DNA of 59,605 bases, taken from Planctomycetaceae bacterium (lineage in GTDB: Bacteria; Planctomycetota; Planctomycetia; Planctomycetales; Planctomycetaceae). Positions 1-59,605 of this stretch are shown piece after piece. Positions within the stretch are counted from its first letter, which is position 1. Every line of letters starts with the position of its first letter. The notes under the pieces were generated by a model that was given only the letters and a program-made list of their open reading frames with translations, was not told the DNA's origin and ran no database searches. The stretch spans positions 1-59,605 of the forward strand of contig OMIV01000121.1 of NCBI GenBank assembly GCA_900299185.1, written 5' to 3'. The position numbers and the translations under genes are program-made.

Positions 1-89
1 CCTACGGGGAGAGGGGGCGAGGATGAGGGGCGATTGCAATCAAAGCCTTTCCTACTAAGCCCCTCATCCTCGCCCCCTCTCCCCGTAGG
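1..89. repeat. Perfect GC-rich inverted repeat, 31-bp arms
   Basis: Bases 1-31 are an exact reverse complement of bases 59-89, separated by 27 bases that contain the small palindrome GATTGCAATC. In RNA this makes a very stable hairpin about 50 bases beyond the scpA stop codon. A related, less perfect element with the same GGGGC(G/A)ATTGCAATCA core lies near 51,113. It is likely a dispersed planctomycete repeat, and it may also protect or terminate the scpA transcript. The window starts inside or at the edge of the element, so it may extend further left. Confidence 0.85.
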
Positions 90-137
90 GACGAGGGGAG
101 TAAGACAGACTTGCCACTCGTCGTGTCTTCTAGCTTG

Positions 138-950
138 CTACTCAGCAGCGGTCTTTATGGGCTCGGAAGCGCCCTCGCCAGCCAGATGGGGGAGCGGCGG
201 GCCGTCGGCGTTTTCTTCCAGCGGCGGCATGACCCAGATCTCACCAAAGTCTTGGTCCTGAGTCGCGCGGAAGTAGTAGTGACGCAGCAGTTCCAAGATC
301 GCCAAGAAGATGCCGACGATCTTGCTGCGCTGAGTCACGTCTTCGAACAGCGTCGTAAACGCGACTTTACCTTCGGCTTTGACCTGAGCGCCGATGCGTT
401 CGACATAGACCGAGATCGGAGTGTCGTCGTCGCGAATCTTCGTCTCTTTCTCGACGACCTTCTTTTCCAACACGCGAGCCAGCGCACTCACCAAGTCCCA
501 CAACTCGACTTCCTTGATGAGGTCGTTAGAGGGGTCGTTCGTCACATCGGGGCGATCGTTAGCTAAGCGCGGGTACTGCTGCTGCCACTCGGCAGCATGC
601 TCTTCCAACAACACAGCCGCGTCTTTGTATTTGCGGTACTCAAGCAACTGCTTGATGAGGTCCGTGCGCGGATCGTTCTCGGCTAGCGTTTCTGTCGCGA
701 CCTCTTCCTCAGCCGGGTTCGGCAACACCAGCCGGCTTTTGATCTCGGCCAGAGTACTCGCCATCAGGACGAATTCACCGACGAGTTCCAGGTCGATCAG
801 CTCCAGCACGTCCAAGAAGTTGGAGAACTGCTTTGCAATGCGGGCGATCGGGAGATTGCGGACGTCGAGTTCGTCTCGGCGAACCAAGAACAACAACAGG
901 TCGAGCGGCCCTTTGAAGATGTCGAGATCAACTTTGTAAGTGGTCGTCAC
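138..950 (-). CDS. scpA: Segregation and condensation protein A (kleisin)
   Basis: ScpA is the kleisin subunit of the bacterial SMC-ScpAB condensin, which bridges the SMC heads and helps compact and segregate the chromosome. The 270-residue product has the family's typical N-terminus (VDLDIFKGPLDLLL, then a FLVRRDELDVRNLPIA segment) and a C-terminal winged-helix-like end (LAILELLRHYYF). The start is a GTG that places this motif close to the N-terminus, as in homologues; no better ATG is in frame. It is the last gene of a leftward run with the HEAT-repeat and coiled-coil genes at 1110-6850. ScpB, its usual partner, would be expected downstream but lies outside the window if present. The last 30 residues or so are a variable tail rich in Pro, Glu and Ala. 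Confidence 0.95.
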   Translation of the reverse strand: MTTTYKVDLDIFKGPLDLLLFLVRRDELDVRNLPIARIAKQFSNFLDVLELIDLELVGEFVLMASTLAEIKSRLVLPNPAEEEVATETLAENDPRTDLIKQLLEYRKYKDAAVLLEEHAAEWQQQYPRLANDRPDVTNDPSNDLIKEVELWDLVSALARVLEKKVVEKETKIRDDDTPISVYVERIGAQVKAEGKVAFTTLFEDVTQRSKIVGIFLAILELLRHYYFRATQDQDFGEIWVMPPLEENADGPPLPHLAGEGASEPIKTAAE

Positions 951-988
951 GGGACACTCTCGATCTCGTTCATGGGCGGCGTGCCAAG

Positions 989-1041
989 CTCAACCGCGGA
1001 GCGATTGAGCTACGTAGGCGAGTCGGTCGGCGACTCGCTTA
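989..1041. repeat. Twin-hairpin repeat, copy 1 (degenerate)
   Basis: This is a diverged copy of a repeat built of two small hairpins around a CTACGTAG centre. It lies about 70 bases downstream of the stop codon of the HEAT-repeat gene. Other copies are near 12,126, 20,726, 24,862 and 26,532. Here one arm is mutated (GGTCGGCGAC where other copies have GCTCCGCGAC). Confidence 0.8.
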
Positions 1042-1109
1042 AGGCAACAGTATCGCAACTAGGAGAGTTCGACGGACTAACTATCCGTCTTACTGCTCGC
1101 CGTAAGTGC

Positions 1110-4100
1110 CTACGCCGCCTTCCGGGCACTCGTCTTAATCCGATCAATCGAGCTTGCTGCAGCCGAACGGACCTTTTCGACTCGGTCACGCACCGCTCGT
1201 TCGAGTGCTGGAATCGCGTCGCTGGCAATTGTTCCCAGTCGGCCCAGAGCGACCGCAGAGTTGCGGCGAACGTCCATGTCGGGATCAGACAGAGCCATCA
1301 CCAACGCAGGCATGGATTCAGACGCTGATGCTCCGATACGACCAAGGGCCGATGCGGCACTGCGTCGCACGACCACGTCTTCGTCACGCAATGATGCGGA
1401 CAATGTTCGCACAGCATCGCGAGCCAATGCGCCCAATCGATCCAGCGAATCCGCAGCACAGCGTCGGACTTCGGCATCTCGTTCAACCAAGCATGCCACG
1501 AGTCCCGGCACGGCAGCGACACCCACTTGAGCCAACGCCGCAGCAGCTTGCCATCGCACATCAGCTTCCACGTCACGCAGACATTGCACCAACACCGGCA
1601 CGGCATCCTTCGCCGCAGGACCAATCGCACCAATCGCGATCGCGGCCTTCGCACGCACGACACTTTCGGGATCTCGCAACGCGGCTTTGAGCGGCGAGAT
1701 CGCTCCCACTGCATCGCGTCCCATTGCACCGATCGCCGAAGCAGCTCGATTCCGAGTTTCAACATCCGTGTCGGCCAACGCACGAGCCAAGCCCGGCAAG
1801 ACCAACTCCGGTCGACTACCAATCCGTCCCATCGCCGAGACGACTTCGCGTCGCACATCCACGTCGCTGTCGGTCAACGAATGAGTGAGTGCTGGAATCG
1901 AAACTTCTGCACACGCACCAATGCGACCCAGAGCAGCGGCTGCTCGGCGACGCACTTCCGCCTGCGTATCGACCAACGCTCGGCAGAGTGCCGGTAACGC
2001 CGCGTCGCCATAACCGCCCAACGCCGAGACCGTTCGTTCGCGAATGTTGGCATCGCCCGATTTCAGCAACAGTTCCAATTCGGCCAACGGTCGCTCGTCC
2101 ACAGCCTTCGGCTCAGGAGCTTCCGTTTGCTGAGCAGCTTGATGCAGCAAGCTCGGAACTGCCGCCAAACCAATCCCGCTCAAGGCAGCGGTCGCGGCTT
2201 TACGAACTTCGGAATCAGAGTCTTCCAAGGCTCGCGTCAGCATGGGCACTGCTGCGAGATCGATCTTTCCGAGCGACGACACTACCGCTCGTCGCACCAT
2301 CACATCAGAGTCACTCAACATGCGACTGAGTTCGTTAACCGCCGCCTTCGATGTCGGTCCCAGTTGTCCCAACGACCGAGCTGCCTGACAGCGAACTTCA
2401 GGTTCAAGGTCTTTGAGCGCGGACTTCAACGGCACCACGCACTCGGGCCACGTTGCTCCCACTTCTCCCAACGACCAGCATGCAAAAAGTCTTACAGTCG
2501 CATCAGGATCGCTGGCTGCTTCGCACAAGGCTCGCACCACTGCGGTCTCGCTGCAGCGAATTTGACCGAGCGACTTCGCGGCTGCTTGTCGGACGCTGCG
2601 TGCATCGTCGACGACTCGTTGAGCCAACAAGCCCGCCGCCTTTTCAGACTGAGGACCAATGCGTCCCAATGCTGTCGCGGCTGCAGTTCGACATTCGGAA
2701 TGATGATCGTCGAGCATCTGAATCAGGCGCGGAATCGCATCGACTGACAGCGGGCCTAATCGTCCCAATGCCATCGCTGCTGCACGACGCACATCAGCAA
2801 CATTGTCTTCGAGTGCTCGCGTCAAGGGACCAACAGCCTTCTCATCAATGCGAGCAATTGCCATTGCCGCCAAGCGACAGACTTCAGCATCGGAATCATC
2901 GACCGTCTTAACGACCGCCGGCTGAATCGCGTTTTGCATCTGAGCCATCGCCAACACTGCACTGCGACGCACAGTGACGTCGAGATCTTCCAGCGACTCA
3001 GCCAACGATGGAATCACTTGCAGCAAGAGTTCGGAGAGTTCTTGAGCGGCTCGACGTCGAGTTTCGACATCACCTCGCTCCAAAGCTGCAGTCAGCTTCG
3101 GCACAGCCACCAACATGGCCGCGCCCACATCTTCGACAGCAGCAAACATGGAACTCGGAGTTGTCGTCTTCGCCATCGGCGGTGCATCGAAGTCGTAGTC
3201 CGGCAACGCCCCCAAAGACTGCTCGGCCTTCGCGACCAATGCCGCCTTACCACGTTCGAAAGGCACGACCCACGGTTCCTCAACAGCAGTGTCTTCAGCC
3301 GAAACATCGATCTCGGGCAAAGTCGCTTCTTCAGCTTTTGCTTCGACTGATTCCGACGCTTCAACACTGGCGACAGCAACGGCCGCAGCCATCGCTTCGA
3401 CTGAACTCGCCATGTTTGTGTCTGTCCCAACGACTGCTTCGCTGGTCTGAGCTTCCAATGGCGTGGTGAGATCCACCGAGTTCGGTAGCACTCCCATGTT
3501 TGCTCCACCCGACACCACGATCAGAGATTGAATGGTGTCATAGGCGTACTCGCGACGAACGACTTCTTGCACGATCGAGGGCACGCGATGCCAATCATCG
3601 ACCACCACCAGCAAGCGTCCCGATGCCAGCAACGTCTTCACCCAACGCACTGACCACACCTGCGAATCAACCGGCAACCGAGACAACTCGGATTGCACAA
3701 TCTCGACCAACAGCTCGGTATTCGCTTCGAGCTCGACGACAGGAGCATCAACGAAGGCACTGCCATCGCTCGTTGGCTCTTTGGTCGGATGCACTCGATC
3801 AAAGCTCAGCCGATCCAAGACGACGGGCATCATGCGATGTCGCTTCACGCGATCACCGGCGTTGGCCGCGAGACTCCAATTCAACAAACGAGTCAGCGTC
3901 GAACTATCCCACCGCCGACTTTCGCCGCTGATGACGACAGCAAACTGACCGGCCGGCAACATCGATTTGAGGGACTCGGGAGTGCCATCGAGCTGGCAGT
4001 TATCACACAGCAACGGCCACTCGTTGGAGTCATAGATCCCCAGCCCGTTCCACTCTTCGAAGGCTGCGACATGTTGATCGACCCAACGATCGATCACACG

Positions 4101-4490
4101 ACGATGTGTGGCAAACGGACGCAACAGAATGAGATGCGAGAGCGTCCAACCGGTCTTCTCGCCGGTCAGTCGATCGTCGAGCCTCTTCAAAGCCAGTGGC
4201 TTCAAACCCAACGTCAAAAACCAAACTGACAACCAGGCCACGAGCCAGCACTCAATCGCTCCCAACGACCACGTCAGAATGCGACCAAGCGACCAAGCGG
4301 ATGGTGCCGTTGTGGCCTGGGCGGGTTGCTCAGCAGGAGTGATCTCCGTTGCCGATTGAGCGTCAACCGCGAGCACACCCGGCACTGTCACTGCTGTCTC
4401 GACTTCAGCGGCTGACAACATGCAAAAGCTGATCGGCAAGAGCAGATAGGCGACCAACGCGGCCCATAAGAGATGCTTCGATTGCTTCAC
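1110..4490 (-). CDS. Membrane-anchored HEAT-repeat protein with NTPase-like N-terminal region
   Basis: The 1126-residue product starts at a GTG preceded by GGGATGGAACC, which puts a hydrophobic signal or anchor segment at residues 6-25. A second membrane segment spans about 72-96. Residues 180-300 look like a decayed P-loop domain: a strand followed by GESRRWDSST near residue 189, where a Walker A would be, and LLVVVDD near 293-299, a good Walker B. A low-complexity Ala/Glu/Val linker follows. From about residue 450 to the end come roughly twenty PBS/HEAT repeats (pattern D-DVRRxAAxALGRIG), a scaffold for protein-protein contacts. It is co-oriented with the coiled-coil gene upstream and scpA downstream. 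Its partner and function are unknown. The NTPase reading is inference from two motifs only. Confidence 0.8.
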   Translation of the reverse strand: MKQSKHLLWAALVAYLLLPISFCMLSAAEVETAVTVPGVLAVDAQSATEITPAEQPAQATTAPSAWSLGRILTWSLGAIECWLVAWLSVWFLTLGLKPLALKRLDDRLTGEKTGWTLSHLILLRPFATHRRVIDRWVDQHVAAFEEWNGLGIYDSNEWPLLCDNCQLDGTPESLKSMLPAGQFAVVISGESRRWDSSTLTRLLNWSLAANAGDRVKRHRMMPVVLDRLSFDRVHPTKEPTSDGSAFVDAPVVELEANTELLVEIVQSELSRLPVDSQVWSVRWVKTLLASGRLLVVVDDWHRVPSIVQEVVRREYAYDTIQSLIVVSGGANMGVLPNSVDLTTPLEAQTSEAVVGTDTNMASSVEAMAAAVAVASVEASESVEAKAEEATLPEIDVSAEDTAVEEPWVVPFERGKAALVAKAEQSLGALPDYDFDAPPMAKTTTPSSMFAAVEDVGAAMLVAVPKLTAALERGDVETRRRAAQELSELLLQVIPSLAESLEDLDVTVRRSAVLAMAQMQNAIQPAVVKTVDDSDAEVCRLAAMAIARIDEKAVGPLTRALEDNVADVRRAAAMALGRLGPLSVDAIPRLIQMLDDHHSECRTAAATALGRIGPQSEKAAGLLAQRVVDDARSVRQAAAKSLGQIRCSETAVVRALCEAASDPDATVRLFACWSLGEVGATWPECVVPLKSALKDLEPEVRCQAARSLGQLGPTSKAAVNELSRMLSDSDVMVRRAVVSSLGKIDLAAVPMLTRALEDSDSEVRKAATAALSGIGLAAVPSLLHQAAQQTEAPEPKAVDERPLAELELLLKSGDANIRERTVSALGGYGDAALPALCRALVDTQAEVRRRAAAALGRIGACAEVSIPALTHSLTDSDVDVRREVVSAMGRIGSRPELVLPGLARALADTDVETRNRAASAIGAMGRDAVGAISPLKAALRDPESVVRAKAAIAIGAIGPAAKDAVPVLVQCLRDVEADVRWQAAAALAQVGVAAVPGLVACLVERDAEVRRCAADSLDRLGALARDAVRTLSASLRDEDVVVRRSAASALGRIGASASESMPALVMALSDPDMDVRRNSAVALGRLGTIASDAIPALERAVRDRVEKVRSAAASSIDRIKTSARKAA

Positions 4491-4591
4491 GGTTCCATCC
4501 CTGTTGTTTGCTGTGACACGGGCATCCTGCCCGCGATGACTTTCCGAATTCGCACCAACCGTAAGTCGGTGCCGTGAGATCAACTCATGGA

Positions 4592-6850
4592 CTATGTGCC
4601 GACGGTCGTGGTGGCTTTGGAGAACGACGCTAAGTCCTGTAATTGCGATTGCAGTTCGCCCAGCTTGGCTCGGTATTGCTCGAGCGCTGCTCGACGTCCT
4701 GCATGTGCTTCTGGTTGAAGTGTTCGAACTTCATAACTGTCCGCACGAGCTGACAAAGATTCGGCCAACTCGTCGGCTTCGTAAGGATTCGTGCGATAAG
4801 CCGATTCCACGGTCAGTCGCTTCTGAGCCAACTCAATTTGCAACCGCAGATCTTGCTCGACTTGTCGAACGCGAACTTGTGACTCGGCTTCTTGTTGAGC
4901 GACCTTCTGAGCATGCAATCGTTCGCGTTGAGTTAGCTCTGCTTCGCGCTGACGAATCGACGTCTCGAACTCCAAGCGGCGTCGTTCCAACACGGCTTCG
5001 ACTTCCAAACGACGACGTTCGAAGTTGGCTTCCAACTCCTGACTTCGTCGTTCGAGATTCGCTTCGAAGGTCGTTGCTCGCTCTTCGCGTTCCAGTTGAA
5101 GCTGACGTTTCTCAGTCGCGATTCTGGCGGTGACTTCATCGTGCTCCTGCTGAAGCAACCGTCGCTCTGCCGTGATGTTCGCGGTGAGTTCATCGCGCTC
5201 TTGCTGCAACAAACGCCGGTCGGCAGCGACAGTGGCAGCCATCGCTTCCAGCTCTTGTTGAGCATGGATGATCCGCTGGGTCTGCTCGTTGACTGCGGCG
5301 ACTTGCTCGGCCTGCTCGGCACGACATTGATCGAACTCAGCTTGGATCGCCTCTCGCTCTTGTTGGAGAGCCGCTTTGACGGCTTCTCGTTCCTCTTGCA
5401 GAGCGGCTCGCTTCTCCAACAACTCTGCTTCGAGTTCTTGTCGTTTGCGATCGGCATAACCCACTTGCTCGCGTTCCAGTCGATCGATCTCGGCACGCTG
5501 AGCGTCGAGTCGAGCACGCTCACGTTCCACGAGCGCAGCGATCTCGGCGCGAGCTTTCTCGACAGCTTCTTGATGAGCCGTCTGAAGTTCGCGGACCTGA
5601 GCTTCGAGCTTCTCGCGACGTGCCGAGAGTTCATTGACCTGATCGCGCACTGAAATAGCTTCGCGATTAATGGTCTCGCGCAGAGTCGTCAGTTCGAGCT
5701 TCTCGTCTTCGTAGCGCGTGGACCATTCCGCTTGCTCGCGTTGCAAAGTGGCTTTCGCGGCTTCGATCTCACGAACTTGAGTCTCGCGCTGAGTTCGCAA
5801 TTCCGTTCGTTCTTCGAGTCGCTCGCGAGCGAACTCTTCACGACGTTGTTCCAGATCTCGTTCCGAGGTTCGCAGACGATCTTCGATCACCTTCTCTTCG
5901 GCTCGAATGCGCTCCTCGAACGCGCGTTCTTCATTGCGGCGACGCTCGGCAAATTCTCGTTCGTGCTGGGCCTGCTCTTCTTCAAAGGCCGCTCGCGCAT
6001 TCTCAATCTCTTGCTTGGCAGCCAATCGTTCGGAAGCCAATTCAGTGATGCGTCGATCGCAGTCCTCGATCATGCGACGAGAACGATCGAGCTGATCCAA
6101 TGACTCATCAGCGCGGCGAGCACGCTGCTCTTCGACGGTACGACGCAGTTCGGCAACTTCAGCCTGCAGACGATCCGCTTCTGACGTTCGCAACCGCAGC
6201 TCCGCCTCAGCCACTTGCAGCAGTTTGGAGTGTCGCGCGAACTCACTTTCAAACTTCGCGCGCAACTCAGTCTCGACCAGCGACGCTTGCCGCGATGCTC
6301 GGGAACGAAGTTGTTCGACCTCAGCACTGATCTCGTCTTCGCGCGTCTGCAGCCGACGCTCCCAAAGTTCCAACTGCCGAGCCCGCTCTGCATGACGCTC
6401 TTCCCAGCGCAGTTGCTCATCCAAGAGCTGTCGGTCGACTGGCTGGTGACGAACAGCCGGCGCTTGGCGTTCGGATTGCGACCGAGCAGATTCGGTCGGT
6501 CGTTGTTCGGTGTCTCGTTCGCGACGCAGCCGGCTCATGGCTTCGCGAGCTTCGTCGAGATCTCCAACTTGCAGCGCGAGATCGACGGTGTTGAGAGCTT
6601 CGGAATCATGGTCGTCGTTGACGAATCGCAAGGAGTGCGCGGCGGTGTGAGGCTCGTCATAGCGTTCATTCGAACGAGCCTCTCGACGGGCTCGCGGTGC
6701 TGGTTCGAGAATCTCGTTGGACGACGTCCCGATTTCCGAACGCAAGCGAGCCGCGATTTCACCGGCTTCTTGTAAAAATTGCTTCTCGTCGAAGTTCCCC
6801 AATCGGGCACTTTCGCGATCGAGGGAGAAGGCTTTTACTAGTCGACCCAT
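4592..6850 (-). CDS. Long coiled-coil protein
   Basis: The 752-residue product is almost wholly alpha-helical coiled coil, rich in Glu, Arg, Gln, Leu and Ala. It begins at the ATG at 6850 with a strong GGAAGAG ribosome site. The first 70 or so residues (MGRLVKAFSLDRE) may be globular; residues 130-700 are continuous coil. Internal repetition is clear: an RRLLQQE-DE-TA-I unit occurs in tandem around residues 560-610, followed by ERR(R/S)-E-EA-units of 11 residues, typical of hendecad coils. There are no SMC-type ATPase heads and no membrane segment. The gene is first in the run leading to the HEAT-repeat gene and scpA. A structural, filament or tethering role is an inference; a second, longer protein of the same style is at 51,212-54,313. 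Confidence 0.8.
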   Translation of the reverse strand: MGRLVKAFSLDRESARLGNFDEKQFLQEAGEIAARLRSEIGTSSNEILEPAPRARREARSNERYDEPHTAAHSLRFVNDDHDSEALNTVDLALQVGDLDEAREAMSRLRRERDTEQRPTESARSQSERQAPAVRHQPVDRQLLDEQLRWEERHAERARQLELWERRLQTREDEISAEVEQLRSRASRQASLVETELRAKFESEFARHSKLLQVAEAELRLRTSEADRLQAEVAELRRTVEEQRARRADESLDQLDRSRRMIEDCDRRITELASERLAAKQEIENARAAFEEEQAQHEREFAERRRNEERAFEERIRAEEKVIEDRLRTSERDLEQRREEFARERLEERTELRTQRETQVREIEAAKATLQREQAEWSTRYEDEKLELTTLRETINREAISVRDQVNELSARREKLEAQVRELQTAHQEAVEKARAEIAALVERERARLDAQRAEIDRLEREQVGYADRKRQELEAELLEKRAALQEEREAVKAALQQEREAIQAEFDQCRAEQAEQVAAVNEQTQRIIHAQQELEAMAATVAADRRLLQQERDELTANITAERRLLQQEHDEVTARIATEKRQLQLEREERATTFEANLERRSQELEANFERRRLEVEAVLERRRLEFETSIRQREAELTQRERLHAQKVAQQEAESQVRVRQVEQDLRLQIELAQKRLTVESAYRTNPYEADELAESLSARADSYEVRTLQPEAHAGRRAALEQYRAKLGELQSQLQDLASFSKATTTVGT

Positions 6851-7134
6851 TTTTCCATCTCTTCCAGTGTGTAGCGCGAGTTCGCACACAAAGAGTGCTC
6901 AACCATCGGGTTTATCGACCGTATCGGTCAGTGCGATTGAGCCAATTCGTCCGATTGCGAAGAATCGGAAGATGGCGGCGACTTTGCGGGCGCGTTTCGC
7001 GACGAAATGGCGATGGGAGGACATCCCTTCTATTCTTCTGGCCCCGCTGGCGACCAGGTCCGGTTGAGACTCACCTCATTCAACGAACGATGGCGCCGAC
7101 TTCTCTCCTTCCTCTTGTTTGCAAGGTGCTGCTC

Positions 7135-8004
7135 ATGAAACTGGCTCGATTTCTTCTGCTCGCTCTGTGCGCGATTGGCGTCATTCCCAGCGTTACCGCG
7201 ACGGCCCAGGAAGGTGCGAAGAAAGCTCGCGTGCTGATGGTGACTCACAGCAAAGAGTTCACTCACGGTCCCGTGAAGCGCAAGGGAACGGACCTCGCCT
7301 TGTCCGAAGTCTCGATCACTCAATTGGGCCAGCAGTCGGGACTCTTCACCACCAACTGCACCCAGAACATGGCCGACTTCAACAAAGAGAACTTGCAGAA
7401 CTACGACATCGTTTGCTTCTACACACAGGCCGCCGCACCGCTGGGGATCAAGCAAGAAGATGCCGAATACTTCACCAACGTCTGGCTGAAGCAGAAGGGA
7501 CATGCCTTCGTCGGCTTTCACTCCGCGACCGACACCGCTCGCAATGAAGACCCCAAAGAAGCGTGGTATCGCGAGATGATCGGCGGCACGTTCAATGGTC
7601 ATCCGTGGAACGCGGGCGAGCTAGTCACCGTCACCGTCCACGACACCAAGCATCCCTCAACGAAGCACTTGGGTGACGAGTTCCAAATCAAGGACGAGAT
7701 CTACCAATACAAGCATTGGAAGCCCGAGAACGTGCATGTCCTTCTGAGCCTCAACATGGCGAAGTGTACGACCAAGGCTCCGTACCAAGTGCCAGTCGCG
7801 TGGGTGAAGAACTGGGGCGAAGGTAAGATTTTCTACAGCAACCTCGGCCATAATGATTCGACCTGGGCTGATAAGCGCTTCCAACAACACGTCGAAGGTG
7901 GCTTCCGCTGGGTGCTGAACCTAGAAACGGGCGATGCAACTCCGAACCCAGACGTCTCCGCTGCGCAAGACAAGAAGTCGAAGGAAGACGCCGCGAAGAA
8001 GTAG
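7135..8004 (+). CDS. Secreted ThuA-like domain protein
   Basis: The 289-residue protein has a signal peptide (MKLARFLLLALCAIGV, cleavage near the Ala-Gln at 24-25) and a ThuA-like class I glutamine amidotransferase fold. The start at 7135 is chosen because it gives this signal peptide; the open frame extends upstream without coding character. Visible ThuA features are the first strand KKARVLMVTHSKEFTHG, the central KGHAFVGFHSATDT and the late VPVAWVKNWGEGKIFYSNLGHND. ThuA-like proteins in planctomycetes are linked to trehalose or other sugar use, but the substrate here is not known. A Rho-independent terminator follows at 8074. It is transcribed divergently from the coiled-coil gene. Confidence 0.85.
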   Translation: MKLARFLLLALCAIGVIPSVTATAQEGAKKARVLMVTHSKEFTHGPVKRKGTDLALSEVSITQLGQQSGLFTTNCTQNMADFNKENLQNYDIVCFYTQAAAPLGIKQEDAEYFTNVWLKQKGHAFVGFHSATDTARNEDPKEAWYREMIGGTFNGHPWNAGELVTVTVHDTKHPSTKHLGDEFQIKDEIYQYKHWKPENVHVLLSLNMAKCTTKAPYQVPVAWVKNWGEGKIFYSNLGHNDSTWADKRFQQHVEGGFRWVLNLETGDATPNPDVSAAQDKKSKEDAAKK

Positions 8005-8073
8005 TCGCTGCCGCAGGACTTGGCTGCCAGACAAGGTTCCAAGTCACTGTTTCAAGCGCCGCATAAAACAATC

Positions 8074-8112
8074 GAGGGACGGTCTCCATAACGGAAACCG
8101 TCCCTCTACTTT
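8074..8112 (+). terminator. Rho-independent terminator after the ThuA-like gene
   Basis: GAGGGACGGT and ACCGTCCCTC pair into a strong stem with a short loop, followed by TACTTTTG. It lies 70 bases downstream of the ThuA-like stop codon. Confidence 0.8.
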
Positions 8113-8238
8113 TGCCAGGTGAGACTTCCCCGGCAATTCGATGTTGCTGTAGGCGCCGCTCACTGTTTGCATTCGGTGGTGGGGTATGAGTTCGGCGACT
8201 TCAGCAGAGCCTCTCATCAAGGCGTGTCTTCCGAAGAG

Positions 8239-8775
8239 TTATTCAATCGGTAGCGTGTAAACTAAAGCGCCGATGGCTTGTCCGGCCTTCACGTCTTTGT
8301 AGTTGTCGTGACACATGACGCACTTATCCATCACGACTGGAACGGCAGTCGCGGCTCGCAGGTAAGGCTTGCCATCCTTCGAGATCACGGCATCGACATA
8401 ACCCTTGCCGCCCTTGATCTCCTTCAAAGCCGACTTCTCCCAGTCGTCATTCGCCACGTTCTCGTCGTTGTATGGCTTGCCGCTGACATCCAGCAGTTCG
8501 ACTTCGTGCCAGCCCTTCTCCTTCATCGCCTTGAAGAGCAACTTGGCTGCTGTGCCTGCTGATGCCGTTTGCTTGTCGTTGACGTAGTGCTTGGTGACCA
8601 ATACGACCGTCGTCTTGTAGAGGTCGTCTAACATACGAACTTGTTTCTTAGCTGCGTCAACTTGAGCCTTTGTAGGCTCGGCTTTCTTGTCTTGAGCGGT
8701 CACAAACATGCTGACCGATGTAGCGGTCAGGCAAGCTGCAGCGACGCAAGCAATCCAACGGCGAGATGACTTCAT
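8239..8775 (-). CDS. Tll0287-like (DUF3365) haem-binding protein
   Basis: A 178-residue exported protein. The N-terminus (MKSSRRWIACVAAACLTATSVS) is a signal peptide. The body matches the Tll0287-like/DUF3365 domain: a helical start, a DW-KSALKEIKGGKGY segment, and a single CVMCH c-type haem motif at residues 152-156 near the C-terminus, as usual for the family. Such proteins are periplasmic single-haem sensors or electron carriers; the partner is not evident here. The start has an excellent GGAGGA ribosome site. Confidence 0.85.
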   Translation of the reverse strand: MKSSRRWIACVAAACLTATSVSMFVTAQDKKAEPTKAQVDAAKKQVRMLDDLYKTTVVLVTKHYVNDKQTASAGTAAKLLFKAMKEKGWHEVELLDVSGKPYNDENVANDDWEKSALKEIKGGKGYVDAVISKDGKPYLRAATAVPVVMDKCVMCHDNYKDVKAGQAIGALVYTLPIE

Positions 8776-8903
8776 AACGCTCTTCCTCCGAATGCAAGAA
8801 TGCAGACAAATCGGGTTCTGTCACACGATCGAACCCCACCAAAATGAGTCCAGATCAAATTACGGATAGATTCGTCTGATTTCAATACCAGCTTGAGGCA
8901 ATC

Positions 8904-9809
8904 ATGGCTCAATCGGATTCGATCCCGCTGACTGACCCGACGGCGCTCGCAAAACTTGGACGACTGGAAGTGGTTGCCAAGTTGCTCGTCGAGGGATCGA
9001 TCATTGGTCAGCACAAGAGCCCGTTTAAGGGGACGAGTATCGAATTCGTCGAGCATCGGCAGTACTACGCAGGCGACGAAATCCGCCACATCGACTGGCG
9101 AGCCTACGGCAAGACCGGCAAGTACTACGTCAAAGAATTCGAGGACGAGACCAACCTCCGCTGCTACCTGATTATGGATTGCTCGGGCAGCATGGCTTAC
9201 GCCGGACGGACGCTGTCTAAGTTCGACTATGGTCGGCAACTCGCGGCCGCGCTGGGTTATCTCTTGCTGAGTCAGCGTGATGCCGTCGGGCTGATCGCCT
9301 TCGATACGAAGGTCAGAGCACGTTTAGATCCCGGCACAAGTCCCCGCAGCTTTCAGTTGTTGGCATCGACGTTGGAAGAGTGCCGACCGGGCGGAGAAAC
9401 GAACTTGGCGGATGTCGTCGAGCAGACGCTATCGACCATCAAGCGACGCTGTTTGATCGTGCTGATCAGCGATTGTTTCGAGAAGGTCGACGCGCTGATG
9501 GAGGCCCTAAAACGATTCCGACATGCGCGGCACGAGATCATGCTGCTGCAAGTCGTCGCCCCAGAAGAGGAAGAGTTTCCGTTCCACAATCCAACTCAGT
9601 TTCGCAGCCTGGAACGGCAAGGCCATCGATTGTTGGTAGACCCACATCGTCTGAGGAAGCAGTACTTAAAGCAGTACCAAGAGTTCCTCGAAAACCTCGA
9701 AAAGCGAGCCGGAGGATTGGGAGTCGACTATCTCAAACTGACGACAACGACTCCCTATCAACGAGCACTCGGGGCGTTCTTGGACGCTCGCACGCGCGGC
9801 AAGAATTGA
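8904..9809 (+). CDS. DUF58 / VWA-like protein
   Basis: The 301-residue product has the DUF58 core (YxxGDEIRHIDWRAYGKTGK, residues 54-74) followed by a von Willebrand A-like region with the MIDAS start DCSGS near residue 90 and GGETNL near 168. DUF58 proteins normally sit beside a MoxR AAA ATPase and BatA-type membrane proteins and act with them in protein or metal-centre maturation. None of these is adjacent here, so this copy looks detached from its usual operon. The gene ends in TGA, which shows that TGA acts as a normal stop in this genome. Confidence 0.9.
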   Translation: MAQSDSIPLTDPTALAKLGRLEVVAKLLVEGSIIGQHKSPFKGTSIEFVEHRQYYAGDEIRHIDWRAYGKTGKYYVKEFEDETNLRCYLIMDCSGSMAYAGRTLSKFDYGRQLAAALGYLLLSQRDAVGLIAFDTKVRARLDPGTSPRSFQLLASTLEECRPGGETNLADVVEQTLSTIKRRCLIVLISDCFEKVDALMEALKRFRHARHEIMLLQVVAPEEEEFPFHNPTQFRSLERQGHRLLVDPHRLRKQYLKQYQEFLENLEKRAGGLGVDYLKLTTTTPYQRALGAFLDARTRGKN

Positions 9810-9848
9810 ACGACGCAAACGAGCCGACGTGTTGAGCACCAGCAGCAG

Positions 9849-10457
9849 CTACTTCTGCATCTCAGCGGACTTCACGATCTTCATCAGCTCGTCATAGAAG
9901 TCGCTGACGGCTTCGCGAGGTCCGACCAGTCGCACGAAGAAGTCGCGTTGCGGAACGGGAATGCCCAAGCCCACCAAACGCCAATCGTCTTTGGAATCGT
10001 TGTTACCCATCGCCGTGTTGCTGGTGTAGGTGCCGCGCACGTCGATCAGCGTTGTTGGCAGACCGTTGATATCAAGCTGGTCGCGTTTCACATCCTCGCC
10101 CTGAGGCCGACGAATTTGCCCCGCCCAACGATCGATGTTGGCCGGAATGCCGCCACCCATCGACGTCAGGGTCAGCTCCATATCGCCCTTCGCGGACGGC
10201 ACGATGTACTTCGAATCGACCATGGTCTGATTCGGAACTTCGCGCCAGTTCTCCGGTATGTCGAACTTGATTCCGGTGTATTGGCGAGGCCCACCACCGC
10301 TCGATGTCCCTGCATTAAGAGGGGACTCAAGCTTCGGTTCATTCAGAGCCGGTGCCGTTGAAACTTCAGGTGTCGAACGCCGTTGAGACTCAGCGTTGTC
10401 GCACCCCACAAACGCGATGCAGGTTGATGCGATGATGAAGAAGCTGTTGCGATTCAT
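9849..10457 (-). CDS. Hypothetical lipoprotein
   Basis: A 202-residue protein with a lipoprotein signal (MNRNSFFIIASTCIAFVGC, acylated Cys at 19). A flexible Ser/Pro/Glu-rich linker follows, then a folded domain from residue 60 beginning YTGIKFDIPENWREVP and ending YDELMKIVKSAEMQK. The fold resembles small PsbP/DUF1795-like domains that start with an I-F-x-P-xxW strand, but this is only a shape resemblance. It is downstream of, and co-oriented with, the glycosyltransferase gene; a repeat lies between them. Function unknown. Confidence 0.75.
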   Translation of the reverse strand: MNRNSFFIIASTCIAFVGCDNAESQRRSTPEVSTAPALNEPKLESPLNAGTSSGGGPRQYTGIKFDIPENWREVPNQTMVDSKYIVPSAKGDMELTLTSMGGGIPANIDRWAGQIRRPQGEDVKRDQLDINGLPTTLIDVRGTYTSNTAMGNNDSKDDWRLVGLGIPVPQRDFFVRLVGPREAVSDFYDELMKIVKSAEMQK

Positions 10458-10492
10458 GGTGAATAACTCGCTTGATGAAACTTAGGTCTGAC

Positions 10493-10557
10493 GTAGTGGG
10501 GCAGGTTTTCAACCTGCCGATTGATTAACTGTTTCGCTGGTTGAAATCCTGCACCAC
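10493..10557. repeat. Inverted repeat between glycosyltransferase and lipoprotein genes
   Basis: GTGGGGCAGGTTTTCAACC pairs imperfectly with GGTTGAAATCCTGCACCAC, and the left half contains its own short hairpin (GGCAGGTT/AACCTGCC). It lies 9 bases beyond the stop codon of the glycosyltransferase gene. Confidence 0.7.
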
Positions 10558-10565
10558 GGACTTCT

Positions 10566-11312
10566 TCAGGTCTTAACGCGCACTCGTCGTCCGGTGATGC
10601 GATCGAGTGCCAACCGAAAGATGATCCAAAGAGCCATGACCGACTCTTTCCAATTGATCTTCGAAGTCCCCGCGCGGCGGTCCTCAAACGTGATCGGCAC
10701 TTCTCGGAAGCAACATCCGACAGAGCGGCACATGTAGAGGATCTCTTCTTGGAACGAGTAACCTCGCGACCGTACTTGATCGAAGTCGAGCAGCGCCAGC
10801 TTCGACACTCGATAGCACCGATAGCTGCCACTGTTGTCGCGATTGGGCAAACCCAGCATCAGCCGCGCATAGAAGTTGATGCCGCCGCTCATGAAGTGCC
10901 GCACCCAAGACCAGCCAACGACTCCGCCGCCAGGCACATACCGCGAACCAATGCCGACATCGGCTGATTCGAGACACAACCGCAACTCGGGGATGTAGCG
11001 CGGGTGATGGCTGAAGTCGGCATCGAGATTGATGAGCTGCTCGTAAGCGTGCTCGACCCCGTATCGAAACCCCGCGACTGTCGCCGATCCCAAGCCCTGC
11101 TTGCCCGCTCGATGCAGCACATGCACGCGACTGTCTTTCGCAGCCAATTCATCTGCCAATTGGCCGGTGCCGTCTGGCGAGTTGTCATCAACCACCAAGA
11201 CATGCGCGTCGGGAGCAAAGATATGAATCTCGGTAATGAGCGACGGCAGGTTTTCCTTTTCGTTGTAGGTGCAAACTGTCACCAGCAAACGAGCCGGCTC
11301 TGAAGTCGACAT
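10566..11312 (-). CDS. Polyprenol monophosphomannose synthase-like glycosyltransferase (GT2)
   Basis: A 248-residue GT2 enzyme of the dolichyl/polyprenyl-phosphate-mannose synthase type (DPM1-like), expected to move a sugar from a nucleotide donor to polyprenyl phosphate at the cytoplasmic membrane face. Motifs: VTVCTYNEKENLPSLI at the N-terminus, VVDDNSPDGT (metal and nucleotide site), INLDADFSHHP (DXD-like), and GSRYVPGGGVVGW, the family signature. No C-terminal membrane segment is seen, as in soluble DPM1 forms. The start at 11,312 is preferred over upstream codons because it gives the family N-terminus. Its lipid-sugar product could feed GT-C enzymes such as those at 41.5-45.3 kb, though the loci are far apart. 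Confidence 0.88.
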   Translation of the reverse strand: MSTSEPARLLVTVCTYNEKENLPSLITEIHIFAPDAHVLVVDDNSPDGTGQLADELAAKDSRVHVLHRAGKQGLGSATVAGFRYGVEHAYEQLINLDADFSHHPRYIPELRLCLESADVGIGSRYVPGGGVVGWSWVRHFMSGGINFYARLMLGLPNRDNSGSYRCYRVSKLALLDFDQVRSRGYSFQEEILYMCRSVGCCFREVPITFEDRRAGTSKINWKESVMALWIIFRLALDRITGRRVRVKT

Positions 11313-11330
11313 GCCGATGCTGCCCTTTGA

Positions 11331-11394
11331 CAAAAGAGAAAGCCGCCTCTGACTCTCATGCCGAGAAACATGCGGCATGAACTTCAGAGGCGGC
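11331..11394 (-). terminator. Rho-independent terminator after glutathione peroxidase
   Basis: On the minus strand, GCCGCCTCTGAA...CATGCCG pairs with CGGCATGA...TCAGAGGCGGC, followed by TTTCTCTTTTG. It separates the glutathione peroxidase gene from the glycosyltransferase gene downstream. Confidence 0.85.
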
Positions 11395-11404
11395 GTTGAT
11401 GGAA

Positions 11405-11971
11405 CTACTTCTTGGCGAGTTCTGCTTCGATGACCTTCACGACGTCCGCGTCATCGGGCTTAACCGAAGTGCGGAAGCGGCTGACGACTTTGCCGTCCTT
11501 GCCGACGACGAACTTTTCGAAGTTCCACTTCACCGGACCAACGTCCTTAACACCGGCTTTGTCCGAGGTCAGATGCTTGAACAGCGGAGCCGATTCAGCG
11601 CCGTTGACGTCGACCTTCGAGAACATGTCGAACTTCACGCCGTAGTTCTTTTGGCAGAACTCGCTGATGTCGTTTTCGCTACCAGGCTCTTGCTTACCGA
11701 ACTGATTGCACGGGAAGCCTAGCACTGCCAAACCCTGGTCTTTGTACTTGTCATGCAAGGCTTGCAGTTCTTTGTACTGAGGAGTGGCGCCGCAACGACT
11801 CGCCACGTTGACGATCAGCAGGACCTTGCCCTTGTACTGCGCCAGATCCACGTCTTTGCCCGCCAAGGACTTCATGTGATTGCCGTAGATCGGATCTTTG
11901 TCCTCTGCCATCACAGCACCTCCGCTGACCAACAACCCCAACGCCAAAGCCAAAATGTGTCGCCGATTCAT
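11405..11971 (-). CDS. Secreted glutathione peroxidase-like thiol peroxidase
   Basis: A 188-residue peroxidase with a signal peptide (MNRRHILALALGLLVSGGAVMA). It carries the GPx motifs: NVASRCG with the peroxidatic Cys at residue 60 (Cys, not selenocysteine), GFPCNQFGKQEPG with the likely resolving Cys, and WNFEKFVV. Such Cys-GPx enzymes usually use thioredoxin or another thiol donor; with a signal peptide it should act outside the cytoplasm. The ATG at 11,971 has a GAGGAG ribosome site, which decides against upstream starts. A terminator follows directly. Confidence 0.93.
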   Translation of the reverse strand: MNRRHILALALGLLVSGGAVMAEDKDPIYGNHMKSLAGKDVDLAQYKGKVLLIVNVASRCGATPQYKELQALHDKYKDQGLAVLGFPCNQFGKQEPGSENDISEFCQKNYGVKFDMFSKVDVNGAESAPLFKHLTSDKAGVKDVGPVKWNFEKFVVGKDGKVVSRFRTSVKPDDADVVKVIEAELAKK

Positions 11972-12125
11972 GGTCGCTCCTCTGAGCTGATCGTGTCGTG
12001 AGCCACTCATCGCGAGTGCCCCTTGAAAAGCGACGGCACCGCTTGCCGTCAACGGGCGGCATATTCGCGAACCAGCGCGCGTGAAACAACCTGCTCGGGG
12101 AATGTCGCGCCGGTCGAGATGACTC

Positions 12126-12177
12126 TCAGTCGCGGAGCGAGTGAACTACGTAGGCGAGTCGCTCCGCGACTCGCTGA
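12126..12177. repeat. Twin-hairpin repeat, copy 2
   Basis: A near-complete copy of the CTACGTAG-centred twin hairpin, ending 13 bases beyond the SDR stop codon. Read on the SDR transcript strand it has the same orientation as copies 1, 3 and 4 relative to their genes. Confidence 0.85.
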
Positions 12178-12190
12178 ATCGCTCTTGGAC

Positions 12191-12976
12191 TCAAGCCGGC
12201 GGATCGGGCTGCTGCCAAACGCTCATGCCACCATCAACGAGCAGCATTTGGCCCTGCACGTGCCACGCTTCATTACTCAGCAAGAACGTAGCGGCCGGGC
12301 CACACACTTCCGGCCCCGGCACTTCGCCATTGGGAGTATGCAGCTTCATCCAAGCTTCCACTCCGGGCAGATCCAGGGCCGGTGCCGTGAGCGGAGTTCG
12401 AACCAGTCCCGGAGCCATGCCGTTTACTCGAATGCCATATGTAGCCAATGTGACACACAGCGATCGCACCATCATCTCGATCGCGCCCTTGGATGTGTCG
12501 TAAGCCGCGTGAGTCTGCTCGGCCAAGCGTCCGTTAATCGAACCCGTCAGTAGAACGCGGCCTCGCGTCCCGTTCTTCACCCAACGTCGAGCGAATCGTT
12601 GCACGAGAAAGAAGTGCGAATACACGTTGAGCTTCATGGTGCGATCGAAGTCGTCGAAGCCCATGTCGAGAAACGCGGGCTCTCGATACGTCCCGGCGTT
12701 GCTAACGAGCAGATCGATGTCGCTTCGCGCGGCGATGGCTGCATCAACGAGTTGATCAACCGCCGCTTCGGTTGGGCCAGACAGATCGCCGGTAACTAAG
12801 TGAGCTTCGACTCCAAGAGCTCGAAGGCGAGCTACGGCAGCCTGAGCTTCGGCGTCGTCTCGCAAACCATGCAGAACGATATTTGCTCCCGCACGAGCCA
12901 ATGATTCGGCAATTGCCCGACCGACGCCCAGAGTTCCGCCCGTGACCAAGGCGGTATGTCCTGTGAGATCAAACAT
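12191..12976 (-). CDS. SDR family oxidoreductase
   Basis: A 261-residue classical short-chain dehydrogenase/reductase. It has the Rossmann nucleotide motif TGGTLGVG (residues 12-19), SNAG near residue 93, the catalytic Ser in TGSINGR, and the YxxxK pair in YDTSK near residue 158. The C-terminus (GQMLLVDGGMSVWQQ) is the usual family end. It is probably NADP-dependent, but the substrate cannot be told; 3-oxoacyl-ACP reductase or glucose dehydrogenase-like activities are possible. The start at 12,976 has a GAGGAG ribosome site; the longer upstream frame has no coding character. Confidence 0.9.
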   Translation of the reverse strand: MFDLTGHTALVTGGTLGVGRAIAESLARAGANIVLHGLRDDAEAQAAVARLRALGVEAHLVTGDLSGPTEAAVDQLVDAAIAARSDIDLLVSNAGTYREPAFLDMGFDDFDRTMKLNVYSHFFLVQRFARRWVKNGTRGRVLLTGSINGRLAEQTHAAYDTSKGAIEMMVRSLCVTLATYGIRVNGMAPGLVRTPLTAPALDLPGVEAWMKLHTPNGEVPGPEVCGPAATFLLSNEAWHVQGQMLLVDGGMSVWQQPDPPA

Positions 12977-13082
12977 CAAACATCGCTCCTCATGCGAAGA
13001 CGGAGATCGCGCTCCGACAAGTCCACTCGGTGGCTTCCCAAGTTGAGAGGAACTTCGATGGATCGAAGCCAAAATCCCCCCT

Positions 13083-13155
13083 TCCTCGGCGTTCTCCGCT
13101 TCTCTGCGGTGAGCAATCAAGGCTTCAACGCAGAGGAGCGAAGGACGCAGAGAAA
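13083..13155. repeat. Inverted repeat, GCAGAGAACGC family, copy 1
   Basis: CTCGGCGTTCTCCGCTTCTC pairs loosely with AACGCAGAGGAGCGAAGGAC downstream. A related element is at 18,586-18,686. Confidence 0.6.
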
Positions 13156-13327
13156 TGATTGAAGATCATGGACTCCCTTGAGACCTATCGGAATGAGTTC
13201 CTCTGTCTCTCAAAGCACCAACCAGTGCTTGTCATCCAAGACCAACGTCAGCAACAGCATTGCTCAGACGGCCAAGCGTTCTTCTATCGGGACTTGAGAA
13301 CGACTTCGAGTTTCGGCCTCGGCGTAC

Positions 13328-13478
13328 TTAGGAACGCGGCGGCAAAAACTTCCCGAAGTGGGTGGCACGCCCTGAGTACTCGAAGGGCGTGTGCTTACGT
13401 AGCTCGACCACGCCCTTCCCGTTGGTCAGAGCGTGCCACCCAAAACAACTCGGGAAGCTATTGCGTCCCCGTTCCTAA
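13328..13478. repeat. MITE-like inverted repeat, about 50-bp arms
   Basis: The left arm (13,328-13,375) begins TTAGGAACG and runs to GGGTGGCACGCCCTGA. The right arm (13,426-13,478) is its imperfect reverse complement, ending CGTTCCTAA. The inner arms also pair (AAGGGCGTG with CACGCCCTT). A shorter relative is at 33,726-33,817. There is no coding content, so if mobile it would need a transposase elsewhere. Confidence 0.8.
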
Positions 13479-13694
13479 CCCTCGAATCGCCGCCGAATCC
13501 TCGTCTTGGCTGATTTCCCGGTCTCCCTTTAGATTCCGGCCCCTTCAGCGAACGGTTCCGTCGCGACAATTCCTCTCGGCAACTCGTCTGTGTCCTTCTG
13601 GGACATCCTCCCCTGGCCAGTCGTTGGCTTTCGAACCCTTCAAAACTCCTGCCCTTCATCTCGCCTTCCTCTCCCTCACAACGCCAGCACAATC

Positions 13695-13943
13695 ATGTCG
13701 AAACACATTCCTTCCGTGTTCGTTGCATTTTTGATGATCGCTTTTTGCTCGGGTTGCGAATCGATCATGAGCAAGATGCCTCATGACTTGCAGCCGCATC
13801 GTTTGTGGAGGCTCAATCGCCAGCCCGATCCCAACCGCAACGCTTATTTCTCGGTGTCTGATCCGATTCCAACGGCTGACTCTGAGCAACCTGAGAACGA
13901 TCAACCTGCCGCGAGCGAAGCCGATCTGACTTTGCCGCCTTAA
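13695..13943 (+). CDS. Small hypothetical lipoprotein
   Basis: An 82-residue product with a lipoprotein signal (MSKHIPSVFVAFLMIAFCSGC, acylated Cys at 21) followed by a short polar chain ending in an acidic Glu/Asp/Ala/Pro-rich tail. There is no recognisable domain. The ATG at 13,695 is chosen because it begins the signal peptide; the longer frame upstream runs through repeat DNA. It lies just upstream of, and co-oriented with, the ribokinase gene (87 bases apart). Confidence 0.7.
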   Translation: MSKHIPSVFVAFLMIAFCSGCESIMSKMPHDLQPHRLWRLNRQPDPNRNAYFSVSDPIPTADSEQPENDQPAASEADLTLPP

Positions 13944-14030
13944 GCCGCTACGTTGTTCGTCTCAACGCCGCGCTGATTTCTGGGCGGTGAGTCGAGTCGA
14001 TCACAACTTCCTTTCTGAGCCCGCGAAACT

Positions 14031-14966
14031 ATGTCGCCGCAAGTCATCGTGCTTGGTTCGATCAACGTCGATTTGGTCATCCGCAGTCCTAAGTTGCCTC
14101 GTCCCGGTGAGACCGTTTTGGGCGGCGAGTTCTATCAAGCCAGCGGTGGCAAAGGGGCCAATCAAGCGGTTGCCGCAGCGCGGACATCGCCTGCTCCGGT
14201 GGCCTTCATTGGAGCAGTCGGAGCCGACGAACTGGGCCGTTCGTCGCTGAAGAGTTTGAGAGCCGAGAACCTCGAACTTCGGCACGTTCGCATGCTCGAT
14301 GGCCATGCTACCGGAGTCGCGCTGATAGCCGTTGATGAGCACGGACAGAATCAAATCTCCGTCGCATCAGGCGCGAATGCAGCTCTGACACCAGCCGATG
14401 TCGAAGCCGTGCCCGATGAAATCTTTGCTCAAGCGAAGGTCTTTCTAGCGTGTCTCGAGTCACCGCTGGAAACAGTCATCGCGGGTTTGAAACGAGCCAA
14501 GCAATTCGGGCTGACGACGATCCTCAATCCCGCGCCCGCACGAATCGACATCAAAGACCGAGCCATCATGGAGCTGGTCGATTTGCTGACGCCCAACGAA
14601 TCCGAAGCAGAGCTGCTGACCGGTTGGGACGCGACGAACGATCTCGAAGATTCAATCATCGCTTGCGACCAACTGCGGCAATTGGGAGTGCAGCGAGTCG
14701 TCCTGACGCGCGGCGCGGCGGGCTGCATGCTGCGCGATGAGACGCGCGATGCCTCGCTCTTTCCAGCTCGCGATGTCACAGCCATCGACGCGACCGCTGC
14801 TGGAGATTGCTTCAACGGAGCACTCGCCAGCTCATTGGCGAGCGGCTTGCCATTGCGAGACGCCGTGCGTTTTGCTGTCGCAGCAGCAGGCATCTCAGTC
14901 ACTCGCAAAGGAGCGATCCCGTCGCTTCCGTCTCGTCAGGAAGTCGAGCAGATGCTTAACGAATAA
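14031..14966 (+). CDS. rbsK: Ribokinase (PfkB family)
   Basis: A 311-residue PfkB-family sugar kinase, most like ribokinase (D-ribose plus ATP to ribose 5-phosphate). Features: GSINVDLV at the N-terminus, the sugar-binding GGKGANQAVAAAR (residues 41-53), TPNESEAELLTG near 184, and the C-terminal catalytic ATAAGDCFNGALA with the base Asp near 257. The length fits the family. No ribose transporter or rbsD is adjacent, so the source of the substrate is unclear. Confidence 0.92.
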   Translation: MSPQVIVLGSINVDLVIRSPKLPRPGETVLGGEFYQASGGKGANQAVAAARTSPAPVAFIGAVGADELGRSSLKSLRAENLELRHVRMLDGHATGVALIAVDEHGQNQISVASGANAALTPADVEAVPDEIFAQAKVFLACLESPLETVIAGLKRAKQFGLTTILNPAPARIDIKDRAIMELVDLLTPNESEAELLTGWDATNDLEDSIIACDQLRQLGVQRVVLTRGAAGCMLRDETRDASLFPARDVTAIDATAAGDCFNGALASSLASGLPLRDAVRFAVAAAGISVTRKGAIPSLPSRQEVEQMLNE

Positions 14967-15290
14967 CGCTCGGAGCAACGGGCGTCAGAAGACGGAGTTG
15001 AAACCGCTTATTGACGCTCATGAAACGCCGATGACACCCCATTGAATTGGGGCTCTTCGCCATTTGTTTTGCTTCCGGCCCGACGATCAACACGTAAGGA
15101 GATAACGAGCGGTCCCTGGTGACGCGGCCTCAGACCAAAGCAGCCATCATCGCTCCGCGTGATGAGCCTTCATCCCTGTGCCCTCACCAGCCAACGTCGA
15201 TCGCCATTTGTTCGAACTCAAATCCGGAAGGCACGTCACGCGGAGCGATGACGGCTACTTTACCGAGGCAATGCTTGCCAACACGCACGG
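14967..15290. other. 324-base gap between convergent rbsK and pyrD
   Basis: No gene is supported. A small hairpin (CCCCA/TGGGG around 15,035-15,050) followed by a weak T-rich run may be an inefficient terminator for rbsK. Short open frames overlap the 3' end of pyrD and show no family resemblance. Confidence 0.6.
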
Positions 15291-16247
15291 CTATCGAGCA
15301 TTGCAAGCCGGAGCGCAGGCTGCGGGCGGTGTTTGGTTTGGCAACTTCAGCGAGCCAACTAGTTCGCGAATGCTAGAGCACCCTTCTTGTTCAACCACCT
15401 CGGCCAGCTTCGCCGGAAGCGAACTAGCCAACGTCGGGTTGTAGAAGTTGGCGGTGCCAATCTGCACCGCGCTGGCTCCGGCCACGATGAACTCCATCAC
15501 GTCGTCGAGCGATTGAATGCCACCGACTCCGATGATCGGCACCTTCACCTTTTGAGCCACCTGATAAACCATCCTCAGCACAACAGGCTTGATGGCCGGG
15601 CCGCTCAAACCACCAACGATGTTGCCCAGAATCGGCTTTCGCTTACGCCAGTTGATGGCCATGCCCAGCAACGTGTTGGTCAACGTCACGGCATCCGCTC
15701 CACCTTCGGCGGCTGCTTGAGCGATCTCGACGATGCTCGTCACGTTGGGCGTCAGCTTGGCGATGATCGGCAGATGGCAGACTTCGCGCACGCTGCGAAT
15801 GATCTTCTCGGTCAGCTCCGGCTTGGTTGCGAAGTCGACACCGCCAGCAACGTTGGGGCACGAGATGTTGAGTTCCACTCCGGCCAGCGCGGGGAAGTCG
15901 TTAAGTCGCTGCGTCAGCGTCACGAACTCTTCAGCACTATGACCGGCGACGTTGGCGATGATCGACGTGCCCAGGCCAAGCAGATAGTCCAGATGCTTTT
16001 CCAGAAAGGTCTCGAGTCCATCGTTATCGAGCCCAATCGAATTGAGCATGCCGCAACTGGTCTCGACGGTACGCGGCGGCGGATTGCCGGCTCGCGGCAC
16101 GAGTGTCACGGTCTTGGGAATGATGCCGCCCAATTGCGTGTAGTCGCAGAAGGCAACCGCTTCTTTCGCGTAACCAAAGGTGCCCGACGCAACGAGGATC
16201 GGGTTCTTCAATTTCAGTCGATTGAGTTCGATTCGTAGATCAGCCAC
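15291..16247 (-). CDS. pyrD: Dihydroorotate dehydrogenase, class 1B type
   Basis: PyrD oxidises dihydroorotate to orotate, the fourth step of UMP synthesis, using FMN. The GTG start at 16,247 gives the standard class 1B N-terminus ([26 protein letters not shown]) and a 318-residue protein; an upstream TTG would add 13 residues foreign to the family. Other motifs: [22 protein letters not shown] with the catalytic Cys typical of class 1, and [15 protein letters not shown] near the phosphate site. The partner PyrK is not in the window. The pathway enzyme PyrF is 9 kb away on the same strand. The last 20 residues are a variable Ala/Cys-containing tail. Confidence 0.95.
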
Positions 16248-16347
16248 GGGATGTTCTTCGCTGTAGGTAACAAAGCGGGGTCGCAAGGGGCGGGACGGTA
16301 GCGAAGTGAGCCGCTGTCAGAAATCGAGCCCCGGAGCACTCCCGGCG

Positions 16348-18432
16348 TTACTTCGGCGCGACGGTGAGCCAGATGGGTTCGCTCGCGTAGGGCCGTTTCA
16401 CCGTGAAGCTGATCGAGACATTCGCGTTGATCGAGAACGGCATGCGTTCGACCGGCTTGGCATCAGCAGCCGCTTCGATCACGACTTTGCCTTTGGTCTC
16501 ATTGGCCGCCAAAGACGTCTTGCCGCCAGCATCAATCAGCTTCACTCCGGGCGGCAACGCGTAGCCGAAGACTTGGCCGAGATGCTGCAGCGCGACGTCG
16601 AGTGTCACTGCTCCCGCATAGCCTTCGCGCCGAGTGATCTCGACATCAATGGTGGCTTTCTCACCGGGCTTCAAAGTGATCTCGGTCGGCACGACCTTCA
16701 CCGACGCGATATCAAACTTCGAACACACACTGACTCCATGAGTTGTCACCGGCCAGATCATGCGTCCGCCGCCCGGCATTTCGAGTTCCGTGAGTGGATC
16801 GGCTCGGCGTTCCAGAGTCGTCATCGAGTTCTCGGGACCAGCAATCGTGGCCTTGCCGATCACGTTCACGAGCGAAGCCACGGGCTTGGCATCAGCAGCC
16901 GCTTGCAACACCAACACGCCATCGGTCGCGTGCGCAGGAATCGTCAACGGACTGACGGTAACACCGGCCGGCAGACCCTCGACACGAACCTCAACCGCGC
17001 CGGCGAAGCCACCAGTTCGAGTCACCTTCACATACCACGGCATCGCGGTGCCAGGCCCCAGTCCCGCTCGATCTTCATCGCATGTCAGCGAGAAGTTCGG
17101 ATCGTCGAGCTTCACGGTCAGCATGTAGGGAAACATGGAACCGCCGCGATTGAGCAAGTCGCGCACACTCAATGTGAAGACGCCGTCAGCAGGTACTTTG
17201 AACGTGAAGAGCGAGTCCTTCGTCGAGGGATGCGGATCGTCGTTGGATGCGACCACTCCGCCTTGCGCGTTCTTCAATTGCAGCATCGAATCAAGCAGCG
17301 AGCCCAAGCGTCTGGCCTTGATCTCGCAACGAATCGTTTGTCCGGCCTTCAACGTCAACGCGTAGCAATCAACATCGTTAGCAGCATCCATGCGACCGTT
17401 GATGACCGCCGGAAGCGTGACCGCTTGAGCCTGCTCGATCTTGTCATTGGGTTCGACTTCACCAATCAGCGGTAAGTCCGTGACCTCGATGGGCAGTGGA
17501 TTAACTCCGACACCATTAAGGACCGGTTGCACGAAGCGCGTTCCGAGAGGCATGGGTTGAGTCCAAGCGGCTGCCGCAACCTCGGCGTCTTTGGTCGATA
17601 GATGAAAGCCATCGACCGCGAACTTCGGAGGGTTCGCCGGTGCCACGGCCAACGGAAAGATCGAAGTCACAAACGGACGATCGGTCAGTTGCAGGACGTA
17701 GCTGAAAGCCGCCGTGCCGTTGAAGTCGACGTCGCGCACGGTGATGAAGTACTCGCCCGCTTGTTCGACTTTGTAATGCAGTAATGAGTCCGCAAATTGA
17801 AAGTCATCATTCGCTGCCAACTCTCGGCCCGAGGCATCCGACAACGAGACGATGGGATCGAGCGTGTCGAACTGGTTGTGTCGCTTATAGAAGAAGCGGT
17901 GCGAGTGCATGCTGATCGTCACGGCTTGCCCAGCCGTGGTCGTGAACTTGTAGACGTCAACTTGCTCCTTGGCCGTCAGCATCCCGCCCAGAGTTTGGTT
18001 GATTGCAATCAACTGGGCTTTGTCGCGCACTGGATGAGGTTCGGTTTGCTCGACCACGACCGGCGAATCAACGACCAACAACTGCCCCACGGTCGACATG
18101 CCGCTGGCAGCAGCCACGCGAAACTCGCGCACTCCCAACGTCGCTTGAGCATCAACGGTGACCTTCAGTTTGAGTTGGTCGACCGACTCTTTCTCACCGC
18201 GCGGCAATGGCTCGGCAGTCAGGCCTGTTCCCTCGAAGAGCACTGCGAAGGTGCCGTCGTAACCCTTCTTCTGATTGGGATAGGTATGCACGACGATCTC
18301 GCTGGTCTTGCCGCGTTCGACAGCCATCGGCAACGCATGCGTGAACTCGGGATTCGGAGTCTGAGCCAACAAGTCGCCGCCGTAAGCCGCGAAGGTCAAC
18401 GCGGCGAGCAACGCGATGCAAAGAAGTCTCAT
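16348..18432 (-). CDS. Secreted PPC-domain protein (planctomycete type)
   Basis: A 694-residue exported protein (signal peptide MRLLCIALLAALTFAAYGG). It contains two PPC (bacterial pre-peptidase C-terminal) beta-sandwich modules, recognisable from D-Y-F-T-GQ-V/I and LxDASGRELAANDDF near residues 200-220, and again from DVDCYALTLKAGQTIRCEI through VVASNDDPHPSTKDS near 360-410. The C-terminal third is Ig-like strands rich in Val and Ala (GYAGAVTLDVAL, KPGEKATIDVEITR). PPC modules mediate adhesion or export of enzymes. The gene follows a DUF1501 gene in the same direction, a common planctomycete pairing. No enzyme domain is visible. Confidence 0.85.
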   Translation of the reverse strand: MRLLCIALLAALTFAAYGGDLLAQTPNPEFTHALPMAVERGKTSEIVVHTYPNQKKGYDGTFAVLFEGTGLTAEPLPRGEKESVDQLKLKVTVDAQATLGVREFRVAAASGMSTVGQLLVVDSPVVVEQTEPHPVRDKAQLIAINQTLGGMLTAKEQVDVYKFTTTAGQAVTISMHSHRFFYKRHNQFDTLDPIVSLSDASGRELAANDDFQFADSLLHYKVEQAGEYFITVRDVDFNGTAAFSYVLQLTDRPFVTSIFPLAVAPANPPKFAVDGFHLSTKDAEVAAAAWTQPMPLGTRFVQPVLNGVGVNPLPIEVTDLPLIGEVEPNDKIEQAQAVTLPAVINGRMDAANDVDCYALTLKAGQTIRCEIKARRLGSLLDSMLQLKNAQGGVVASNDDPHPSTKDSLFTFKVPADGVFTLSVRDLLNRGGSMFPYMLTVKLDDPNFSLTCDEDRAGLGPGTAMPWYVKVTRTGGFAGAVEVRVEGLPAGVTVSPLTIPAHATDGVLVLQAAADAKPVASLVNVIGKATIAGPENSMTTLERRADPLTELEMPGGGRMIWPVTTHGVSVCSKFDIASVKVVPTEITLKPGEKATIDVEITRREGYAGAVTLDVALQHLGQVFGYALPPGVKLIDAGGKTSLAANETKGKVVIEAAADAKPVERMPFSINANVSISFTVKRPYASEPIWLTVAPK

Positions 18433-18748
18433 CAAGGATGCCTTTGAAGTTGTGTCTGTATTCCGCGAACGCTGACAGCCTTGCGTCGTTGAAAAGACTG
18501 TCGGTCGAATTGCGGAGTTGAGGATTGCGATCTGTCAGACGATTGCCGTGGAAGCCAACAAGTTGATGACGTTCATTCGAAAACATTGAAACGCTGAGGA
18601 CGCGAAGAGCGCCGAGGAAATACCAGAGCGGCAAAACATGATTGCTCAGCCTTCACTCTGCGACCTCAGCGTTCTCTGCGTTTCAAATTCAAACCGCTAC
18701 GCATTCAAAGTCTCGTGATTGATCAAGCGACGGACGGTTCGTGAGGAT
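18433..18748. other. 316-base gap with an inverted repeat
   Basis: TTGAAACGCTGAGGACGC at 18,586 pairs imperfectly with CCTCAGCG...GCGTTTCAA ending at 18,686; it belongs to the same GCAGAGAACGC family as 13,083-13,155. No gene is supported in the rest. Confidence 0.65.
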
Positions 18749-20188
18749 TCATAACGCGAGAATGTCTCGAATGGGTGAGCCGCCTTGAGCGATCGGAACG
18801 GGGCGTCCCTGTCGATCTTGGATGAGGAAGTGAGGGTCGATGCCCAAGCATTCGAAGATCGTCGCGCAGATATCAGACGTGCTGACCGGTCGGTCGATGG
18901 GCGCGGCAGCATGCTTGTCGGACTGACCGTAAACCGAGCCGCCGCGAATGCCCGCTCCGGTGAAGAGCACCGAATAGCAATGCGACCAATGATCGCGGCC
19001 CGCGTCCTTGTTGACGTTTGGAGTGCGACCGAAGTCGCTCATGACGACCACTAGCGTTTCATCCAAGAGGCCGCGTGCTTCGAGGTCTTCCAACAGCGCG
19101 TTGAATGAGAGGTCGACGATCGGCAGATACTTCTTGAGGATCTGGAAGTTCCACATGTGAGTGTCCCAGCCGAAGTCTTGAATGCCGGGAATGCGGACGT
19201 TGTACCAGTCCCACAACACGTTGATGAACTTCACTCCGGCCGTGACCAAATTGCCCGCGATGAAGGTGCTCGTACCGAAGATCGTGTCGGTGTATCGACG
19301 CAAAACTTCCGTAGTGATGCGCGACCGATCGAAGGCGTCTCGCAACTTGTTCGAAGTCAAAACGTCGAATGCCTTCTGCTGAAAACGGTCATAGACCGCG
19401 TTGCTCACCCGCGTGTCGAGCCGTCGTCGTTCGCCGTCGAGCTGATCCAACAAGCCTCGGCGTTGGCTCAGCCGATCGAGCGTCACTCCGTCGGCGAGCT
19501 TTTGATCGGGCAACCGCGGAATGCCTTTCACGAGCGGCGGATCTTCGCGGACATCCGTCCGAACGCCCTTGTCGAGGTAGACATCGGCGATGGTCTCGAC
19601 GGGGTCGTAACGCTTGCCAAGGAACCCGGCATACGGCCCGGCTTTGGGAACTGCAGACCCCCATTGCAGCGGCGTCGGCAGATAGACGTAGTCCGGCAAG
19701 TCTTGGCTCGCCGGTTTGAGGAACTCGCAAACCGACCCCATGCTCGGCGGATACGAATCCTTAATCATCGAGAGATCGGTCAGAGGTTCTTCCCACCCGG
19801 TGTAGCTCGGGACGGTGTTGTGACAATTCGCGCGATGATTGACCGTGCGAACGATGGCCGAGCGATGCATCCATTTGGTCGAGAACGGCAGGTACTCGCA
19901 GATCTCAATGCCAGGCGCCGTCGTCGCAACCGGCTTGAACTCGCCGCGCACTTCCACAGGCGCGTTCGGCTTCATGTCGTACATGTCCTGGGTCGGGGCT
20001 CCTCCATGTAGGTAAAGCACCACCACAGACTTGGCCCGGCCTCGTCCCGTCGCCGCGCCTTGCTGTTCGGCTCGCAACAACTGCGGCAACGTCAGGCCTC
20101 CCAACAGCGACGCAGCACCGACTTGCAGAGACTCGCGCCGAGTGATTCCGTCGCAAAAGCGTCTGGGATTTCCAAGCATGGTCAGCAT
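18749..20188 (-). CDS. DUF1501 protein with Tat-type leader
   Basis: A 479-residue DUF1501 protein, a sulfatase/alkaline-phosphatase-like family greatly expanded in planctomycetes. The N-terminus has a twin-arginine leader (ITRRESLQVGAASLLGG), so export folded is likely. Family motifs are VVLYLHGGAPTQDMYDMKPNAP, MHRSAIVRTVNH, and ETLVVVMSDFGRTPNVN followed by GRDHW. The start at 20,188 has a GAGGG ribosome site; the TTG upstream is not preferred. The PPC-domain gene follows downstream. The biochemical role of DUF1501 proteins is not established. Confidence 0.9.
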   Translation of the reverse strand: MLTMLGNPRRFCDGITRRESLQVGAASLLGGLTLPQLLRAEQQGAATGRGRAKSVVVLYLHGGAPTQDMYDMKPNAPVEVRGEFKPVATTAPGIEICEYLPFSTKWMHRSAIVRTVNHRANCHNTVPSYTGWEEPLTDLSMIKDSYPPSMGSVCEFLKPASQDLPDYVYLPTPLQWGSAVPKAGPYAGFLGKRYDPVETIADVYLDKGVRTDVREDPPLVKGIPRLPDQKLADGVTLDRLSQRRGLLDQLDGERRRLDTRVSNAVYDRFQQKAFDVLTSNKLRDAFDRSRITTEVLRRYTDTIFGTSTFIAGNLVTAGVKFINVLWDWYNVRIPGIQDFGWDTHMWNFQILKKYLPIVDLSFNALLEDLEARGLLDETLVVVMSDFGRTPNVNKDAGRDHWSHCYSVLFTGAGIRGGSVYGQSDKHAAAPIDRPVSTSDICATIFECLGIDPHFLIQDRQGRPVPIAQGGSPIRDILAL

Positions 20189-20233
20189 GAAGAGACCCTC
20201 GCGAGAGGCTAAAGGAAGCAAAGCGAATTGCAG

Positions 20234-20662
20234 TCAGGCCAGCATTCTCCACACAGCCAGCGCGATCAAGGTCAGAACCGCCAGCACGTAGCCAATCAAT
20301 CCCGCGACCAGCTTCCAATGCGAGGTTTCGTCGTCGACCTCATCGACCAATCGAATGGTCGCACGCTCGTCGTCAGAGCGGCTTGAACGAGACTTACTCG
20401 CCGGTCGCCAGCGTCGCAGCTTCCACCACAACCAACCGAGCGGCACCGCCAGCAACAGCCACAACGAATTGGCATCTCCGGCTGGCCGCCAACCACTCAA
20501 GCTGATTCGCCACGCCAATAACCCGGTGCCAATCAGCACCAGCCACGTCGCTTTGATCTCGAAGGGTTTCGAGAACTCACTGCTGCGAGCCTCGCGCCGC
20601 GGAATCAACTCCGGCTCATCACCGCCTGAGTCATCGTCTTCAAACAGCGGTTGAGTGGGCAT
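20234..20662 (-). CDS. Hypothetical membrane protein
   Basis: A 142-residue product with an acidic N-terminal region, two hydrophobic segments in the middle (TWLVLIGTGLLAWRI and LWLLLAVPLGWLWWKL), an Arg/Ser-rich basic loop, and a C-terminal membrane segment (LVAGLIGYVLAVLTLIALAVW). No family is recognised. The ATG at 20,662 is chosen over an upstream TTG. It lies upstream of the DUF1501 gene in the same direction with 45 bases between them, so the two may be co-transcribed. Confidence 0.7.
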   Translation of the reverse strand: MPTQPLFEDDDSGGDEPELIPRREARSSEFSKPFEIKATWLVLIGTGLLAWRISLSGWRPAGDANSLWLLLAVPLGWLWWKLRRWRPASKSRSSRSDDERATIRLVDEVDDETSHWKLVAGLIGYVLAVLTLIALAVWRMLA

Positions 20663-20725
20663 GTTGTTGATTCCCAAAGAAGCGACTGGCCCAGGGGAAC
20701 TCCGTGATTTGAAGGAGCACCATTC

Positions 20726-20775
20726 TCAGTCGCGGAGCGACTGAGCTACGCAGCCGAGTCGCTCCGCGACTCGGA
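20726..20775. repeat. Twin-hairpin repeat, copy 3, overlapping the tgt stop codon
   Basis: This full copy has CTACGCAG at its centre. It spans the tgt stop (TAG at 20,746-20,748) and encodes about the last nine residues of Tgt (SESRSDSAA). Confidence 0.85.
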
Positions 20776-21888
20776 GATCGGGTTCATCCGCGCGAGTTGC
20801 TCGGCGCGATACTCGGCAGCGCGGTTCTCGCGAATGGCTTCGCGCATGCCCTTCAGCAGTCGCTGATAGAAGGCAATGTTGTGCAGCGAGACCAACACGG
20901 GGCCGAGCATCTCTTTCACGGCGAACAAATGCCGCAAGTACGCCTTCGTAAATTGCGTGCAGGCCGGGCATTCGCATTCGGCATCGAGCGGCGATTCGTC
21001 GCGTTTGTATTGCTCGTTCCGCAACCGCACCTTGCCCACGCTGGTGAAGGCCATCGCGTTGCGACCGTTACGAGTTGGCATCACGCAGTCGAACAAGTCG
21101 ATGCCGCGCGAGACCGCTTCCAGTAAGTCTTCGGGCCGGCCGACTCCCATCAGATACCGAGGCCGATCCGTTGGAAGAAAAGGCACAGTGACATCAAGCG
21201 TCGCATACATCTGAGCGGGACTTTCTCCGACGCTCAGTCCGCCGACTGCATAGCCCGGAAAGTCCAACTCGAGCAACGCCTTCGCCGATCGCTCGCGCAA
21301 ATCAGGAAACGTCCCGCCCTGCACGATGCCGAACAACGCTTGGTCGGCTCGTTGATGAGAGTCCCGACAACGCCGCGCCCAGCGCGTTGTGAGATCCACT
21401 GCCGACAAGACTTGAGCATGCTCGACATTCGCTGGCGGGCATTCGTCGAGGCACATGATGCAGTCGGCTCCCAGCAGCTCTTGAATGCGCATCGCTCGTT
21501 CGGGCGAGAGTTCAAACATGCTGCCGTCGAGGTGTGACTTAAAGACGACCTGCTGCTCGCTGAGCTTCCTCAACGTCGCCAGGCTGAAGACTTGGAAGCC
21601 TCCGCTGTCTGTCAGAATGGGACCATCCCAACTCATGAAGCCATGCAGTCCGCCCAAGTCGGCCACCAATTCTGGACCGGGCCGCAGCGCAAGGTGATAG
21701 GTGTTGGCCAAGACCTTCTGCACGCCGACTCGCTTGAGCTGCTCGGGAGTCAGACCCTTCACCGACGCTTGAGTGCCCACAGGCATGAATGCGGGTGTAT
21801 CAACGACTCCATGCGGAGTCACCCAACGCCCGAGTCTCGCGGCGGTGTGTTGGTCTTGATGGTCGAGATGAAATTGAAACGCGGGCAA
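20746..21888 (-). CDS. tgt: Queuine/preQ1 tRNA-guanine transglycosylase
   Basis: Tgt swaps guanine-34 for preQ1 in tRNAs for Asp, Asn, His and Tyr, the base-exchange step of queuosine synthesis. The 380-residue product shows [29 protein letters not shown] (catalytic Asp), GGLSVGE, the nucleophile region [13 protein letters not shown], and the zinc site [17 protein letters not shown] followed by LHN. The start is TTG with AGAGGA just upstream; no in-frame ATG fits the family N-terminus. The C-terminus is supplied by a dispersed repeat (see 20,726-20,775), so its last residues are probably not functional. Confidence 0.96.
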
Positions 21889-22178
21889 TGTCAGTCCTCT
21901 TGAATGATTCGTCGAACCGTAGGAATTGGCTCGGACCTGTCAGTGCGATCGTGCTGCCACCAGACGATGATGCGAACGCGTCTCGTCCCCAGCAGCTTTG
22001 AAGCCAAGTTCGGTGGCGGGATGTTAGGGCAATCGGGACGCATCCCCTACGCTCGCCGCATCTCTCTTTGTGGCTTTCTGACAAGGCTGGCTGAAGAGTT
22101 CGTCGAACGCGAGATCTCCAGCTTGGCCCTGTCAGGTTGATCCCACTGGCCTCTGTCCAATTCATCGGGAGTTCAGCT

Positions 22179-23072
22179 TTGGAAACGGATCGTTCTCTGC
22201 TGCATCAGCACATTGCCGAACTCACTCGCGTGCCGCGACCGTGCGAAAGCGAAGAACTCGAACGCGCTCGCGAGTACGTCACCGACCACCTCACGCACTA
22301 TGGCTGGCAAGTGCAACGCCATGAGTTTTCGATCGTCAATGATCGAGGCGACCTGAGATATGGCGACCCGTTGCGCGGCATCAACTTGATTGCCCTGCGA
22401 GAGGGTGCAGATCTCTCGAAGCCGAGGCTCTGTGTTGGGGCTCATCTAGATTCGCGGCCCGAGACACCGGGAGCCGACGACAACGCCAGTGGTGTGGCTA
22501 CGCTGTTGGAGTTGGCTCGGTTGCTCGGCCAGCACTGGCCAGCCGATGCGAAGGTTGAATTGGAGTTAGTGGCCTTCGACCTCGAAGAGAACGGCATGCT
22601 GGGCGGAGTTGAGCATGCGCGCATTTGTCGCGAGTCCCCCATCGATCTGCGCGGGATGATCTCGTTGGAGATGCTCGGCTACTGCGATCCCCGCCCGAAG
22701 ACTCAGCAGTTGCCGCGAGCCTTAGTCGGCAAGTACCCCGATACCGGCAACTTCATTGCGATCATCGGCAATCAAAACTCGACCGACCTGATCGCCGGCT
22801 TTCATCGCGGAGCAGTCACCGTCAGGGACTTGCCGGTCGAGACCCTGCAAGTGCCCGAGAACGGTGTGATGTTGCAGGCCACGCGACTCTCGGACCACAG
22901 CCCGTTCTGGGATGCGGGCTTCCCAGCGTTGATGGTCACCGACACCAGCTTCATGCGCAATCCGCACTACCACCACGCCACCGACACCATTGAAACCTTG
23001 GACTTCGACTTCTTGCATCAAGTCACCGAAGGCTGTCTCCGCGCGGTGCGAGAACTGATTCGAGACCGCTAA
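22179..23072 (+). CDS. M28 family zinc aminopeptidase-like peptidase
   Basis: A 297-residue M28 metallopeptidase. Metal and catalytic residues are visible: GAHLDSR (His and Asp), GADDNASGVATLLELARLL (bridging Asp), FDLEENGMLGG (catalytic Glu-Glu), and a late HYHHATDT (His). There is no signal peptide. A TTG at 22,179 is preceded by GGGAG six bases upstream and is preferred over the TTG at 22,137, which lacks a good site. Specificity is unknown; glutaminyl-cyclase-like activity is possible within this family. It stands alone between tgt and the MFS gene. Confidence 0.88.
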   Translation: METDRSLLHQHIAELTRVPRPCESEELERAREYVTDHLTHYGWQVQRHEFSIVNDRGDLRYGDPLRGINLIALREGADLSKPRLCVGAHLDSRPETPGADDNASGVATLLELARLLGQHWPADAKVELELVAFDLEENGMLGGVEHARICRESPIDLRGMISLEMLGYCDPRPKTQQLPRALVGKYPDTGNFIAIIGNQNSTDLIAGFHRGAVTVRDLPVETLQVPENGVMLQATRLSDHSPFWDAGFPALMVTDTSFMRNPHYHHATDTIETLDFDFLHQVTEGCLRAVRELIRDR

Positions 23073-23270
23073 CCGCTGAGTGCCACTCACAAAGTCGTAT
23101 TCGACTCGCAGAACGGCGGACGCTGTTACATTCGGCGCACTCTGTAATTTGGCTGGAAACCGACCGCTGGCGATTGGCTGACAAGGCACATCCTCGCCAC
23201 TAGCATCCCGCCCCTTTGCGTTGGCGGTTCTTGATCCATGACTCACCATTTTTAAAGAGGTACTAAGCAG

Positions 23271-24821
23271 ATGACAGACACGAATGCTCCGAGCGCGGCT
23301 GCCGCGCCGAACGCACAACGCCTGCTGTGGGCTGGCTTTATGGCCATTCTCGCAGCCGGTGTCGGGTTCTCGATCCGAGGTGGTATCCTCGGGCAATGGG
23401 CCGAACAGTACGGCTTCACAATGACCGAATTGGGCGGCATCACCGGCGGTGGTTTGACCGGCTTCGGCATCATCATTCTGTTGAGTTCGTTCCTGGCCGA
23501 CACGATCGGTTACGGCAAGCTGATGGCGGCCGCGTTCCTGACGCACCTCGTCTCGGCAATTCTGACTCTCGCTGCCGGAGCTGCTTTTGCTTCGGGTGGT
23601 AAGGACGCTGCTTATCAGTGTCTCTTCTGGGGCATGTTCCTTTTCGCGATCGGTAACGGCATCGCTGAAGCCGTCGTGAACCCGCTCGTCGCGACTCTCT
23701 TCCCCAGCAACAAGACGCACTACCTCAACATCCTGCACGCCGGTTGGCCGGGCGGGCTGATTGTGGGTGGTCTGGCTTCGTACTTCATGAATCCGGACGG
23801 GGCTAAGCCAGTCGCATGGCAAGTCCAGATGTCGCTGTTCATGGTCCCGGTCGTGCTCTACGGCTTGATGGTGCTCGGTCAGAAGTTCCCGAAGTCGGAA
23901 GCCAGTCAAGCTGGTGTCAGCATGGGCGCCATGATCGCTCAGTTGTTTGCACCACTGATGATTGTCTTGCTCGCCATTCATGCGATGGTCGGCTATGTCG
24001 AACTCGGTACCGACTCGTGGATTGCCAAGATCACTGGTTCGATCATGGCTTCGCCGCAAAACGGTCTGCTGCTCTTCGTCTACACATCAGCGTTGATGTT
24101 CGCTTTGCGATTCTTCGCTGGCCCGATTGTGCATCGCACCTCGCCACTCGGCCTTCTGTGCCTCAGCGGCATTTTGGGCTTCGTTGGTCTGAACCTCTTG
24201 GGTGCCGCGACTTCCGGCATCCTCTGCGTCGTTGCTGCGACGGTTTATGCCGCTGGCAAGACCTTCTTGTGGCCGACCATGTTGGCTGTTGTGTCTGAGC
24301 AATTCCCGAAGGGTGGAGCGATCACCATCGGTGCTATCGGCGGTGCGGGCATGTTGTCCGCTGGTTTGCTCGGCGGTCCCGGCATTGGTTTCAAGCAGGA
24401 CTATAACGCCTCGAACCAACTGAAGACGGCGTCAGTTGCGACTTACGACCGCTACAAGGCTGGGAGCGAAAGTACCTTCGTGGGCTTCAAGGTAACCGGT
24501 TTGGACGGTGCCAAAGTCGGCGTCTTGGGTGACGAGGGCAAGGAACTGGCTCGTGCCGGCGACTTGCTCAAGAAGGAAAACAAGACCGACAAGAACCAAG
24601 AAGCCCTGGCGACTTGGTGGGCCGACGCCTCGAAAACGGCTGCTGAAGACAAGAAGCTCGTCGATGAAGCCAATCTGCATGGTGGTCGAATGGCGTTGAA
24701 GCTGACGTCCTTCGTGCCGCTGACGATGGCTGGCCTCTATCTACTGCTGATTCTCTTCTTCAAGAGCAAGGGCGGTTACAAGGCGGTGCATGTCGAAGGC
24801 TCTACTGGCGGCGGTCACTAA
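23271..24821 (+). CDS. MFS transporter
   Basis: A 516-residue membrane protein with about twelve hydrophobic segments and the N-terminal layout of sugar/nucleoside-type MFS permeases (LLWAGFMAILAAGVGFSIRGGILG, then a GGGLTGFGIIILLSSFLAD loop). Between the eleventh and twelfth segments is a hydrophilic insert of about 100 residues rich in Lys, Ala and Glu (near 385-480), not usual for MFS. The C-terminus is Gly/His-rich. The substrate cannot be assigned. A twin-hairpin repeat and a strong terminator follow. Confidence 0.88.
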   Translation: MTDTNAPSAAAAPNAQRLLWAGFMAILAAGVGFSIRGGILGQWAEQYGFTMTELGGITGGGLTGFGIIILLSSFLADTIGYGKLMAAAFLTHLVSAILTLAAGAAFASGGKDAAYQCLFWGMFLFAIGNGIAEAVVNPLVATLFPSNKTHYLNILHAGWPGGLIVGGLASYFMNPDGAKPVAWQVQMSLFMVPVVLYGLMVLGQKFPKSEASQAGVSMGAMIAQLFAPLMIVLLAIHAMVGYVELGTDSWIAKITGSIMASPQNGLLLFVYTSALMFALRFFAGPIVHRTSPLGLLCLSGILGFVGLNLLGAATSGILCVVAATVYAAGKTFLWPTMLAVVSEQFPKGGAITIGAIGGAGMLSAGLLGGPGIGFKQDYNASNQLKTASVATYDRYKAGSESTFVGFKVTGLDGAKVGVLGDEGKELARAGDLLKKENKTDKNQEALATWWADASKTAAEDKKLVDEANLHGGRMALKLTSFVPLTMAGLYLLLILFFKSKGGYKAVHVEGSTGGGH

Positions 24822-24861
24822 GAGCGAGATGGCAACCAGTGCGTTTTGAACTTTGGATTCA

Positions 24862-24912
24862 GCGAGTCGCGGAGCGACTCGCCTACGTAGCTCAGTCGCT
24901 CCGCGACTGAGA
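24862..24912. repeat. Twin-hairpin repeat, copy 4
   Basis: The clearest copy: CGAGTCGC and GCGACTCG pair around a GGA loop, then CTACGTAG, then CTCAGTCGC and GCGACTGAG pair around a TCC loop. It lies 40 bases beyond the MFS stop codon. The bases after it (ATTGGCAAC) also match copy 5. Confidence 0.9.
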
Positions 24913-24974
24913 TTGGCAACCCGAATTCAGAACGCTGAAGACGCACAAGCCACTGATCGATTTGTGAAAAACAA

Positions 24975-25014
24975 GAAGCCCGGCTTCATCTCGAAGCCGG
25001 GCTTCTTTCGTTTT
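24975..25014 (+). terminator. Rho-independent terminator after the MFS gene
   Basis: GAAGCCCGGCTTC and GAAGCCGGGCTTC form a perfect 13-bp stem with a 5-base loop, followed by TTTCGTTTT. It may also serve pyrF from the other side. Confidence 0.88.
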
Positions 25015-25205
25015 GAAGGGATGCTTTCACTTTGTTTTGAACGCTCACGCAGCGGCGCTGTCGTTGTCGTCGCAAGGGTTCATGATCGTCACGGTGATAT
25101 TCGCGCTCCGTTTGATTCACGCGGCTTTCACCCGTCTCGAAGACGCAGCCCAGCTTCAAAACTCACGCTTCGGGCTGTAACAACTCACCCACCCAGACCT
25201 TCAGC

Positions 25206-26147
25206 TTACAGCATGCCTGCCGGAGTATTACCGGCGAGATCCGCGATCATTGCGTCGGTCGCTGCGTCAACGGCTTGCTCCCATTGAGCCGGGCTGAATC
25301 GCGACTTGTAGGGCTCTTGCCGCCACGGGAAGTTGATGCCGCGCGAACTATTCACCAACGCTCCCAAACCGTTCGCATGAAAGCCAGCCGCGACTTCCGA
25401 AGCTCCGCCACCTTGAGCCCCGTAACCGGGAATCAAGAACGGAGTGCTCGGCATCGCAGCTCGAAGCTCCGCCAGCTCCGCCGGGTAGGTCGCACCCACA
25501 ACCGCTCCAACAAGTCCATGACCATCGGTGCCCGCCGTCTCTCGGCTGAGGCGTTCGACAGTCTCCGCCACTCGCTGATAGAGCTTGCGACCATCCGGAT
25601 CGACCGCGTCTTGAAACGTGCCTGCTCCCGGATTGCTGGTCCGCACCAAAACGTAAATCCCAGCCCCTCGTTCGCGAGCGACTTTCACAAACGGCTCCAA
25701 CGTGTCCGCTCCCAAGTACGGATTCACGGTCAACGCATCGGCCCCCCACGGTGCCGCGTTGGCATCTTCACCGGCGAGATAAGCCTGAGCGTAAGCCTCA
25801 GCCGTCGTGCCGATGTCACCACGCTTGGCATCACAAATCACGACCAGTCCCGCCGCTCGCGCTTTGCGAATGACCGCTTCGAGCGCTCGACAACCCGCCG
25901 GGCCATACTGCTCGAAGAACGCCGCTTGCGGCTTCACGGCCGGGATGCGTGCTGCCACGACATCGATGATGCGGCAGCAGAACTCTTCAAACGCCGTTGC
26001 CGCGACTTCGTCAGAGCGCGTCGCTCGGGCTCGCGCCGCTGTAAGAATCTCTTCAGGCAACCAATCCAAGCGAGGATCCAACCCCACCAAGGCCGGAGTC
26101 TTTTTTGATCGAACAGCAGCATTCAAACGGTCGCAGTAGTGATGCAT
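25206..26147 (-). CDS. pyrF: Orotidine 5'-phosphate decarboxylase, long (type 2) form
   Basis: PyrF decarboxylates OMP to UMP, the last step of pyrimidine synthesis. The 313-residue product is the longer type 2 form, not the roughly 240-residue E. coli type. The catalytic signature DAKRGDIG is at residues 106-113, with the substrate strand [14 protein letters not shown] at 20-33, [12 protein letters not shown], and GYGAQGG near the phosphate site. The ATG at 26,147 is preferred over an upstream TTG. PyrD is encoded 9 kb away on the same strand. Confidence 0.94.
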
Positions 26148-26263
26148 GAGGAATCGTTCCCAAGAGGACAACAAGTGAAGTCGATGATGAGTAGGGCGAG
26201 TTATGGCACAGTCGGCGTCTCAGACGGTTCGCTGTCGAGGTCGTCTTCTCTGTCATTCTTCTG

Positions 26264-26341
26264 ACTCCGTTCCCTCTGTTTGCTTCTGTTCCATCCGTCT
26301 TCAAAAGACTTGGAACAGGAGCGAACTGAGGCAACAGAGTT
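26264..26341. repeat. Inverted repeat with about 29-bp imperfect arms
   Basis: ACTCCGTTCCCTCTGTTTGC pairs with GCGAACTGAGGCAACAGAGT downstream; about 24 of 29 positions match. The central part includes CTTCTGTTCC and GGAACAGGAG. No transposase is nearby. Confidence 0.75.
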
Positions 26342-26531
26342 CAAGACACGCAGAGGATTTGAAGCGTCATTCAGCCGCGCAATCACAATGTCGCGAGACT
26401 GTTTTCCGCATTCGACTCAGGTTGGTTGAGCAACCGCTGACGACAGCGCGGCGGGAATTTGACGCCCGCATTCGAAGCATTCCAGTCGCGTGGACTTCGC
26501 GTGTTTGATCGCAGCTTGATCGTGAGGTTTT

Positions 26532-26582
26532 GCGAGTCGCGGAGCGACTCGCTTACGTAGCTCAGTCGCTCCGCGACTGAGA
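26532..26582. repeat. Twin-hairpin repeat, copy 5
   Basis: Nearly identical to copy 4, including the flanking ATTGGCAAC. It begins 23 bases beyond the PSCyt1/DUF1549 stop codon but is in the opposite orientation relative to that gene, unlike copies 1-4. Confidence 0.9.
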
Positions 26583-26605
26583 TTGGCAACTCGACATCGC
26601 CCGTC

Positions 26606-29600
26606 TTATCGGTAGTACAAGAACTCTTTGGCATTGAAGAAGGCATGCGCGAGTTGCTGCCAGGCGCCTTCATCCTTGAGCAACTCAGCGTCAGTCACAT
26701 TGGGCTTTGAGAAGTCTCGCACAGCCGCGATCCAACGTTGCACTTCGGGCTCGCGCGGAGTGCGACCGAACGCGCGTTCGAACATCAATCGAACTCGGTC
26801 CACAGCGGTCGCATCCGAATTCTGGACCACTCGCGTTGCCCACTGCTTCGACATCTCAACAACGAACGGATCATTGAGCAGCACCAGCGCTTGAGCGGGG
26901 ACATTAGTCACATCGCGGCGACCGGTCGGCAATTTGAGGTCCGGCAGATTGAAGCTCACTAAGAACTTCGGCGGCTCCATGATCGACATCTGCAAGTAAA
27001 TGGATCGTCGGCCCTGACCATCAATCGGCCCGCTGAAGAGTCGCTTCGATCCATCTTCAGCCAACCGCGCGGGCAAGATCGGTCGGCCATAGAGCCGCTC
27101 ATCCAAGCGGCCCGAGACTGCGAGCATCGAGTCGCGCAATGACTCGGCTTCGAGCCGTCGAGTGGGGTAATGCGAGAGCAGTCGATTCGACGGATCCAAT
27201 TCACGAGCTGCATGTGAGACGGTACTTGCTTGCCGAAACGTCTCGCTCAGGACCAGTCGGCGAATGAGCTTCTTGGTAGACCAGCCGTCGCGAATGAACT
27301 CTCGCGCGAGCCAATCAAGCAGCTCGGGATGCGAAGGGCGATCGCCTAAGCGACCGAAGTCATCGGGCGTTGCAACCAGCCCCGTGCCGAAGATCCATTG
27401 CCAAACTCGATTCACATACACGCGAGCCGTCAGCGGATGCTCGGGATGCACCAGCGAGTTCGCGAGTTCCAAGCGTCCGCTGCCCGTGCTGCGAGCAACC
27501 TCGTTTCGATCAGCAAACATCTTCAAAAAGTCCGGCGACATCTTCGGTCCCAACGAGTCCACGTTGCCGCGCACATTGAGCGGATAGACCGCCCGAGTCG
27601 TCTGTCGCTCGTCCATGCTGTTGACCGTGCGCGGAAACGCGATGCTCGCTTCGATGCGTCGATAGTCAGCCAGCAAGCTCGCCAATTTGCTGTCAGCAGG
27701 TGCGTGATTCGGCAGCAGCTTCTTCGACAGCAACCAATCAACCAGCAACCGATCGCCCGGTTGAGATTGCTCGTCGCACCAACGTCGCAGTGCTGCTGAG
27801 AACCAGTCGACGACGGCTCGCTCAATGTCGTCCTTCGATGTTGGAACAGCTCGTACATAGAGCGATTGGAACGCGTCGAGTTCATCCTGCGGAGTACCAC
27901 CCGCATCATGCGTGACGATGCCCGTGATGCTCAGCCAACTGCGTTTGTCGTAACCGAAGTCGTTGTTATTCAGACCGGCCGCCAACCCAGTGCGCGGCGG
28001 GAAGTTGGGATTGAGTGACGACGTCGCGAATTCAACAGTGACTTGCTGCACGCCATTGATGAGTGCCGCATCTCCGAAGCTGCGCCACTGAGGTTCCACA
28101 ACATTGAGGAAACTGACGGTCTCGTTTTGAAACGCATGGTCGTCCATCACGAGATAACCACCGAACTCACCACCCGCGACGTTGAGGCTATAGACATTGC
28201 CCGGCGTCAGATGCTGAGGCGGCATGCGCAACGCTCCCGGCAACTTTGAAGAGAGAGCATGCGAATGCAGACCTTTCGGCAACAGCCGCGAGATCACGGG
28301 CTCACCTTCCAACGCAATGAGCGGCGTCCCGTCAGCAACGTCGCCATGAGCGAAGCCATCGCCTTCCAGCACGATGCCGGCCTGCTCGCGTTGCTCAATG
28401 AACTTGAACGCCGAGTTCCCCTTCTGCCGTTGTTCGCGAGCCGTCTTCCATTCGGTTTGCAGTTCGCTCCATGCGACTGCCGAGTCCGCTTCGCGCTGCG
28501 CCAACTTGCTCAAGGGATAGGCGACCTCGTGCAACTGCGGTTTGGCTTTGGAGAGATCACCCAGTGCCGCCTTGATGGCTTCGGGTTGCAGCGCGACGTT
28601 GCGCCAGCTCGTCGCGACTTCCGTTCGAATGGCCGCTCGCAGTTCTTTGAGCTGCGCGATCGCGACATCGTGCTTGCCGGGAGCATCCGCGACTCGAGAC
28701 GTCCAACGCGGCGTCGTGAAGACAGCGGCCAGCGCGTAGTAGTCCTGCTGTGACACCGCTTCGAGTTTGTGATCGTGACAGCGAGCACACGCGACGGTCG
28801 TGGCTAAGAACGACTTCGAGAACGCGTCGATCTTGTTGTTGATCATCTCTTGATGGATGCCATTAAACATCAAGCTGCTGCCGTGCCGATGCTCGCCGAG
28901 GTGATAGAACATCGGAGCGATCACGTTCTCTTGAGTGCCCGCCGAGGCATGCACGCGCGGGTTCGGCAGCAAGTCTCCGGCAACTTGTTCGCGCAGCATC
29001 TTGTCAAAGCCTATGTCGTCGTTGAAGGCGCGAATCAGATAGTCGCGATACTCGTGCGAGCCCTTTGCCGGGTTGTCCCATTCATAGCCATAGGTGTCGG
29101 TGTAGCGCACCACGTCCATCCAATGCCGTGCGAATCGCTCGCCGAAATGAGGACTCTGCAACAGCCGATCGACATGGTCCTCATAGCTTTCAATCACGGT
29201 CGACGATGTTGGTTTCTCCGTCACCACAGATGGCAAACCCGTGAGCACAAAAGCCAGGCGTCGTCGCAACGTCGCCTCATCAGCGCGGTTGGCTGGACTG
29301 CGCTTGGCAGCATCGAGTCGTGCTCGAATGAAACGATCAACAGGCTCGCGCGACCAATGGGGATCAGAGACCACCGGCGGTTCAAAGCGCCCCATCGGAT
29401 TGAGGCACCACCAATCGAGCCGCTTCTTGAATTCGGTCTCCCAAGCATCCGGCGCTGCGACATCTGCTCTAGCCGGAGTCATAATGCGCGGGTCATTGGC
29501 ACCGAGCTTCACCCACTCAGTCAGCACCGCAATCTCAGCCACGGGCAGTCGCTTATCAGGCGGCATCTTCAAGTCTACTTCGACATGACTGATCGCCTTG

Positions 29601-29839
29601 ATGAGTAAGCTGGCTTCTGGCTTACCGGGCACAACAGCCGGACCGCTCTTCCCGCCTTTCGTCCAACCAGACTTTGAATCCAGCGCGAGCCCGCCTTCGA
29701 TCGCTTGGCCATGCGCATGACATTCGAAGCAGCGAGCTTTCAGAATGGGCTCGACCTTCTGGGTGAAGAACTCGTCAGCGCTGGCCGTCTTGTGGAGCAT
29801 CAGAACGCTCCACACGAAGAGAAGAACAAGACGCGGCAT
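26606..29839 (-). CDS. PSCyt1/DUF1549/DUF1553 multidomain cytochrome-like protein
   Basis: A 1077-residue exported protein of the type that defines planctomycete genomes. After a signal peptide (MPRLVLLFVWSVLMLHKTASA) comes a planctomycete cytochrome-c-like domain with CFECH at residues 37-41. DUF1549 follows (REPVDRFIRARLDAA, LAFVLTGLPSV, and a second haem-like motif CARCHDHKLEAVSQQDYYAL). A long middle region of beta-rich sequence comes next, and DUF1553 closes the protein (PEHPLTARVYVNRVWQWIFG, LAREFIRDGWSTKKLIR). The ATG at 29,839 has an ACGGAG ribosome site. Such proteins often pair with DUF1501; here the nearest DUF1501 gene is 2.4 kb away on the other strand. Function unknown. Confidence 0.9.
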   Translation of the reverse strand: MPRLVLLFVWSVLMLHKTASADEFFTQKVEPILKARCFECHAHGQAIEGGLALDSKSGWTKGGKSGPAVVPGKPEASLLIKAISHVEVDLKMPPDKRLPVAEIAVLTEWVKLGANDPRIMTPARADVAAPDAWETEFKKRLDWWCLNPMGRFEPPVVSDPHWSREPVDRFIRARLDAAKRSPANRADEATLRRRLAFVLTGLPSVVTEKPTSSTVIESYEDHVDRLLQSPHFGERFARHWMDVVRYTDTYGYEWDNPAKGSHEYRDYLIRAFNDDIGFDKMLREQVAGDLLPNPRVHASAGTQENVIAPMFYHLGEHRHGSSLMFNGIHQEMINNKIDAFSKSFLATTVACARCHDHKLEAVSQQDYYALAAVFTTPRWTSRVADAPGKHDVAIAQLKELRAAIRTEVATSWRNVALQPEAIKAALGDLSKAKPQLHEVAYPLSKLAQREADSAVAWSELQTEWKTAREQRQKGNSAFKFIEQREQAGIVLEGDGFAHGDVADGTPLIALEGEPVISRLLPKGLHSHALSSKLPGALRMPPQHLTPGNVYSLNVAGGEFGGYLVMDDHAFQNETVSFLNVVEPQWRSFGDAALINGVQQVTVEFATSSLNPNFPPRTGLAAGLNNNDFGYDKRSWLSITGIVTHDAGGTPQDELDAFQSLYVRAVPTSKDDIERAVVDWFSAALRRWCDEQSQPGDRLLVDWLLSKKLLPNHAPADSKLASLLADYRRIEASIAFPRTVNSMDERQTTRAVYPLNVRGNVDSLGPKMSPDFLKMFADRNEVARSTGSGRLELANSLVHPEHPLTARVYVNRVWQWIFGTGLVATPDDFGRLGDRPSHPELLDWLAREFIRDGWSTKKLIRRLVLSETFRQASTVSHAARELDPSNRLLSHYPTRRLEAESLRDSMLAVSGRLDERLYGRPILPARLAEDGSKRLFSGPIDGQGRRSIYLQMSIMEPPKFLVSFNLPDLKLPTGRRDVTNVPAQALVLLNDPFVVEMSKQWATRVVQNSDATAVDRVRLMFERAFGRTPREPEVQRWIAAVRDFSKPNVTDAELLKDEGAWQQLAHAFFNAKEFLYYR

Positions 29840-30105
29840 CGCAGGCTCCGTGAAGTTCGAAAGTTCAAGTCCCATGAGTGTAGGCTGCCGCGTCTTAACC
29901 TGGAGTGCTCCGGCTCGACGGAGCCCTCCAACTCTTGTCGCTGAGCCCACCAACGCCATAAGCCCCAGACCGCAGGCACAGCCAATCTTGATGTAAGCAA
30001 CTCGCTCAACCAGAGCACGCCACGGTTAGCCATCCCAATTCGAAGCGTCACTCGGCGGCGTGACCTCTGTGCAATCCAAAATCTCCAAACAGCCCCAAGA
30101 TCGCG

Positions 30106-31899
30106 ATGACCACTTCATCAACTCCACCACCGACTCCGGCTCCGCAGATTCCGAAAGCCATCATCGAGCCATCTCGACCAATTGGTTCGGGATCAAGCAC
30201 CAAAGTTTGGTGGCTGACGCTGGTGTGCTTCGTCACCGCCGTCGGTCTGACGTTATGGTCGCAAAAGCCATTGGGGCCGACGATCACCATCCGCTTCAAA
30301 GACGGGCACGGCATCCAGCCTGGCAACCGCTTGCAACATCACGGCATTGAAGTGGGAGATGTCACTTCTGTGACACTCGCGCCAGAAACTGACGGCGTAA
30401 TTGTGAAGGTCATGCTGCATCCCCAAGCGACGGGACTGGCCCGAGAAGGCTCGCAGTTCTGGATCGTTCGACCGAGGTTCAGCCTCACGAAGTTGAGCGG
30501 GCTCGATACGGTCGTCGGTGCGAAATATCTCGGCGTGCAACCAGGGCCAGCGGGCGGCAAGGTCGTCAAAGACTTTGTTGGACTCGAAACACCGCTGACG
30601 GTCACCGAGTCCGAGACCGTCGATATCGAACTGCGATTTCGTGACGGCAACGGCCTGACGATTGGCGATCCGATCAAGCATCGCGGCATCGTTGTGGGTG
30701 AAGTTTCGGCCGTGGACTTGAACGACGAGTTCTCAGGCGTCGTCGTGCAGGCTCGCTTGATTGGCAGCGCGACAAGGTTAGCTCGTGCGGGAACTCAGTT
30801 CTGGGTCGAACGACCGACGATCAACGCCGCCGAGGTACGAGGTCTCGATACGCTCTTGGGCGGGCGCTACATCGCCGTGCAACCGGGAGCGAATGACGGT
30901 GCTCCTCAATCGCGCTTTGAAGGACTGGATCTCGCGCCGCCGGCTGAAGTCCCTGAAGGCGGTTTGGAGATCGTGTTGGAAGCTTCGCGACGAGGCGGAC
31001 TGCAGCGCGGCGTTCCAGTGCTGTATCGCGGCCAGCGCATCGGACATGTCATCAACGTCGGCTTAGCGAGTGACTCGGCAAGCATTGAAGCTCGCGCGTG
31101 GATCGACGGCTCGTTCAAGCATCTCGTTCGCGAGAACACTCGCTTTTGGATGAACGACGGCTTCGATGTCTCCGTCGGTCTGAAGGGCGTGAAGATGTCG
31201 ACCGAGACACTGTCGAGCTTGATCATCGGCGGTGTAGCAATGGCGACACCGACTGCCCCCGGTCCTTTGGTGAAGACCGGCCAACGCTTCGTCTGTGCAG
31301 AGAAGGCCGAAGAAGAGTGGCTGAAATGGCAGCCGCGATTGCCGCTTGGTCAAGCTGCGATTGCACCGGGCACATCACTCCCGAAGCCACTGCGAGCATC
31401 TCTGCAATGGCAAGAGAAAGTATTCGGCATCAAACGCGACCGACAGAAAGTCGGCTGGGTCTTGCCTCTCAAGAACGGTCAGTTGCTGTGCCCCAGCGAC
31501 TTGCTGCAAGTACCTGACAAGGCTGTGGCCGGAGCTTTGTTTGAAGCCGCTGGCGGCACATGGTCGCTCGACCCGAAGTTGGTGCAAACGCACGGCAGCT
31601 TGTCGTTATTGAAGACGTCCGAGCCGATCGCAACGGAAGCTGAAACCTGGCCGAGCGCACGACTCAAGTCCGCAACCGAGCCCGTGGATGTGCTGCTGGT
31701 GACGTCCGCCGCTGAACCGCCACTTTCAATCGCGTCATCTCGACTGAAGTCCGCTGAAGGAAGCTGGCAAGTCGATCCGTCCGTGCCACTCTCTGCCGAA
31801 CATCATGGAGCTTGCGTCGTCGCTCGCGACGACGGCTCGGTCCTGGGACTGATCGTCATCGACAAGGGCCGAGCTACGGTAGCGCTGGTGATGAAGTAA
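30106..31899 (+). CDS. PqiB/YebT-like MCE-domain protein with unusual C-terminal region
   Basis: A 597-residue protein with one N-terminal membrane segment (VWWLTLVCFVTAVGLTLW, residues 34-51) and three MCE (MlaD) domains in series, each starting (I/V)xxRFxDGxGLxxGDPIxHRGIxVGxV, around residues 63, 170 and 285. MCE proteins build lipid-carrying rings or tubes between inner and outer membranes. E. coli PqiB has three such domains and a long helical needle. This protein instead has about 190 C-terminal residues of mixed, beta-rich sequence ending GACVVARDDGSVLGLIVID. No PqiA-type partner gene is adjacent. It is divergent from the PSCyt1/DUF1549 gene. Confidence 0.85.
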   Translation: MTTSSTPPPTPAPQIPKAIIEPSRPIGSGSSTKVWWLTLVCFVTAVGLTLWSQKPLGPTITIRFKDGHGIQPGNRLQHHGIEVGDVTSVTLAPETDGVIVKVMLHPQATGLAREGSQFWIVRPRFSLTKLSGLDTVVGAKYLGVQPGPAGGKVVKDFVGLETPLTVTESETVDIELRFRDGNGLTIGDPIKHRGIVVGEVSAVDLNDEFSGVVVQARLIGSATRLARAGTQFWVERPTINAAEVRGLDTLLGGRYIAVQPGANDGAPQSRFEGLDLAPPAEVPEGGLEIVLEASRRGGLQRGVPVLYRGQRIGHVINVGLASDSASIEARAWIDGSFKHLVRENTRFWMNDGFDVSVGLKGVKMSTETLSSLIIGGVAMATPTAPGPLVKTGQRFVCAEKAEEEWLKWQPRLPLGQAAIAPGTSLPKPLRASLQWQEKVFGIKRDRQKVGWVLPLKNGQLLCPSDLLQVPDKAVAGALFEAAGGTWSLDPKLVQTHGSLSLLKTSEPIATEAETWPSARLKSATEPVDVLLVTSAAEPPLSIASSRLKSAEGSWQVDPSVPLSAEHHGACVVARDDGSVLGLIVIDKGRATVALVMK

Positions 31900-32278
31900 T
31901 TGAAATGACAGCCGAAAATGCCGGACACCAACGTTGCCCGCAAATGCCAGCCCCGCTGCTACTTCCTCTCCCACTCGATCCCAGGCTCTGCCTGGGATCG
32001 CACGCTCTGAGGCTCTGCCTCATCGCGCATTGGATAGTGCCAGCGTTTCGTCTGGACGTTAGCAGAAGGCCAGAACAGGGAATGAAGCCCGTTCGAAGCG
32101 TGAGGCAGAGCCTCTACGGGAGCATTCCCAGGCAGAGCCTGGGAACGAGTAGGACGCAGGTGCCCGCGAGGAGTTTGGTGGCGACGCCTGAATCTCACTG
32201 GCTCTTGGCACGAGATTGACTCAACCTGGGTACGCTCTGACTGCGAATACTTTTCACGACTCAACGAGAGCGCTTGTC
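31900..32278. other. 379-base gap occupied by an inverted repeat
   Basis: Nearly half of this gap is the repeat at 31,971-32,154. The last 120 bases before the DUF1501 start must hold its promoter; no clear -35/-10 pair was identified. Confidence 0.65.
31971..32154. repeat. MITE-like inverted repeat, AGGCTCTGCCT family, copy 1
   Basis: The outer arms each hold two smaller palindromes, CCCAGGCTCTGCCTGGGA and GAGGCTCTGCCTC. The left arm (31,971-32,027) and right arm (32,098-32,154) are imperfect reverse complements about 55 bases long. A related element is at 55,870-55,992. Confidence 0.8.
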
Positions 32279-33703
32279 ATGTTTGATCCCACTCACTTGC
32301 CGCGACGCCAATTCTTGAGTGATGCCGGACGAGGACTGGGACTCGTTGCGCTGTCATCGTTGTTGGCAGATGATGCTCAACGATCGGCACAAGCGTCATC
32401 GGAAGCGCCGAACCGTGGACTTAAAGCTCCACACTTCGAGCCTCGTGCCAAGCGGATCTTGTGGTTGTTTATGCACGGAGGACCGTCGCAGGTGGACTTG
32501 CTGGATCCAAAATCGGAGCTGATCCGATTGGCCGGAAAGCCCCTGCCCGACAGCCTCGGCAATGTGATGACTCGGCGCAACGTTTCGAAGAATCCGCTAC
32601 TCGGTCCAATCCGTCCCTTTCGCAAGCACGGTCAGTCGGGACTGGAGTTGAGCGACTTCATGCCACATCTGGCCGAGCACGCCGACAAGCTGTGTGTGCT
32701 GCGAAGCTGTCACGGCGACAGCGTTAACCATCCGCAGTCGGTCTATCAGATGAATACGGGCAGCATCCTGATGGGTCGGCCGTCGGTCGGCAGTTGGATC
32801 TCGTATGGACTGGGGACAGAGAACTCGAATCTACCTGCGTTCGTGGTGCTGCCCGATCCCGGCGGAGGCGTCAAAGGCGGACCGCCAGCCTGGGGCAGTG
32901 GCTATCTCCCGGCAGCGTTCCAAGGGACGACGATGAGACCGGGTAAGCAGCCAATCTTACATCTGCTGCCGCAGCCCGGTATGACTTCTGAACGACAACT
33001 CAAAGTGCTCGACTTGGTCCGCACGTTGAATCGCGATCATGCCGTCGCTCGCGATTCCGATGACGAACTTCAAGCACGCATCGAGTCTTATGAACTCGCC
33101 TTCCGCATGCAGACCGCTGCGCCCGAAGCCGTCGATCTCACTCAAGAGTCACAGAGCACGCAGCGGCTATACGGCATCGGCGAGAAGGACACAGACGAGT
33201 TCGGCACGCGCTGCTTACTCGCACGCCGCATGCTCGAACGAGGAGTCCGGTTCGTGCAGGTTTACTCGGGCGATACCGGCGGTTGGGACGCTCATACCGG
33301 ATTGGCTTCGAACCATGATCAATACTGTCGCAAGACCGATAAGCCGGTCGCCGGCTTGCTGACTGACTTGGCTCAACGAGGTCTGTTGGAGGACACGCTG
33401 GTCATCTGGGGCGGCGAGTTCGGACGCATGCCGATGAGCGAACAAGGCACAGGCCGCGATCACAATCCGTGGGGTTACTCGGTGTGGTTCGCCGGAGCGC
33501 AAGTCAAAGGCGGCTTCGCTTATGGAGCGACGGATGAGGTCGGCTTGCGAGCCGTTGAGAACCCGGTCCACGTGCATGATCTGCATGCCACGATCTTGCA
33601 CCTGATGGGGCTCGACCACGAGCAACTCACCTTCTTCCACAACGGCCGCGAAGATCGTTTGACCGATGTCGCAGGGAAAGTCGTGACGGACATCTTGGCC
33701 TAG
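32279..33703 (+). CDS. DUF1501 protein with Tat-type leader
   Basis: A 474-residue DUF1501 protein, a different subgroup from the one at 18,749. The leader LPRRQFLSDAGRGLGLVALSSLL is twin-arginine-like. Core motifs: ILWLFMHGGPSQVDLLDPK, VLRSCHGDSVNHPQSVYQMNTG, GWDAHTGLASNHDQYC, and TLVIWGGEFGRMP followed by GRDHNPWG. The start at 32,279 begins the leader. It stands alone, with a MITE-like repeat upstream and another repeat downstream. Confidence 0.9.
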   Translation: MFDPTHLPRRQFLSDAGRGLGLVALSSLLADDAQRSAQASSEAPNRGLKAPHFEPRAKRILWLFMHGGPSQVDLLDPKSELIRLAGKPLPDSLGNVMTRRNVSKNPLLGPIRPFRKHGQSGLELSDFMPHLAEHADKLCVLRSCHGDSVNHPQSVYQMNTGSILMGRPSVGSWISYGLGTENSNLPAFVVLPDPGGGVKGGPPAWGSGYLPAAFQGTTMRPGKQPILHLLPQPGMTSERQLKVLDLVRTLNRDHAVARDSDDELQARIESYELAFRMQTAAPEAVDLTQESQSTQRLYGIGEKDTDEFGTRCLLARRMLERGVRFVQVYSGDTGGWDAHTGLASNHDQYCRKTDKPVAGLLTDLAQRGLLEDTLVIWGGEFGRMPMSEQGTGRDHNPWGYSVWFAGAQVKGGFAYGATDEVGLRAVENPVHVHDLHATILHLMGLDHEQLTFFHNGREDRLTDVAGKVVTDILA

Positions 33704-33725
33704 GGTGAGCTAGATATTGAGAACT

Positions 33726-33817
33726 TGGGTGGCACGCCCTGACCAACGGGAAGGGCGTGGCTCAAGCTGGTTCTGCCCACCACGCCCATCGCTAATCGCT
33801 CTGAGCGTGCGACCCAA
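33726..33817. repeat. Inverted repeat related to 13,328-13,478
   Basis: It begins GGGTGGCACGCCCTGA, as in the larger element, and ends CTGAGCGTGCGACCC. Inner arms GGGCGTGG and CCACGCCC also pair. It lies 22 bases beyond the DUF1501 stop codon. Confidence 0.75.
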
Positions 33818-33875
33818 ATCTTGTCTAACGACATAAGTGCGTGAGTCGTTACGCGGCGACTCTTAGAAGCACCGC

Positions 33876-34799
33876 TCACTTTCTCAGAGCCAACAGCGAC
33901 AAGAACTCGAACACCAAGTTCGATCCCAAAATGGCTGTGATTTGTTGCCCATCAAACGGCGGCGAGACCTCAACGAGGTCGAAGCCCACGCAGTTCAGGC
34001 CGTTCAATCCTCGCACGAGTTGCAGCATCTGATAGCTGCTGAATCCGCCGACCTCAGGAGTGCCCGTGCCCGGAGCGAACGCTGGATCGACCGCATCGAT
34101 ATCGAGCGTCACGTAAACCGGCCGCGAGCCAACAGTCTCTCGAATGAAGGCCGATAGCTTTTCGACTCCGAGCGTGAAGGCTTCATCGATGGTGATGAGC
34201 TTCGCTCCTAAGTTCCGAGCGTCGACATAGTCTTGAGGCCCGGCGGTCGGACCTCGAATGCCAATCTGCAAGTACGCCGACGTGTCGATCAAACCTTCTT
34301 CGATCGCGCGACGAAACGGAGTCCCGTGCGAGTACTTGTAGCCCGAGTACTCTTCGTCCCACGTATCGGGATGAGCGTCGAAATGCACGACGGCCAGCGG
34401 CCCATACTTGGCAGCATGCGCTCTAAGTAACGGCAGACTGATGGAGTGCTCGCCACCAAGAGCGATCACCTTGCAACCTGCTGCCACGACGGGAGCAATC
34501 TTGGCTTCAATCGCGCGATGCGTGGCAGCAATATCGACCGGCACCACATCAACGTCGCCCAAATCAACAATCTTCAAAGCCTGAAACGGAGCGACTCGCA
34601 AGACGTTGTTGTAGCCCCACAACAACAGCGACTGCTCACGAATGGCGCGCGGACCGAAGCGAGTTCCACTCCGATAAGAAACCGACGCATCAAACGGAAC
34701 CCCGACGATCGCCACATCCGCCCCGGAGTAATCCTGCGAATGCGGCACACGACCAAACGTCGCAATCCCCTGAAACGGCTGAGCGGCAAAGACAGACAT
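33876..34799 (-). CDS. speB: Agmatinase (ureohydrolase family)
   Basis: SpeB hydrolyses agmatine to putrescine and urea with a dinuclear Mn centre. The 307-residue product carries the metal motifs GGEHSISLPLL, HFDAHPDTWD and TLDIDAVDPAFAPGTGTPEVGG, the last with the long agmatinase form of the signature. It lies 44 bases downstream of the arginine decarboxylase gene on the same strand, so the two genes should encode a complete arginine-to-putrescine route. Start at an ATG that fits the family N-terminus. Confidence 0.95.
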   Translation of the reverse strand: MSVFAAQPFQGIATFGRVPHSQDYSGADVAIVGVPFDASVSYRSGTRFGPRAIREQSLLLWGYNNVLRVAPFQALKIVDLGDVDVVPVDIAATHRAIEAKIAPVVAAGCKVIALGGEHSISLPLLRAHAAKYGPLAVVHFDAHPDTWDEEYSGYKYSHGTPFRRAIEEGLIDTSAYLQIGIRGPTAGPQDYVDARNLGAKLITIDEAFTLGVEKLSAFIRETVGSRPVYVTLDIDAVDPAFAPGTGTPEVGGFSSYQMLQLVRGLNGLNCVGFDLVEVSPPFDGQQITAILGSNLVFEFLSLLALRK

Positions 34800-34843
34800 G
34801 AAGAATCTCGTTCGATTTCAATGATGGGCACAGAAAGTAGTCG

Positions 34844-36742
34844 TTACTCCAAATACGTCCCGCGGCTGACGGCGGCTTCGTAGTCTTGGATGGACTCGTC
34901 GGCGTGGGCTGGAGTGAGGTGGCCGGAGGCGACTCGAGCTTGAATCAAGCTGCGGTAGCCGTCGCTGACGTGCTGCTTGTCGTAGCGCGCGAAGCTCAAC
35001 ATGTCTGAGATGCGACTGCCGCTCACGACTTTGGTGATGTGATACGCGCCGCTGTCATCGATCACGACATGAGCTTCATTCGGTTGTCCGAACAGGTTGT
35101 GAAAGTTGCCCATCACTTCTTGATAGGCCCCGACCAGGAAGATCGCGAGGTAATACGCTTGGCCCTTGAAGGGATGCAGTTCCAACACACGCTTGGTGTC
35201 CTTCACGTCGACGAAGTTGTCGATGCAGCCGTCCGAGTCGCAGGTCACATCCACCAAGGTCGCGAAGTCCGTCGGTCGTTCGTCGAGTCGATGAATCGGC
35301 ATGATGGGGAATAGCTGATTGATGGCCCACGAATCTGGAGCCGAACGAAACACCGAGAAGTTGCAGAGATACTTCGAAGCCAAGATGCGTTTGAGGTCCG
35401 CGAACTCATCGTCGAACGATTCGTCCTGCCGAGCGAACTTGAGTGCCTTGGCACAAATCTCCCAGAAGAGCACTTCGCCCTTGGCTCGGTCTTCGAGACT
35501 GATGAGTCCCAGATTGAACTGAGTATGCAAGTCGTCTTTGTCATCGAGCGCATCGTGATAGCACTCGCGATAGTTCTTCGAATTGACTCCATCGAGCAAT
35601 GACTTCAGTTCGAAGATGACTTGCGGATCGTCCTCATCGACCGCCGCCGTCGGGATGTCTTCGGCGAAGGTTTCGATCTCGTCGCGAATCGAAGTCACCA
35701 GCACCGAGTGATACGCCGTCATCACCCGACCGCTCTCGGTAACCAAGTGCGGATACGGAACCTGCTCGTCATCGCAGACCGACTTGATCGTGTAGACGAC
35801 GTTGTTGGCGAACTCTTCGACGGAGTAGTTGATTGAACCTTCGAAGGTGGTCTTCGAGCCGTCGTAGTCGACACCCAAGCCACCGCCGATGTCGATGTAC
35901 TCAACCTCGACCTTCAGTTGTCGAATCTTGGAGTAGACGCGCGCAGCTTCCTTCATCGCATTCTTCACGCGCTTGATGTCGGTGATCTGCGAGCCAATGT
36001 GGAAGTGCATCAGCTTGAGCGAGTCCAGCATGCCTTCCGCTTGCAGCAAGCGAATGCATTCGAGGATCTCGGACGTCGTCAGTCCGAACTTGGCCGACTC
36101 ACCCCCCGAAGAGGCCCACTTACCGGTGCCCTTCGAATAGAGCTTCGCTCGCAACCCAATCCACGGTTTGACTCCGGTCTCTTTGGCGCGACGAATGGCG
36201 ATACGCAATTCATTGAGCTTCTCAATGACAATGACGACGCGCTTGCCCGCGCGAACGCCCAGCAGCGCGAGGTTGATAAACCCTTCGTCTTTGAAGCCGT
36301 TGCAGATCAGCAACGAGTCCGGGGCCTGCTCCAATGAGAGCGCGGCCACAAGCTCGGCCTTCGAACCTGCTTCGACTCCGACGCTTTGCTTTTTGCCTTC
36401 TCGCATGAAGGTCTCGACCACTTCGCGACGCGGATTGACCTTCATTGGGAAGACGGGGAAATGGCCGCCGCTGTAGTTGTATTCGCGAGCGGCAGCCTCG
36501 TAAGCGAGACACAACCGATTGAGCTGGCTCTCCAGGATCTGAGGAAACTTGAGGAGCAATGGCGTTCCGAGTTTGTGCTTCTTCTCGATGTCGTTGACGA
36601 GTTCGAATGCGTCGACAGAGCGGACATCGCCCTTCGACGGATGCACGGCCAGATGACCCTGCCGGTTAATCGAGAAGTAGCCTTGCCCCCAGTTCTCGAT
36701 GCCATAGTTCTGCAACACTTCGTCGAGCACATTCGTATTCAC
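34844..36742 (-). CDS. speA: Biosynthetic arginine decarboxylase
   Basis: SpeA is a PLP-dependent decarboxylase (arginine to agmatine plus CO2) of the alanine-racemase-fold group. The 632-residue product has the expected N-terminus (NYGIENWGQGYFSINRQGHL), the PLP lysine in PMKVNPRREV near residue 100, YIDIGGGLGVDYDG, and the substrate-site region near QFNLGLISLEDRA. Its start is GTG with an ideal AAGGAG site seven bases upstream. It is followed by speB. It is divergent from the arsR gene, with about 200 bases between the starts. Confidence 0.96.
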   Translation of the reverse strand: MNTNVLDEVLQNYGIENWGQGYFSINRQGHLAVHPSKGDVRSVDAFELVNDIEKKHKLGTPLLLKFPQILESQLNRLCLAYEAAAREYNYSGGHFPVFPMKVNPRREVVETFMREGKKQSVGVEAGSKAELVAALSLEQAPDSLLICNGFKDEGFINLALLGVRAGKRVVIVIEKLNELRIAIRRAKETGVKPWIGLRAKLYSKGTGKWASSGGESAKFGLTTSEILECIRLLQAEGMLDSLKLMHFHIGSQITDIKRVKNAMKEAARVYSKIRQLKVEVEYIDIGGGLGVDYDGSKTTFEGSINYSVEEFANNVVYTIKSVCDDEQVPYPHLVTESGRVMTAYHSVLVTSIRDEIETFAEDIPTAAVDEDDPQVIFELKSLLDGVNSKNYRECYHDALDDKDDLHTQFNLGLISLEDRAKGEVLFWEICAKALKFARQDESFDDEFADLKRILASKYLCNFSVFRSAPDSWAINQLFPIMPIHRLDERPTDFATLVDVTCDSDGCIDNFVDVKDTKRVLELHPFKGQAYYLAIFLVGAYQEVMGNFHNLFGQPNEAHVVIDDSGAYHITKVVSGSRISDMLSFARYDKQHVSDGYRSLIQARVASGHLTPAHADESIQDYEAAVSRGTYLE

Positions 36743-36895
36743 ACGAGACTCCTTGCGTGAGTGACCTAGCGGTGCGTCGGAGAGTTGTAGGACTTCCCAG
36801 ACGTCACGGCGAAGTGATGGCTGCCTTTAGGCATCAACGTCATACGAAAGTCAGTGAGCCGCGCCCTTATTTGAATCTTGCGAGCAAAAGACTCA

Positions 36896-36923
36896 TTGAA
36901 ATGTCGGAAGCTTCCGATATATT
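36896..36923 (+). promoter_or_regulatory. arsR promoter with operator palindrome in the spacer
   Basis: TTGAAA (36,896-36,901) and TATATT (36,918-36,923) are separated by 16 bases, a good sigma-70-type pair. The spacer contains the perfect 14-bp palindrome TCGGAAGCTTCCGA at 36,904-36,917. A repressor bound there would block polymerase, so autorepression by the ArsR product is likely. A related site is at 37,310-37,330. Confidence 0.8.
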
Positions 36924-36946
36924 TGGATGTAGAAGGAGCAGCCAGC

Positions 36947-37267
36947 ATGGCAGACACCAAACTCAAACTGACTGATCTATCGGCCTTGAACGATGCCGCG
37001 GAGTGCTTGCGCACGCTGGCTCATCCCCACCGACTTCGAATGGTGCAGATGCTGTTGCAGGGTGATTTCACCGTGGGCGAATTGGCCGAAGCGTGTGAGT
37101 TGCCCAGTGCTATGGCTTCTGAGCACCTGCGGCTCATGCAGCGTTGCGGTTTCCTAACCAGCGAAAAGGACGGTCGCAGCGTCTACTACAAAGTCAGCGA
37201 GCCTCATTTGCAGAACATCTTGGAATGCATTGAAGCCAAGTTCGGTACTAAGTCAGTCAAGCTGTAA
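36947..37267 (+). CDS. ArsR/SmtB-family transcriptional repressor
   Basis: A 106-residue winged-helix regulator. HTH: FTVGELAEACELPSAMASEHLRLM (residues 41-64) with the wing GFLTSEKDGRSVYYKV. Cysteines are at 20, 50, 67 and 93. The classical ArsR CVC metal motif is absent, so it is more likely a thiol- or persulfide-sensing or other non-arsenic type; this is inference. The ATG at 36,947 follows an AAGGAG site, and the longer frame upstream covers the promoter. The gene sits 122 bases before a rhodanese-membrane fusion gene, and both have a similar palindromic site upstream. Confidence 0.92.
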   Translation: MADTKLKLTDLSALNDAAECLRTLAHPHRLRMVQMLLQGDFTVGELAEACELPSAMASEHLRLMQRCGFLTSEKDGRSVYYKVSEPHLQNILECIEAKFGTKSVKL

Positions 37268-37309
37268 GGCGATCGCGACCAAGCGTCGCGTTCTGTTTGA
37301 CTCCAATAT

Positions 37310-37330
37310 GTCGATACCTTCCGACGTATC
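37310..37330 (+). promoter_or_regulatory. Second operator-like site, upstream of the rhodanese gene
   Basis: This 21-base site matches the arsR operator region (36,902-36,922) at 16 of 21 positions, sharing TGTCG, CTTCCGA and a final TAT. It also contains its own inverted repeat GATAC-N8-GTATC. It lies 60 bases before the rhodanese start. No matching promoter pair is clear. Confidence 0.55.
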
Positions 37331-37389
37331 AAGTTGGCAATCTGTTTCGTCGGGAACCTCAAAACGGACTTTCTCGAAAGGCACTCATC

Positions 37390-37968
37390 ATGAGCATGAC
37401 CACCATTACTCCCAAGCAATTGCATGATCTGATTCAGTCAGGCCGCGCGATCGAACTAATCGATGTACGGACGCCGGTTGAATTCCGCGAAGTTCACGTC
37501 AGCGTCGCCCAGAATGTGCCGCTCGATCAGTTGGACGCAGCTCAAATTGCCGCCAGTCGCAGCGGATGTAACGAGCCGCTGTATGTGATCTGCAAGTCGG
37601 GATCGCGCGGCAAACAAGCCTGTGAAAAGCTGGTCGCTGCGGGCTGCTCCAACATCATCAATGTGGAAGGTGGAACGTCCGCCTGTGAGCAAGCTGGCCT
37701 GCCGGTGGTACGCGGCAAGAAGTGCATGTCGCTCGAACGACAAGTGCGGATTGCAGCGGGAGCCCTGGTGCTGACAGGAGCCGTCTTGGGGTACTTCGTG
37801 CAGAAGGAATGGATTGGCTTATCTGCCTTCGTTGGTGCTGGGTTGATGTTTGCAGGCATCACTGACACCTGCGGCATGGCGATGGTGCTGGCTCGCATGC
37901 CGTGGAACCAAGTTCCCAAATCGAACCAGGCTGCATGCTGCGCCAACAAGCCATCCTGCTGTGGATAG
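37390..37968 (+). CDS. Rhodanese-DUF2892 membrane protein
   Basis: A 192-residue fusion. Residues 5-112 are a rhodanese (sulfurtransferase) domain with start IELIDVRTPVEFREVHV and active-site loop CKSGSRG, catalytic Cys 69. Residues 113-160 are DUF2892, with two membrane segments (IAAGALVLTGAVLGYFV and LSAFVGAGLMFAGI). The C-terminus is cysteine-rich, with CC pairs at 183-184 and 190-191. The protein should transfer sulfane sulfur at the cytoplasmic membrane face. Regulation by the ArsR protein next to it is suggested by a shared site. Start at 37,390 with an AAAGG site. Confidence 0.92.
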   Translation: MSMTTITPKQLHDLIQSGRAIELIDVRTPVEFREVHVSVAQNVPLDQLDAAQIAASRSGCNEPLYVICKSGSRGKQACEKLVAAGCSNIINVEGGTSACEQAGLPVVRGKKCMSLERQVRIAAGALVLTGAVLGYFVQKEWIGLSAFVGAGLMFAGITDTCGMAMVLARMPWNQVPKSNQAACCANKPSCCG

Positions 37969-38067
37969 GCAGGACAGTGTTCCCAAAGCGGACTAGAGTT
38001 TTGGTCGCGTCTTCGGTCAGTCGTCGCCGCGCTCGTTCCTAGATACTCCCGCCATTGGATCACTCAC

Positions 38068-39108
38068 ATGCCTCCCACCAATTTGAATCGCCGCGAGTTC
38101 TTGCCGTTCTTGGCTTCGCCTCTACTCCTTGCTGGTTGCGGTGGCCAAGCAGAGAACCCGATCAGTACCGCCAAGAGCGTCGACAACACTGGCAGCGGAA
38201 CGAAGAACGAAGGAGCGCGGCAGTCCGTTGAACTGGGACTGAATTGGTACCCCGAAGCCGAGCATGGCGGATACTTCGCGGTGGCCGTCGATGAGGCACT
38301 CAGTCGGGCGATTGATCTCAAGCTGACTCCCGGCGGGCCAGGAGTGCCGGTCGTGCAGAACGTCGCCACGGGGCGAGTGCCCTTTGCGGTGGCGAATGCC
38401 GATCAAGTTCTCACGGGGCGAGCAGCCGGAGCGGACGTCGTGGCGGTCTTCGCTCCGTTGCAGATGAGCCCGCGTTGCATCCTCGTGCATGAGAAGGCCG
38501 GCATTCGCAACTTCGATGATCTCAAGAAGGCCAAGAAGCTGGCGATGAATGCGAATTCGACCTTTGCCATCTACTTGCAAAAGAAGGTGTCGCTCGAAGG
38601 CTGCACCGTCGTCGCGTATCCCGGCAACGTCGCTCAGTTCCTGCTCGACGAAGACTTTGCTCAGCAAGCCTATGTCTTCAGCGAGCCGTACCTCGCCCGA
38701 AAAAAGGGCGGAGACCCCGCCAGTCTGATGGTCTCTGACATCGGTTTTAATCCTTACACCAGCGTGCTCATTACTTCGGGCGAGATGATTCGGACGAAGC
38801 CCGATCTCGTGCGTTTGATGGTCAAAGCCAGCCAAGCCGGCTGGGTGAAGTATCTGGCTGAGCCCGCGGCGGCGAACGCTCGCATTCACGAGATGAACCC
38901 CGAGATGGAACTCGACGTACTTGAATTCGGGGTCGGGGAACTCAAGAAGCTGTGCTATCCCGAAGGTATTACCGACGAGAACTTGGGCAGCATGACGCTC
39001 GAACGCTGGAGCCAACTGGCTGATCAATTGGTCGAGTGCGGCGCCGTTGAAGCCGGCAAAATCAAAGCAGAGGAAGCCTTTGATATGAGCTTCTTCGCGA
39101 AGGGATGA
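38068..39108 (+). CDS. NMT1/ThiY-like ABC substrate-binding lipoprotein
   Basis: A 346-residue periplasmic binding protein of the NMT1/THI5/SsuA type. The leader combines a twin-arginine-like NRREFL with a lipobox (LLLAGC, Cys at 24). The body begins VELGLNWYPEAEHGGYFAV, typical for thiamine-precursor or sulfonate/nitrate binding proteins, and includes VANADQVLTGRAAGADVVAVFA. No permease or ATPase gene is adjacent, so it is orphaned within the window. The ligand is unknown; pyrimidine or alkylsulfonate ligands are candidates from family knowledge. It ends in TGA. Confidence 0.85.
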   Translation: MPPTNLNRREFLPFLASPLLLAGCGGQAENPISTAKSVDNTGSGTKNEGARQSVELGLNWYPEAEHGGYFAVAVDEALSRAIDLKLTPGGPGVPVVQNVATGRVPFAVANADQVLTGRAAGADVVAVFAPLQMSPRCILVHEKAGIRNFDDLKKAKKLAMNANSTFAIYLQKKVSLEGCTVVAYPGNVAQFLLDEDFAQQAYVFSEPYLARKKGGDPASLMVSDIGFNPYTSVLITSGEMIRTKPDLVRLMVKASQAGWVKYLAEPAAANARIHEMNPEMELDVLEFGVGELKKLCYPEGITDENLGSMTLERWSQLADQLVECGAVEAGKIKAEEAFDMSFFAKG

Positions 39109-39364
39109 GACTCGCGAACGGCGGCTCTATCATCCCGCTCGCAACATCGGCGAGGTCTCGTCTGATGTTCGTCGAGAGACAGTGTTCGTCTCGAAAACTT
39201 CTCGATGACGACTGCATCTCGAAGTGTCAGCGAATGGCATGCACCACTTCTCGACGCTCGTTCGAGCTGGTGCGACGATGGCCTTCAACTGAGCCCAATC
39301 GTCCGAATGCTGACGTTGCCCAAGATCACAAAACTTACATCGCTACCGCAGAGGAGATAGCTCA

Positions 39365-40246
39365 ATGAAACGACTCGTTGCTTGGTGCATGTTGGCGCTG
39401 GCTGTGTTGAGCAGTTCGTCAGCCTTCGCGGCTGACAAACTCAAACTGCTGATTGTCGACGGTCAGAACAATCACAACTGGAAAGCGACGACTCCCATTC
39501 TGAAGCAGTTCCTGTCGGACTCAGGCCGCTTCGATGTCGAAGTCGCAACCAGTCCGGCCAACGGAGCCAAGCCCGAAGACTGGAGTTCGTTCAATCCCGA
39601 CTTCAGCAAGTACCAGGTTGTCCTGAGCAACTACAACGGACAGCTCTGGCCGGAAGGCGTGCAACGCAACTTGGAGAAGTATGTCTCCGGTGGCGGTGGA
39701 TTAGTCATCGTGCATGCGGCCAATAACTCGTTTCCTCAATGGGCCGAGTACAACAAGATGATCGGCCTCGGTTGGCGCGGAGCGAACTTTGGCGATCGAG
39801 TTACAACGACGCCCGAAGGCCAAGTCATTCGCACTCCCAAGGACCAAGGTCCTGGTGCGGGTCATGGTTCTCAGCATGAATTCAGCATCGTGGTGCGCGA
39901 TCGCGAACACCCCGTGCTGAAGGGCATGCCGGTTGAATGGAAGCACTCGAAGGACGAGCTGTACCACGGCCAACGCGGACCCGCTTTGGACATGCACATT
40001 CTCGCCACGGCTTACTCCGACAAGAAGACCGGCGGCACTGACGCTCACGAGCCGATGGTGTGGTGGATTCCGTACTCGAAGGGCAAAGTCTTCACGACCG
40101 TGATGGGCCATGCCGAACAATCGATGAAGTGCATCGGCTTCCAATCTGTCGTGGCTCGCGCGTCCGAGTGGGTCGCCACCGACAAAGTCACGTTGCCGGT
40201 TCCAGCCGACTTCCCCTCAGCCGACAAAATCAGCGAGTCGAAGTAG
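39365..40246 (+). CDS. Secreted ThuA-like domain protein
   Basis: A 293-residue protein with a signal peptide (MKRLVAWCMLALAVLSSSSAFA). The ThuA-like fold is seen from KLKLLIVDGQNNHNWKATT, YQVVLSNYNGQLWPEG, GGGLVIVHAANNSFPQW and the late EPMVWWIPYSKGKVFTTVMGH. It belongs to a different subgroup from the protein at 7135 (little identity beyond the fold). The start has a GAGGAG site. It lies between the binding-lipoprotein gene and serC, with no obvious functional link. Confidence 0.87.
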   Translation: MKRLVAWCMLALAVLSSSSAFAADKLKLLIVDGQNNHNWKATTPILKQFLSDSGRFDVEVATSPANGAKPEDWSSFNPDFSKYQVVLSNYNGQLWPEGVQRNLEKYVSGGGGLVIVHAANNSFPQWAEYNKMIGLGWRGANFGDRVTTTPEGQVIRTPKDQGPGAGHGSQHEFSIVVRDREHPVLKGMPVEWKHSKDELYHGQRGPALDMHILATAYSDKKTGGTDAHEPMVWWIPYSKGKVFTTVMGHAEQSMKCIGFQSVVARASEWVATDKVTLPVPADFPSADKISESK

Positions 40247-40360
40247 TTCTGGAAGCGAGCCTCGATCAAACATCCGAACGGTGCTTGTCGGACACAACGT
40301 CAGCACGAACTTTCCCGTTTCCTCGAACCCAGCTTTAGCAATCAGGACTGATCACTTTTC

Positions 40361-41443
40361 ATGACCAATCGCATTTTCAATTTCTCCGCCGGTCCAGCGA
40401 CACTGCCTGTTGAAGTTCTCGAAGAAGCTCGCGACGCCATGTTGTCGTTGGGCAATACAGGCATCGGCATCCTCGAACATTCCCATCGCGGCAAGGCCTT
40501 CATGGAGGTCCGCGACCAAACTGAAGCTGTCATTCGCGAGCTCGGCAACATCCCTTCGAACTATCACGTGCTCTTCATTCAAGGCGGCGCGTCTCTGCAG
40601 TTTGCGATGCTGCCGATGAACTTGCTGAAGCAGGGCGAAACCGCCGACTACCTCATCACGGGCAGTTGGGCCAAGCTCGCCGCCAAGGAAGCCAAAGCCT
40701 TCGGCACGGTCCACAACGCTTGCTCCAGCGAGGACCGTAACTTCTGCTACATCCCCAAGACGTGCAGCTTCAGTTCGAATCCGGCCTACGTGCATTACAC
40801 TTCGAACAACACGATCTTCGGAACTCAGTTCGTCGCTCCGCCGACAGTGCCTGCTGGAGTTCCGCTGATTTGCGACGCCAGCAGCGACATCTTTTCGCGA
40901 CCGATCGACGTTTCGCAGCACGCGATGATCTATGCCGGAGCCCAAAAGAATCTCGGTCCAGCTGGAGTGACGTTGGTCATCGTGCGAGACGACCTTGTGC
41001 AACGCGGCCCGGACAACATCCCGACGATGCTGCGCTACAAGACGTTTTCCGAGAACCAATCGCTCTACAACACCGGGCCAACGTTCGGCATGTTCCTCGT
41101 GGGTCGCGTGTGCGAATGGATCAAACGCAACGGCGGACTCACCGCGATGGCGGCACGCAATGAAGCCAAGGCCAAGGTGCTCTATGACTTCTTGGAGCAG
41201 TCGAAGCTCTTCAAGGCCACGGCGGATCGAGACAGCCGCTCGCTGATGAATGTCACGTTCGTTACCGGCAATGCAGAACTCGATGACAAGTGCATCAAGG
41301 AAGCAACCAAGGCCGGCTTCGATGGACTGAAGGGACATCGCAGCGTCGGCGGTCTCCGAGCCAGCATCTACAACGCGTTTCCACCAGCAGGCGTGGACGC
41401 GTTGGTCCAATTCCTGCGCGAGTTCGAAGCTAAGAACTCGTAA
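40361..41443 (+). CDS. serC: Phosphoserine aminotransferase
   Basis: SerC makes 3-phosphoserine from 3-phosphohydroxypyruvate and glutamate (serine pathway; it can also act in PLP synthesis). The 360-residue product has the family N-terminus [19 protein letters not shown]-type [19 protein letters not shown], and the PLP lysine in [22 protein letters not shown]. The length is exactly that of the family. A terminator-like hairpin follows. Confidence 0.97.
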
Positions 41444-41464
41444 ACAGCTTCGATAAAACTCAGA

Positions 41465-41517
41465 AACCCGCTGCACAGACTGAAGTGATTCAGTCCGTGT
41501 CGGCGGGTTCTCTGTTT
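41465..41517 (+). terminator. Terminator hairpin after serC
   Basis: AACCCGC...ACAGACTGAA pairs with TTCAGTC...GCGGGTT, followed by CTCTGTTT. It lies between convergent serC and a GT-C gene and may act in both directions. Confidence 0.75.
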
Positions 41518-41542
41518 GAACGAGCCACTCTGGTGATCCCAG

Positions 41543-43288
41543 TCAGTCCGCACCGACCGTTCGATTGAGCCCCAAGACTTCAAACTTCACGCGCGCATCT
41601 GGATCCGGGTTGCGATGCAGATTGCGGTAGATCAACAACGAGTAGCCGCCGATGCGATCGGACTCGCCCGTCACTGCGACCGTGTGCTCTAAGCGATACC
41701 GATCAGGATGCTCGCGAAGAACCTGTCGAAGTCGAAGCGCCGTCGCTACGACTTGCTTGGGCTGAGGATCCTCGACGACCACGAAGGCTGGGTCATAGCG
41801 ATAGATGACGTCCATGATGTCCCGATCGGTTTTGGCGTATTCATGGAGATCCGTCGAAGGCACGCAGATGAAGCCATACAGCAGCTTGTCTCCCCGCAAG
41901 ACGGCATGCTGACGCGCGGGATCTAAGTTGCGCACGTGATAGCTGAAGTTGCCATCGAGCCAGCCATCGAACAGGAAGCGACTTTCGTTGGGCGAGTTCT
42001 TCAACACCCATTCGGCAGCCTCGCGATATCCCGACAAAGTGGGACGCGGAGCAGTCAAGGCCGCTGATGTCATAACTCCGACAACGAGCGCCGCAATCGC
42101 GGGCCTCAAGTATGGTCGAAGCCGCCCACGAGCAAGCTCAGTCACTCCGTTCCAAGCCATCACGACGAACGCCGGAATCCAATAGATCGAGTGTCGCACA
42201 TCGAGCTCGGCAATCGGCGTGAAGGTGGCATAAGTCGCCAACGCGATCGCGAGATACGGCACGTTCTGTTGCAGCCAATCCCAGCGTCTCAGTCGAGACA
42301 ACCCGACCACAGCCAGCCCCACCAATAACCATCCAATCTGATGCGGCAGCATTCGCAGATAGAACGCGAAGTTCTTCGCGGCCAGGAACCCCGCTGGCTC
42401 GGACATCACCGAGTGAGTGGCTTGCCGTGAATGCAGTGCTCCAACTTCACGAGCTGCGAGGGCATAGAACGGCAACACCAACAGCACTGCCCCCACGATG
42501 GCGATCCACACTTCAACGCGCCGCAGCAAATGCAACTTTCGGCGAGCCAACAGCAACAACCCAAAGCACGGCAACAGCCAGATGGCATCAAAGCGAGTCA
42601 GCGCTGCAGCCGCCGCAGCCAACGCGATCAAGACGAGATCGCGCCGACGAGTCGATTCCAAGTAACGCTCGAAGTGAAACACGGCCATCAACGACCACGC
42701 GAGTGTCGGAATCTCCAACATGACCTGCCGCGAGAACATGAAAATCAACGGACAGAGGCCGAACCAAACCAAAGCGACCGATGCCGAAAGTCGGTCGTGC
42801 GTCTTGGCCATCAGTCGGAAGAAATACACACCGGCCAGAACTGCGAATCCCGCGACGGCGATTCGTCCCACCAGGAACGAAGTACCGCAGACGGTCATCA
42901 GCAAGCCTTCGATAAAGTGAAACAGCGGTGGCCAGACGAGTAACCCCAAAGCGGGGTATTGCAGGTAGTACTGCTCGGCGTAAGTCTTGGGATTTCCCAC
43001 TGGCATGTCACTGAGCATGTCGGCAAAAAAGACGCCCGTCATGACGTGGCGATTTTCGTCACCATAGAAGACTGGCTCCGCAGGTTGGACAACGACGCCG
43101 TGCAAAGCAGCCACAATCAACATCGGCAAGACGCAGCTCAGCATCAGTGCCAAGCGGCCTCGAACACCATCGGCTGTCGAGAACAACCCGCACCAACTTT
43201 GTAAGCGTTCTGCCAATGATGGCTGGCTGCCACCTTCGGCTGCTGGCTCGCAAGTCGGTGATGGCGAAGAGACAGCGGTCGAACTCAT
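41543..43288 (-). CDS. GT39/ArnT-like membrane glycosyltransferase
   Basis: A 581-residue GT-C enzyme with about eleven to twelve membrane segments. The first periplasmic loop has the acidic pair in YGDENRHVM, the position of the metal-binding or catalytic Asp-Glu in PMT/ArnT-type transferases. These use polyprenyl-phosphate sugars as donors. The soluble C-terminal part (about 430-581) is globular. The start at 43,288 has AAGGA six bases upstream; an ATG two codons earlier overlaps that site. It is the last gene of a seven-gene leftward cluster. Confidence 0.87.
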   Translation of the reverse strand: MSSTAVSSPSPTCEPAAEGGSQPSLAERLQSWCGLFSTADGVRGRLALMLSCVLPMLIVAALHGVVVQPAEPVFYGDENRHVMTGVFFADMLSDMPVGNPKTYAEQYYLQYPALGLLVWPPLFHFIEGLLMTVCGTSFLVGRIAVAGFAVLAGVYFFRLMAKTHDRLSASVALVWFGLCPLIFMFSRQVMLEIPTLAWSLMAVFHFERYLESTRRRDLVLIALAAAAAALTRFDAIWLLPCFGLLLLARRKLHLLRRVEVWIAIVGAVLLVLPFYALAAREVGALHSRQATHSVMSEPAGFLAAKNFAFYLRMLPHQIGWLLVGLAVVGLSRLRRWDWLQQNVPYLAIALATYATFTPIAELDVRHSIYWIPAFVVMAWNGVTELARGRLRPYLRPAIAALVVGVMTSAALTAPRPTLSGYREAAEWVLKNSPNESRFLFDGWLDGNFSYHVRNLDPARQHAVLRGDKLLYGFICVPSTDLHEYAKTDRDIMDVIYRYDPAFVVVEDPQPKQVVATALRLRQVLREHPDRYRLEHTVAVTGESDRIGGYSLLIYRNLHRNPDPDARVKFEVLGLNRTVGAD

Positions 43289-43499
43289 GGGCATCCTTTT
43301 CAGCGACTCACATAAAGAGACACGGCATTCAGGATGGTGCTACAGATTCTGCAGGCTGCGGGGTGTTTCGAGCTGCCGCTGCACATTGCCAGAACGAAAT
43401 GCAGCGCGTCGACGATCATGCCGAAGGTCACGTCATGATCCGATCTGACAGTTCGCACTGCTGGCGCTCAATGCGACGATTGTTCGCAACCCAACACGC

Positions 43500-45272
43500 T
43501 CAGTCGGCGTCTGGAGTGCCCGTCGTCTTGAACTCGCCGGTTGAAGAATCTGAATTAGCAACCTCATTCTCTCGCTTGGAGGCTCGCGGCTTTCCTCGGC
43601 GATAGAGGTAGCGCAAGAACTCACCGCCACCGTACCACCGTCGCGTCACTTGCTGCAGGTTTGCAAAGCGGCGGCCATAGTCGCGCTGCAGCTCCCATTC
43701 GTATTCGAGCTGCCCCCACACCGGGGCCTCGTTCAACGGCCCGGTGGCCAGCACATACAACGAGTCGCACTCATCAATCCGGCGACGGAAAGGTTCAAGC
43801 TGCGACCATCCCACATCCTCTTTGCCGTGCTGTCGTTCGATGTCCTCTAAGACCACGAGCGACGGAGTTCGGAAGAACGACTTACCCGCCAGCCGCTCGG
43901 GCACATACCCATAAGGCACCCAAGCCACAGGACCATCGAGCGACTCCAACTCCGAACGCAGATCCGCAGCAGCAGCTTGCCAACCTTCTCGCTCGACATA
44001 GTCGTTCAACGGGAAGAAGGCCGTCGCGAATTGACCAGCCACAAGTAACCCCGCGAACAATCCAGCGCGCCACTCTTGGCGTTTGGCAATCAGCATCAAG
44101 CCCGCACTGCTCAGCGCGACAACCACGGTGATGATCGGCACACACGTCGGAATGGGATGATGAGCGAACTGCCTCGTCGCGATCCAAGTGATGCCCGACG
44201 TTCCCACAATCAGACCCGCCAAGACCCAACCCACCCACCGCGGAACTTCCTGAGCACTGAGTTCTCTCGCCCCCAAAGCTGCAGCCACACAGAACGCGGC
44301 AATGAAGGGCACGTAATGATTATTCGCCGAGCCCGCTGCCATCATGGTGAAGACCGAGATCGCCAATGATTGCCCGCAGAACCAAGTCAGCGCCGAGATC
44401 GATCGACGCGGCACACTGATCGACGACCGGAAGTAGAACACGGCCAACAGACACAAGTACGGCACGAACTCCAGAATTACGAACGTCGTGCGTTGCAGCG
44501 AGAAGCGCGGACTTCGTTCCCATGAACCAGGGATATCAAGCGTCGTGTAGACGAAGCCGGGACCTAACCAGCGACTGACCAAGAAGTAAGCCAGCGGTCC
44601 TCCCGTTAGCAGGCCCGCCACGATCGCCCACTTGGGCAACGAGTTCTTGCGGAACAGCAGCGCGTACAAGACCGAACCACCGAAGAACAACGCTCCATGC
44701 GGCTTCGTCCAAAACGCCAAACTGAAGCAGACGAGCCACGCGACATCGTGCCAACGATTCTTGCCATACGCCCAGAAGCAGCAGCCCAGCAACAACCAGA
44801 ACAACAACATCCAGTCCGGTAACGCGCAGGTCAGAGCCGCATCCATGATGCGATAGCTCGAGAAGTACAGCCCACCGGCCATGCTCGCGACGGCCAGCGA
44901 TCGAGACTCGCGCCAAGCGATCGCAATGCAGATCAGTCCCGAACCCAACGCACACAGCACTGACAACAATCGAGGTCCGGCAAAGTCCTCGCCACACATC
45001 AAATAGAACGGAGCAGATAGCACGTAGTACAGCGGCATGTATGACAGCGCGATGTAGTCCGCGCTGGGCGCGGGATACAGCGGCTCGTCCGAGCAGACTC
45101 GTTGAATGTGCTGCAAGACCTCGCCTTCCATGGGCTCCAAGAATCCGTCGTATGCCACATGACGCGCGGCGATCCCCAGAAACATGCCGGCGTAAATCAC
45201 CAAGCAGGCAACCGCCAAGATCGTTCCGTATCGCCACCACGTTGATTGGATTTCTTCTTCCACAGACTGCAT
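43500..45272 (-). CDS. GT39-like membrane glycosyltransferase
   Basis: A 590-residue polytopic GT-C protein. After the first membrane segment the periplasmic loop carries EPMEGEVLQHIQRV, with the acidic cluster where GT-C enzymes bind the donor phosphate. About ten further hydrophobic segments follow, then a soluble C-terminal region with an Arg/Lys-rich tail (YRRGKPRASKREN). It is paired with the GT-C gene downstream (211 bases away). The acceptor is unknown. Confidence 0.83.
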   Translation of the reverse strand: MQSVEEEIQSTWWRYGTILAVACLVIYAGMFLGIAARHVAYDGFLEPMEGEVLQHIQRVCSDEPLYPAPSADYIALSYMPLYYVLSAPFYLMCGEDFAGPRLLSVLCALGSGLICIAIAWRESRSLAVASMAGGLYFSSYRIMDAALTCALPDWMLLFWLLLGCCFWAYGKNRWHDVAWLVCFSLAFWTKPHGALFFGGSVLYALLFRKNSLPKWAIVAGLLTGGPLAYFLVSRWLGPGFVYTTLDIPGSWERSPRFSLQRTTFVILEFVPYLCLLAVFYFRSSISVPRRSISALTWFCGQSLAISVFTMMAAGSANNHYVPFIAAFCVAAALGARELSAQEVPRWVGWVLAGLIVGTSGITWIATRQFAHHPIPTCVPIITVVVALSSAGLMLIAKRQEWRAGLFAGLLVAGQFATAFFPLNDYVEREGWQAAAADLRSELESLDGPVAWVPYGYVPERLAGKSFFRTPSLVVLEDIERQHGKEDVGWSQLEPFRRRIDECDSLYVLATGPLNEAPVWGQLEYEWELQRDYGRRFANLQQVTRRWYGGGEFLRYLYRRGKPRASKRENEVANSDSSTGEFKTTGTPDAD

Positions 45273-45383
45273 TGAATCACTTTCTCAAATTGAGGCAGCG
45301 GCAACTTTCCAGCGCCGCCCCGAATCACTGAACTGGCCCAAGTCCACGATCCTTGTCTGACTCCGTGACTCCTCTGTCTTTCG

Positions 45384-46292
45384 TCATCGCCCACCCGATG
45401 ACGTCTTGCGATACACCGCCCAAAACAAATCCTCGGACGGGTAAGGCACCTGCAGGCGATCGGGCACAATGGCCAGCCCCGCAGAGATCATCTTCGCCAC
45501 CCACGAACCTTCAGCGGCTTTGTGCCGGATCAACGATTTGGCGTGTCCCATCTCAATCCATTTTTGAGGCCGACCGGTGGCGACTTCTGCAAAACCGCAC
45601 TTCGAGAACAGCTCTCCAAGAGTTTGCGGAGACCACCACTGCAACACGCTCGGCGGGCTGTATTCATGCCAGCCAGCGCCGAACATCCGCGCCGACCAAC
45701 TGCGCACATTCCAGGTTTCAACCACGACGATGCCGCCAGGCTTGAGCAGATCAAACAAGTGCTCGACCGCCACGCGCGGCTCAATGAAATGAGCCATGAC
45801 TTGAATGACGCTGATCACGTCAAAGGGCTCGGCAGACTCAAACTGCTCGAACGGCGCAGCAGTGACCTTGATCCCCAATTGCTCGCGCGCATGTCGAGCC
45901 ATCGCCGCATTGGGTTCAACACCGACACCGTCCCAACCTTCGGCACGCAAGCCTTTCAAGATGAAGCCTGCTGCGGCGCCAACATCCAACAGTCGCCCCG
46001 GCGATGAGAAGCGTTTCAACAACTTGCCGTAGCGTCGGCCATGAGCTTCAAGCAGGCGGGACTCACTGAGGTAGTTCGAATAACCCGCGCCGCCGCCGTG
46101 AAAGTAGTCGTCGCCGTAAACCTCAGCGACATGCTGCAGAGCGTCTGATGGGTGAGCGAACCGACGTTGGCATGCAGCGCACTCTTCGATCCAGATGTCG
46201 GACTTCTGAAAGAGCTTTCGAGTCGGCGCAGTGCGATCGCAAGCGGGGCAAGCCACTGCGGTTTGAACGCTATCGGCGACAGTAGTTGTCAT
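45384..46292 (-). CDS. Class I SAM-dependent methyltransferase with N-terminal zinc ribbon
   Basis: A 302-residue enzyme. The N-terminal 40 residues hold a probable zinc site, CPAC (near 15) and CAAC (near 39). A YGDDYFHGGGAGYSNY segment follows, then the SAM-binding motif LLDVGAAAGFILKGL and the post-motif region DVISVIQVMAHFIEP. This layout is common among methyltransferases of surface-polysaccharide clusters that act on sugar nucleotides or glycan ends. The start at 46,292 is chosen so that the zinc ribbon is at the N-terminus. Confidence 0.9.
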   Translation of the reverse strand: MTTTVADSVQTAVACPACDRTAPTRKLFQKSDIWIEECAACQRRFAHPSDALQHVAEVYGDDYFHGGGAGYSNYLSESRLLEAHGRRYGKLLKRFSSPGRLLDVGAAAGFILKGLRAEGWDGVGVEPNAAMARHAREQLGIKVTAAPFEQFESAEPFDVISVIQVMAHFIEPRVAVEHLFDLLKPGGIVVVETWNVRSWSARMFGAGWHEYSPPSVLQWWSPQTLGELFSKCGFAEVATGRPQKWIEMGHAKSLIRHKAAEGSWVAKMISAGLAIVPDRLQVPYPSEDLFWAVYRKTSSGGR

Positions 46293-46409
46293 AGAACTCT
46301 CGATTGAAGAATCGCTCGGCGTACTTCGTGAGGGACGTTTCCAACGTGCCCGAACTCTCCGTGTGACGAGCACGATCAAATCGTGCTCCATGTGTCTTTC
46401 AACAGGCTC

Positions 46410-47339
46410 TTACCACGGCATCCATTGCCTCGGTCCATAGACGCAAAATGCACACGACGTCAGCCACAAGAACCCATTGATGAGCGTGGGCTTGTCAGTC
46501 ACGAACAGCTTCGAAGGATCTCCACCTTCGAACTTCATGTGGATCAAGTAGAGGTATCGGAAGATGCCATAGATGACGAAAGGCGTCGTCAGTACCAGAG
46601 CGTGCGAACCAAACCTCTGAGCCGTTTGATCCGCCATCGTGTAGAGCGCGTAAGTCACCACCGCCGCGCCTGCCGAGATCGTCATCATCAGATCGAGGAA
46701 GTGCGTCGAATATCCTTCGAGACAAACTCGATGCGACGCAGCTTCATCCTTGAGAACAGTCAGTTCGTTACGCCGTTTGCCGAAGCCCACCAGCAACGCC
46801 AGCGTCAACGTACAGAGGAACAACCACGGCGACGGCTCAACTCGAATGGCCACTGCACCAGCGACAGCTCGCAGCACAAAGCCAATCGCGATGATCATCA
46901 CATCGAGGATCGCCACATGCTTGAGCTTGAGCGAATACCCCACATTCATCGCCAAGTAGAACAACACCAAGCAGCCGAACGGGACGTTGATCACGAACGA
47001 GCCAACGACACTTCCAACCGCCAACAAGCACATCGTCGCAGCGACCAACGTCGGACTGATCAGCCCTGCGGCCAACGGCCTGAGCTTCTTCTTCGGATGT
47101 CGCCGATCTTCTTCCAGATCATTGAGATCGTTGAGGAGATAAACGGAGCTGGCCGCGAAGCAGAACAACAAGAACGCTTGCAAGGTCAGCAGAATAGACG
47201 GCAAGTGAAACAGCGAACGTGAAAAGATCAGACCGCCACACACGAGCGTGTTCTTGATCCACTGATGAGGCCGCAGGCTCTTCGCGAGCGCGTACCCGAT
47301 CGTGGCATGGGCAGCAGGAGTGATGGCGTGTGTCGACAT
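46410..47339 (-). CDS. UbiA-family prenyltransferase, decaprenyl-phosphate phosphoribosyltransferase-like
   Basis: A 309-residue membrane enzyme of the UbiA superfamily, with about eight to nine membrane segments. The N-terminal LRPHQWIKNTLV and the first Asp-rich motif NDLNDLEEDRRHPKK match the phosphoribosyltransferase (Rv3806c-like) branch, which joins PRPP to decaprenyl phosphate rather than prenylating an aromatic ring. The second motif region is YSLKLKHVAILDV. If the assignment holds, the product is a polyprenyl-phosphoryl pentose that could be the donor for the two GT-C genes downstream. Start at 47,339 fits the family length. Confidence 0.85.
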   Translation of the reverse strand: MSTHAITPAAHATIGYALAKSLRPHQWIKNTLVCGGLIFSRSLFHLPSILLTLQAFLLFCFAASSVYLLNDLNDLEEDRRHPKKKLRPLAAGLISPTLVAATMCLLAVGSVVGSFVINVPFGCLVLFYLAMNVGYSLKLKHVAILDVMIIAIGFVLRAVAGAVAIRVEPSPWLFLCTLTLALLVGFGKRRNELTVLKDEAASHRVCLEGYSTHFLDLMMTISAGAAVVTYALYTMADQTAQRFGSHALVLTTPFVIYGIFRYLYLIHMKFEGGDPSKLFVTDKPTLINGFLWLTSCAFCVYGPRQWMPW

Positions 47340-47415
47340 GATGTGTTCTCGGGCTGGTCCCTTTAACTCAATCGCTCGTTCCGAAATCGATTCGCGAGCG
47401 AGTCTGCAACTGTTC

Positions 47416-47523
47416 TTACACGGTCGCCGCTTCAGGTTGGTGACATCCCAATTGACGAGCCGCATCGGCAGCGTGCTCGCGCATCGGGACCAGTCGATAG
47501 TGCTTCGCCATCGAGTCGATCAC
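47416..47523 (-). other. In-frame continuation of the deacetylase frame beyond its TAG stop
   Basis: Directly after the TAG at 47,524-47,526 the same frame stays open for 35 codons, starting VIDSMAKHYRLVPMREHA, and ends at TAA (47,416-47,418). This reads like the natural last helix and strand of a polysaccharide deacetylase of this type. The TAG would therefore be a new nonsense codon, probably from CAG (Gln). Confidence 0.75.
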
Positions 47524-48420
47524 CTACGCGACCAGGTCGACCTTGCGCTGATGAGGAACTCGCATTGCGGGGAAGAACGAGAGATCGGAATCGTCGTCGC
47601 ACCCCATGAAGTCCAACGGATGCAGCAGCAGTGACGGAGCGACTCCGTTCAATCGGCACATCGTCAAAGCCATGTGCCAATAGGTCATCGCCAGTGCTCG
47701 CGAGAATTGGTCGAGGTACAGCAAGTAACTGACATGAATCGGCACTTTGAAGAGCGGCATGGTGGTAACCGGAATCTCCAGCAACGTCGTCGCGCCTCGC
47801 GGCGGCGGCGACGGAATGCGATTCACGGCCTGATCCGACACGCTCCACAAATACGGCCGCAGCGGACGGAAGCCTTCACTGATTGTCCCGAAGAGTTTCT
47901 TGCGTTCGTTCTTCTGCTGCTCGTCCAACTTCGCGGTCATGAAGTAATAGAGCCGAGCCAACGGTCCCAAGAATGTCGGGAACGTCGAACAGTCGTATTG
48001 GTAGCCGCGTCGCGACAGCACTCGCAGCACATCCGGCGAGAGACTGAAGCCAGGCCCGCGAAACCCGACCGGGCATTGGCCGGTGACTCGTTCGAGATGC
48101 TCTTCAGTCCGCGCGAGTTCTTCGTCGATCTGCTCGATCGAGTAGAGTTGCAACCACGGCTCGTGATGGAACGAGTGATTGCCGACTTCATGACCTGCAT
48201 CAGAGATCGAAGCCAGCGCGTCGTAGTTCTTCTCGAGCGCTGCATCCTGACCAACGATGAAGACTGTGATCTTGGTGTCGCGTTCCTCAAAGAACTTCAA
48301 GAACCGCGGCACGACAACATCGAGATAAGTCGGAAAAGACTCCCAACCTTTGTCCCCATGCGTCTTCATGTAGGACCATTTGTTGTCGAGATCGAGTGAG
48401 AGACTCGCGAGTGGTTTCAT
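47524..48420 (-). CDS. Polysaccharide deacetylase (CE4/NodB), probably cut short by a TAG
   Basis: A 298-residue NodB-fold deacetylase. Metal motif 1 is SLDLDNKW (Asp-Asp, residues 7-14), motif 2 is GNHSFHH (His and His, near 102), motif 3 is RGPGFSLS (near 145). The C-terminal part (residues 215-290) includes LLEIPVTTMPLFK and LLHPLDFMG, the typical final strands. All catalytic residues seem present. The annotated stop is a TAG after KVDLVA; the frame continues for 35 sensible codons (see 47,416-47,523), so the ancestral protein was about 334 residues. Whether the short form is active cannot be told. Confidence 0.88.
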   Translation of the reverse strand: MKPLASLSLDLDNKWSYMKTHGDKGWESFPTYLDVVVPRFLKFFEERDTKITVFIVGQDAALEKNYDALASISDAGHEVGNHSFHHEPWLQLYSIEQIDEELARTEEHLERVTGQCPVGFRGPGFSLSPDVLRVLSRRGYQYDCSTFPTFLGPLARLYYFMTAKLDEQQKNERKKLFGTISEGFRPLRPYLWSVSDQAVNRIPSPPPRGATTLLEIPVTTMPLFKVPIHVSYLLYLDQFSRALAMTYWHMALTMCRLNGVAPSLLLHPLDFMGCDDDSDLSFFPAMRVPHQRKVDLVA

Positions 48421-48499
48421 AGTGGTGAGTGTGGGTGAGAGGTGCTTGAGTGCCTTAGTTGCCTTGCTTCACGCGAACTCCGCGCTGCCGAACGCGGTG

Positions 48500-49873
48500 C
48501 TATCCCAGGACCGCTTCTGGTTTGGGAACCGCGTTGCGCTTCATGATCGCGTTTCTTGGTTCATGCTTGGGCTGACTGCTCAGTAAGTCGCGCGACCAGT
48601 CTTCGGCCAGCTTCACGGTCTCGTTGACGTTCAGCGTGCCGTTGCTGATTTGAGCCGAGTTAATCGCCCACACATTCGGGATCGAAGTGCGAACGGGCGG
48701 CAAGTTGTCCGAGTAATGCAGCGTCGTCAGGGACACGACGTGGCGCACTCGCGAGATCTTGAAGTCGACCACATCGTCGCGAGTGAAGTGCGGATACATC
48801 TTTTCGAGCGCCGCGATGAAGCGAGCTTGGATGGACTCATCCGACTCTTCAAAGAGCGGATCGTCAGGAGCCACATACTTCGGCAAGTAAACCAAACTGC
48901 GACCGCCAAACTCGTTCTTATCAACGAGCGTGCTCATCTCGATCACGGCCGTGAACGGCACCCACGAGTCTGTAATATTTGTGACATAGAACTTGGCCAA
49001 CGGCTGCTTCAGCAACACCGACGCACACACGATGCCTTGGTATTGCAGGTTGTTGTGCCGCTGATGCTCTTCAGGACTCAGTCAAGGACACAGCTTGTAA
49101 ACCACTGGCGACGGCGTGGTCAGGATGACTCGATCGAACTCCTCATTGGCAGCGTTGGCCAAATCAACGACGACTCGACCCGACGGCAGATTCCAAACTT
49201 GGCGAGTGGCCTGGTTGGTGCGGACATCAACGCCTTCGGCCATCAATTGTTCGGTGAAGCGTTCGAGGATGCGGGCATAGCCGCCGCGCACGTAGCCGAA
49301 CATCTCTTTCTTCAAGCCCGTGCGACGAGCGGCATACATCCGCGCGATCGTGGCTCAAATGAAGGAAGCCGAGGTCTTGGTGTAGTTCTCGCCAAGCTTG
49401 GCTCGCAGCAACGGCAGCCAAATCTTTTCGAAGGTGCGTGGTCCCGAAAGTTGCCGCAGCCAATCGGCCACCGGAATGCCTTCGAGTGCTTTCCAGTCTT
49501 TGACTTTTGACGCATAGAAGATCGTGCCGCCCAGTCGGAACTTGTCGATCAGTCCCAGTGGCGGAAACTTGAGGAACTCGAAGTTGTTCGACATCGAGTA
49601 CAGCTTGCCGTCGGTGTAGAAGCCGGTCTTGGTCTCGACCCAATTCATGTCTTGATCGAGGCCCAGCTCTTTGAGAACGCCGCGCCAATGCATGTCGCTG
49701 AGCAACGTGACGTGATAGTGGCGGTCCCAAGTGACATCGCCGAGCTGCCACGCATCAGCCAAGCCGCCTAACTGCGAGGCCGCTTCGATCAACGTGACTT
49801 GCTCGCCTGCTTGAGCGAGTCGATGTGCCAGCGTCATGCCCAGAATGCCGCCGCCGATGATGCCATATTTCAT
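48500..49873 (-). pseudogene. FAD-dependent oxidoreductase with two in-frame TGA codons
   Basis: The frame from ATG at 49,873 to TAG at 48,500 would encode about 457 residues of an NAD(P)/FAD amine-oxidase-like protein, similar to UDP-galactopyranose-mutase/protoporphyrinogen-oxidase types. The FAD motif GIIGGGILG is at residues 4-12, followed by GGLADAW and WDRHYHV. Two TGA codons interrupt it: codon 173 (49,355-49,357, after KTSASFI) and codon 264 (49,082-49,084, after VYKLCP). Sequence on both sides is in one frame and fully protein-like (ATIARMYAARRTGLKKEMFGYV after the first; LSPEEHQRHNNLQYQGIV after the second). There is no frameshift or deletion. TGA is a normal stop elsewhere in the window, so nonsense mutation or sequence error is most likely. 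Confidence 0.9.
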
Positions 49874-49934
49874 GAACAGTGCCCGTTGAGTGACAAGAGA
49901 TTCTTCATTTGGAACTGCATCGCGCCGCGTCATT

Positions 49935-49996
49935 CGTATGACGGACTTGCAGTCCGTCGCGCTGTTTGGAACGACGGACTGCAAGTCCGTCGTACG
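49935..49996. repeat. Inverted repeat GACGGACT(T)GCAGTCCGTC
   Basis: CGTATGACGGACTTGCAGTC and its mirror GACTGCAAGTCCGTCGTACG form 19- to 25-bp arms. Each arm also folds alone (GACGGACT/AGTCCGTC). It fills the gap between the acyltransferase gene and the oxidoreductase pseudogene. Confidence 0.8.
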
Positions 49997-50027
49997 CTGT
50001 CGATTGCCGAGCGAATGCGTCGACGAG

Positions 50028-50687
50028 CTACGCCAACAAGACGGTCTCCAGAGTGCCTGGCACGTCTTCCGGCGGCGTGAGTTCGATCACTTCGCCATTG
50101 GTGATTTCGTATTCGAGCCCGCATGTCGGGCAGTCCAGATGCTTGAAGTTGATCGGCCCTTCCTTCGGGAACTTCACCATCAGTTGGCCGCAGCGGCAGA
50201 CCGCTCCGATGGAGCGTGCCGGCGAACCCAACACCAGATGAAAGTCGGGCACCGACTTGGTCACGATCGAGCCCATGCCCACCATCGCCCAACGACCAAT
50301 CACAAGGTCATTGCCGATCGTGCAACCCGCTCCAATGGTGGCGCCTTCGCGCACCAGAGTTGGCAGCGTGTGCTCATCAGGATCGGACGAACGCAGTTGC
50401 TTAAGGTCCGGAGTCGTCGCACGAGGAAAGCGATCGTTGGTGAAGATCGTTCCGGCAGAGATCATCACTCCGTCTTCGATCGTCACGGCATTGCAGATGT
50501 AGACCATCGCATTGATCTTCACGCGATGCCCAATCTTGACGCCGTAAGCGATGTAACTTTTCTCACCGACGATGCATTGCTCGCCCAGCTCCGAGTCATG
50601 CCGAATATGGACGCTGTCCCAAACTGAAGTCCCTTCACCAATCAAGACGCGATCTTCAACGAGTGCCGTCGGATGAATACGGGGCAT
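50028..50687 (-). CDS. Left-handed beta-helix acyltransferase with C-terminal zinc ribbon
   Basis: A 219-residue hexapeptide-repeat acyltransferase. Repeats of the (I/V)GxxxxI type run from residue 10 to about 150 (VLIGEGTSVWDSVHI, CIVGEKSYIAYGVKIG, TIGAGCTIGNDLVIG), with SAGTIFTNDRFPR in the catalytic region, as in WbpD/WlbB-type N-acetyltransferases for UDP-amino sugars. The last 60 residues add CRC...CPTC, a probable zinc ribbon. Strong AGAGGA ribosome site. It is the first gene of the leftward glycan cluster. Confidence 0.88.
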   Translation of the reverse strand: MPRIHPTALVEDRVLIGEGTSVWDSVHIRHDSELGEQCIVGEKSYIAYGVKIGHRVKINAMVYICNAVTIEDGVMISAGTIFTNDRFPRATTPDLKQLRSSDPDEHTLPTLVREGATIGAGCTIGNDLVIGRWAMVGMGSIVTKSVPDFHLVLGSPARSIGAVCRCGQLMVKFPKEGPINFKHLDCPTCGLEYEITNGEVIELTPPEDVPGTLETVLLA

Positions 50688-51211
50688 GAATTAAGTCCTC
50701 TGGGGTGAGTGAGAGCAGGCGACTGTCGCTCAGCGAAATCGGTCGTTGGTCCGCAGCGGCGAGCTGGCTGGTATGCCAGCTATGAGTGCCACGAGCGCAG
50801 CGTGAGTCAGGCCAAACATAGCCCACGGTTTGCAGGCAACCGGGTGAATGACTGACGTCGAACAGGCAGAATTGATGTGCCTTTAAGGCAACACCTCGGG
50901 CTGATGTGACAGTCCTGGAGCGCACACGCGCTGACGCATTCCGATTGCACCGCTCATGCAGCGGCGGTGCAGCCTCAACGATCACACCACTTCAGCGGGC
51001 TTGTCAGGTGATGCCGATCGCTGATTGGGAGGCTCCCTGCCAATCTCACGAAGACCATCTCGCGCCGCACCATTTGAAGGTACGAATTCGATTCCCCTCG
51101 CCCGTTTGAGGAGAGGGGCTAGGGGTGAGGGGCAATTGCAATCAGAGCTTGTCCGACGTTGCAGATCATGCGCAGCCCAGCGCGAAAAAGATCCTGGGAC
51201 GCCGTCGCGAC
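50688..51211. other. 524-base gap upstream of the glycan cluster
   Basis: No gene is supported. It should hold the promoter of the cluster. It contains a small inverted repeat AGCTGGC/GCCAGCT at 50,762-50,781 and the GC-rich repeat near 51,113. Open frames are repeat-like. Confidence 0.6.
51084..51150. repeat. GC-rich repeat related to bases 1-41
   Basis: GAGAGGGGCTAGGGGTGAGG followed by GGCAATTGCAATCAGAGCTT matches bases 10-49 closely. A partial left arm CCCCTCGCCC lies upstream. Like the first copy it lies just beyond the stop of a leftward gene (the coiled-coil gene), in the same orientation. Confidence 0.75.
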
Positions 51212-54200
51212 CTAAGCCACTTGCCCTGAGAGTTCATCCAGCAAGCTGCGAATGATTTGCTCGGCATTGAGCCGGTCTTTGAGCCACGAGTCGCGAGTCT
51301 GCCTCCACTGCGATTCGCGTTGCTGCCACTCGCGATGCTTCGCTTCGAGCTGCGACTCTTGCTCGTGCAGTTCGTGCTCGCGGTCACTCATACGACGGAT
51401 GAAGGTCTCGCGATCGCGCTTGAGTCGCGCGGTCTCGTCCTCCAGTTGTTGTTGAGTCAGTGCCACCATCCGCGCGGTTGCGTCGGCCTCTGAGTGATGC
51501 GCGGCATCCTGCATCTCACGAATTTGGCCAGCGATAACGACGCGAACTTCCTGCACGCGCTGCCGTGCCTCGACCTCGCCCGTCAGCGACTTCAGCTCGG
51601 CCAACGCTTCTTCAGCCGCCAGTCGGTCTTCAAGGTTGCGGAGGCTCGTTTGTTCGAGCTCCTTCCTCATCGCTTCCAGTCGAGTTCCACGTTCTTGCAG
51701 CTTCTCCATTTCGCGAGCCTGCCGGGCCTCGGCCTGCTGCTCTTCCTGTAAGAGTTCTTGATGCTGCTTATCGAGCATCTGTCGTTGAGCACTCATCCGC
51801 TCGCGGTCGTTCTGCTGTTCGACATCGAACTCTTGCTGCCACCGCGCCACGAGTTGCTCTTCACGAGACAGCGAACTCTCACGCTCGGCCAACAGTTGGC
51901 GATAACGATCTAGCTGCACGTGCCGACGACGCAGTTGCTCTTGAGTCTGCGCGACCTGATGCCGCCATTGCTGCGCGAGCACCGTTTGTTGATGAGCTTC
52001 GGATTCGAGCTTGCGCTGCCACTCTGCCAGTTCTTCAACGTTTTGCTTGTGAGCTTCGACCAAGGCTTGGCGCGCACCATCCAACTGCTTGCGATCTTCG
52101 GCCAAGCGAGCTGCTGCTTCCGACACGAGCTGCTGATGACTTTCGCGCTGCTTCTGAAGAGCTTCTTGCTCCTGAACCAAGCGTTCTTCCGTCGCTGAGA
52201 ACTGCTGCTGCATGCCAAGTTCAAATTGACCTCGCAATGCGACGAGTTGCTCATCATGCCGAGCGCGATCCAAACGCAGCTCTTCTTGCAGAGCTTGCTT
52301 GTCTCGAATCAACTCGGACCGCGCCTGCTTAATCGCGGACTCTTGAGCGTCCTTAGTTCGCGTCAAAGCTTCTTGTTCGCGCTGTGTGCGTACTTCGAAC
52401 TCTTGCTGCTCGTCGGCCAGCTTCTTGCGTTCGGCTTCGATGTCAGCGGCTAACTGTCGACGCAGTTCTTGTCGTTCGGTGTCCCAGTTTGCACGCAGCT
52501 CGACCATCATGGCATCGCGCGAAGTGCGGGCTTCCGTTTCCAACTGAGCCCGTCGTTGAGCCAGCTCTGCTTCCGAAGCAATCGCAGCTCGTTCGAAGTC
52601 TTGACGTTCCCGCGCGAGTCCTTCGGTCTCTTGGTCGCGGCGCTTCGTCCATTCGGCATTCCGTTGTTCGAACTCTTCCTGCAAACGGCGTCGTTCGGCA
52701 GCGACTCGTTCTTGCTCGACACGCAAGCCTTCGTCGAACTTGCGACGCTCTTCAGCCAATCGATCGCGATGTTGCGCAGCCTCGTCCTGGAACTTCTGAC
52801 GATGCCGTTCGAGTTCGCTGGTGAATTGCTCGCGACGCTTCTGAAGTTCGAGATCAAACGCCGTGCGCTCACCCTGCAGACCGCGATTGTGATCTTCCTT
52901 CAGCCGCATCAACGAAGCGGCCAACTGCTGCTCGCGACTGGATTTCTCGTCTTCGATCTTGCGCAACGTTTCCACATTGAGGAACCGCTGCCGCGCGATC
53001 TCTTCCTCTGTGGTTACTCGTTGCGAGTCCCACTGACGTCGCTCTTGATCGACCTGCGCTCGCTGCTCGGCGAACTGCTGTTCGAGTTCACGACGTCGGG
53101 TTTCGAAGATCTCGTTTTGCTTCTTTTGGTCGTCGGCCAGTTGTCGTTCGGCGCGTTGCAGCGCGAGCGTTTGAGCGTCTCGTTCGCGCTTCAAGATCGC
53201 TTCTTGATCGGCCTTCGTCCGTTGCCAGTCGTCGCGTTCCTTCTTAAAGGCTTCACGCTCTGTATCGATGTCGGCACCGAGCTGAGTCCGCAAGCGGCGT
53301 CGCTCAACTTCCAGTTCGCGACGCACCTGCCGCAGCGCTTCTTGATGTTCTTCGCGCAGCCTATCCATCCGCGCGTTGAGGTCTTGTCGCTCGGCTTCCA
53401 CCAGCGTCTTCGAGTGCTTGATCGAGCTGCGTTCGACTTCCAGGTCTTGATCGGCCTGCTGTTTGAGTCTGGCTCGTTCGGCATCCAGTTCTTGCTTGAT
53501 CGCTTCCAGGTGTTGTTCGCGGCGCTGGAGTTCGCCCAGCAAACGTTGCCCCTGCTCTAAGCGATGAGCAAGTTCGCTCTCGCGCTCCTCCAACTGATGC
53601 TCGCGACCAATCGACTCGTCTTGAAGTTGCTGCTGAGTGATGCGGAAGCGGCGTTGCTCTTGCTCAAAGCTCGACATCAACTCGGACAACTTTTGCTCGC
53701 GCCATTCCAATTCTTGAAAGCGTCCCTGCAGGTTGTCGGCGAGCTCGCTGGCCTTCGCGAGCAGCTTGCCATCTTCGGCCAACATTGGAGCTGGCGCAGG
53801 CGCCATTTCGGACTTCAACACCTTCGCAAACGATGGCTCAGGCTTTGGTGTGGCGACGTTGTTGCGTTGCTGAAATGACTTCAAATCGAACGTGCCATTC
53901 GATGATGGCGGAGTCCGATCGAACGGACTTGGGGCCGGTCGAGGAGCCTCGTTGCGAATCGGTCGATCGTCTGTGTCGCGACTCAAACTTCCCAACAATT
54001 GATCGAGATCCAGCTCGCCCGAGAACGCGGTGCGCGACGTCTCACTCGGAGCTGCAGGTCGAGGTGCAGGTCGATAAGCAGGCACGGGTTCGCGGTTCGC
54101 CGCGCCTTCGGCAGGCTTATCGTCATGCCACGCTTGCTTCACCGACGATGCCAATTGCGAGAGACCGGGCGCGAGCGTTGACTTCGGGGGCACGGCGGCC

Positions 54201-54313
54201 TGAGCGGGGCTCTTCATGTGATGGCCGCTGCGCGTGTAGAGCATATCGGCGAGCGCATCGACGCCTCGTTCGCTATCGGAACGCGAGTTGTCGGCGGATT
54301 CATGGCCGGCCAT
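51212..54313 (-). CDS. Giant coiled-coil protein
   Basis: A 1033-residue protein. Residues 1-190 are disordered, rich in Pro, Ala and Ser, with a possible linear motif LDLDQLLGSLSRD near 100. From 190 to 1010 it is unbroken coiled coil rich in Gln, Glu, Arg and Leu. The end (KDRLNAEQIIRSLLDELSGQ) is a short amphipathic cap. There is no ATPase head, membrane segment or known domain. The start has GGAAGGAG upstream. It resembles the 752-residue protein at 4592 in style, not clearly in sequence. It probably has a structural or scaffold role. Confidence 0.82.
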   Translation of the reverse strand: MAGHESADNSRSDSERGVDALADMLYTRSGHHMKSPAQAAVPPKSTLAPGLSQLASSVKQAWHDDKPAEGAANREPVPAYRPAPRPAAPSETSRTAFSGELDLDQLLGSLSRDTDDRPIRNEAPRPAPSPFDRTPPSSNGTFDLKSFQQRNNVATPKPEPSFAKVLKSEMAPAPAPMLAEDGKLLAKASELADNLQGRFQELEWREQKLSELMSSFEQEQRRFRITQQQLQDESIGREHQLEERESELAHRLEQGQRLLGELQRREQHLEAIKQELDAERARLKQQADQDLEVERSSIKHSKTLVEAERQDLNARMDRLREEHQEALRQVRRELEVERRRLRTQLGADIDTEREAFKKERDDWQRTKADQEAILKRERDAQTLALQRAERQLADDQKKQNEIFETRRRELEQQFAEQRAQVDQERRQWDSQRVTTEEEIARQRFLNVETLRKIEDEKSSREQQLAASLMRLKEDHNRGLQGERTAFDLELQKRREQFTSELERHRQKFQDEAAQHRDRLAEERRKFDEGLRVEQERVAAERRRLQEEFEQRNAEWTKRRDQETEGLARERQDFERAAIASEAELAQRRAQLETEARTSRDAMMVELRANWDTERQELRRQLAADIEAERKKLADEQQEFEVRTQREQEALTRTKDAQESAIKQARSELIRDKQALQEELRLDRARHDEQLVALRGQFELGMQQQFSATEERLVQEQEALQKQRESHQQLVSEAAARLAEDRKQLDGARQALVEAHKQNVEELAEWQRKLESEAHQQTVLAQQWRHQVAQTQEQLRRRHVQLDRYRQLLAERESSLSREEQLVARWQQEFDVEQQNDRERMSAQRQMLDKQHQELLQEEQQAEARQAREMEKLQERGTRLEAMRKELEQTSLRNLEDRLAAEEALAELKSLTGEVEARQRVQEVRVVIAGQIREMQDAAHHSEADATARMVALTQQQLEDETARLKRDRETFIRRMSDREHELHEQESQLEAKHREWQQRESQWRQTRDSWLKDRLNAEQIIRSLLDELSGQVA

Positions 54314-54747
54314 GAACGCACTCCTTCCTTGGAGTTCTTGCTGCGTGGGACTTGGACGTGGAATTGCGAGAAGACGGGGACGCTCGGTCGTGGTGAGGGC
54401 GATGCGAAGTCGAACTCAACGCAACCTGCGATCCGTTGGCAGTAACGATCGAGGGGATAGTTGATGGGCGCGGAACCGCGCTTCATCGAAGCGAAGGGCG
54501 GGAGGATTACCAGAAGCCGTCAAATTCCGTCAACGTGCGAATTGGCCCAGCCAATAGGTCTGCAGCTTCAATGACCAGACGCGAGGCGCTCGCTGCGGAT
54601 TCGTGCTCTCCGCCATATCTGTTGGGACTTGTCGTCGATTAACCCACCCGCATCGAGCCGGTTTGAGGTCGATCAAGTGCGCTTGAACGAAGCTCAAACC
54701 CACGGGCTGGAAGCCCATGCTACGGCGACTCGGAAATACCCCTGCAA
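54314..54747. other. 434-base gap
   Basis: No gene is supported. A short hairpin repeat GGGCTGGAAGCCC at 54,704-54,716, within AACCCACGGGCTGGAAGCCC, follows the lipoprotein stop. The right-hand part of the gap should carry no more than the 3' end of that transcript and the promoter of the coiled-coil gene. Confidence 0.6.
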
Positions 54748-55437
54748 CTACGAGCCGATCGACGAGTGCGACGAACTGCTGCTTCCGAAGCCGCCACGTG
54801 ACGAGGTGCTGGTATGAGTCGACGGACTCGATGTCGTTTGCGATGGCGTTGATGTCCGACTCGGCGACGAGAACCCCGAGGACGTGTGAGGCGTCACAGG
54901 CGACGGTGCCGATCGCCCACCGGCATACGTTGAATTCGATGTGGTCGAATACGGCCGCGAACCATTGCTGAAACCCGATGTATGGCTTGGCGGAAACATC
55001 CCGCCTCCCATCGGACCGGACCCGTAAGACGATCCACTCATCCGGCCCAGTAAGTACGGAAACATGAAGCCGCCACCACTGTGCGAGCCGTAGTGATGGT
55101 GATGCACAACATGCGAGCCTGTCGTGTGCGTCGTTGTGGAGGTCGTCCCGTGTGTAGTCGCGGCGACACCTGACGGCACGACCGGCTGACCTTCCATGAA
55201 TGGCGGCTGCTCTTCGGGCGGCAAAGGCTGACCATCGGGACCAACGGCTGGAATTTCGATGACAGCATTCTGCGCGACTTGCTGCCCGCCGGCTGCCGGA
55301 GGTGGCGTGTATGTTCCTGACGTCGCCGATTGCGGAGCGTCTCCTCGAAAGCATCCTGGAGCAGCGATAGAGGTAATGAAGACCAGCGCGATCGAACGAC
55401 TGGCTCGGCGACGACGATCCGGTTCAGGCGCGGACAT
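54748..55437 (-). CDS. Ser/His/Gly-rich lipoprotein, YjfM/YgiB (DUF1190)-like tail
   Basis: A 229-residue lipoprotein (lipobox IAAPGC, Cys 29). The mature chain is low complexity: a Pro-rich part, then His-rich HVVHHHHYGSHSGGG near residue 120, GGGFMFPYLLGRMSG, and a long Ser/Thr tail ending SRGGFGSSSSSHSSIGS. The FPYLLGR and SRGGFGSS features recall DUF1190 lipoproteins (E. coli YgiB, YjfM). It lies 66 bases downstream of a DUF350 gene, as YjfM lies near YjfL. The ATP-grasp glutathionylspermidine-synthase-like gene of that cluster is not seen. Start at 55,437 with GAAGGA. Confidence 0.72.
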   Translation of the reverse strand: MSAPEPDRRRRASRSIALVFITSIAAPGCFRGDAPQSATSGTYTPPPAAGGQQVAQNAVIEIPAVGPDGQPLPPEEQPPFMEGQPVVPSGVAATTHGTTSTTTHTTGSHVVHHHHYGSHSGGGFMFPYLLGRMSGSSYGSGPMGGGMFPPSHTSGFSNGSRPYSTTSNSTYAGGRSAPSPVTPHTSSGFSSPSRTSTPSQTTSSPSTHTSTSSRGGFGSSSSSHSSIGS

Positions 55438-55503
55438 ACCAAGATTCCTTCGCAACATCGGCGGAGAACTCAACCCAGCGATAACTCACCCACTCACGAT
55501 CGC

Positions 55504-55719
55504 TTAATGCACCACCAGACCGGCGATGTAAGCGATGCTCAGCAACAAAGCTCCGGTCACGATGCCGACTGCGATGTTGCCCTTGTTCAACTGGTCTTGA
55601 ACATCCAGCCGTCGGGTAATCAATTCAAAGGTCAGAAAGCCCAGCATCAGTAGCACAATGCCAATGACGCCAAAGACCATTGATCGCCCCACATCAACCC
55701 AAAGCATTTCCCAATTCAT
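55504..55719 (-). CDS. DUF350 membrane protein (YjfL-like)
   Basis: A 71-residue protein with two membrane segments: SMVFGVIGIVLLMLGFLTFELIT and NIAVGIVTGALLLSIAYIAGL. These are linked by the DUF350 loop RRLDVQDQLNKG. It is a single DUF350 unit; many homologues have two or more. It is co-oriented with the lipoprotein gene downstream. Confidence 0.85.
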   Translation of the reverse strand: MNWEMLWVDVGRSMVFGVIGIVLLMLGFLTFELITRRLDVQDQLNKGNIAVGIVTGALLLSIAYIAGLVVH

Positions 55720-56039
55720 GCTGAGACTTCCTCGTTAAGAAACCAAAACAGAGCAAACACGTCGGCCGCAGCTAAGCAGGTCACAAGACTTCGAGTCAAC
55801 AAGCCATCAAAGCGGGCGGCTTGAACGGCAACATCATCGAACGGATCAAGGCGAACTTCGAATCTCGATCTCGTTCCCTAGCTCTGCCGCGTATTTCGAC
55901 TTCTTGCTGTCATGAAACTGTGACGCGAGAACTAAGTAGAGACGAGCCAGAACCTTTCGAACTTGATTTCTCAGGCAGAGCCTGGGAACGAGTGGGATCG
56001 CATCGATGAAACGTACCGCCTGATGCGACGCGCAGACCT
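55720..56039. other. 320-base gap with an inverted repeat
   Basis: It holds the repeat at 55,870-55,992. The bases next to the DUF350 start (55,720-55,800) probably carry its promoter. No gene is supported. Confidence 0.6.
55870..55992. repeat. Inverted repeat, AGGCTCTGCCT family, copy 2
   Basis: CTCGTTCCCTAGCTCTGCC (55,870-55,888) pairs with GGCAGAGCCTGGGAACGAG (55,974-55,992), 18 of 19 positions. The arms match the outer arms of the element at 31,971-32,154; the centre differs. Confidence 0.8.
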
Positions 56040-56747
56040 CTAACACCGCACTGACTTCCGCTTAGGGGCGACCTTCGCGCCTCGACGACACTTGATGATG
56101 TAGCTCTCGGCATCCGGGATTTGGCAGGCAGTGTCGCCCATATCGACATCGACCTTACCCAACGCGCGAGCCACCTCGATGGCCTGCTTGCCCAAGGGTT
56201 CCACATAAGTGCCCACGCAAATCACAAAGCTATTCATGACATAGCGGACTCGATTCGCAGCTTGATGCAACTTGCTCGCACAGCGATCGAGTAACTGACG
56301 AACTTCGTCTAAGGGCAACTCGTCATCGGGTTGCTTCGAGACCACGGCCGCCAACGTCGCCCAACCTGCGATCGCCACAAGATCCTTCTTCGAGTCGATC
56401 CACTTCAAGCCGATCTCAAACGCTTGAGGATGGTCCGCAGTCACCCACGGCACCGTGCAGCCAGCGATCATGTGCCAGGTCGCCGATGAGGCCCATTGAT
56501 CAAGCTGCTTTCGAGTCATCTGAGCCCCGTCTGCAACAAGCCCCGCCAAGTACATCGCGTCAGAGTTCTTCGTCGCATACAGCTCCAGCGCGAGTGCTTG
56601 CTGACCTTTAAGCTGCTTCTGCAACGGCTTCAGATCGCCAATCTTCACGCCGAATAACGGCTCAACCGCCCCATGCCTCAAGTGTGTCCGCTTGGTGGAC
56701 TCGGTGCCTTTTGTCTCCAGCGTTTGCATCACTTCATCGAGCGTCAT
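56040..56747 (-). CDS. DNA alkylation repair protein (AlkD-like)
   Basis: A 235-residue all-helical HEAT-like protein of the AlkD family (DNA alkylation repair, PF08713 type). Features include HGAVEPLFGVKIGDLKPLQK near residue 23, LYATKNSDAMYLAGLVAD near 60, and a WHMIAGCTVPWVTADHP loop near 100. AlkD glycosylases remove bulky N3/N7-alkylated bases. Some clade members in planctomycetes may bind rather than cut. A basic tail (CRRGAKVAPKRKSVR) may aid DNA binding. The ATG at 56,747 is preferred over the GTG at 56,762. Confidence 0.85.
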   Translation of the reverse strand: MTLDEVMQTLETKGTESTKRTHLRHGAVEPLFGVKIGDLKPLQKQLKGQQALALELYATKNSDAMYLAGLVADGAQMTRKQLDQWASSATWHMIAGCTVPWVTADHPQAFEIGLKWIDSKKDLVAIAGWATLAAVVSKQPDDELPLDEVRQLLDRCASKLHQAANRVRYVMNSFVICVGTYVEPLGKQAIEVARALGKVDVDMGDTACQIPDAESYIIKCRRGAKVAPKRKSVRC

Positions 56748-57134
56748 CAAGAACTCTTTCACATAATGAGGTAGAAGTAGGCTACGGAATCAATCACGAA
56801 TCGCCGCCACTGCTAGGAAGGCAAAACAGAACTGCATTGTCGGTAATCACACTCGTTGTACGACAACACATTTAACGTTTCACAACATGTTCACAGAGCC
56901 GTTACGACATTTCGACGCTGAAACATCCGACGTTGAGATCGCGAATTCCCCTTGAGCCCGTTTGGGTTTGAACCGTGAAGATGGGGACGTTCGAACGACG
57001 ATCGCCGTCCGCTCAATTATCCTCACGACGCGGCCGCGAGCTCTGTTGCCAACAATGTCCTCAACCGCATTCAATGCCTGCCTGCTTACCTGCCTCACAT
57101 CGTCTCGCCCCAGCTTCCTTGTGGAGAACCTGCT
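56748..57134. other. 387-base divergent intergenic region
   Basis: This region lies between the divergent AlkD-like and PSCyt1/DUF1549 genes and should hold both promoters. The stretch near 56,845-56,885 is AT-richer than its surroundings. No gene or clear repeat was seen. Confidence 0.6.
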
Positions 57135-59605
57135 GTGCTCAATCCTCTTCGAGTTTGGTTGGCTGGAGTCCTATTCACGCTCGCCGCGCTGAATCCTTCC
57201 AACGTGGTGACCGCCGCTGCTCCCAAGGTCAGCTTCAATCGCGACATTCGACCGATCCTGTCGGACAACTGCTTTCAATGTCACGGCCCGGACGAGAAGC
57301 GACGGCAAGGCAAGCTGCGGTTGGACTTGAAGGACCAAGCCTTTGCGTCTGCCGAGTCAGGGAAGGCCGCCATCGTCGCGGGCAAGATCGACGCCAGCGA
57401 GTTGGTGAAGCGCATCATCTCGACCAACAGAGACGAACTCATGCCGCCAGCTTCGAGTGGCAAGCAGCTCAAGCCGCGCGAGATCGAGTTACTCAAGCAG
57501 TGGATTGCTGAGGGCGCGGAGTATCAGGGCCATTGGGCTTTCATCACGCCGACTCGTCCCGAAGAGCCCAACGTTCCCGAGTCCTTGCGCGGCTGGGTCA
57601 AGAATCCCATCGATAAGTTTGTGCTCGCCAAGATGCACGCGGCGGGACTTACTCCTGCCCGAGAAGCCTCGAAGGAAACGCTCATTCGCCGAGTGTCGCT
57701 CGACCTAACGGGCCTGCCGCCGACGCTCAAAGAGATCGATGACTTCCTCAACGATAAGTCGCCGCAAGCCTACGAGAAGGTCGTTGATCGACTGTTGCAA
57801 TCGCCGCACTATGGCGAGCGAATGGCAATGCAGTGGCTCGACTTCGCTCGGTATGCCGACAGCAATGGCTTTCAGGTCGACAGCAGCCGCTTCAATTGGC
57901 CGTGGCGAGATTGGGTCATCAAGTCGTTCAACGACAACATGCCGTTCGATCAATTCACGATCGAGCAACTGGCCGGTGACATGCTGCCCAACGCCACGCG
58001 TTCGCAGATCGTCGCGACAGGGTTCAATCGCAACCATCGCCTCAATGGAGAAGGCGGCATCATCGCGGAAGAGTGGCGCGTCGAGACCGTAATTGATCGT
58101 GTGGAAACCACCGGCATGACGTGGCTCGCGCTGACGCTCAATTGCTGTCGCTGCCATGACCACAAGTACGACCCGATCTCGCAGAAGGACTTCTACGGTC
58201 TGTTTGCGTTCTTCAATAACGTGACCGAGAGCGGCACGTTGCAGGGCGAGTCCAAGAACACCGAGCCGACCCTTCAAGTTTCCACTGCCGAACAAGACGA
58301 GTTGTTGGCTCGCATCGAGACCGACATCAAAGCCGCTGAAGCACGAGTCGCCGACGAACTGAAGAAGCTGCCTGATCTGATCGCGGCTTGGGAACCAGAC
58401 TTCAAAGCCAAGCTCAATTCAGACGGTGGCACCGTCTGGCAACCTTTCCCCGCGACTGAAGTGAAGTCTGCTGGCGGTGCAAAGCTGACGAAGCAAGCCG
58501 ACACTTCGTATCTCGCCAGCGGCGCGAACCCGGCACATGACGTCTACACCATCACAGGGCCGCTCGCAGCCGGAGGATTCTCGGGCGTGCTGCTGGAATG
58601 CCTGCCCGATGCGAGCCTGCCGAATCAATCGCTCGGTCGGTTCTCGAATGGCAACTTCGTGCTTTCGCGCATTGAAGCCGAGATCACTGCTCCCACTCTC
58701 AAAGAGCCCATCAAGGCCACCTTCAAACGCGCGGAAGCCACGTACTCGCAGAAGGGTTGGGAGATCGGACTAACTCTCGATGGCAACAACGCCAATGGTT
58801 GGGCTGTGGATGGTCCGACTCGCCGAGATCCCACCACGGCGATGTTCATCGTCGATGCGCTGCTGAGCGTTCCCGAGCAAGCCACGCTGACGGTGAAGCT
58901 GCATCACGAAGCGCTCAGTCAGCACAACATCGGTCGCTTCCGAATCTCCACAACCAAGCTGCCTCCCAGCACGGTGAAGATCGACGGCGCGAAGTTGCCG
59001 GAGTCGTTGAAGGCCGCGCTCGAAACCGAGTTGGCTCAACGCACTGCTCAACAAAAGACCGAGATCGAAACCTTCTTCCGATCCAACGTCGACAGTCCCA
59101 TTCGCCAAGCCGAAGCAGCGGTCGCCGCTATGAAGACTCAGCGCGACAACGCGTTGAAGAACACGCCGACGGTGATGGTGATGCGCGAAATGGATAAGCC
59201 GCGCGATGCGTTCTTTCTGATTCGAGGCGAATACGACCGACGCGGCGACAAAGTGGCCGCGGGACTGCCTGCCGTCTTCCCGCCCATGCCCGCCGGTCAG
59301 CCCATGAATCGCGTGGGCCTAGCCAAATGGATGGTCGACCCCAGCAACCCACTAACGGCTCGAGTGTGGGTCAATCGCGCCTGGGAACGCTTCTTCGGAG
59401 TCGGCATCGTGAAGACGACCGAGAACTTTGGTTCTCAGTCCGAATGGCCATCGCATCCCGAGTTACTCGATTGGCTCGCGACCGAATTCATGCAATCCGG
59501 CTGGAACATGAAAGCCATTCAAAAGCAGATGGTGATGAGCGCGACATATCGCCAAAGCACTCACGCTTCGGATTTTGGTTTGGCAGCGGCTGGAGCAGCC
59601 GCGCC
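57135..59605 (+). CDS. PSCyt1/DUF1549/DUF1553 multidomain protein, 3' end cut by window
   Basis: The frame is open from a GTG at 57,135 (GGAG eight bases upstream) to the window end, 823 codons. A signal peptide (VWLAGVLFTLAALNPSNVV) is followed by a planctomycete cytochrome-c-like domain with CFQCH at residues 46-50 and ELMPPASSGKQLKP. DUF1549 comes next (NPIDKFVLAKMHAAGL, LDLTGLPPTLKEIDDFL, and a second motif CCRCHDHKYDPIS at 337-349). A concanavalin-like middle part then leads to the start of DUF1553 (PLTARVWVNRAWERFFGVG, near residue 740). It is a second, distinct member besides the one at 26,606. A DUF1501 gene may follow outside the window. Confidence 0.92.
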   Translation, partial: MLNPLRVWLAGVLFTLAALNPSNVVTAAAPKVSFNRDIRPILSDNCFQCHGPDEKRRQGKLRLDLKDQAFASAESGKAAIVAGKIDASELVKRIISTNRDELMPPASSGKQLKPREIELLKQWIAEGAEYQGHWAFITPTRPEEPNVPESLRGWVKNPIDKFVLAKMHAAGLTPAREASKETLIRRVSLDLTGLPPTLKEIDDFLNDKSPQAYEKVVDRLLQSPHYGERMAMQWLDFARYADSNGFQVDSSRFNWPWRDWVIKSFNDNMPFDQFTIEQLAGDMLPNATRSQIVATGFNRNHRLNGEGGIIAEEWRVETVIDRVETTGMTWLALTLNCCRCHDHKYDPISQKDFYGLFAFFNNVTESGTLQGESKNTEPTLQVSTAEQDELLARIETDIKAAEARVADELKKLPDLIAAWEPDFKAKLNSDGGTVWQPFPATEVKSAGGAKLTKQADTSYLASGANPAHDVYTITGPLAAGGFSGVLLECLPDASLPNQSLGRFSNGNFVLSRIEAEITAPTLKEPIKATFKRAEATYSQKGWEIGLTLDGNNANGWAVDGPTRRDPTTAMFIVDALLSVPEQATLTVKLHHEALSQHNIGRFRISTTKLPPSTVKIDGAKLPESLKAALETELAQRTAQQKTEIETFFRSNVDSPIRQAEAAVAAMKTQRDNALKNTPTVMVMREMDKPRDAFFLIRGEYDRRGDKVAAGLPAVFPPMPAGQPMNRVGLAKWMVDPSNPLTARVWVNRAWERFFGVGIVKTTENFGSQSEWPSHPELLDWLATEFMQSGWNMKAIQKQMVMSATYRQSTHASDFGLAAAGAAA

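Follow-up and report, generated by a model that had tools for sequence, protein, structure and literature searches.

In-frame stop codons in adjacent oxidoreductase and deacetylase genes of a planctomycete suggest recent inactivation of a two-gene module

The stretch of DNA analyzed here, referred to as the window, comprises the 59,605 nucleotides of contig OMIV01000121.1 from the assembly of a Planctomycetaceae bacterium (GCA_900299185.1, here G000). Its minus strand carries a gene for an FAD-dependent oxidoreductase that is broken by two TGA codons and, next to it, a polysaccharide deacetylase gene that is broken by a TAG. The features of the locus, in window coordinates, are these:

41543..43294, minus strand, PMT_2 glycosyltransferase gene, open frame without stops
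43500..45272, minus strand, gene for a cluster membrane protein, glycosyltransferase-like by inspection and with no Pfam hit, open frame without stops
45384..46391, minus strand, methyltransferase gene, open frame without stops
46410..47465, minus strand, UbiA-family decaprenyl-phosphate phosphoribosyltransferase-like gene, open frame without stops
47416..48420, minus strand, polysaccharide deacetylase gene (PF01522), interrupted by TAG, natural end at TAA 47418-47416
47524..47526, minus strand, premature TAG, codon 299 of 334 of the deacetylase gene, beyond which homologues continue for 24-59 residues
48500..49873, minus strand, FAD-dependent oxidoreductase gene (PRK07233 / NF005560, amine-oxidase fold), interrupted, 457 codons plus TAG
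49082..49084, minus strand, premature TGA, codon 264 of the oxidoreductase gene, a variable site with Trp (TGG) in the same-genus genome only
49355..49357, minus strand, premature TGA, codon 173 of the oxidoreductase gene, Trp in all 80 homologues aligned (best 80 of 164)
49941..49990, no strand assigned, dispersed 17-base repeat present as an inverted doublet, 68 bases ahead of the ATG of the oxidoreductase gene
50028..50687, minus strand, upstream hexapeptide acetyltransferase gene, open frame without stops

Translation of the oxidoreductase frame (49873-48500, minus strand) starts with MKYGIIGGG and is broken solely by the TGA triplets at codons 173 and 264. The first-pass annotation had taken the three open segments for a single gene, and this is borne out by homologues that span both TGAs and by 84% identity across them to the same-genus genome G001; homology that runs through both stops at this level indicates that the interrupted frame is more than chance. 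The Amino_oxidase domain (PF01593, E 3.2e-28) covers residues 12-377 and thus both TGAs. With the stops read as W, residues 1-433 match the NCBIfam equivalog model NF005560 (PRK07233) at 476.6 bits against a cut-off of 252, so that the protein belongs by score to this family, which is described in NCBIfam as hypothetical protein, but the gene is interrupted at codons 173 and 264. The read-through protein was modelled with AlphaFold2 (mean pLDDT 88.1), and its predicted fold resembles structures of phytoene desaturase and protoporphyrinogen oxidase. When the PDB was searched by sequence (E up to 1e-5), a plant phytoene desaturase was the one match.

Alignment of planctomycete homologues at the two interrupted codons had been proposed as a check and was carried out with the best 80 of 164 relatives. 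Codon 173 is Trp throughout, just as the first-pass annotation had expected. Codon 264 is variable (D25 Q22 E12 G11 A7 W1 S1 T1), and the sole Trp, encoded by TGG, comes from G001 (L031), the only same-genus genome. Selenocysteine was considered as a meaning for the TGA codons and rejected, given that W occupies codon 173 in 80/80 of these homologues and none has C at codon 264. None of the 80 carries a stop in the gene body; in two homologues (L072 and L073) a TGA occurs, but solely among the terminal residues of the match (429-437). Among 170 genomes of the order, taken as one per species and some of them incomplete, 27 carry the oxidoreductase at E up to 1e-60, and the stops are found in the source genome alone. 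The lesions are therefore absent from the orthologues, both among these 80 homologues and across the order. No second copy of the oxidoreductase was found in G000 at E up to 1e-3.

The remainder of the cluster had been described as intact, a statement that does not hold for the adjacent deacetylase gene. When the translated open reading frames of relatives were aligned to the window, the TAG at codon 299 appeared in those same-frame alignments that extend to the gene's end, and past it both the frame and the homology go on for 35 codons to the natural TAA. Of 63 matching homologues two were left out as too short, and the remaining 61 all extend 24-59 residues beyond the site of the stop. The residue at this site varies (E16 K11 W11 R10 D5 A3 Q2 G2 H1) and is Arg in G001. 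At E up to 1e-30 the deacetylase is carried by 27 of the 170 genomes and the stop again occurs in G000 alone, where no second copy was detected at the same threshold. Oxidoreductase and deacetylase occur together in 26 of the 170 genomes. The flanking genes for the acetyltransferase, the UbiA-like protein, the methyltransferase and the two membrane proteins were aligned to relatives without internal stops. This cluster looks like one for surface-glycan biosynthesis and, judging from the neighbours, the two-gene module probably takes part in making or trimming a surface glycan. Further upstream, at 51212-54313 on the minus strand, the window encodes a 1033-residue protein that by inspection resembles a long coiled coil; searches of Pfam and NCBIfam with it (E up to 1e-5) gave no match.

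The statement of the first-pass annotation that the oxidoreductase gene shows no other damage stands for the gene itself and fails beyond it, at the deacetylase TAG. At columns conserved to at least 95%, the oxidoreductase deviates at 0 of 113 (codon 173 excepted) and the deacetylase at 0 of 84. Since all other highly conserved columns are matched, the stops should be very young, artefactual or tolerated; under a pseudogene reading, such a lack of decay would fit a very young event only. Comparison with G001 gave dN/dS values of about 0.07 for the oxidoreductase and 0.10 for the deacetylase; dS is close to saturation. No relative-rate test against G001 reached significance (maximal chi-square 3.27 for the oxidoreductase with six outgroups and 0.95 for the deacetylase with five). 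Residues not seen in any homologue number six in the oxidoreductase, against three in its G001 counterpart, and nine in the deacetylase, against two, an excess that may be a weak hint of relaxation. Nonsense changes make up 3.5-4.1% of random substitutions in the two genes, and for these genes a post hoc calculation under neutral mutation gave about 13 missense changes at conserved sites for every three nonsense changes, with a probability of about 0.03 that two more nonsense changes precede any conserved-site missense change. Likewise post hoc, the share of TGG-to-TGA changes among nonsense opportunities was estimated at 6-17%, the value varying with the transition bias.

The two genes thus hold three in-frame stops, two TGA and one TAG, in 791 codons, and the rest of the assembly was searched for similar cases. 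A strict homology test, which took in 1.25 of the 7.87 Mb of G000, covered 126 stretches with 45,022 codons and returned three well-flanked stops, all at this locus, with two weakly flanked ones set aside; it covers the locus better than the rest of the genome because the relatives were fetched by that locus. In G001, the same test found no well-flanked stop and one weak one in 41,375 codons. A looser scan, in which the genome's own paralogues were included and the minimum identity was lowered from 40 to 32%, yielded 13 well-flanked and 11 weak stops in 90,610 codons. Three of the 13 are those at this locus, six lie in self-repeat matches (L150, L251) and four others (L162, L266, L227, L271) may be real. 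For G001 the looser scan gave five well-flanked and six weak stops in 74,717 codons. It missed a known stop in a sulfatase gene and is hence incomplete. The sulfatase gene in question (L337, C149 34000-36500 of G000) has a single in-frame TAG in the motif VL*GDHGWQLGDHG, at a position where we take Trp to be usual. Two of the four loci just named, L162 (at 4016) and L266 (at 5275), are giant paralogues with one TAA each at different places, each being open where the other stops; L266 has bacterial Ig and cadherin-like domains. In G001, a gene that is transposase-like by inspection only (L293 at 10656) has an in-frame TAG opposite a Trp of its second copy.

A reference-free codon-bias scan of 1.25 Mb produced six strict candidates, of which four do not belong to the oxidoreductase, together with 41 loose candidates (TAA 15, TAG 14, TGA 12), many of which are probably ordinary gene ends. 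Ten of the 39 loose candidates outside the oxidoreductase were analyzed with Pfam: four had no match, three had no domain across the stop (L266, L164 and window position 20236) and three had a domain across it. In an MFS transporter (L231 at 4098, minus strand) the Pfam domain crosses a single in-frame TGA, at a site occupied by F3 Y1 W1 in five distant plasmid homologues. An S9 peptidase (L264 at 5122, plus strand) has a Pfam domain that crosses one in-frame TAG and a Paludisphaera homologue that runs through, and an nSTAND1 protein (L248 at 484, minus strand) has one in-frame TAG inside its Pfam domain match. This assembly therefore does feature isolated stops in otherwise good genes, but three in 791 codons represent a local concentration. 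The single-stop genes elsewhere also indicate that nonsense inactivation in G000 is not peculiar to this locus.

Several observations bear on how UGA is read in this organism. The gene for release factor RF2 (prfB) is present in G000 without stops (457 bits against a cut-off of 370), and 293 long open reading frames end in TAA (115), TGA (97) or TAG (81). Among 67 sulfatase matches one has a TAG and none a TGA, and no stop lies inside a PSD1 domain among the matches listed (103 matches in all). The first tRNA scoring pass took in 150 of 213 first-look candidates. The assembly has 44 tRNA matches, among which there is neither a stop-reading anticodon nor a tRNA-Trp, a tRNA-Tyr, a tRNA-Gly (TCC) or a tRNA-Thr (GGT); a stop-reading suppressor tRNA was accordingly rejected. 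One tRNA at the end of contig C348, left untyped by ARAGORN, by inspection repeats the sequence of the tRNA-Ser (TGA) on C238, and two pattern matches resembling a tRNA-Trp with TCA are not tRNAs according to ARAGORN. In G001 the tRNAs for Tyr, Gly, Thr and Trp lie in one block (L204, 5674-7500) together with genes that, from their sequences, we take to be tuf, secE and nusG. A DNA search of G000, the completeness of which is given as 97%, with this Tyr-Gly-Thr-tuf-Trp-secE-nusG block returned tRNA-sized matches only. Because the whole block is missing in this search, the absence of tRNA-Trp most likely reflects a gap in the assembly. The tRNA-Trp of G001 is of the standard type, with a CCA anticodon and a 5-bp anticodon stem.

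Decoding of UGA as Trp by an altered tRNA-Trp with a 4-bp anticodon stem is outlined in PMC13092985, and the case described here resembles what that account sets out in having in-frame UGA at Trp sites. It differs in the presence of RF2 and of TGA terminators and in the normal 5-bp stem of the tRNA-Trp from G001. Reassignment of UGA to Trp throughout the organism would agree with Trp at both oxidoreductase TGA sites in the nearest relative and with an own tRNA-Trp that most likely lies outside the assembled sequence. Against it stand the intact RF2, the 97 of 293 long frames that TGA terminates, the lack of TGA in the 67 sulfatase matches and in the PSD1 matches listed (103 in all), and the lack of a stop-reading anticodon among the 44 tRNA matches. 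We rejected genome-wide reassignment on the first three of these grounds and regard it as exceedingly improbable.

Of the three options offered by the first-pass annotation, recent pseudogenisation fits best; consensus error is kept as a rival and readthrough is without positive evidence. An artefact ranks second, after recent inactivation, and appears rather unlikely: consensus errors, low coverage or a strain mixture in a metagenome-assembled contig would have placed one or more of the stops in a living gene pair that is in fact uninterrupted. Random errors are expected to be dispersed and mostly not nonsense, given the share of 3.5-4.1%, yet three stops occur in 791 codons and the strict test saw no other in the roughly 44,000 remaining codons with homology support. 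The artefact account draws on the state of the assembly, with its 383 contigs and a whole tRNA-tuf-secE-nusG block missing by DNA search, on the restriction of the stops to this one assembly, on the freedom of the conserved columns from missense damage, and on other well-preserved genes of the assembly that carry single stops of all three kinds.

Readthrough, possible but unproved, seems a good deal less probable than an artefact. It would mean that the stops are tolerated or used, with UGA leakily read as Trp by the near-cognate tRNA-Trp and with some readthrough of UAG, so that both full-length proteins would still be made at low levels and the module would be throttled. The protein sequence around the stops is preserved, the same-genus genome has Trp at both TGA sites, even at the one where no other aligned homologue has it, and the TGA of the MFS transporter lies at a site that is aromatic in all five distant homologues. 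Moreover, transient in-frame stops in bacterial genes under purifying selection have been described, as outlined in Belinky et al. (2021; PMC7918605). However, the stops are absent from the 26 other carriers of each gene, two UGA events in succession would leave very little product, one of the stops is a TAG, which is not ordinarily read by tRNA-Trp, and the tRNA-Trp of the same genus has the standard CCA anticodon and 5-bp stem. RNA folding shows nothing unusual 3' of either TGA (z -1.26 and 0.03) and is somewhat strong after the TAG (z -2.12). A conserved readthrough element was rejected, as no other carrier has the stops and folding after the TGAs is unremarkable; an orthologous in-frame stop in at least two genomes, as conserved readthrough would have it, was not found among the 170 genomes, where G000 alone has one. 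Literature searches brought up no paper on readthrough in planctomycetes; one of them returned a paper on termination-reinitiation. The more specific proposal that this lineage tolerates stops by readthrough, with UGA read as Trp in the surface-glycan module and perhaps in the MFS transporter too, that the module is thereby throttled in translation and not lost, and that the Trp at codon 264 of the sister genome is the sense version, appears more doubtful still.

Taken together, three stops of two kinds in adjacent genes that are inherited together, patchily distributed and uninterrupted in relatives argue for the recent loss of a dispensable module, and the patchy occurrence of the module (27 of 170 genomes) shows it to be losable. 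We therefore favour, with a probability of roughly 0.58, the view that the oxidoreductase-deacetylase module was inactivated very recently by nonsense mutations. The failure to find a second copy of either gene at the thresholds given above and the signs of standard decoding (RF2 without stops, TGA among the ends of long frames) agree with this view. Ribosomes would stop at codon 173 of the oxidoreductase, and the resulting piece of 172 residues would be missing the C-terminal portion of the fold together with the larger part of the substrate domain; the truncated gene would thus be a null allele. The deacetylase would be shortened by 36 residues at its C terminus. Once the module was off, additional stops would be neutral, and the event would be too young for visible missense or frameshift decay. 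Inactivation is opposed by the lack of clear decay, and the single stops in other well-preserved genes fit an assembly problem or a general tolerance of stops equally well.

The odd features of the locus have precedent, as short-lived in-frame stops in bacterial genes with dN/dS below 1 are described in the study of Belinky et al. (2021; PMC7918605), which considered a stop only if at least two genomes shared it. Common to that description and to our case are single-base nonsense changes in well-preserved genes, dN/dS below 1 and close relatives without the stops; the locus described here differs in that a single assembly is concerned and that three stops are spread across two adjacent genes. 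The palindromic 17-base repeat upstream of the oxidoreductase gene has seven exact copies in G000 (in the window and on C145, C239, C248 and C249) and none in G001, and it forms an exact inverted doublet twice in G000. Given this distribution, the doublet may have been inserted recently between the module and the upstream gene; that it triggered the inactivation of the module is speculative.

Should readthrough be demonstrated, the oxidoreductase would offer a natural example of a bacterial enzyme in which two UGA codons are read through. If the two genes are a young pseudogene pair, as we favour, they would represent an ordinary snapshot of gene loss and a warning that a gene with no other damage is not the same as a functional one.
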